Program-made: the position numbers and the translations under genes | Part shown: positions 1 to 29,559 of the stretch, in pieces | Numbering within the stretch: position 1 is the first letter of the stretch | Layout of the letters: every line of letters starts with the position of its first letter | The notes under the pieces: model-generated | What the model saw: only the letters and a program-made list of their open reading frames with translations | The model's database searches: none | Told to the model about the DNA's origin: nothing | DNA from: a bacterium | Lineage (GTDB): Bacteria; Zhuqueibacterota; QNDG01; JAFGCO01 | Reading direction: 5' to 3' | Assembly: GCA_016932575.1 (NCBI GenBank) | Contig: JAFGCO010000024.1 | Coordinates: 1 to 29,559, forward strand | DNA: 29,559 nt

Positions 1-234
1 TGCTGCAGAGGGCGAGCCTCCTTCGAAATGCCATTCGCGGTCGTAGGAAGGAGCGTTATAGCCGGTGGAACGGTCCTCAAAATCGACGGTCAGTACGCGT
101 ACGCCCCGGGTCGGCCTGCCGACGAAGTCCACACCCGCGAAAATGACCAGCGGAAGCCACCCTATGATGATAAATGAAAGAAATAGTACATTTCGTCCAT
201 TTCGGCCGAATAACTTTTTTCCCTGAATGTCCAT
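1..234 (-). CDS. N-terminal part of a membrane-anchored or exported protein (cut by window edge)
   Basis: An open frame of 78 codons runs from an ATG at 234 off the left edge of the window without a stop. A purine-rich ribosome binding site (AAAGGGGGAG) lies 4 bases upstream of the ATG. The N-terminus is basic (K6, K7, R11, R14) and is followed by one strongly hydrophobic stretch at about residues 16-36. This is either an uncleaved signal anchor or a signal peptide. After it comes a charged, probably extracytoplasmic segment (VRVLTVDFEDRSTGYN) that I do not recognise. The function is unknown; only the start and the membrane-targeting character can be supported. Confidence 0.7.
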   Translation of the reverse strand, partial: MDIQGKKLFGRNGRNVLFLSFIIIGWLPLVIFAGVDFVGRPTRGVRVLTVDFEDRSTGYNAPSYDREWHFEGGSPSAA

Positions 235-470
235 TATACTCCCCCTTTAATGAATGAAAAGAAAAGGTATGATTGAATATTTTATCTTTACTGCGGTTCT
301 ATATGAATATATTCGCCGAAGAAGCAATAATATTGAAAAAAAATTTGTTACAGAGTCGATGATGAAAACATTTAAATGATAGACGTAACAATAGTAAAAT
401 ATACACCTTTTTAATAAATGCAACAGGAAAATACAATGATCGAAGAAATGCAGAGACTTGAGGGAAGAGA

Positions 471-600
471 GACAGAGATCAAGAAACAAAAATCAAGAAA
501 CAAGAAGAAAAATGATGGTAATATGGTAATTGGGTAATATGGTAATAAAATGTTGAATCAAACAAGAAGTAAAAAACCAGAAAAAGAACCAAAGAATGAG
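471..600. repeat. Purine-rich AACAAGAAG-type degenerate repeat block
   Basis: Repeated words of the type ATCAAGAAACAAGAAG occur at about 478-510. A direct repeat of GGTAATATGGTAAT lies at 517-530 and 533-546. The segment 560-593 (34 bases, beginning AAACAAGAAGT) recurs exactly at 29522-29555 near the other end of the window. Related words appear at about 23505-23535 and 27180-27203. Confidence 0.75.
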
Positions 601-644
601 GGCAAGGATTTAATACAAAAAGAACCTGTTGATTGTTGGCGAAC

Positions 645-906
645 AAATTCCAAACTCAAAATTCCAAATGACAAGGCAATAGCAAATTCCAAATGACAAA
701 TCCCAAAATACAAATAAATAACAAATTCCAAAATCCAAATGTCAAATCAATGAAAAAATCCGAATTCAAAATGATAAAACATTAGCAAATCTCGAATGAC
801 AAATAAATTTCAAATTTAAATGACGAAAATTACAAACAAAGATAGGCGTGTTTGGAATTTGTCTTTTGTGATTTGGATATTGCTTGTAATTTGTAATTTG
901 TGATTT
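645..906. repeat. AAATTCCAAATGACAAAT-type repeat with an inverted copy
   Basis: From about 645 to 840 the plus strand consists largely of variants of the words AAATTCCAAA and AAATGACAAA; for example ATTCCAAATGACAA occurs exactly at 661-674 and 686-699. From about 849 to 908 the complementary words (TTTGGAATTTG, TTGTAATTTG) appear. The block as a whole is therefore a loose inverted repeat able to fold back on itself. It has no coding character. Words of this kind are common in spacers of assembled environmental genomes. Confidence 0.8.
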
Positions 907-972
907 TCCAAGGATCTGCGGTCTGTGGCACGGATTCGGATCTGCCGCAATGAAAAATCCATTCACCCGATG

Positions 973-2850
973 TTATTTTAACAGGACCACACGAACGTTT
1001 TGATGAAAGGCACCGGCCGTGATCCGGCATATGTAAACACCGCTGGGAAGCGGTATTTGCCGGTTTCCGCATCCGTTCCAGATGACCCGGTGTTTTCCCG
1101 GCGGCTGATCGGTGTTGATCAGGGTGGCAATGCTGCGCCCCGTAATATCAACTAATTGAATTCGGATAATGCATTTTTTCATCAAACGGTATTGAATCAC
1201 GATGCATTGATTGAATGGATTGGGAGAAACGGATTCCAGCCGGAACAGTGAGGGGACCGTCGAGTTTGGGGGGATTCCGCTTTCCATCTCACAATGATTG
1301 TCCAGAAGAACCTGATATTTGGGTGCGGATTCATGGTAAGGGGGGTGCTGGAAAAACTGACTTTCCAGGACACCCCAGCTTCCGTATTTTCCACTCTTGT
1401 TAGAAATAAACGAGAAATTCATGAAAAGAGAAGTCTGCCCTTCCGGAACGAAGGTCCCGAGTGAATCAAGCCATTCCTGATACAAATGATACATATCCGG
1501 ATGCGTCTGAGCGTCCATGAGCGCCTGATTGTAAGGCTGATCCGAGCCGAATGGATCGGGTGTGAGATGCTGCCCGCCTTCATAATAGACCAGCGGGATG
1601 TTCAGCTTCCGGGCGATGGATGTGTATTGTGACTTGATCCAGACGCAGGATTGAGTCAGCATGGCCTCCCGGGCCCAGAACAGCACATCTTCCGCGGTTG
1701 CAGTGCTTCCAAGCTGCTCAAGCGCATCATATCCTGCCTCAGAAAAGCCGAAGTAAGCCGCGGGTGAGAAGGCGTCAAAACTGCCGGGCCGCATATTAAA
1801 AACAATACGATTGCTGACATCCTGCCAGGATGCCTGCACGCCCACAACCCGCAAAATCCGATCCGTCTGACCCGAAAAAACGTCTGTCCAGATATCCATA
1901 GTATTCTGTATGAACGGCACGATCCGTTCCGGCCAGTCCGTGTCAGGATTTCCGTTCTCATAACAGTAATGGGTCTGGTTAAACATCCAGTTCCATATCT
2001 CGTTGGAATATTCCACATAGATGGTCAGGGATGGATTCAGTGAATCCCGAAACAGACAGGCCATTTTCCGAATATATTCTTCGTCTGCCAGGTGAGGAAC
2101 GCAAACCCAGGCATCGGCCTGTTTCAGGTTGCAGATATTTATCATGCATTCATACGGCACGCCCCGGGTCGTGTAGGTGTAATCTTCCACATTGGGACGA
2201 TCATTCCAGACCTGCAGCCTCGAATCATTTGTGATTCCCCAATCCATAAAACGAAGCACCTGAAATGGCCCGAGTTTTTCGAGCCATTCTTCTGTCCAAG
2301 GATTTTCCCTGTAAGTCAACTCCGTGCCCGGCAAGAGAACCCGGATATTCCGGACAGGGTTGCCTGCCCGTGATTCCATGATTGAAAGGCCCAATATATT
2401 GTCTTTATATTTCATATCGAATTCAATACGGCCCGGTGACTGTGATATCATCTTACCGTCAAAGTCAATGTCAATTATTCCTTCACCGTCATAGAGCACC
2501 ATATAATTTCCCTCTTTCAGTGTGGCTGTATTGGCCCATACGGTCCTGATTACCTGTGTGGTCTCCGCTCCGGCCACAGCAATCGGCAATTCAAGGGGAT
2601 AACCGTTTTCATCCATCGGAATTTGATCCAGCAGCCGGGTGTCCCAGGGATTTTCGCCTCCATCGACCCAGGCTAAATTGAATGTCATCCACTGTCGGCT
2701 GTATTTCATGATATTGACAAATGGCCATTCTGCCCCCCAATCCGACGGACCGGCCAGGTTGGTGCCGATTTCCAGGGGGCAGTGATGTGCAGAAAGCTGC
2801 CTGATGGTTATTGTTATCAGTATACAAATCAAAAATTTTTGAAGACGCAT
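973..2850 (-). CDS. Secreted glycoside-hydrolase-like protein with C-terminal sorting domain
   Basis: Using the ATG at 2850 the product has 625 residues and opens with a clean signal peptide (MRLQKFLICILITI..., cleavage near LSA). A GTG at 2871 is in frame but would only add seven residues; the AAGGGA at 2863-2868 can serve the ATG, at a rather long spacing. The body resembles secreted proteins annotated as cellulose-binding or hydrolase-like. A YVEYSNEIWN segment (E284) and a later YYEGGQ segment (E424) look like the acid/base and nucleophile glutamates of a clan GH-A barrel; this assignment is inferred from the motifs alone. The last ~85 residues (SPNPFN..., SGVYICRI..., ending VVLLK) form a FlgD-like/type IX sorting domain. 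It is the last gene of the minus-strand operon, 26 bases after the radical SAM gene. The substrate is unknown. Confidence 0.75.
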   Translation of the reverse strand: MRLQKFLICILITITIRQLSAHHCPLEIGTNLAGPSDWGAEWPFVNIMKYSRQWMTFNLAWVDGGENPWDTRLLDQIPMDENGYPLELPIAVAGAETTQVIRTVWANTATLKEGNYMVLYDGEGIIDIDFDGKMISQSPGRIEFDMKYKDNILGLSIMESRAGNPVRNIRVLLPGTELTYRENPWTEEWLEKLGPFQVLRFMDWGITNDSRLQVWNDRPNVEDYTYTTRGVPYECMINICNLKQADAWVCVPHLADEEYIRKMACLFRDSLNPSLTIYVEYSNEIWNWMFNQTHYCYENGNPDTDWPERIVPFIQNTMDIWTDVFSGQTDRILRVVGVQASWQDVSNRIVFNMRPGSFDAFSPAAYFGFSEAGYDALEQLGSTATAEDVLFWAREAMLTQSCVWIKSQYTSIARKLNIPLVYYEGGQHLTPDPFGSDQPYNQALMDAQTHPDMYHLYQEWLDSLGTFVPEGQTSLFMNFSFISNKSGKYGSWGVLESQFFQHPPYHESAPKYQVLLDNHCEMESGIPPNSTVPSLFRLESVSPNPFNQCIVIQYRLMKKCIIRIQLVDITGRSIATLINTDQPPGKHRVIWNGCGNRQIPLPSGVYICRITAGAFHQNVRVVLLK

Positions 2851-2876
2851 CGGATGTATAAATCCCTTCACATTGT

Positions 2877-4376
2877 TTATTCAAGGAGTCGGATCGGTTC
2901 GGTGTCCACATCCTGTATACGTCTGCTTTTCAGCATTCTGCGATACCGTATTTTTTCGATGAATCGTCTGAATTTCATGTTGTTAAAAAACAGGTTTTCC
3001 ACAAAGTCAGTAGCAAAAAGAAGGGCCATGATCGAATTTATCAGAGGATATTTTTTATACATCTGGCGGACTGCTTTTCTCGTCACCCGTTTTTCAATTT
3101 TGCGGCTGCGCTTTAATATCTTCTTCCGTTCCTTCAGTGAAATTTCAGGGGTCACAAAGACGGGCACATTTTCGTTTTCAGTCACATGATTCAAGTACTC
3201 TTCCGGCTGTTTAATAAACCAGCCATTATTTTTCACGGTTTCAAACAGTTCGGTTCCCGGATAAGGGATCGGATTATTCAAAATGACACGTTTGACCGGA
3301 TATTTTTGTACCATCCGGAATGAATCCTCAATGTCCGGCAGGGTTTCATAAGGCATGGCGAGTATGCAAAATATTTTTACATCAAATCCGAGCTCGCATG
3401 CTGTTCTGATAGCAGAATCGATCTGATCGATGGTCTCGCCCTTTTTATTCATGCGCAGCATATGGTCATTTCCGCCGTCCACACCGAATGCAATATAATT
3501 AAAGCCGACCTGCTTCATACGCGCCAATAACGGCTTGTCGATTTTATCGGCTCTCAATCCATTGGAGCAGCGGAATTCTGCATCGCGAATTTCCCGGGTT
3601 TCAATTTCATCGCAGATTGCAAAAATACGGTCCTTGAAAAACGAAAAATTATCATCGTCATAATTGAATGTCCGGATGCCTTTTTTATACCAGTATTCAA
3701 TTTCATCCACGACATGTTTCGGAGACCGCCACCGGAATTTTTTGGTGATCATTTTATTGGGACAAAAAACGCATCGAAAAGGACATCCCCGGCTGGAATT
3801 GAACGGCATCTCCCGGATATATTTATGCAGCTCAAACTTTTGATAGGTCGGGTAGGGGATGTCATCCAGGTTTTTTTCAAATATCCGGTGTCCGTTATAC
3901 TGAATTTTACCCTGAATACGACGAATGAGCCCCTTGATCTCAGAAACGGGAAGCCGGTTTTGGCAAAGTTCCGACAGTGTTTTTTCGCCTTCATAAACCA
4001 CGCCAAAATCAATATCCGGACATTCCTCAAGCACATGTTCCTGCAGCACAGTCAGATGCGGACCGCCTGCAATCGTTTTGATATGAGGGAATGCATGTTT
4101 GGTTGCTGAGATCAGATGATAGGATTTTTTGTATTCCAGCGAAACCAGAGAAAATCCGATTAAATCGGGCTCGTAAGTTTTGATTTTTTTCAGCAAATCT
4201 TTTATCCGGTAGCCCAGGCGCATATCCAGTATGTCATAGTCAATATTGTTCTGAAGCAGGGATTCGGCGAGGTACCCCAGATTCTGAGGCGGCCGTGCTG
4301 CACCCAGATAGCTGGAAGAGGGCGGGCTGACCAGAAGCACCCGCTGAAAACGGTTTTGAGACGGGCGGCTGTTCAT
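2877..4376 (-). CDS. B12-binding-domain radical SAM protein
   Basis: The 499-residue protein has the layout of class B radical SAM enzymes. An N-terminal Rossmann-like B12-binding domain spans about 10-140 (LVSPPSS, GFSLVS, IAGGPH and YEGE segments). It is followed by a radical SAM core with the cluster motif C198-x3-C202-x2-C205 and a C-terminal helical tail rich in basic residues. The DxHxxG motif of base-off B12 proteins is present only as DMRLG, with Arg in place of His, as in many members of this class. Such enzymes do methylations, ring contractions and other C-C chemistry on lipids, cofactors and natural products; the reaction cannot be read from the sequence. Its ATG overlaps the stop of the formyltransferase gene by 4 bases (4373-4376), so the two are translationally coupled. 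Confidence 0.88.
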   Translation of the reverse strand: MNSRPSQNRFQRVLLVSPPSSSYLGAARPPQNLGYLAESLLQNNIDYDILDMRLGYRIKDLLKKIKTYEPDLIGFSLVSLEYKKSYHLISATKHAFPHIKTIAGGPHLTVLQEHVLEECPDIDFGVVYEGEKTLSELCQNRLPVSEIKGLIRRIQGKIQYNGHRIFEKNLDDIPYPTYQKFELHKYIREMPFNSSRGCPFRCVFCPNKMITKKFRWRSPKHVVDEIEYWYKKGIRTFNYDDDNFSFFKDRIFAICDEIETREIRDAEFRCSNGLRADKIDKPLLARMKQVGFNYIAFGVDGGNDHMLRMNKKGETIDQIDSAIRTACELGFDVKIFCILAMPYETLPDIEDSFRMVQKYPVKRVILNNPIPYPGTELFETVKNNGWFIKQPEEYLNHVTENENVPVFVTPEISLKERKKILKRSRKIEKRVTRKAVRQMYKKYPLINSIMALLFATDFVENLFFNNMKFRRFIEKIRYRRMLKSRRIQDVDTEPIRLLE

Positions 4377-5125
4377 TTCTTAACGCACTTTCTTAATCGG
4401 CGGTTTATGATTTTTGTTTCATGGTATGGCATGGCTTTATACAGATTTCCTGTTGGTTCCGTGATTTCGGGCAGTATCAGGCATGCATCCCGGATATCAT
4501 GAACGGCCCGGATAATCAGTTCGGCGCCGCGTTTCATTGCCCGGTCATTGATTCTGGCAATGGTGTCACCTTTTTGAACGGGGATATGTTCCCTGAAAAT
4601 AATTTTTCCCCGATCAATTTCCGGATCAATAAAATGAATGGTTACTCCCGGTTTATCGCCGTTTTTCAGAGCATAAGCGTTGGCTCCGATGCCCCGGTAT
4701 GCGGGCAGCCACCCGGGATGCGGATTCAGGCATCCGATACCGGCGAGACCAAATATATTTTCCTTTAGGATTGGAGCAGACACAATGACCAGAAGATCCG
4801 GGGCACGGGATTTCAGCCATGTTTCACAATCCTGGCTGTTGAACCGGTCCACCCAGCAGAGCGGAATCTGATATTTTTCAGCCAGATGCACGAGTGTCCG
4901 GTGTCTGCATTTAAGCAAACCCATATGAAGAATTCGCTTAAGTGCAGCAAACAGGCCGTCTTTATTCATTTTTTCGATCAATCGTTTCCATCGGTTTGAA
5001 CGGTTTTGCTTTTTCACGATAATTGAATCAATGGCCACTTGATGCCTTTGGAATGTTTCAATGAAGATGTATCCAACAGGATTGTCCGGATAAGCAAGAA
5101 GGATGATTTTTAATGCGGTGTTCAT
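4373..5125 (-). CDS. Formyltransferase-family protein (10-formyl-THF dependent type)
   Basis: The 250-residue protein carries the formyl_trans_N signature: NPHPGWLPAYRG with N134 and H136, and HFIDPEIDRGKII with D171. These correspond to the Asn-His-Asp catalytic triad of GAR transformylase and methionyl-tRNA formyltransferase. It is shorter than Fmt (about 310) and lacks the tRNA-binding C-terminal domain, so a sugar-amine or small-molecule formyltransferase is more likely than Fmt. The first ~85 residues are a divergent Rossmann half. The gene overlaps both neighbours by an ATGA (5122-5125 and 4373-4376). The context suggests N-formylation of an amine made in this operon, which is inference. 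Confidence 0.85.
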   Translation of the reverse strand: MNTALKIILLAYPDNPVGYIFIETFQRHQVAIDSIIVKKQNRSNRWKRLIEKMNKDGLFAALKRILHMGLLKCRHRTLVHLAEKYQIPLCWVDRFNSQDCETWLKSRAPDLLVIVSAPILKENIFGLAGIGCLNPHPGWLPAYRGIGANAYALKNGDKPGVTIHFIDPEIDRGKIIFREHIPVQKGDTIARINDRAMKRGAELIIRAVHDIRDACLILPEITEPTGNLYKAMPYHETKIINRRLRKCVKK

Positions 5126-5958
5126 GGTTTGTTTTTCAGTGATTCACGTGGAAACGGATCATACTCGGCGATAATGGTCTGACCGGCCCGAACTGTTTCT
5201 TTCGGATGAATCAGGATTTGCAGCCCCTTAAGATCGGGAATGACCACATCAACCTGGGATCCGAAACGAATAACACCAAATCGTTGACCCTTTTCCAAAT
5301 AATCCCCCGGTTTCATGTAAGAAATAATCTGCCGGACTCTTCTGGAAGCTATTTGCACGATGCCGATTTGAAAAGGACCGTGATCAATCAGTGTGGAAAG
5401 ACGCTGGTTAACAAACGGCGCTTCATTTCTTCGTAAAGAAATATACTTTCCTTTGACGGAGTGCTGTTTTAAAATTGAACCGCTGACCGGTGTACGATTG
5501 ACATGCACATCCAGGATGCTCATTTCTATACCCACAAGCACAGCATCTGATTTTGACAGTTCCCAACCGGTAAATTCTTTTAAAGCGATTCTCCGGTCGG
5601 CCTTGATGGTCAGCGGGATTGTATGATTTTTAATTTTTTTTACATATAAAATGGTTCCATCCGCAGGGGATAATATGACATGCTCCTTATCGGGAATAAT
5701 CCGGTCAGGATCCCGATAGAATCTAAATAAAACGATCACAAGTAAAATCAGGCAGGTTAACAATCCGGGGATAATCCACCGCATCCATGGATTTATTGAA
5801 ATGCCTGATTGATCCAATATGATCAATAAAAGCGTTGAAACAGGCGCCGTCATGATAATACCAATAAGAGCCAGATAAAATTTGATTTTACATTTGATTG
5901 CCAGAGGCAGGATGATCACTGCGGAAATCAAGAGACTTTGAAGAAAACAAATGCCCAT
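5122..5958 (-). CDS. Phosphatidylserine decarboxylase-like protein with N-terminal membrane segments
   Basis: The protein has 278 residues, with hydrophobic segments at about 5-24, 27-50 and 60-80, then a decarboxylase domain. Visible landmarks are SPADG (D100), DVHVNRTPVSG (H152) and RFGSQV. G233-S234 is the self-cleavage site that gives the pyruvoyl cofactor, and D/H/S correspond to the triad of PSD enzymes. The size and motif spelling fit the short archaeal-type/PSD-related branch, not E. coli Psd. The known reaction of the family is decarboxylation of phosphatidylserine to phosphatidylethanolamine. Because the neighbours are a ligase and a formyltransferase, the substrate here may instead be a different seryl or amino-acyl lipid. 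Only 3 bases separate it from the upstream gene. Confidence 0.85.
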   Translation of the reverse strand: MGICFLQSLLISAVIILPLAIKCKIKFYLALIGIIMTAPVSTLLLIILDQSGISINPWMRWIIPGLLTCLILLVIVLFRFYRDPDRIIPDKEHVILSPADGTILYVKKIKNHTIPLTIKADRRIALKEFTGWELSKSDAVLVGIEMSILDVHVNRTPVSGSILKQHSVKGKYISLRRNEAPFVNQRLSTLIDHGPFQIGIVQIASRRVRQIISYMKPGDYLEKGQRFGVIRFGSQVDVVIPDLKGLQILIHPKETVRAGQTIIAEYDPFPRESLKNKP

Positions 5959-5961
5959 AAA

Positions 5962-7134
5962 TTAAAATCCCCGTTTTTTCCAAAGATAGGGAAGCATGAA
6001 AAATTCTCCGAAGAACGGAAGCGGATCATTGTATGAGAAAACCGCATGCTCGTGGATATGGCTGACAGAATGGGTGTATTCCTTCCAAGTCAGACGTCCT
6101 CTGAATATTTCTGTAATCGCGGTGGGTGTATCTGTGATGAACCGCCTCCATTTGACGCCTTCAAGGAAACCCTGTTTTCTGATTTCTTTTCCCATCATAT
6201 CCGAATAGAGATACCAGGGCAGGTTGACACCGGCTGCCGAAGCAATGGTATGCCAGCCCCAGACTCTCGGATTGATCTCCAGCAGTTTATATTTATGATC
6301 TCTGGAGTCCAGCAAAAATTCAATCTCACAAATACCATAGAAATTGATCGCTCTAAGCAGTTCGACACCGAGTGTCTCAAGCTCAGGTACGCGCATACTG
6401 ACGGCCAGTGTTGAGGCCTGGCCGAATTCCATGGGATGCTGTCGCAGCCGTTTGGCGGTGACTTGTGCCAGAACCTGTTTATTTTTAAACCAGGGACAGA
6501 AAGAATACAGATTGTTACAGGCATCCTGTATTTTTTCCTGCAACATGATTTCTTCTTTTGGAATAATCGAGCAGGCCAGGCGATAATATTTAAACAGGTC
6601 ATCCTCATTATTGATTTGAAACACTTTGGTCTTCGTGCGTTTAAAAAAGCGATAGACGACAGCGGGTTTCAATACAACAGGATAGTTCAGTTTCAGGTGA
6701 GGCAAATCCTTTTCTGAAGCTGGATAGTACGTCTTTGGGATAGGGATCCCTGCATTTTCAGCGATAGAATAGGTAAGTTTTTTATTATAGGCATATTTGA
6801 CACAATCCCATGCCGGTGTGGTCACCTTGAAATATGCAGATAACAGGTCTTTGTTTTTGGATATTGTAAAAATAGTTTCATCGCAAGTCGGAAACAGGAC
6901 GTAATTTTTTAATTTAAATTGATCGGCAAGCCGGATCAGGAAACGGATGAATTTTTCACTTTCAGAAAAATGGGGACATCGATAGTATTTCCAGACATAT
7001 CTTGAGTACCGGGCCATACAGGGTTCATGATCAATGAGAACAGATTTGACGCCCTTTTTTGCGAGCGACCGAATGAGACCCAGGGCATGAAAATGTCCGC
7101 CAATGACGATCGCGCCAACTTCATTATTTATCAA
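5962..7134 (-). CDS. ATP-grasp ligase of unknown substrate
   Basis: The 390-residue protein begins with a Rossmann-like pre-ATP-grasp segment (AIVIGGHFHALGLIRSLAKKG). An ATP-grasp fold follows: KLTYSIAENAGIPIPKTYYP at the linker, YPVVLKPAV at the ATP-binding lysine, and EIEFLLD...KLLEINPRVWGWH at the Mg-binding glutamate/asparagine near residues 280-310. It resembles carboxylate-amine ligases found in polysaccharide and lipid gene clusters (D-aspartate ligase-like group), which couple ATP to formation of an amide or peptide bond. The only start in frame is a TTG at 7134 without a good ribosome binding site, so the start is uncertain. It is the first gene of the five-gene minus-strand operon. 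Confidence 0.8.
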   Translation of the reverse strand: MINNEVGAIVIGGHFHALGLIRSLAKKGVKSVLIDHEPCMARYSRYVWKYYRCPHFSESEKFIRFLIRLADQFKLKNYVLFPTCDETIFTISKNKDLLSAYFKVTTPAWDCVKYAYNKKLTYSIAENAGIPIPKTYYPASEKDLPHLKLNYPVVLKPAVVYRFFKRTKTKVFQINNEDDLFKYYRLACSIIPKEEIMLQEKIQDACNNLYSFCPWFKNKQVLAQVTAKRLRQHPMEFGQASTLAVSMRVPELETLGVELLRAINFYGICEIEFLLDSRDHKYKLLEINPRVWGWHTIASAAGVNLPWYLYSDMMGKEIRKQGFLEGVKWRRFITDTPTAITEIFRGRLTWKEYTHSVSHIHEHAVFSYNDPLPFFGEFFMLPYLWKKRGF

Positions 7135-7452
7135 AGCCGGATATCTTTCTTTTATTGTAAATTGCTAAAATACGATTACCGGGATGCGATTGTTCTATTA
7201 TTGAATTTTCGTGGATTGACAACCGCTGCTTTTATACTCACCCATGTTACTAAAATCCCGATAAAGAATCAAGTTAAAAGCGACTTGAAAATAATGATGA
7301 AGACAACTGTATTATTAATCGCAGATGAATGGAAAGTTACTGTTTTAATACGATATTTATCAATCAAAAAAAATCAATAAACGAATAAAAGCCCTTGACA
7401 GCTGGTATTAAATTAAGTATATTAGCAATATCTTAAAAGAATATGCGGACAT
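7135..7452. other. Divergent promoter region
   Basis: This 318-base spacer separates the minus-strand operon (first gene starts at 7134) from the plus-strand ArsR gene (starts at 7453). The plus-strand promoter at 7395-7423 is clear. On the minus strand only weak candidates exist (a TTGTCA near 7220 followed by an AT-rich stretch), so the operon promoter is not placed. No small gene with a ribosome binding site was seen. Confidence 0.6.
7395..7423 (+). promoter_or_regulatory. Sigma70-type promoter of the arsR-like gene, with possible operator
   Basis: A perfect TTGACA (7395-7400), a 17-base spacer and TATATT (7418-7423, one mismatch from TATAAT) lie 30 bases before the regulator's ATG. Directly downstream, 7428-7444 (ATATCTTAAAAGAATAT) is a near-palindrome over the expected transcription start. 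That position suits an autorepressing ArsR-type operator, but the operator role is inferred. Confidence 0.65.
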
Positions 7453-7752
7453 ATGACACAGATCGAAGATATTTCAGAAAAACTCAAAGCCATTTCAGAT
7501 CCGACACGGCTTCGTATTCTCCAGCTTCTCAGCCGCTGCAGGGATGAGGGCCGCAAGCCCGTGCTTTGTGTGAATGCTCTGGCCAATCATTTGGGAATCA
7601 CCCAGTCGGCCGTGTCGCAGCATTTAAAAATATTGCGTCAGGCTGGCTTTGTCAGAAGTGAACGTCATGGATATTTCATTCATTATCGTTTAAATCCGGA
7701 TCAAATGGATGCGCTATGCGATAATTTAAGTTCGATTCTCGAAAAGAAATAA
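7453..7752 (+). CDS. ArsR-family winged-helix transcriptional regulator
   Basis: The 99-residue protein has the standard ArsR layout: AISDPTRLRILQLL in helix 1-2, the DNA-reading helix in TQSAVSQHLKILRQAGFV (about 50-67), and a wing at RHGYFIHYRL. In arsenic sensors the recognition pair is ELCVC; here the matching segment is PVLCVNAL, so only the first Cys (C39) is present and Asn replaces the second. C29 and C89 could supply other ligands, or the protein may sense something else. The ATG at 7453 follows a good promoter. The downstream genes at 7900 and 8201 are likely targets. The local near-palindrome suggests autoregulation. Confidence 0.9.
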   Translation: MTQIEDISEKLKAISDPTRLRILQLLSRCRDEGRKPVLCVNALANHLGITQSAVSQHLKILRQAGFVRSERHGYFIHYRLNPDQMDALCDNLSSILEKK

Positions 7753-7899
7753 AAAATTTTATAATAGATTATAAGTTATTAGTTAAATGCTAACATAATT
7801 AAATAAAATTGATACCATTGATTCGAATGAATTTCTTTTAACTAATATTGAAATCAACGCTTAAACACTCAATTATCATACGAAAGGGGGTGATTATTC

Positions 7900-8070
7900 A
7901 TGCATCATGCAAAATATCAATGCGGTTTTGGATGCGGTTGTCAGGACATCTCCGGCAGCCTGTGGAGCACTGAGAAAAAAATCCGGGTGCTGCAGCAGAG
8001 GCTTGAAGCACTGACGGTTCAGAAGCAAGACATTGAAAGTCTGATCGATGAGTTGAAAAACGAGAAGTAG
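7900..8070 (+). CDS. Small Cys-rich protein with coiled-coil tail
   Basis: This 56-residue gene was found by reading the spacer. Its ribosome binding site, AAGGGGGTGAT, matches the full anti-Shine-Dalgarno complement except one base and sits 7 bases before the ATG, which is strong support. The N-terminus MHHAKYQCGFGCGC packs two His and three Cys (C8, C12, C14) into 14 residues, a likely metal or cluster site. Residues 24-56 are a charged heptad-like helix (LQQRLEAL, IESLIDEL). The layout, a short Cys/Gly head plus a helical tail, recalls DUF5320-type small proteins, but I cannot show homology. It lies 147 bases after the ArsR-type gene and before the CMD-like gene, so a role in the same metal or redox response is plausible. 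Confidence 0.7.
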   Translation: MHHAKYQCGFGCGCQDISGSLWSTEKKIRVLQQRLEALTVQKQDIESLIDELKNEK

Positions 8071-8144
8071 ATTAATCACTGCTTTGCTGATGTTTGTCAT
8101 TTGAAGACTGATGTCCCGCTCAAATTACCGCGGAGGGATGAATC

Positions 8145-8204
8145 ATGGTTTTTTATTTTCCCTTCCGCATGGTTTTTTATCAACAGAAAAGGAGAAACAC
8201 ATGA
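8145..8204 (+). CDS. Possible 19-residue leader peptide
   Basis: A short frame, MVFYFPFRMVFYQQKRRNT, follows GGAGGG (8132-8137) and ends in an ATGA overlap with the CMD-like gene's ATG at 8201. It contains a tandem duplication of CATGGTTTTTTAT (8144-8156 and again from about 8169), giving MVFY twice. It could be a translated leader that couples to the next gene. The evidence is only the binding site and the overlap, so this is a weak call. Confidence 0.28.
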   Translation: MVFYFPFRMVFYQQKRRNT

Positions 8205-8647
8205 TCAGGAAACAATCCATAGTATCGTTCATTTTCGCTATGATCCTCTTTATCCCTGTATTTGCCCAGGAACGGGATCAAAATCATGGAATTGAAAATC
8301 AGACGATTCTCGGACAGTTTATGGACCAGTATGGCTTTGTGCATCAGCCGCTTTATGTTTTATCAAACAAGCCGGGTGCGCTGCCCGCGTTTATGACTTA
8401 CGGCCGCAGTCTGATGAATGGCGGACCGCTGACTGTGCGGGAATGCAACCTTGTCACTCTGTCCGCGGCTGTTGCAAACCATTCTCCGGGTTGTATTCGG
8501 AATCAGATACGAAAACTGAAAAGAATGGGTGTTTCTGAAGAGGAAATTCTGCAGACAATTTTAATCGCCGGCTTGCTTGGGAATACAACCGCGCTGCAGG
8601 ATGCCTATTCGACACTGCAATCAGAATCCATTACCGTTGGTGAGTAA
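8201..8647 (+). CDS. Exported carboxymuconolactone decarboxylase (AhpD-like) family protein
   Basis: From the ATG at 8201, preceded by AAAAGGAG, the product has 148 residues and starts with a signal peptide (MIRKQSIVSFIFAMILFIPVFAQ). The rest is a CMD/AhpD-like helical domain: LPAFMTYGRSLMNGGPLTVRE, NLVTLSAAVANHSPGC, MGVSEEEILQTILIAGLLGN. In active AhpD-type proteins the helix carries CxxC followed by His three residues later. Here the matching segment is NHSPGCIRNQ: the first Cys is Ser and the His is Gln, leaving one Cys. Classic peroxidase chemistry is therefore doubtful. Export of a CMD domain is unusual, as most members are cytoplasmic. It lies downstream of the ArsR-type and Cys-rich genes. 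Confidence 0.8.
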   Translation: MIRKQSIVSFIFAMILFIPVFAQERDQNHGIENQTILGQFMDQYGFVHQPLYVLSNKPGALPAFMTYGRSLMNGGPLTVRECNLVTLSAAVANHSPGCIRNQIRKLKRMGVSEEEILQTILIAGLLGNTTALQDAYSTLQSESITVGE

Positions 8648-8747
8648 TTTATGTTAAGATAGCATTCAGTGTTTTTGCAATGAAAGAATTTTTAAAATCG
8701 TTTTTCATTATTGGAAATCAGACATTCTCTTTTTAAATTTTAAGCCA

Positions 8748-10718
8748 ATGATACAGATTAGAAATTTACATTATGCCATTGGGGAGCGCAACCTGTTAGA
8801 CGGGATCGACTGGATGATTCACCCCGGCAAGCATGTTGCACTGATTGGTCCCAATGGTACAGGCAAAACAACTCTGCTGAAAATTCTCGGCGGCGAATTA
8901 AGATCCGATTCAGGAGAAATCACTGCTCCGAAAAATACCACAATCGGTTATCTGCCCCAGGAGGAAGCGTCTTTAAAAGAGGGCTCCCTGATCGAATCGG
9001 TGTTCAGGCAACAGAAGGAAATTTATCAGACAGAAAAACAGATCCATCATATTCAGCAAAAACTAAAAGACAATCCTGATCCCGAAAGCGCGCTGCTGGA
9101 CAAACTCGGATATCTGGAGCATCATTATTCGGCTTTGGGAGGATATGATGTGGAGCATCGGATGAAAACAATTCTGTCCGGACTTGGATTCCGGGAATCA
9201 GATTTTAATCGTTCCCTTTCAGAATTCAGCGGCGGGTGGCGCATGCGGTCTGTGCTGGCCGGTTTGCTGTTACAGAATCCGGATATACTGCTTCTTGATG
9301 AACCGACCAATCATCTGGATCTGCCGTCTCTTGAATGGCTGGAGCAGTATCTTCTTCAATTTCGCGGCAGTGTGGTGATCGTCTCTCACGACCGCTTTTT
9401 TATCGACCGGCTGGTGACTGATATTTACGAGCTTGAATCCGGAAGAATGATCCATTATCCGGGCAATTACCATTTTTACGAAGAGAAAAAAGCGGAGCAT
9501 CTCGGGCAGCTTCGAAAACAATGGAAGGATCAGCAGGAAGAAATCAGGCGGCTTAAAGTCTTTATCGATCGATTCCGGTATAAAGCGACCAAGGCAGCAC
9601 AGGTGCAGAGCCGTATCAAAGAACTGGAAAAGATCAAACAGGTTGAGCTGCCTCCTGAGCGGCAGAGCTGGACTTTCAAGATTAAAGCCGGCAAATCCAG
9701 CTACAAAGATGTGCTGCATATCGAAAATATGTCGTTTCGTTATCAGAATGAGAAGGTGCTGGATCAGATCAATCTGGATCTTTATCGTGGCGAAAAAATC
9801 GCCCTGGTGGGTGAAAATGGCGCTGGAAAAACCACCCTGACACGATTAATTAACGGAGATCTGAAACCGAAAACGGGGCGTGTGATATTGGGCAGAAATG
9901 TGCACATCGGATATTATTCGCAGCACCAGATTGATGCGCTGGATTTAAAAAAGACAGTCATCGAAGAGGTCTGCGCATATGCTGATGAAACGATAACCCA
10001 GCATGTTCGAAATGTTCTGGGAATCTTTCAGTTCAGCGGTGATGATATTTTTAAACAGATCCGGGTGCTGTCCGGCGGTGAAAAGGCCAGGGTATCTTTG
10101 GCCAAGATGCTGCTTTCCGGAGCCAATCTTCTGATTATGGACGAACCGACCAATCATCTGGATATCATCTCGAAAGAAGCACTGGAACAGGCTTTGCTGG
10201 TCTATGACGGAACAATGCTTCTGATATCGCATGACCGTTACTTTCTTACAAAGCTGGTACATCAGGTTGTTGAAATCAGGAACCATACACTCCGCATCTA
10301 TGAAGGCAATTATTATAATTACCTGGAAAAACGGATAACAGAAGAGAATGCGCTGTCCCGTACGGCAAGACCTTCAGGATTGAAGCCGAATCACCAGGAT
10401 CAAATAGCGGGTTCGATCGGAAAGAAGACCAGAACGCAGCGCAGGCAGGAAGCGGAGGCCAGAGATGCTTTAAACCGTTTGAAAAAGCCAATCGAAACGG
10501 ATATCAGACAAATTGAGAACCAGATTGAGATTTTGGAATCAAAAAAACAGGATCTGGAAATGCAAATGGCCCGGCCGGAGACATACACCCAGGCCGGTTT
10601 CATCCGGCAGCTGCAAAAGGAACATAAAGATGTGGAAAGAGAACTCATGGCGCTGTATTCAGGCTGGGAAAATGCGCATGAGAAACTGGAAAGTCTGATG
10701 AAATCCCAGAATCAGTAA
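8748..10718 (+). CDS. ABC-F family ATPase (Uup/YheS-like)
   Basis: The 656-residue protein has two ABC ATPase domains on one chain and no membrane segments, the mark of ABC-F translation factors. Domain 1 has Walker A GPNGTGKTT (from G34), signature LSEFSGGW and Walker B LLLDEPTNHLD (D184). Domain 2 has GENGAGKTT (from G355), LSGGEKAR and LLIMDEPTNHLD (D465). A charged linker rich in Lys and Gln separates them (about 245-320). The C-terminal ~100 residues form a coiled coil (RRQEAEARDALNRL...ILESKKQDLEMQ), as in Uup and related members. The family binds the ribosomal E site and helps stalled or antibiotic-blocked translation; the subclass cannot be settled by eye. It stands alone, 100 bases after the CMD-like gene. 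Confidence 0.92.
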   Translation: MIQIRNLHYAIGERNLLDGIDWMIHPGKHVALIGPNGTGKTTLLKILGGELRSDSGEITAPKNTTIGYLPQEEASLKEGSLIESVFRQQKEIYQTEKQIHHIQQKLKDNPDPESALLDKLGYLEHHYSALGGYDVEHRMKTILSGLGFRESDFNRSLSEFSGGWRMRSVLAGLLLQNPDILLLDEPTNHLDLPSLEWLEQYLLQFRGSVVIVSHDRFFIDRLVTDIYELESGRMIHYPGNYHFYEEKKAEHLGQLRKQWKDQQEEIRRLKVFIDRFRYKATKAAQVQSRIKELEKIKQVELPPERQSWTFKIKAGKSSYKDVLHIENMSFRYQNEKVLDQINLDLYRGEKIALVGENGAGKTTLTRLINGDLKPKTGRVILGRNVHIGYYSQHQIDALDLKKTVIEEVCAYADETITQHVRNVLGIFQFSGDDIFKQIRVLSGGEKARVSLAKMLLSGANLLIMDEPTNHLDIISKEALEQALLVYDGTMLLISHDRYFLTKLVHQVVEIRNHTLRIYEGNYYNYLEKRITEENALSRTARPSGLKPNHQDQIAGSIGKKTRTQRRQEAEARDALNRLKKPIETDIRQIENQIEILESKKQDLEMQMARPETYTQAGFIRQLQKEHKDVERELMALYSGWENAHEKLESLMKSQNQ

Positions 10719-10820
10719 ATCAAAAAAAACTACGGTCCAATCAACAATCCGTCAAACGAATTTAATACGAGCCATTCTTGCTTATTCCTGTCCCAAAAAG
10801 AAAACGGGTTCATGGATTTC

Positions 10821-12461
10821 TTATTTCAATAATACCATCTTTCGTGACCGGATAAAGGTGTCCGACTGAATTGTGCAGAAATAAATTCCGGATTCCAATT
10901 TTGAACCATCGAAATATATCGCATGATTACCCGTATTTTGCTTTTTATCGATCAGAATTGCCACGGTTTGCCCCAGGCTGTTGACTACAGTCAGCCTGAT
11001 TTTCTCTGGTTTTGCCAAAGTGTAGATGATTCGTGTCCAGGGATTAAACGGATTCGGATAGTTTTGTTTTAAATCAATATCAGCTGGTAATGGAGAATTG
11101 CATTCAACGCCTGTATCCAGATTGAACAGATCAATGGTGTCGGATATGATTTCAACACCGTCCAGATAGGTCATCAGGTAATAGGAGTTGGTGGATCCTT
11201 TCTTCAGTGTTGCCCGGTATTCCAGATTTTCTTCCACACTTTTAAAACCTGTCATTTGCAAAAATCCGTCTCCGTCCCAGGCATCTCTGTATATACTCGT
11301 TCTTTCTCCGGTGTTATGAAAAGGCGTGAAATATATTTTATAGTATCTGTATCTGCTCGATTCTCTGTCGATCAGCACAGACATGGCATTGGCATGATGC
11401 GCTCCATGATAGGCCAAAACCTGAAATTCAGTTAATAAAATATCCGTTTCGGCCTGATTGGCGCCGGTGACAGTGAGTTTAAAATACTGGAATGATTGAG
11501 GTGTGATGACATCAGCCAGAGCCAGCTGGTCCGTTTCCGTTCTTTCTGAATGATCGGCCAATGTTGTCCAGTTTTCGGTATCCAGGGAACCTTCTATGGT
11601 GTACTGCACAGCCCGTTCCGCAGAGCTGGCAAAGTCGAGCACGAATGCGTCTATCGAGTCCGGTTCCCCGATATCCACGGTAGCCATGGCCGGCAGTGAA
11701 GATATCATCCAGGCAGTCATTGGATCGCCATCGATCAGGGCCCCGCCATTTTCGCCCGTGTCTGTCAGAACCGTTTTATTTTTTGCAGCATTGACATCAA
11801 ATTTTTTCTGAACAGTATCCCCTGTGAAAACTTCATACAGAATTTTTGCCATGGCATTCGCGCCTGCCGGATTGGGATGGATGTCATCAGGAAAATATTC
11901 ATTGTGCCCGATGAACGGCGTATAAAAATCGACCCGATTCAGGTTCCGTTCAGCAATGACCTGTTCGATTGCCGGAATCACTTCATTCACGATCACGGTA
12001 TCATTGATGCCCCATTTGACTGAAAATGCCGGCGGGGGCAGACAGGCCCAGACTTCAGGCACTTTGTCTCCTACCAGAGAGAATGTATCAATCATCGCAA
12101 TATAGTCATCCGTAAATTCATCTCCGTAGTCACCCCAGTTCTGCGGTTTGCTGTCATTGGTGCCTAAAAGAATAATCAGCGTATCCGCGTTAAAGTTCAG
12201 GGCGTCTTCAAAAAGCGGTTCGACCCAGATCGGAAAGTCTCCGTGTTTCAACATGGTTCTTCCGGAAACCCCGAAGTTGCCGACTTCATAATCCGCGCCG
12301 AGATACATGCCCAATTGTGCGGGATAACTGTCTCTGGAAGGAACTCCGACCCCGACGCCTTCGGTGATGCTGTTCCCCACAATCGCGATTTTTGTGGGCT
12401 GAGCGTTTATGATGATAACGGATAAAAAGACACTGATGATTGAGATTATAAGATTTTTCAT
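10821..12461 (-). CDS. Secreted SGNH/GDSL esterase with discoidin-like domain and type IX sorting domain
   Basis: The 546-residue product has a signal peptide (MKNLIISIISVFLSVIIINA|Q). An SGNH hydrolase domain spans about 22-215: GNSITEG with nucleophile S31, block II glycine in NFGVSG (G64), GTND with N102, and DDIHPN with D192/H195. Residues about 220-350 look like a discoidin (F5/8 type C, CBM32-like) domain, with GGALIDGDPMTAW and FQYFKLTVTG. After a further beta-rich segment, the last ~90 residues are a YPNPFNP-type sorting domain ending RKMVLLK. The gene probably removes acyl groups from extracellular polysaccharide (acetyl-xylan esterase-like), which is inferred from the domain pairing. 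It converges with the ABC-F gene, 102 bases away. Confidence 0.88.
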   Translation of the reverse strand: MKNLIISIISVFLSVIIINAQPTKIAIVGNSITEGVGVGVPSRDSYPAQLGMYLGADYEVGNFGVSGRTMLKHGDFPIWVEPLFEDALNFNADTLIILLGTNDSKPQNWGDYGDEFTDDYIAMIDTFSLVGDKVPEVWACLPPPAFSVKWGINDTVIVNEVIPAIEQVIAERNLNRVDFYTPFIGHNEYFPDDIHPNPAGANAMAKILYEVFTGDTVQKKFDVNAAKNKTVLTDTGENGGALIDGDPMTAWMISSLPAMATVDIGEPDSIDAFVLDFASSAERAVQYTIEGSLDTENWTTLADHSERTETDQLALADVITPQSFQYFKLTVTGANQAETDILLTEFQVLAYHGAHHANAMSVLIDRESSRYRYYKIYFTPFHNTGERTSIYRDAWDGDGFLQMTGFKSVEENLEYRATLKKGSTNSYYLMTYLDGVEIISDTIDLFNLDTGVECNSPLPADIDLKQNYPNPFNPWTRIIYTLAKPEKIRLTVVNSLGQTVAILIDKKQNTGNHAIYFDGSKLESGIYFCTIQSDTFIRSRKMVLLK

Positions 12462-12760
12462 GGTTCGGTCCCCGTCTTGTTTTAATCAATGCTGATTTAT
12501 TAGAAAGCAAAAAAAATTACTATAATAAAATATCAAACATTTTTTTTATATGCAATTTAAATAATTGCTGCGCGCGCGGGCTTCTCAGTTGACTACCATT
12601 GCAAAATGAAAAATGAATCACTTCACCTTGATAATTATTCCCTTGTTTTAGAAATGCTTTGTTGTTAATTTATTGTCGCAAATATTATATAAATTTAAAA
12701 TATTAAAATGGCTTATCATTTTGATTTTTTGAATATTTATTCGATCGTCTGAACCCGGAT

Positions 12761-13045
12761 ATGGAAAATAAAATTTATACCAAAGATGCCTCGATTGTCT
12801 CCCGTAAAATCGGGGAAGAGTTTATCCTTGTTCCCATTCGCCGGAAAACCGAGGACGTGGAGAGCATTTTCACACTCAATGAAGTGGGCGCTTTTATCTG
12901 GGATCATCTCGACGGCAGGTCAGATCTGATGAAAATTCGTGATTCGATTGTCAAATTTTTTGAAGTGACCCAGGAAGAAGCCGAAGCCGATCTGGTCAGT
13001 TTTTTGCATCAGTTGGAATCGCTGGGTATTATTACGAGTAAATGA
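12761..13045 (+). CDS. PqqD-family peptide-binding protein (RiPP recognition element)
   Basis: The 94-residue protein matches the PqqD fold: an N-terminal beta segment (FILVPIRR...ESIFTLNEVGAFIWDHLDG) followed by helices (DLMKIRDSIVKFFEV, EEAEADLVSFLHQLESLGII). The FTLNEVGAFIW core is characteristic. Stand-alone PqqD proteins hold the leader of a precursor peptide and present it to a radical SAM maturase. It shares ATGA (13042-13045) with the downstream SPASM gene, and the candidate precursor at 14195 has a motif of the kind such domains read. The preceding 299 bases are AT-rich. They contain a tentative promoter (TTGTTG 12659-12664, 18-base spacer, TATTAT 12683-12688), and the ribosome binding site is weak. 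Confidence 0.9.
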   Translation: MENKIYTKDASIVSRKIGEEFILVPIRRKTEDVESIFTLNEVGAFIWDHLDGRSDLMKIRDSIVKFFEVTQEEAEADLVSFLHQLESLGIITSK

Positions 13046-14235
13046 CTATGGATTGTCCGAAACTTATCCATACAAGATACGGTGTCTTCAGTGAAAGACT
13101 CCACGAGACGATTATCAAACGTCATATTCCAGCATCAGGGAGTATTGAACTCACCACGCGATGCAATTTGAACTGCGCTCACTGTTATATTAATCAGCCT
13201 GTCAGTCATGCCGGTGTGAAAAAACGTGAATTAACAGAGTCGCAGTGGATCTCCATGATTGATCAGATGGCGGATGAAGGGTGTTTATGGTTGCTCATGA
13301 CCGGTGGAGAACCATTTGTCCGAAAAGATTTTTTTCATATCTATACCCATGCAAAGAAAAAGGGGATGCTGATTTCCCTGTTTACAAATGGCACACAGTT
13401 GACGGAGAGAATAGCGGATTATCTGACGGAGTGGACACCCTTTGTGGTCGAAATCACACTTTACGGGCGCACACAGGAAACGTATGAGCGGGTGACCGGT
13501 GTCCCCGGCTCGCATAAACGCTGTTATCAGGCCATTGATATGCTTATGAAGCGTCAGATTCCTCTGCAGCTCAAATCCATGGTATTGAATATCAATCAGT
13601 CTGAAGTCAGAAGCATGCAGCAATTTTCCAGAGACAGGGGCTTGACATTCCGTTATGACCCGGTAATCAGCAAGCGCATCGACGGATCAGATATGCAGCG
13701 GGATTGCCGGCTGTCTCCTCAGGAGATTGTGGCCTTTGAGAATGAAGATGAAGAACGCCGGTCCGCGTGGCTGGATATCTGGAAGCGGCTGAGCCATATG
13801 CGGGCTCCGGAGGATCGGCTGTTTACATGCGGCGCCGGGAGAACCAGTTTTCACATTGATGCATCCGGAGTGCTGTATATCTGTATCATGGTCAGGCATC
13901 ACGGATACGATCTGAAACGCGGCAGTTTTCATGAAGGATGGCATCATTTTATTCCCGGTATCCTTGAACAGAAACGTGTCAAATCGATTCCATGCGCTAC
14001 ATGTGATATCCAGGCTCTATGCGATTATTGTTCCGGATGGGTCAAAATGGAAACCGGGGATATTGAGGGATACAGCCCCTATTTATGCGAAATTGCCCAC
14101 CTCAGGGCAGATCGGATGGGAATTCAAAACAATTTGCAAACCATTCAGAGGCAAATGATCAAATCCAATGCCGCCATTACCAAGGAGGAAAAACATGAAA
14201 TTGGACAAGCGGCCTTATGCCGGACCTCGGATTGA
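13042..14235 (+). CDS. Radical SAM/SPASM peptide maturase
   Basis: The 397-residue protein has the radical SAM cluster motif C41-x3-C45-x2-C48 (TRCNLNCAHCY), the GGEPF motif of the SAM-binding strand, and a C-terminal SPASM domain. The SPASM cysteines are complete: C263-x12-G-x4-C281, then C318-x2-C321-x5-C327-x2-C330, and C349. Two auxiliary iron-sulfur clusters are therefore likely. SPASM enzymes beside PqqD proteins install thioether (sactionine) bonds, carbon-carbon crosslinks or other changes in peptides. The start ATG overlaps the PqqD stop; a second ATG two codons later is possible. The 3' end overlaps the precursor gene by 41 bases in another frame. The type of crosslink cannot be predicted from the sequence. 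Confidence 0.93.
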   Translation: MTMDCPKLIHTRYGVFSERLHETIIKRHIPASGSIELTTRCNLNCAHCYINQPVSHAGVKKRELTESQWISMIDQMADEGCLWLLMTGGEPFVRKDFFHIYTHAKKKGMLISLFTNGTQLTERIADYLTEWTPFVVEITLYGRTQETYERVTGVPGSHKRCYQAIDMLMKRQIPLQLKSMVLNINQSEVRSMQQFSRDRGLTFRYDPVISKRIDGSDMQRDCRLSPQEIVAFENEDEERRSAWLDIWKRLSHMRAPEDRLFTCGAGRTSFHIDASGVLYICIMVRHHGYDLKRGSFHEGWHHFIPGILEQKRVKSIPCATCDIQALCDYCSGWVKMETGDIEGYSPYLCEIAHLRADRMGIQNNLQTIQRQMIKSNAAITKEEKHEIGQAALCRTSD

Positions 14236-14362
14236 ACGTGTGAAGCTTATTCCGGAAGAGGCAGTGCTGACAGGATGCAAGGCTACAGTAGGGACTCAGG
14301 GCAGCGGCAAGACAAATGGCAAGTGCCAATCGCAATGGCTATGCAATGTTATCGGAAGCTGA
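14195..14362 (+). CDS. Candidate RiPP precursor peptide, three Cys
   Basis: The frame encodes 55 residues from an ATG preceded by AAGGAGG at ideal spacing. That start beats an upstream in-frame ATG near 14168, which would add nine residues. The leader holds Y8-A-G-P11-R-I13, a YxxPxI motif like the one bound by recognition domains in lasso and related leaders, then an acidic IPEEAVLTGC turn. The probable core, from about residue 27, is rich in Gly/Ser/Thr/Lys/Gln and has Cys at 28, 44 and 50, with W48. It is polar, small and in the usual place for a precursor between maturase and tailoring genes. It starts inside the SPASM gene (41-base overlap). The exact leader/core border and the modification are unknown. 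Confidence 0.82.
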   Translation: MKLDKRPYAGPRIERVKLIPEEAVLTGCKATVGTQGSGKTNGKCQSQWLCNVIGS

Positions 14363-14375
14363 CTGCGATTTTTTT
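14329..14375 (+). terminator. Possible attenuator/leaky terminator after the precursor gene
   Basis: ATCGCA (14329-14334) can pair with TGCGAT (14364-14369), with a smaller GCT/AGC pair inside, followed by seven T (14369-14375). The loop is large and the stem weak, so an efficient terminator is unlikely. A partial stop here would raise precursor RNA over the downstream tailoring genes, as often seen in RiPP operons. This role is speculative. Confidence 0.25.
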
Positions 14376-14457
14376 ACTATTGGATATTGAGTTATTGAAT
14401 AAAAGGGTGACATTGATTACCATGTCATTCTGACACATTGTCGAGAGTTGTATTTTT

Positions 14458-15342
14458 ATGCAGACAAACCCGATCGAGCAGCTCAAAATCGCAGAAATCC
14501 CCATTTCAATCTATTGCCAGACACACCCCTATTTCAGTGATGATGTTTTTAATGCCTTTCGATATCAATCACCTCCTGAAGTACAAATGCACCTGTCCTA
14601 TAATCGTTTTCCGCATATGGACGTGAACAAGATGGATCTCCTTTTTGATTCACAGACCACATGGCGCCTGTACAAATCCCGTGATCATGTTGTTTTTATT
14701 CAGAAATCAACAATCTGCGATTATTCACATCCCTTAATGGCCAGTTTATTTAAAAATGATTATTGCCAAGCCGATGTATATATACAGACGAATCATTCGG
14801 ATGATCCTGAAGATATTTTTAATCCGCACCCTCTCGATTATCCGCTCGGTCAGATATGGATGATCAGTCTTCTTGCCCGGAACCGGGGGGCCATGTTTCA
14901 TGCCTGCGGTGTGGATGACCAGGGAGACGGCCTTCTTTTTACAGGCAACTCGACTCATGGCAAATCGACCATGGCCAATCTATGGATTCAAAATCATGCT
15001 CAGATCCTGAATGATGACCGGGTGGTGGTCAGGCAAGTAAAAGAGTCATTCCGTATTTATGGAACACCCTGGCATGGTGATATATCGGTGACATCCAGCC
15101 ATTCTGTTCCGCTCAAGAAAATATTTATCATCAGGCATGCCGATAAAAATCAGTTGAAGCGTGTGGAGGGAGCCGAAGCATTGTCCATGCTGATTGCCAG
15201 GATGTTTCCGGTGATTTGGGATAAAAGCGGCATGGAGTTTACCCTGGATCTTTGCGCCCGGATGGCTGAGGAAGTGCCATGCTATGAACTTGGATTTAAA
15301 CCGGATTCGGATATCATTGATTTTGTGCGATGCGCTATCTGA
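14458..15342 (+). CDS. HPr-kinase-like (HprK-related) kinase of the RiPP cluster
   Basis: The 294-residue protein has an HprK-type C-terminal kinase domain. FHACGV (H148) precedes a P-loop G163-NSTHGKST (K169, S170), then come the acidic pair in LNDDRVVV (D186, D187) and the GTPWHGD segment that closes the site. The first ~125 residues are a divergent domain with no match to the HprK N-terminus. HprK-related kinases occur in many peptide clusters; in paeninodin-type lasso clusters one phosphorylates a Ser of the precursor. The target here could be a Ser/Thr of the peptide at 14195 or a small molecule. The start ATG at 14458 lies 95 bases after the precursor, and its 3' end overlaps the next gene by 13 bases. 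Confidence 0.85.
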   Translation: MQTNPIEQLKIAEIPISIYCQTHPYFSDDVFNAFRYQSPPEVQMHLSYNRFPHMDVNKMDLLFDSQTTWRLYKSRDHVVFIQKSTICDYSHPLMASLFKNDYCQADVYIQTNHSDDPEDIFNPHPLDYPLGQIWMISLLARNRGAMFHACGVDDQGDGLLFTGNSTHGKSTMANLWIQNHAQILNDDRVVVRQVKESFRIYGTPWHGDISVTSSHSVPLKKIFIIRHADKNQLKRVEGAEALSMLIARMFPVIWDKSGMEFTLDLCARMAEEVPCYELGFKPDSDIIDFVRCAI

Positions 15343-16367
15343 CCCTACATAGAGAAGCATTGAATCAACTGACGGATGTCGTTTTCGATAAAAACGGAAT
15401 TCTCCATTTTATTGCCAGGGGTCAGAGCATGCATCCTTTTATTCATCACGGGGATGTTATTTTTATTAAATCCATTGAAAACAGAAAGCTGGTTCCGGGA
15501 GATATCTTATTTTATCGTTACCGAAACGGAAAATCAAGTGTACATCGGTTGACCGGGATCGTTCTGAAAAATTCCATGATCCGATACATTGTTTGCGGAG
15601 ATGCCCATCCCTTTTCTCATGAATGTCTGAATCCCGATCAAATACTGGGGCGAGTCTTTCAGGTGAAAAGACAGAACAAAACCATGGATTACGACAGGGG
15701 GATATGGCGATTCGCCGGCAGGATATGGATTTGCCTTCCATCCATTGTTCGCCGGTACGTAATATTTCTTACCCATCCTTCAAGAATCGGATTGGGTGCG
15801 CTGAATCGATTACAAAAAAACGCCGTGTATCGGATTGTCATGCGTTCGATCCTGTATAAAAACATTCGGATTTGCGATGCAACGGATGAAGATATTCCGT
15901 CACTGGTCCGGTTGTTCGATTATCAAAGATATTATTCTGATTCGGATGCTGTGATGAGATTCAGAGAACAATTTCGTCATATCAGTCAAACCGGATGTAT
16001 TCTTATTGCAAAATATAAGGATAATGCCGCAGGTGCAGTCGTGCTGGAACGGGAATCGGAACAGAATGGATCCGGTTCATGGTGGATGAACAGTTTGTTT
16101 ATACGACGTCGTTACAGGAAAATCGGGATTGCCCGGGCATTGATGCACCATGGTTTTCAACGAATCATCAGAGAAAGCGGTTCAAGCATACACTTTTTTT
16201 TATTTCGCGATAATATTGCCGGGATTCGCTATTATGAGAAAATGGGTTTTAAAATCTGTACAGATACGGCAAGCCGGCAATTGTTCGATGAAGAAAGCAG
16301 CCAGGAAAAGAGACCGCGCATTGTGATGTCCCTTGAATTGAGTGAAGCATCCAGACTTGTCTTATGA
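15330..16367 (+). CDS. S24/S26 signal-peptidase-like protease fused to GNAT acetyltransferase
   Basis: The protein has 345 residues in two parts. Residues about 20-115 are a S24/S26 peptidase fold: ARGQSMHPFIHHGD with the nucleophile S33, VPGDILFYR, and SSVHRLTGI with H72 where type I signal peptidases have Lys. The Ser-His arrangement is that of SipW/ER-type enzymes. A basic hydrophobic segment (about 125-175) follows and may touch the membrane. Residues about 178-312 are a GNAT domain with the acetyl-CoA motif RRRYRKIGIARAL and the closing RDNIAGIRYYEKMGFKI. The overlaps (13 bases upstream, ATGA downstream) place it in the operon. Leader removal plus acetylation of the peptide is a reasonable guess. 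The C-terminal part after 320 is a short charged tail. Confidence 0.85.
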   Translation: MRYLTLHREALNQLTDVVFDKNGILHFIARGQSMHPFIHHGDVIFIKSIENRKLVPGDILFYRYRNGKSSVHRLTGIVLKNSMIRYIVCGDAHPFSHECLNPDQILGRVFQVKRQNKTMDYDRGIWRFAGRIWICLPSIVRRYVIFLTHPSRIGLGALNRLQKNAVYRIVMRSILYKNIRICDATDEDIPSLVRLFDYQRYYSDSDAVMRFREQFRHISQTGCILIAKYKDNAAGAVVLERESEQNGSGSWWMNSLFIRRRYRKIGIARALMHHGFQRIIRESGSSIHFFLFRDNIAGIRYYEKMGFKICTDTASRQLFDEESSQEKRPRIVMSLELSEASRLVL

Positions 16368-18178
16368 AAATAAAATCAAAATTTAAGAAAGTTTTTAATC
16401 TCAAGATGTCTTTTTCGCTTGTCTGGGAGAGTGCAAAAAAATGGACTCTTCTGAGCACGTTTTTGATTGTACTGCAGGGCCTTGTTCCCCTGGTTTCACT
16501 GGTTGTTATTAAAGTCATTATCGATACGATTACTGAGAGCGTTCAGTCTGCTGCTCCTATGGATTCATTTCAGAGAATCGTTATACTGATTTCCCTGTTA
16601 GGGTGTACCAGCTTACTGAATATGTTCATTCAGAGCATGATTCACCTGACCCAGGAACATCAGTCACTGCTTGTTACGGATCATGTGCTGGATTTGCTTC
16701 ATTCCAAATCTATTGAAGTCGACCTGGAATATTATGAAAATCCTGATTATTTTGACACGCTGCACAGAACACAGGAAGAAGCGATCTATCGACCGACAAG
16801 AATGGTGCATGGTCTGGTCAGGATCATAAGAAGCGGTATTTCACTGGCAGCGATGGCAGGATTGGTTGTTGCTTTACACTGGGCCCTGATATTTGTCCTG
16901 CTTTTTGCCATGCTTCCGGGACTGTTTGTCCGGTTAAAGGCTTCGCAAAAAATATATGCCTGGCAGGAAAAACGGACTGCCAGCCAGAGAAAGGCACAAT
17001 ATTATCATTGGGTAATGACCAGCGATGATTATGCGAAAGAAATACGGATATTCGGACTGGGGCCCCTGTTTATCCGGCAGTACAGAAAAATCAGAGTAAA
17101 ATTGAGAAAAGAAAAAATGAATCTGCTTCAGCACCGGATTTCACAGGATTTTCTGACCAAAATCTGGAGTATTTTCATTGTGACTGCTCTTTATGCATTG
17201 TTGGCGAATTATACACTTCAGGCTCAATTGACACTGGGCACCTTTATCATGTTCTATCAAGTGATTCAGCGCAGCCAGCACTTCTTTGGTGATATTCTGA
17301 ATGGATTGGCAGCTCTTTATGATGATGCGCTTTTCACGTCGTATCTTTTTGATTTTCTGAAAATTGGGCCGAGAATTAAAACACAGAAAAACAGCCTGTT
17401 TTTTCCAGTACCAATCCGTTCAGGATTTAAATTTTATAATGTTTCTTTTCGTTATCCATCTGCTGAGAAAATGGCGCTTAAGCAGATAAATCTTCATATA
17501 AAACCAGGGCAGGTGGTGGCTTTTGTGGGTGATAATGGATCCGGAAAAACAACGCTGGTCAAACTGTTATGCCGGTTATATGATCCGGTTGAGGGATCGA
17601 TTACAGTAGACGATATCAAACTCACTCATATTGAAATTTCTGAACTCAGGCGGCAATTTGGTGTATTATTTCAGGACTTCGCACGGTACCACAATACCGC
17701 GAGGGAAAATATCTGGTTTGGAAATTCGGATGGGGTGGAGAGAGAGTCTAAAAAAATTATTGACGCGGCTAATCTGACAGGAGCCCACCATACCATAGAA
17801 TCGTTACCAGATGGCTATGATACCCTGTTGGGAAAATGGTTTGAATCAGGTGAGGAACTGAGTATCGGGGAGTGGCAAAAAATTGCCTTTGCCCGGTGTT
17901 TTTTGAAAGATGCTCCGGTTGTTGTTCTCGATGAACCAACAAGCGCGCTCGATGCGGAAACAGAATACAAAATATTCCATCAGGTTCAGAAAATGAAAGC
18001 GGAAAAAACGATTATACTCATCAGTCATCGTTTTTCAACGGTACGAATGGCGGATATCATATATGTGCTTGATTCAGGAAAAATTATTGAGCAGGGATCG
18101 CACAGACAGCTATTAAAACTGAATGGCAAGTACTGCCGGCTTTTTAAAATGCAGGCCGAGGCATATAATGCAACCTGA
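16364..18178 (+). CDS. ABC-type peptide exporter (fused permease/ATPase)
   Basis: The 604-residue half-transporter has a six-helix membrane domain in about the first 330 residues and an ATPase domain after about 350. The ATPase domain has Walker A GDNGSGKTT (from G389), Q-loop FQDF, signature LSIGEW (from L499), Walker B VVVLDEPTSALD (D523/E524) and H-loop SHRFSTVRMAD. The signature departs from LSGGQ in the way seen in some RiPP and lantibiotic-cluster exporters. There is no N-terminal C39 peptidase, so leader cleavage must be done elsewhere, probably by the peptidase-GNAT protein just upstream. It would act as a homodimer in the inner membrane. The gene starts in an ATGA overlap with its upstream neighbour and its end overlaps the nucleotidyltransferase gene. 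Confidence 0.92.
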   Translation: MKIKSKFKKVFNLKMSFSLVWESAKKWTLLSTFLIVLQGLVPLVSLVVIKVIIDTITESVQSAAPMDSFQRIVILISLLGCTSLLNMFIQSMIHLTQEHQSLLVTDHVLDLLHSKSIEVDLEYYENPDYFDTLHRTQEEAIYRPTRMVHGLVRIIRSGISLAAMAGLVVALHWALIFVLLFAMLPGLFVRLKASQKIYAWQEKRTASQRKAQYYHWVMTSDDYAKEIRIFGLGPLFIRQYRKIRVKLRKEKMNLLQHRISQDFLTKIWSIFIVTALYALLANYTLQAQLTLGTFIMFYQVIQRSQHFFGDILNGLAALYDDALFTSYLFDFLKIGPRIKTQKNSLFFPVPIRSGFKFYNVSFRYPSAEKMALKQINLHIKPGQVVAFVGDNGSGKTTLVKLLCRLYDPVEGSITVDDIKLTHIEISELRRQFGVLFQDFARYHNTARENIWFGNSDGVERESKKIIDAANLTGAHHTIESLPDGYDTLLGKWFESGEELSIGEWQKIAFARCFLKDAPVVVLDEPTSALDAETEYKIFHQVQKMKAEKTIILISHRFSTVRMADIIYVLDSGKIIEQGSHRQLLKLNGKYCRLFKMQAEAYNAT

Positions 18179-19451
18179 TTCCTCCATATTGATTTTACCC
18201 GATGAGTCGGACCAGATGCTGGTATCTTTGATTCGTGCCTATGTTCATCATACAAGTTTCGATGCGTGGGGAGCAGCCTCATTAAACGATTGGAAAATTC
18301 TTGTAGAAAAATCAATAAGACATCGTATTACGCCTGTTCTGTACGATATAGTAAAAACGATAGACCGATGTCCGCAAGGTATTGCAGGAAGATTAAAAAG
18401 GGATTATTTACAGAACGGTGTTTTGAATGCCCGTAGATTTCATATTTTTCATGAGCTGATTGCTGATTTAAGGAAACAGAATATCCCGGTTATTCTTCTA
18501 AAAGGTGTATATTACGCGGACTATATCTATAAAAATATTGCCTTAAGAACGATGGATGATTTTGATATTCTGATTCAGAAAAAATATTTAAATCAAATCC
18601 TTTCATTGTTATTCAATCGTCAATATCGTTTTGCTTCCCAAAAAATAACCAAACATAAGGAGCTCTATTTTAATCGGTCCTATTTTGTTTCTCCTCAATT
18701 GAAACATTTTCCAACCCTCATCTCGCCGGATGGAGATCTTGGATTGGAAATCCATTGCGGTTTAGTCCCTGAAGATTCTTCCATTCAAATTGATTCGGAA
18801 AATATTTGGAAAAGGGCTGTCCAGATTGAAGATAATGTATGGAGACTCTGTCCGGAAGATCTGCTCAATTATCACTGTTATCATACAGGCATCACACATC
18901 TTTTCAGAGGCGGCCTGAGAGATTTTATTGATTTGGTAAAAGTACTGGACCATGATCAGGACAGAATTGAATGGTCTGCTTTTGTAAAGACTGTCAGAAC
19001 CTGTAAAACAGAAAGATGCGTTGTCATGATATTGGCAATGGTTCAGGAAATACTGAATGTTGATATCGAATCGGAGGTGTTTAAGGCATTGGAAGCAGGG
19101 GCTTTCGTCGGTCGTTTTCAAACTGAAGCGATGTGTCTGCTTTTCAAAGATTCACAAGCCGTAAGGGGATTTTCGAAAGATTTCATTCGTTTTTGGGCAA
19201 GATCAGGCATTGTTCATAAAATTCTTATGCTTTTTAGAATACTTTTTCCATCAAAGCAAATTATGGCTCTGATGTATCCTGTGAAGAACAGTACCATCAG
19301 GATGTTGCTTTACTATCCGAGAAGATTTATCGATCTTTTACGAAGATACGTTGCGATCGTTTGTAAAATGCAGCCTGCTAACTCTTATCTTATGCAAACT
19401 GTTCATCAAATGAATCAACTTGAACAATGGCTTCTGGGCTCAATTAAATAA
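18168..19451 (+). CDS. NTP_transf_5-type nucleotidyltransferase of the RiPP cluster
   Basis: From the ATG at 18168 (11-base overlap with the ABC gene, GAGG upstream) the product has 427 residues. An upstream frame start at 18123 would lie deep in the transporter gene and has no binding site. The family landmarks are ILLKGVYYADYIY, RTMDDFDILI with the paired acids of the nucleotidyltransferase site, LEIHCGLVP, CPEDLLNYHCYHTG and GGLRDFIDLVKVL. This family regularly travels with HprK-related kinases in lasso-peptide and related RiPP clusters, where its reaction is generally unassigned. Nucleotidylation of the peptide or of a tailoring group is the obvious hypothesis. It is the last gene of the overlapping run. 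Confidence 0.85.
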   Translation: MQPDSSILILPDESDQMLVSLIRAYVHHTSFDAWGAASLNDWKILVEKSIRHRITPVLYDIVKTIDRCPQGIAGRLKRDYLQNGVLNARRFHIFHELIADLRKQNIPVILLKGVYYADYIYKNIALRTMDDFDILIQKKYLNQILSLLFNRQYRFASQKITKHKELYFNRSYFVSPQLKHFPTLISPDGDLGLEIHCGLVPEDSSIQIDSENIWKRAVQIEDNVWRLCPEDLLNYHCYHTGITHLFRGGLRDFIDLVKVLDHDQDRIEWSAFVKTVRTCKTERCVVMILAMVQEILNVDIESEVFKALEAGAFVGRFQTEAMCLLFKDSQAVRGFSKDFIRFWARSGIVHKILMLFRILFPSKQIMALMYPVKNSTIRMLLYYPRRFIDLLRRYVAIVCKMQPANSYLMQTVHQMNQLEQWLLGSIK

Positions 19452-19597
19452 GAAAAAAATTTTTTATTTGTTTTTATCGTATCATTTTTATTAAATTTAA
19501 CCGTTATTCATTTTTGAATAAACCATGAACAATAAAAGTACCCTTTATTTGAGCTGTTGTGTTAAATATTTAGGATAATGACCGGGAGAGTGCTGAC

Positions 19598-20062
19598 ATG
19601 CAATTTCAAGATCAATCGTTGGGATTTGAAATATCACTGCCCGATGGCTGGCGAAAACTGTTTATTTTTGAAAAGGTGAATGGCAATTTATTTAAAGATT
19701 GTCTGCCGCCCGTACTCACGGATGGTCCTGTTCTGGTTGGCCCAGCCGGCGATTCAATGGTGGTTACCATTCAGCAAACAAAACAAAAGTCGGTGGAAGA
19801 TATACAAAAGGACATTCAGAAAATAGCCAAAGAATACGGACTTGTTATTGAAAAAACAAGTTCAATCCGAATACAATCTGAATCCCACGTGACAGTGAAC
19901 TGGCGCAAACCGTCTCAGAAAAAACTATTAAAAACCTATTTTATCATTTTTAGCCCATTGCTGTGGAGCCTTACCCTGGTATTGAATGAGCATGAAGGGT
20001 ATTATGATCAGATTATTGAGACGTTTAATGTGCTTCCGCTGGTGCGTAAAATGATGAAGTGA
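19598..20062 (+). CDS. Small PsbP/Mog1-like protein of unknown function
   Basis: The protein has 154 residues with no signal peptide or membrane segment. The opening (LGFEISLPDGWRKL) and the late SPLLWSLTLVLNEHEGYYDQIIETF with a final helix recall the PsbP/Mog1/DUF1795 fold, a small alpha-beta domain found in many unrelated contexts. The ATG at 19598 follows GGGAGAG. It lies 146 bases after the nucleotidyltransferase and may be transcribed with the RiPP genes or alone. A role in self-protection or binding of the product is possible but unsupported. Transcription would run into the hairpin at 20184-20203. Confidence 0.6.
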   Translation: MQFQDQSLGFEISLPDGWRKLFIFEKVNGNLFKDCLPPVLTDGPVLVGPAGDSMVVTIQQTKQKSVEDIQKDIQKIAKEYGLVIEKTSSIRIQSESHVTVNWRKPSQKKLLKTYFIIFSPLLWSLTLVLNEHEGYYDQIIETFNVLPLVRKMMK

Positions 20063-20183
20063 GGACCAATCCACAGGGATTTTTGAAATATTCATTCAAA
20101 TGATGCATCAATTCAGTTTTTTCTATCATCCATTTTTCCCCTGATCAACCGATTCAGGATATTCTTCAATCATCAAATAGAAA

Positions 20184-20210
20184 AGGCCGGGCGAACCCGG
20201 CCTGATTTTT
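20184..20210. terminator. Bidirectional hairpin terminator
   Basis: AGGCCGGG (20184-20191) pairs perfectly with CCCGGCCT (20196-20203) around a four-base loop, which on the minus strand reads TTCG, the very stable UUCG tetraloop. A T run follows on the plus side (20206-20210), and a shorter one on the minus side (A's at 20181-20184). It lies between the 3' ends of the converging genes at 20062 and 20232 and probably stops both. Confidence 0.85.
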
Positions 20211-20231
20211 CGTTATTGTTGTGACTTCTGA

Positions 20232-22469
20232 TTAAAAAATCGAAAAAGCCACAGTCAGTCCGGTCATTACAACAGAAACCATAGACATTAATTTAATTAA
20301 AATATTTAATGAAGGGCCTGAGGTGTCCTTGAATGGATCGCCGACCGTATCGCCGACCACACTGGCTTTATGCGCATCGCTGCCCTTGCCGCCGTGATGT
20401 CCTTTTTCAATATATTTTTTAGCGTTGTCCCACGCACCGCCTGCATTATTCAGCATACAGGCCAAAGTGAATCCGGTTGTTAATCCCCCGGCCAAAAGAC
20501 CCACCACGCCGGCTACCCCAAGAATGACTCCGACCAGCACCGGTACGATAATTGCAAGCATGGATGGTACAATCATTTCCCGCTGCGCACCAGCCGTTGA
20601 TATGGCCACACATTTGGCATATTCGGGCTTTTCTGTGCCCTTCATGATTCCCGGAATGGCTTTGAATTGCCGTCTGACCTCTTCCACCATGGCACCCGCT
20701 GCACGGCCCACGGCTTTCATGGTCATGGCACAGAACACAAAAGCCATCATTGCGCCAATAAAAATACCTCCGAGAAGCATTGGATTAAACAGCGAAAGAT
20801 TAAAATAATTAACAAAGTGACTTATGTCTGCATCGGTCAGATTCTCAAGTTTCGTGGCAGTCAGAAATGCTTCGCCTTTTTCCGGCAATTTACCAAGCCA
20901 GAGCTTTACTTCTTCAATATAAGCAGCCAGGAGTGCCATGGCTGTTAATGCGGCTGAACCAATGGCAAATCCTTTTCCTGTCGCTGCTGTGGTGTTCCCC
21001 AGCATATCGAGAGCGTCGGTACGTTCACGAACTTCAGGAGGCAGATTGGACATTTCGGCATTGCCGCCGGCATTGTCTGCAATCGGTCCGAATGCGTCGG
21101 CGGCCAAAGTGATGCCCAGGGTTGAAAGCATTCCCACAGCTGCAAAGCCGATACCATAGACACCCATGGAAAAATTTGTGAATCCGCCTGCAGAAGCAAA
21201 TGCAGCAATGATGCCGGCAACGATAGTGACTACGGGAATCCACGTGGAGAACATGCCCACAGCAATCCCGTCAATAATGGTTGTCGCCGGTCCCTGAAGC
21301 GCCTGTTGTGCAATTCCGCGGGTGGGTTTGTATTCATCTGAAGTAAAATATTCCGTGCCCTGCCCGATAATCACACCTGCCGTCAGTCCGGCAACCACAG
21401 AACCAAAAATACCCCAGGGGATCCAGCCGGTCGCAGCCATAACAGCCAGTACTGCAAGGATCAGAACCGAGCTGCCGCCCGTTCCCAGCAAGAGGGCAGA
21501 CAGCAGATTCTTTTGCGTGGCACTTTCTTTGGTCCGGACCATAAATATCCCCAGAATCGACAGGATGATGCCAATCGCTGCGATAAACATCGGTGCAAGC
21601 ACAGCTGTTGTCTGATTGATGCCGGCCGACAATGGCAGAGCTGCTCCGAGTGTGGCTGTCGCCAGAATAGAACCGGCGTATGATTCATAAAGATCTGCGC
21701 CCATACCGGCAACGTCACCCACATTGTCTCCTACATTATCTGCGATAGTCGCCGGATTTCGGGGATCATCCTCAGGAATGCCGGCCTCCACTTTACCCAC
21801 CAGGTCTGCACCCACATCCGCCGCTTTGGTGTAAATACCGCCGCCCACGCGTGCAAACAGTGCCTGTGTTGAAGCGCCCATACCGAACGTTAACATGGTG
21901 GCTGTAATTTCAACGAGTTTTTGACCTTCAGTTGTACCGGCATGCACCAATTTCAAACCCAAAAAGTGTAGTCCCTCTGCCATATTTTGTGTCGTATAAA
22001 CGAATTTGGTCAGTATCAGATACCAGAGGGAGACGTCCAATACAGCGAAACCGACCACAACCAGGCCCATCACGGCGCCGCTTCGAAATGCGATCTTCAA
22101 GCCTTTGTTCAAAGATTCAGAGGCCCCCTGAGTTGTTCTTGCGGAAGCATAGGTCGCCGTCTTCATGCCCAGAAAACCACATAATCCGGAGAAAAATCCG
22201 CCGGTTAAAAATGCAACGGGCACAAATGGATTTTGTACACCAAAATAAGCCAGAATGGTCAAAAGGATTAATAAAATGATAAATACCAGGGTGACTACCC
22301 TGTACTGGCGCGAAAGATAAGCCATTGCACCCTCACGGACGTGCTGGGCAATTTCAGCCATGGTTTCGTTTCCTTCACTCTCTTTCATCATTTGTTTAAA
22401 GAAAATCCATGCAAAGATAAGAGCAAGGATCGCACAACTGGGAACGAACCAGAAAAATTCACCTGTCAT
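20232..22469 (-). CDS. hppA: Membrane-bound ion-translocating pyrophosphatase, K+-dependent type
   Basis: The protein has about 745 residues with some 16 hydrophobic segments. Diagnostic motifs are the pyrophosphate-binding GGGIYTKAADVGADLVGKVE and DDPRNPATIADNVGDNVGD, the late FGPIADNAGGNAEM, and KASVVGDTVGDPFKDTSGP near the C-terminus. The segment GNTTAATGKGFAIGSAAL has Ala where K+-independent enzymes have Lys, so this is the K+-requiring class. Whether it pumps H+ or Na+ cannot be settled here. It splits cytoplasmic pyrophosphate and stores the energy as an ion gradient. GGAGG lies 6 bases before the ATG at 22469; the adjacent ATG at 22472 is also possible. A TTG at 22508 is in frame but upstream of the binding site. 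Confidence 0.95.
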   Translation of the reverse strand: MTGEFFWFVPSCAILALIFAWIFFKQMMKESEGNETMAEIAQHVREGAMAYLSRQYRVVTLVFIILLILLTILAYFGVQNPFVPVAFLTGGFFSGLCGFLGMKTATYASARTTQGASESLNKGLKIAFRSGAVMGLVVVGFAVLDVSLWYLILTKFVYTTQNMAEGLHFLGLKLVHAGTTEGQKLVEITATMLTFGMGASTQALFARVGGGIYTKAADVGADLVGKVEAGIPEDDPRNPATIADNVGDNVGDVAGMGADLYESYAGSILATATLGAALPLSAGINQTTAVLAPMFIAAIGIILSILGIFMVRTKESATQKNLLSALLLGTGGSSVLILAVLAVMAATGWIPWGIFGSVVAGLTAGVIIGQGTEYFTSDEYKPTRGIAQQALQGPATTIIDGIAVGMFSTWIPVVTIVAGIIAAFASAGGFTNFSMGVYGIGFAAVGMLSTLGITLAADAFGPIADNAGGNAEMSNLPPEVRERTDALDMLGNTTAATGKGFAIGSAALTAMALLAAYIEEVKLWLGKLPEKGEAFLTATKLENLTDADISHFVNYFNLSLFNPMLLGGIFIGAMMAFVFCAMTMKAVGRAAGAMVEEVRRQFKAIPGIMKGTEKPEYAKCVAISTAGAQREMIVPSMLAIIVPVLVGVILGVAGVVGLLAGGLTTGFTLACMLNNAGGAWDNAKKYIEKGHHGGKGSDAHKASVVGDTVGDPFKDTSGPSLNILIKLMSMVSVVMTGLTVAFSIF

Positions 22470-22654
22470 CATATTCCTCCAGGATTGTAAGTTCAATATT
22501 CTATTCAAAAATCAGCCTTAAATATAAACATTTTATTTAATAAATTGCAATTAAATTTTCCGGTCTCTGAATTTATTTTTACTTTTATATGAATGAACAG
22601 GTAAATAAAATGATTGTAATTTTACAGGGATTTTGTTATTCTTATGAAACGGGA

Positions 22655-22720
22655 ATAAAAGAGTCGTAGAGTCATAGAGTTATTGAGTAGAAGAGTAGAT
22701 GTGTATGTGGGTAGACGGTT
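22655..22720. repeat. Degenerate GAGTCATAGAGT/GAGTAGA repeat
   Basis: Words such as GAGTCGTAGAGTCATAGAGT and GAGTAGAAGAGTAGATG are strung together here, upstream of the methyltransferase gene. The same words recur at about 23583-23647 and 29437-29452. They do not form a reading frame or a clear hairpin. Confidence 0.65.
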
Positions 22721-22762
22721 TTTTAAGCACTTTGTTTTCTATATGATGAACGAGGAGATGGT

Positions 22763-23521
22763 TTGGCAGAGAAGCATTTTTATGAACAGCAAAAACATAC
22801 GGAAAGTTACCTGATCCCCTATTTTGATCAGCACCTTTCAGGGTGGAGGCATTTCAGGATTTTGGAGGTTGGATGCGCAGAAGCCGGATTGATCCATGTT
22901 TTATGCCGAAATGGTATTTTTGTGGCAGGCCTCGAGTTGATGCCGACTCGTGTCGCACTTGCTAAGAAAATGAATCCGGAATTGAATGTGCAGGTGGGAG
23001 ATATTACAGATCCGGGTATTATTGATCGTTTTTCAGAACCTTTTGATTTGATTGTAATGCGTGATGTTATTGAACATATTACGGACAGGAAGACGGCTTT
23101 TAAGAATATCGGATCCCTGTTGAAGCCACAGGGATATTTGTATCTGACTTTTCCTCCCCGATTCTCTCCGTTTGCGGGACATCAGCAGAATGGCAAGTCT
23201 TTTATGAAATATTTGCCTTATCTTCAGTTGCTCCCCGCCTGGAAAATCAGATGTATGGGCCGGATTTTTCAAGAGCAGGAGTCAATCATTGAAAACACTA
23301 TTCATAACTTTCTAATCGGATTAAGTATTCGGAATTTGATTAAACTGCTGAAAATACATTGTTTCAAACCGGTATTGTTTGAATGTTTTTTGTCTCGTCC
23401 CGTATATCGTACCCGGTTTGGCTGGCCGGTGATTCGTTTCCCAAATCTGCCATTTTTCCGTGAATTTATTGCCACAGGTTGTGAATGTTTGGTGAGAAAA
23501 GAGACAAGAGTCAAGAAGTAA
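22763..23521 (+). CDS. Class I SAM-dependent methyltransferase
   Basis: The 252-residue protein has the methyltransferase core: ILEVGCAEAG (motif I, SAM-binding), ELMPTRVALAKK (ribose-binding acid region), VGDITD, FDLIVMRDVIEHI and LLKPQGYLYLTFPPRF. The C-terminal ~100 residues are basic and contain RPVYRTRFGWPVI, as in methyltransferases from surface-polysaccharide and lipid clusters. The start is a TTG at 22763 five bases after GAGGAG; no in-frame ATG fits as well. It is isolated between two repeat-rich spacers, so neighbours do not reveal the substrate. The end of the gene runs into purine-rich repeat words (GAGACAAGAGTCAAGAAG), which encode the last residues. Confidence 0.85.
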   Translation: MAEKHFYEQQKHTESYLIPYFDQHLSGWRHFRILEVGCAEAGLIHVLCRNGIFVAGLELMPTRVALAKKMNPELNVQVGDITDPGIIDRFSEPFDLIVMRDVIEHITDRKTAFKNIGSLLKPQGYLYLTFPPRFSPFAGHQQNGKSFMKYLPYLQLLPAWKIRCMGRIFQEQESIIENTIHNFLIGLSIRNLIKLLKIHCFKPVLFECFLSRPVYRTRFGWPVIRFPNLPFFREFIATGCECLVRKETRVKK

Positions 23522-24099
23522 GAAATAAGAAAAACGGGGATATAGGGGGAATAAGGGGAATATGAATGGTGGAGATGTTGATTCATAGAGACGTTGAGTC
23601 ATTGAGTTGAAAGTAAATGGGTAGATGAGTAGATGAGTAGATGAGTTCCCTTCATCCCTGCCACCTGAGAGACAAATCCTATATGTATATTTGGTGGGGT
23701 AAGGTGTGGACTCATTAACCTATTTACTCATCTACTCATTTACGTGTCTACGGATTTCCTGCGGTCTGCTGTCCACGGTCAGCCGTCTGCGGTCTTTAGG
23801 GTGCATCGTTGGTTGAGAGACTTCAGACGGTGAAACGGAGAAAAAGAACATCAAAGAATATAAAAGAAACCGGAAGCCAGATACCAGTAGCAAGTAACCA
23901 GAAGTCAGAAACAAAAGGCATTGACATTTCAGATTAACAGTATCTTTGGTGATTTAAGTTACAGAGCCGTCGTATCCGATGAATCTATTGAAATCACCGG
24001 TTATTAAAATATTGATAGTATTCTTACTCAAGTGTCAACATTATTTCCATTGTTTCCGTCCTAATTTTGAATCGATAGTAGTTATGCTGGAGAACAAGC
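23522..24099. repeat. Spacer built of several degenerate repeat families, with an inverted pair
   Basis: No gene is supported in these 578 bases. 23522-23540 continues the AAGAAGTAAGAAATAAG words. 23583-23647 holds TAGAGACGTTGAGTCATTGAG and three 8-base GTAGATGA units (23621-23644). 23726-23743 is the reverse complement of 23613-23630 with one mismatch, so about 130 bases can fold back. 23759-23797 repeats CTGCGGTCTG-like words. TCGTTGGTTGAGAGACT (23806-23822) recurs exactly at 29450-29466. 23880-23915 is again AACCAGAAG-like. From about 23920 the sequence is ordinary and must contain the sigma-factor promoter, which I could not place. Confidence 0.7.
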
Positions 24100-24663
24100 A
24101 TGGCATTTCATGAAAAGCGGTGGATTCATAAGGCCAGGGCAGGAGATTCTGCCGCATTCGGCCGGCTGGTCACTGCGTATCAGGATGCGATCTTGTATTT
24201 GATTTACGATTTTGTTGGCAATTATGAAGATGCAAAAGATCTGGCTCAGGATGTTTTTATAAAAGCGTTTCAACGGCTGGATCAATTCGAAGGAAGATCC
24301 AAGTTTTCGACCTGGTTGTATCGTATTGCAGTGAACCGGGCACTGGACTTTAAACGACAGCATTACAGAGAGACAATCGAGGATTTCGATTCTCCGGATG
24401 CGGCACGTCGGTATTTTGCAGACGAACAGCCGATTCAATCTGTTGAAAGGACTCTTGAGCAGCAGGAGGTGAGAAATCAAATCGAGGCCTGTCTGGCACG
24501 TGTATCAGAGCATCAGAAAACAGCCGTTGTTTTAAAATATTTTCACCATCAGACAACCGAGGAAGTTGCTGAAATTATGAATTGTTCCACGACAACGGTC
24601 CGAACGCATTTGTTTAGAGCGATACAGTATATGCGAAAGAATCTGATCATTGAAGGTGCATGA
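24100..24663 (+). CDS. ECF RNA polymerase sigma factor
   Basis: The 187-residue protein has sigma region 2 at about 10-85 (AFGRLVTAYQDAILYLIYDF, DAKDLAQDVFIKAFQRLDQF, STWLYRIAVNRALDFKR). Region 4 lies at about 125-180 (HQKTAVVLKYFHHQTTEEVAEIMNCSTTTVRTHLFRAIQYMRK), joined by an acidic linker. There is no region 3, as expected for extracytoplasmic-function sigma factors of the RpoE-like sort. GGAG lies upstream of the ATG. The next gene encodes a zinc-finger anti-sigma factor, so activity is probably held off until a signal at the envelope is received. The signal is unknown. Confidence 0.93.
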   Translation: MAFHEKRWIHKARAGDSAAFGRLVTAYQDAILYLIYDFVGNYEDAKDLAQDVFIKAFQRLDQFEGRSKFSTWLYRIAVNRALDFKRQHYRETIEDFDSPDAARRYFADEQPIQSVERTLEQQEVRNQIEACLARVSEHQKTAVVLKYFHHQTTEEVAEIMNCSTTTVRTHLFRAIQYMRKNLIIEGA

Positions 24664-24729
24664 AGGTGTGAAAGCGAGAAAGCGTGAAAGTTGGAATGAA
24701 ACCAGTTTGATATAAAGAAGGTCATTTTT

Positions 24730-25497
24730 ATGGAAGCAAAATGCCCCAAAACCATACGAATCATTGAACTGCTTGAAGAAAATTTATCCAGGCATGAAAG
24801 AAAAGCGCTGGAAACACACATTGAGCAGTGTGAAACCTGCCGGTCTTTTCTTGAGGATTTTAATCAGATCGATCAGGTTTTAACTCATCATCAGCGGCCC
24901 AAAGCGCCTGATCATTTGATAACAGAATATCATCAGACAATGAATCGACGTTTTATGCCCGCTTCCAGACAAGCCGGCAGATCACGGATCCGGTCGTTTT
25001 TACTTTATCCGCCACCGGCGATGCGGTTTATCCAGGCGACACTCGTGCTGTTCATCGGAGTTTCAATCGGCTGGATATTATTTCACAAATCCTCGGCAGG
25101 TTCCCAGCAGCACGAAGCTGTGGTTCAAATCACGCCTTATAAAGCTTTGCAGATCCAGACTTTTTTTCATGAATCGGAAATATGGCTGCTGGATATGATG
25201 AATCTTCCTCAAAATGGAGATCTGGACATTCAAGACTGGAAAATGACTTATGATGAGGCTGAGCAGTTGCTCAGAAAGATAAACATCATTCGGGAGATCA
25301 ATGATTCCGTTTCAGACAGACGGTTGCAGCATTATATAAACGGACTGGAAATTCTGCTTTTGGAAATGATCAACGGGAAAAACGAAGATCATTCCGGGAT
25401 TGTACGGCAAATCAGGCAAACCATTATCGATTTGGATATGCTTTTCAGAGTGGATATGCTGAAAAAACGTTTGCCCACAGCCGCCCGACAAGTGTGA
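24730..25497 (+). CDS. Zinc-finger anti-sigma factor, single membrane segment
   Basis: The 255-residue protein starts with a zf-HC2 type anti-sigma domain: an early C5, then H31-x3-C35-x2-C38 in HIEQCETC (the HxxxCxxC signature). A single membrane segment lies at about residues 98-117 (FIQATLVLFIGVSIGWILFH). The outer part of ~135 residues is helical (LLRKINIIREIND, ILLLEMINGKNED). It would bind the sigma factor encoded 66 bases upstream and anchor it at the membrane. The 66-base gap contains repeat-like words (GTGAAAGCGAGAAAGCGTGAAAG at about 24666-24688 in pieces). The outer domain shows no recognised sensor fold. Confidence 0.85.
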   Translation: MEAKCPKTIRIIELLEENLSRHERKALETHIEQCETCRSFLEDFNQIDQVLTHHQRPKAPDHLITEYHQTMNRRFMPASRQAGRSRIRSFLLYPPPAMRFIQATLVLFIGVSIGWILFHKSSAGSQQHEAVVQITPYKALQIQTFFHESEIWLLDMMNLPQNGDLDIQDWKMTYDEAEQLLRKINIIREINDSVSDRRLQHYINGLEILLLEMINGKNEDHSGIVRQIRQTIIDLDMLFRVDMLKKRLPTAARQV

Positions 25498-25515
25498 GAT
25501 CGAAAAGGAGGAAAC

Positions 25516-27174
25516 ATGTTTCGATATATTTATCATTGCATATGGCGGCATAGAAGGCTGACATCCATTGCCATTCTTTTTGGATGGATCGTACTGAATC
25601 AAAATACAATCTGGGCCGATGATGGAGACGCGCTGTTTAAGAAAGCCAAAAAGAAAACGGTGGCTCAATCGTGGGACGAGGCGATCGCATTTTATGAAGA
25701 ATTTATTCACGAATATCAAGGACATAACAATGAGGATGACGCTTTCTTTTGGCTGGCCTACTGTCTGGAAAAGAAAATGCCAAATGATATTCAGGCATTC
25801 CTGGCATATGATGAGTTGATCCAGGCATTTCCGAAAAGCACATGGACAGATGATGCTGTCGTACATCAAATCGGGATGGCTGCCAGGTTTGTCGAATCCG
25901 GAAAGGAAGAATTTCGGGATTTTCTTCATGAAAAACTGAAGGATACCCATTGGCAAATCCGTCAGCAAGCTGCCATTGCTTTGGGAAAAATCAGGGATAA
26001 GAATGCATTGCCAATTCTCAGGAAAATGGCTGAGAATCCCGATTATTATGATCTGGTTTCGCCATTGATTCAAAATCTGGAAGGCAGGGAGGCCGATGAT
26101 GTTCCGGCAATTGCGGCAAAATCGTTAAAACGATCTGCATTTGAAGTGACAACCTCGGCAAAGGGACTGGAAGAAGCTGCAGAAAAGGAAGAGAAAACCT
26201 GGGACTGGTCCGGTGTATTGCCGACATTTCTTACCAAACGGCACCGTCAGTATCAATCCATGCTGAAAACTGAGGGAAAATGGACGCTCAATGAATTAAT
26301 TGATTTTGGCATGTGGACCATTCTTCCCACCAATGAATTCGAAATATACCGTCGTTTGTCCGGATATGACCGATCGGAATGGCTGCGTAAATACTGGAAA
26401 GTGCTGGATCCCACACCGGCCACACAGATAAATGAGGCCTTTGACGAATTCAAGCGAAGGGTGAATTATGCATACACCCATTTTTCCGAAACGTGGGATT
26501 ACCGGCATCTCACGTATAAGCGGGATATGTACCAGAGACTTGGCTGGCCAAATGCACCCTGGGATGCCCGTGGTGAAATTTATATTAAGTATGGCCCTCC
26601 CCAGTTTCAGACCATTCATGGCTGGCATACGGAAGAATGGTCATATTATAAGTATCATGTCGATTTTATTGTGAAACTTTATGAAACCAATATTTATCAT
26701 GAAGCAATTCAGCCGGGATCGTTGAGTTATTATTCGTATAAGGATAACATTGATTACGTGATTTCAAATTACATCAGCACTCCCGAGTTTCGTTATCATC
26801 ATGAATATAACGCTGATCCATTGAAGCTTAAGGAAAATCGGTTTTTTACAGAAGAGGGATTCTTGAAATTTGATTATTCAATTCCGATTAAAGAACTGGG
26901 CTATGAGAAGTCAGGCGATGTTTATCAGTTTGGCTATGATTTGACCGTTGTGGTGTTTGATGAAGATATGCGCGAGGTGATTCGCCAGGAAAAAGAAAAA
27001 ATGTTTCAGCGTGAAAACAGGCGGGCTTACAAAAAGGATCAATATTACTTAGATCAAATCCGGCTTCAGTTGGTTCCGGGGCCTTATCTGGTATCCATCC
27101 AGATTGATGATAAATATTCAAAAAAGCTGGGTATTTATATGAAAAATCTGGATACGAGCCGGCCTCCGGAATGA
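25516..27174 (+). CDS. GWxTD-domain protein with TPR/HEAT-like N-terminus
   Basis: The protein has 552 residues. A signal/anchor segment (about 14-34) is followed by TPR-like helices (WDEAIAFYEEFIHEY, DIQAFLAYDELIQAFPKS), then HEAT-type helices (WQIRQQAAIALGKIRDKNALPILRKMAENP, about 145-195). The C-terminal half has the GWxTD-domain pattern: WLRKYWKVLDPTPATQINE, YAYTHFSE, LGWPNAPWDARGEIYIKYGPP, although the naming GWxTD motif itself is altered. The last ~150 residues are a beta-rich domain. GWxTD proteins are typical of FCB-group bacteria and their function is not established. AAAGGAGG precedes the ATG, 18 bases after the anti-sigma gene, so it is probably a member or target of that regulon. 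Confidence 0.85.
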   Translation: MFRYIYHCIWRHRRLTSIAILFGWIVLNQNTIWADDGDALFKKAKKKTVAQSWDEAIAFYEEFIHEYQGHNNEDDAFFWLAYCLEKKMPNDIQAFLAYDELIQAFPKSTWTDDAVVHQIGMAARFVESGKEEFRDFLHEKLKDTHWQIRQQAAIALGKIRDKNALPILRKMAENPDYYDLVSPLIQNLEGREADDVPAIAAKSLKRSAFEVTTSAKGLEEAAEKEEKTWDWSGVLPTFLTKRHRQYQSMLKTEGKWTLNELIDFGMWTILPTNEFEIYRRLSGYDRSEWLRKYWKVLDPTPATQINEAFDEFKRRVNYAYTHFSETWDYRHLTYKRDMYQRLGWPNAPWDARGEIYIKYGPPQFQTIHGWHTEEWSYYKYHVDFIVKLYETNIYHEAIQPGSLSYYSYKDNIDYVISNYISTPEFRYHHEYNADPLKLKENRFFTEEGFLKFDYSIPIKELGYEKSGDVYQFGYDLTVVVFDEDMREVIRQEKEKMFQRENRRAYKKDQYYLDQIRLQLVPGPYLVSIQIDDKYSKKLGIYMKNLDTSRPPE

Positions 27175-27367
27175 AATCAGAAACAAGAAGTAAGAATCAA
27201 GACTGGGTCCTTTTATATTTTTACCGGAATATTTTTATATCCGAATCAATGTGAAATTATGAATATTTGCTTGACAATATGGATTAAAATCCCGATTTTT
27301 TCATTAAGAAATTTAAGTATCCAAAAATATAATTCACTCATCACCTGTTAGAGAACAATTTCAATAC

Positions 27368-27736
27368 AAGGGTGCTGTGCCATTAAAAAGCAATGAACAG
27401 AGAGGGGGGTGTAGAATGGCATGTTTTCTTACCTTACTGATTATCAGTGTTGTTGTTTCTGCAGTGTTGCATTTTGTATTTAAATTATATGTCAGGCCTG
27501 GTATAAACTCATTTATTTCAAAAGTGATTCTGGGTTATATTGGTGCCTGGCAGGGTTCAGCAGTTTTTGGAGAATGGCTCGTAAAAGTTTATGGTGTTAG
27601 TCTCATTCCAGCGATTCTGGGTTCTCTGGCTTTGTTGATTCTTATGGTTGATTTGGTGAAGACGGTAAAAACAAAATAATCATCATGAGATAAATAGACC
27701 GTCAGGTGTTCAATAATCAATCAGCACAGCACCCTT
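27368..27736. repeat. 13-bp perfect inverted repeats flanking a small gene
   Basis: AAGGGTGCTGTGC at 27368-27380 is exactly complementary to GCACAGCACCCTT at 27724-27736. The 369-base interval contains just one small gene (27416-27679). No target duplication is visible next to the arms and there is no transposase, so a minimal mobile element is only a possibility. Pairing of the two arms in the RNA would also enclose the gene. Confidence 0.55.
27416..27679 (+). CDS. Small membrane protein, GlsB/YeaQ-like
   Basis: From the ATG at 27416, preceded by AGAGGGGGG, the product has 87 residues with three hydrophobic stretches at about 3-20, 30-48 and 57-78. The ILGYIGAWQGSAVFGEW segment and the LIPAILGSLALLIL tail resemble the glycine-rich pattern of the GlsB/YeaQ/YmgE (transglycosylase-associated) family, small inner-membrane stress proteins. 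A GTG at 27377 would add 13 residues but has no binding site and starts inside the inverted repeat. The two arms of that repeat surround the gene. The family assignment is moderate. Confidence 0.6.
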   Translation: MACFLTLLIISVVVSAVLHFVFKLYVRPGINSFISKVILGYIGAWQGSAVFGEWLVKVYGVSLIPAILGSLALLILMVDLVKTVKTK

Positions 27737-28002
27737 TTTATTTCAGTAAGCATTAATATCCATCATCGAAAGAATATCGAAAAAATTACAGAAAACCTCT
27801 GGTAGTTCTTCATTTTTTGAACAGGCAGGCAAGTATTAAGTAATGACCAAATAGAGGAAATTTTATCTGGTTGCCATATTAGGAAAAAATGAGAGTTTTA
27901 CTATACTTGTACATCAGTTTTCTATATTTGGTCATAATCATATCTGGTTTTCAGGGGGTTAATAATAATTTTATTGAAGCGAGTGTTTTTAAAGGAGGCT
28001 AA
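27680..28002. other. AT-rich spacer
   Basis: These 323 bases hold the right arm of the inverted repeat (27724-27736) and otherwise ordinary AT-rich sequence. I see no small gene with a binding site, no clear terminator and no promoter I would defend. The last bases carry AAAGGAGG, the ribosome binding site of the gene at 28003. Confidence 0.6.
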
Positions 28003-28479
28003 ATGTCGTTTATTAAACAGAATAGAAATTCCTTAATTTTAGTTAGCCTGTTATTCATTTCTGTTATAATGAAATGTAACGATTCCAAAAATATCATCGG
28101 CATTACTGAAACTGATGAAAATGGTGCATTAATTGGTAAAGTTGACAATAATGACTGGTGTCCACCAAATTTTGACACAAATGAATTTAATATTCCTTCA
28201 TCATCTGGATTATATCCTGCCTATCCAAATCCAACAAATATAAGAACATCAATCCATTATGCTCTTTCAGAAATGGGGCAAATCAAAATTTTAATCACAT
28301 TGAAGCGTAATCGAATTATCCGCACATTGGTGGATGAAATGCAAGCTCCCGGTGAATATATAGTTATTTGGGATCTGATGGATGAAAATAAAAATTTGGT
28401 CGAAAACGGCATTTATCAGGCCAGTTTACATGTAAATGAAATTGTTATATGTTCAGGCGATATAAAAGTAAAATATTAA
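28003..28479 (+). CDS. Small exported protein consisting mainly of a FlgD/sorting-type domain
   Basis: The 158-residue product has a hydrophobic N-terminus (residues 10-23) ending at IMKC25. It could be a lipoprotein although Lys before the Cys is atypical. A short acidic linker follows. Residues 70-158 (LYPAYPNPTNIRTSIHYAL, APGEYIVIWDLMDENKNLVENGIYQASL) are a FlgD-Ig/type IX sorting-like domain. Unlike the other two proteins in the window with this domain there is no catalytic part. AAAGGAGG lies 4 bases before the ATG. It may be a free-standing adaptor, a degraded remnant of a larger cargo protein, or a lipoprotein with an Ig-like fold. Confidence 0.7.
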   Translation: MSFIKQNRNSLILVSLLFISVIMKCNDSKNIIGITETDENGALIGKVDNNDWCPPNFDTNEFNIPSSSGLYPAYPNPTNIRTSIHYALSEMGQIKILITLKRNRIIRTLVDEMQAPGEYIVIWDLMDENKNLVENGIYQASLHVNEIVICSGDIKVKY

Positions 28480-28644
28480 TTTGACCAAACAAAGCGGAAT
28501 TTATTATATTATTTTAACGGACACCCATAGTATACATGTTCATTCATGAATAAACGTAATTTTTATTATAAAACCAATCCATCACAATTCCGTAAAAAAG
28601 TATTGCCAATCAATAGATATTCAATATTAAAAGGAGACAGGATA

Positions 28645-29439
28645 ATGCTCAGCCATGAAATTGATTATAAGATCGTGGGCGATGATATGCAGATTGTTGA
28701 GATTGAGCTGGATCACGGAGAAACAGTCATTGCTGAAGCGGGTGCCATGAATTATATGGAAGATGGAATTGCATTTGAAGCTAAAATGGGTGATGGATCA
28801 AATCCGAGCGAAGGATTTTTAGGCAAACTGCTTGGCGCCGGACAGCGTGTCATTACTGGTGAGTCCATTATGATGACCCACTTTACCAATCATGGACAGG
28901 GCAAACGGCACGTGGCATTTGCAGCGCCTTATCCGGGTAAAATTATTCCCGTGGATTTGACAAAAACCGGCGGAGAAATTCTATGCCAGAAAGATGCGTT
29001 TCTGTGCGCAGCTCTTGGCACGCGGCTAAGCATTGCTTTTTCTAAACGTTTTGGTGCCGGACTCTTTGGTGGAGAAGGATTCATTCTTCAGCGTTTGCAG
29101 GGAGACGGGATGGCATTCGTTCAGGCTGGCGGAACCGTCATAAAAAAGACATTGAATCATGAAACATTGCGTGTGGATACAGGATGCATTGTGGCTTTTT
29201 CGCCCGGTATTGATTATGATATTCAGATGGTCGGTGGATTAAAGTCGATGTTTTTTGGGGGAGAAGGGTTGTTTTTAGCCACATTGAGCGGCAATGGTGT
29301 GGTGCTTCTTCAGAGTCTTCCATTTTCCCGTTTGGCTGACCGGATACTTCGTCATGCTCCTTCCCACGGGGGATCGAGGAAAGGGGAAGGCTCGGTTTTG
29401 GGTAAACTGGGAGATATTCTGGACGGGGACGGGTTTTAG
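28645..29439 (+). CDS. AIM24/TIGR00266 family protein
   Basis: From the ATG at 28645, with AAGGAG 9 bases upstream, the product has 264 residues. A longer frame from 28546 lacks a binding site there. The sequence follows the AIM24 family closely: [100 protein letters not shown] and [21 protein letters not shown]. These are tandem Gly-rich beta units of a trimeric double-stranded beta-helix-like fold. In bacteria the function is not established. The gene stands alone and ends directly against the repeat block at 29437. Confidence 0.93.
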
Positions 29440-29559
29440 AGTCATAGAGTCGTTGGTTGAGAGACTGAGACGGAGAAGCGGAGCATGGGGGAAACGGAGA
29501 GAAAAAGAATCAAGAATCGAGAAACAAGAAGTAAAAAACCAGAAAAAGAACCAAAAAAA
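29437..29559. repeat. Degenerate repeat block at the right edge
   Basis: Immediately after the AIM24-type gene come GAGTCATAGAGTCG, then TCGTTGGTTGAGAGACT (exact copy at 23806-23822), ACGGAGA words, and finally the 34-base segment 29522-29555 that is identical to 560-593. The block begins at the stop codon and continues to the window edge. Confidence 0.8.

Follow-up and report, generated by a model that had tools for sequence, protein, structure and literature searches.

Gene content and layout of the locus

The analyzed stretch of DNA, referred to below as the window, is a whole contig of 29,559 nucleotides from a 4.4-Mb metagenome-assembled genome (MAG), most likely of candidate division KSB1. 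Positions 12761–19451 hold a seven-gene operon encoding a PqqD-like RiPP recognition element (RRE), a SPASM radical SAM enzyme (rSAM), a precursor peptide, an HprK-like kinase, a SipW-type peptidase fused to a GNAT domain, an ABC exporter and an NTP_transf_5 protein, with the following features:

12761..13045, + strand: PqqD-like discrete RRE (Pfam PqqD, 2.2e-16)
13042..14235, + strand: radical SAM/SPASM peptide maturase (Radical_SAM, 6e-19; all ten Fe-S Cys)
14195..14362, + strand: precursor gene, 55 aa, MKLDKRPYAGPRIERVKLIPEEAVLTGCKATVGTQGSGKTNGKCQSQWLCNVIGS (Shine-Dalgarno AAGGAGG; homologues in 56/60 related loci)
14195..14263, + strand: predicted leader, residues 1–23, with RRE-docking motif Y8-A-G-P11 and end EEA (suggested by YxxP/WxxP conservation)
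14264..14359, + strand: predicted core VLTGCKATVGTQGSGKTNGKCQSQWLCNVIGS, with Cys28, Cys44, Cys50 and C-terminal Ser55, codon 14357–14359 (type I precursor alignment)
14458..15342, + strand: HprK-like peptide kinase, predicted to target the C-terminal Ser (Hpr_kinase_C, 2.4e-5; ScmC, 4e-8; AlphaFold model)
15330..16367, + strand: peptidase-GNAT fusion gene, entire
15330..15675, + strand: SipW/archaeal-type signal peptidase domain, predicted leader peptidase (TIGR02228, 5e-11, below cut-off; Ser/His/Asp conserved)
15876..16367, + strand: GNAT acetyltransferase domain, fused to the peptidase (Acetyltransf_1, 3.7e-11)
16364..18178, + strand: MsbA-like ABC exporter, permease and ATPase (MsbA_lipidA, 1.4e-81, below equivalog cut-off; ABC_tran, 4e-31)
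18123..19451, + strand: NTP_transf_5 protein, predicted modifier of the phosphorylated C-terminus (PF14907, 9e-46)

Neighboring genes mostly overlap or nearly touch, the sole wider gap (~95 bp) lying between the precursor and kinase genes. All seven are present where the first-pass annotation of this DNA had placed an apparently complete RiPP cluster. The gene set for a small modified peptide is real and complete: a small precursor gene is conserved beside maturation enzymes, its leader is conserved and its core is variable. The same annotation had stated that the operon lacks a lasso cyclase and a transglutaminase-like peptidase, and this holds as well; the lasso B2 peptidase (PF13471) gave zero matches anywhere in the genome, and Asn-synthase-like proteins are encoded on other contigs only, not on that of the operon. 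The PqqD protein of the window is the only one in the genome. No RNA elements were detected in the window by an Rfam scan, and promoter and terminator scans of the window yielded no more than shuffled sequence did.

Related loci and the precursor family

Relatives of the rSAM enzyme were gathered from the class and phylum first and then by a profile search of about 85,000 species genomes. With the rSAM protein alone as query, viral and genome collections gave no matches; the profile scan did find relatives. Operon reconstruction revealed a collinear architecture, here called type I, composed of PqqD, rSAM, precursor, HprK-like kinase, SipW-type peptidase (with or without GNAT) and NTP_transf_5. 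Among 60 type I loci, a recognizable precursor homologue was present in 56 and the order PqqD-rSAM-precursor-kinase in 47, several of the others ending at a contig edge; these tallies depend on HMM thresholds and on the fragmentary MAG contigs. The first-pass reading had hinged on a conserved small gene at this place in homologous loci, and it survives. As the precursor gene is conserved across related loci, a chance small ORF was rejected.

The MAGs with type I loci are labeled Acidobacteria, KSB1, Aminicenantes, Desulfobacterota/Deltaproteobacteria, Nitrospirota, Nitrospinae, Omnitrophota, Chloroflexota, Fermentibacteria, Elusimicrobia, Aerophobetes, Actinomycetes and others. Because a small MAG contig may carry a wrong label, we limit the claim on the spread of the operon to at least ten phylum-level groups of uncultured bacteria. 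A second KSB1 genome (locus L035, on an 11,528-base contig) carries the same operon, with a precursor homologue at the same place (phmmer E 6e-8). Only these two KSB1 operons clearly include the ABC exporter among type I loci, and the GNAT domain, detected in 13/60, is not universal. Related clusters that we call type II have two or three rSAM enzymes, commonly including an rSAM-HprK fusion of ~650 aa, and precursors with WxxP leaders and a C-terminal Ser (29/30; Thr in one). Such rSAM-HprK fusions are present in many related clusters, and peptidase-NTP_transf_5 fusions were found in L099, L105 and L123, with GNAT joined too in L102; these gene fusions tie the cluster parts together.

Among type I loci spanning 9 kb or more, 13 of 48 have a Wza-like polysaccharide-export gene (Poly_export and SLBB domains) near the operon, and the other KSB1 operon is one of these; the counts are 0/22 for type II loci and 0/12 for loci of the SynChlorMet cassette (NCBIfam ScmA-ScmF). 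No Wza-like gene was seen among those checked on the window's own contig, and we thus take this context as a hint on the family and not on the window.

The precursor start at 14195 has AAGGAGG just upstream, and there is no need to invoke the longer ORF from 14168. The window precursor matches no NCBIfam model (ScmA was hit only in one relative, at E 0.24), and the precursor profile found no meaningful match among PDB sequences. All 59 aligned type I precursors contain [Y/W]xxP in the leader, and in every one the distance from this Tyr/Trp to the first conserved Cys is exactly 20 residues (L118 having its own Tyr at 20). Relative to that Cys, Lys comes next in 55/59, Glu is at -6 in 55 and Leu at -10 in 57. 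Between such fixed points the cores are variable, the C-terminus excepted. The three core Cys recognized in the first pass were confirmed (C28, C44 and C50 in the window), and three occur in 53 of 71 type I-like precursors; since the L035 precursor, the closest relative and from the same phylum, has two core Cys only, a fixed pattern of crosslinks among three Cys does not hold for all members. What the first pass missed is the conserved C-terminal Ser, which points to the probable role of the kinase. Ser or Thr closes 56/59 type I precursors and 96 of the 101 precursors of the wider family (Ser 85, Thr 11), while five end otherwise. When dissimilar cores were compared (<45% identity, last residue ignored), a Ser/Thr end was found in 78/83 vs. 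19% Ser+Thr inside the cores, a difference for which a binomial figure is not a probability given the remaining relatedness among cores.

Aligned on the Tyr, the cleavage site of the LPP system discussed below (Tyr at -16, Glu at -2) maps to EEA/V in this family, with Glu at -2 in both. Signal peptidases prefer a small residue at -1, a place taken here by Ala. The leader is probably cleaved after Ala23 (EEA/VLTGCK). A lipoprotein reading of VLTGC, which resembles a lipobox (L-x-G-C), was rejected for want of a hydrophobic stretch in the leader. Ser is rare at core position 3 of type I precursors, and LPP-like phosphorylation of Ser3 was rejected on this ground.

Conservation and fold of the maturation enzymes

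The best NCBIfam match of the PqqD protein is the lasso PqqD chaperone (NF033536), below cut-off, and its nearest solved structures are the lasso RRE PbaB1 (9x90), the LPP RRE LppB (9x8z) and the lasso RRE TbiB1 (5v1u). In the rSAM enzyme, the ten Cys characteristic of a SPASM protein (CxxxCxxC and seven C-terminal SPASM Cys) are kept in 138–141 of 141 homologues. Among NCBIfam models it matches mycofactocin MftC best (6e-29, far below cut-off), and the family profile gave the sactisynthase SkfB as the nearest solved relative. In a FastTree tree it groups within a clade (moderate support of 83) made up of 57 type I enzymes and zero SynChlorMet sequences; the branching order within this clade was left unused.

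The Hpr_kinase_C hit of the kinase (2.4e-5) falls below the Pfam cut-off. Its AlphaFold model (pLDDT 93.3) has HPr kinases as top PDB matches and also retrieves PEP carboxykinases, at E about 5e-6 and with low TM-scores since only part of the model aligns. PEP carboxykinases share the fold with HPr kinases. His148, Lys169, Asp186 and Asp187 are kept in 73–78 of 80 homologues; this His-Lys-Asp-Asp set, together with a precursor ending in Ser, matches lasso-type kinases, and the corresponding activity is predicted. The peptidase-GNAT fusion noted in the first pass is present, and the leader-peptidase role predicted for its peptidase domain had not been identified there. The catalytic residues of this domain are conserved: Ser33 is Ser in 75 and Cys in 6 of 81 homologues, His72 is kept in 81/81 and Asp91 in 80/81. 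In the NTP_transf_5 protein, the catalytic-type D146-x-D148 is invariant (36/36), and the model (pLDDT 79) shows a weak resemblance to polymerase-beta-type nucleotidyltransferases.

Predicted pathway and comparison with known systems

With a probability of roughly 0.7, we propose that the operon makes a ribosomal peptide bearing two kinds of modification, one introduced by the rSAM enzyme on the core and the other a phosphate on the C-terminal Ser, followed by leader removal and export. Gene content and order, conservation and intact catalytic residues form the observed part of this explanation, each reaction being a prediction. The gene content supports the first-pass proposal that lasso-type accessory enzymes serve a radical-SAM-processed precursor. 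As judged by homology, PqqD would act as an RRE that binds the YxxP leader and hands the core over to the SPASM enzyme. Thioether bonds or other crosslinks at the three Cys are the most likely result of that enzyme's action; this is the least certain step. Conservation and the precedents of PadeK and ThcoK suggest that the HprK-like kinase phosphorylates Ser55, and by analogy with PsmN the NTP_transf_5 protein might attach a hexose or nucleotide to the Ser55 phosphate. The SipW-type Ser/His/Asp peptidase, assisted by the RRE, would cut the leader, the fused GNAT may next transfer an acetyl group to the freed N-terminus or to the conserved Lys, and the MsbA-like ABC protein would export the product.

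Cleavage after Ala23 and phosphorylation of Ser55 are predicted from homology and conservation, with the LPP and paeninodin/pseudomycoidin systems as precedents and the Tyr alignment giving the cleavage site; the 32-residue core is the predicted substrate of the rSAM enzyme. Experiments on the LPP system demonstrated that an RRE, a SipW-type peptidase and an HprK-like kinase act on a YxxP precursor; in Paenibacillus the discrete RRE binds the YxxP leader, the kinase adds several phosphates and the peptidase cleaves the leader with RRE help, while LppN had no detectable activity (PMC13381572). Paeninodin-type lasso kinases target the C-terminal Ser, a residue strongly conserved in kinase-bearing clusters, and their His-Lys-Asp-Asp residues were reported as essential; for pseudomycoidin, a nucleotidyltransferase-like protein is needed for the hexoses on the phosphate (review PMC9266682).

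Other explanations were weighed against this one. The product could be an LPP-like phosphorylated linear peptide on which the rSAM enzyme makes a small single-residue edit (epimerization, decarboxylation or other) and no crosslink, given that the gene set equals the LPP core plus an rSAM enzyme, that the cores are short and rich in Gly, Ser and Thr, and that SPASM enzymes catalyze many reactions. We regard this as unlikely, as most type I cores have three Cys with the first at a fixed place, and SkfB, the nearest solved relative, is a thioether enzyme. It is similarly doubtful that the HprK-like protein modifies another residue or regulates the pathway, with the terminal Ser/Thr kept, e.g., for exporter recognition or sugar attachment. 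LppK acting on Ser3, and SynChlorMet candidate precursors that have no terminal Ser beside a related kinase, are consistent with such a role; yet here Ser is swapped almost only for Thr, so that the hydroxyl is retained, position 3 of the core is rarely Ser, and paeninodin-type kinases act on a C-terminal Ser.

The MftC match of the rSAM enzyme could indicate that the product is a small cofactor or redox compound like PQQ or mycofactocin, and not a secreted peptide. This is very improbable, since the cores are hypervariable between fixed points, unlike cofactor precursors, the operon includes an exporter, and polysaccharide-export loci lie near many homologues. LPP and paeninodin clusters have been reported beside capsule loci, those of LPPs often near capsule or exopolysaccharide genes. 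If a doubly modified peptide is retained as the preferred product, a quite speculative extension would be that NTP_transf_5 joins the C-terminal phosphoserine of the crosslinked peptide to an exopolysaccharide sugar, giving a class of peptide-decorated capsules. The Wza-like genes near type I operons fit this idea at the level of the family.

The first-pass suggestion that the enzyme mixture is itself new had to be given up: the mix is not unique, as LPPs have the set without a radical SAM enzyme (PMC13381572, 2026) and SynChlorMet combines PqqD and an HprK-like protein with two SPASM enzymes. The lpp cluster of Paenibacillus alginolyticus (PMC13381572) shares with the window the whole LPP gene set, i.e., a discrete RRE, SipW-type peptidase, HprK-like kinase, NTP transferase and MsbA-like exporter, as well as a YxxP leader and the lack of a lasso cyclase. 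In contrast, LPPs have no radical SAM gene in the reported core set, are restricted to Bacillota as reported and are phosphorylated at core Ser3 (PMC13381572), whereas the window family has a SPASM enzyme, a Cys at Tyr+20, a C-terminal Ser/Thr and a distribution over many other phyla. The window precursor also differs from the LPP motif (YxxPxVLxHQxIxFETxxS, with a phosphorylated core Ser3).

SynChlorMet resembles the window in PqqD, SPASM enzymes and the HprK-like protein, and many of the fetched loci also have a SipW-type peptidase, an ABC exporter and NTP_transf_5. True cassettes came from the phylum of a Desulfobacteraceae MAG, where 17/395 genomes scored over the ScmE cut-off. The window scores far under the cut-offs (88 vs. 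400 bits for ScmE, 33 vs. 125 for ScmC), has one rSAM enzyme vs. two, and its precursor profile does not match the SynChlorMet candidate precursors; membership was rejected on these grounds. In these candidates, picked by eye, the last residue is Pro, Ala, Gly, Asn, His or Phe, which shows that precursors of such clusters do not end in Ser as a matter of course. True SynChlorMet clusters have a related kinase and yet these non-hydroxyl termini, and the LPP kinase acts on core Ser3, not on Thr there; an HprK-like kinase alone therefore does not imply a C-terminal site.

Lasso peptides of the paeninodin/pseudomycoidin type have in common with the window a YxxP/WxxP leader with a PqqD-type RRE, an HprK-like kinase, a C-terminal Ser and a nucleotidyltransferase-like protein. 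The window operon lacks the Asn-synthetase-like cyclase and the transglutaminase-like B2 peptidase and has a radical SAM enzyme and a peptidase of the SipW type in their stead; lasso membership was rejected accordingly. Sactipeptide and ranthipeptide systems (SkfB, PapB) likewise pair a SPASM enzyme with a Cys-containing precursor, but no score came near the curated cut-offs, and those systems are not defined by a kinase, an NTP_transf_5 protein or a SipW-type peptidase.

In the open-access literature searched we found no papers on SynChlorMet and, the NCBIfam cassette models aside, no account of a RiPP cluster that combines an HprK-like kinase with a radical SAM enzyme. The enzymes that lasso peptides and LPPs use for phosphate tagging occur here together with a radical SAM maturase, in a single conserved operon whose hosts belong to many uncultured phyla, largely anaerobic or subsurface. 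With the precursor family defined and the leader boundary and a single phosphorylation residue predicted, the order and targets of the enzymes are directly testable, and the NTP_transf_5 step, unexplained in LPPs, would become so where the phosphate site is the predicted C-terminus. As judged from sequence comparisons, the window cluster is a new, widespread variant with a predicted chemistry. Comparisons with type II clusters, SynChlorMet and the rSAM clade place it as a branch of a broad superfamily, in which LPPs appear as the radical-SAM-free parallel.

Fused enzymes and active-site variants

Two chemistries, those of a radical SAM enzyme and an HprK-like kinase, are fused directly in a single protein of ~650 aa in type II clusters, the related clusters with two or three radical SAM enzymes and WxxP-leader precursors. 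Such fusions were seen at the following positions of loci gathered for comparison (L numbers), and in others besides:

L015, 13484-15451
L036, 9061-11016
L037, 3485-5434
further cases: L138, 1654; L147, 1105; L148, 4080; L157, 3843

In Omnitrophota, it is NTP_transf_5 that is joined to the SipW-type peptidase:

L099, 11177; L105, 3937; L123, 11143: peptidase-NTP_transf_5 fusion
L102, 3892: peptidase, GNAT and NTP_transf_5 as one 693-aa protein

The catalytic Ser of the SipW-type peptidase was replaced by Cys in 6 of 81 homologues.

Precursors and neighboring genes

Four different precursor genes, sharing a common leader but with strongly divergent cores, were found in one KSB1 cluster (L041, 7879-14569). 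Eight type I loci, i.e., those of the window's own kind (L097, L100, L109, L116, L118, L119, L122, and L126), all labelled Chloroflexota or its classes, have a related protein close by; the only one checked, in L100 (13183-16224), is a C25 (gingipain-like) peptidase. The window itself carries a possible second biosynthetic operon, and a lipase gene adjoins the RiPP operon on the opposite strand:

973-7134, minus: B12-binding radical SAM protein, formyltransferase, phosphatidylserine-decarboxylase-like protein, ATP-grasp proteins, plus a protein of 632 aa for which Pfam gave no match
10821-12461, minus: GDSL lipase with F5/8 domain and C-terminal Por secretion (type IX) sorting tail

Resemblance to SynChlorMet loci

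In the SynChlorMet loci fetched for comparison (L167-L178), which score above or close to the NCBIfam cut-off, the SipW-type peptidase, ABC exporter and NTP_transf_5 protein were often found alongside the named cassette genes.
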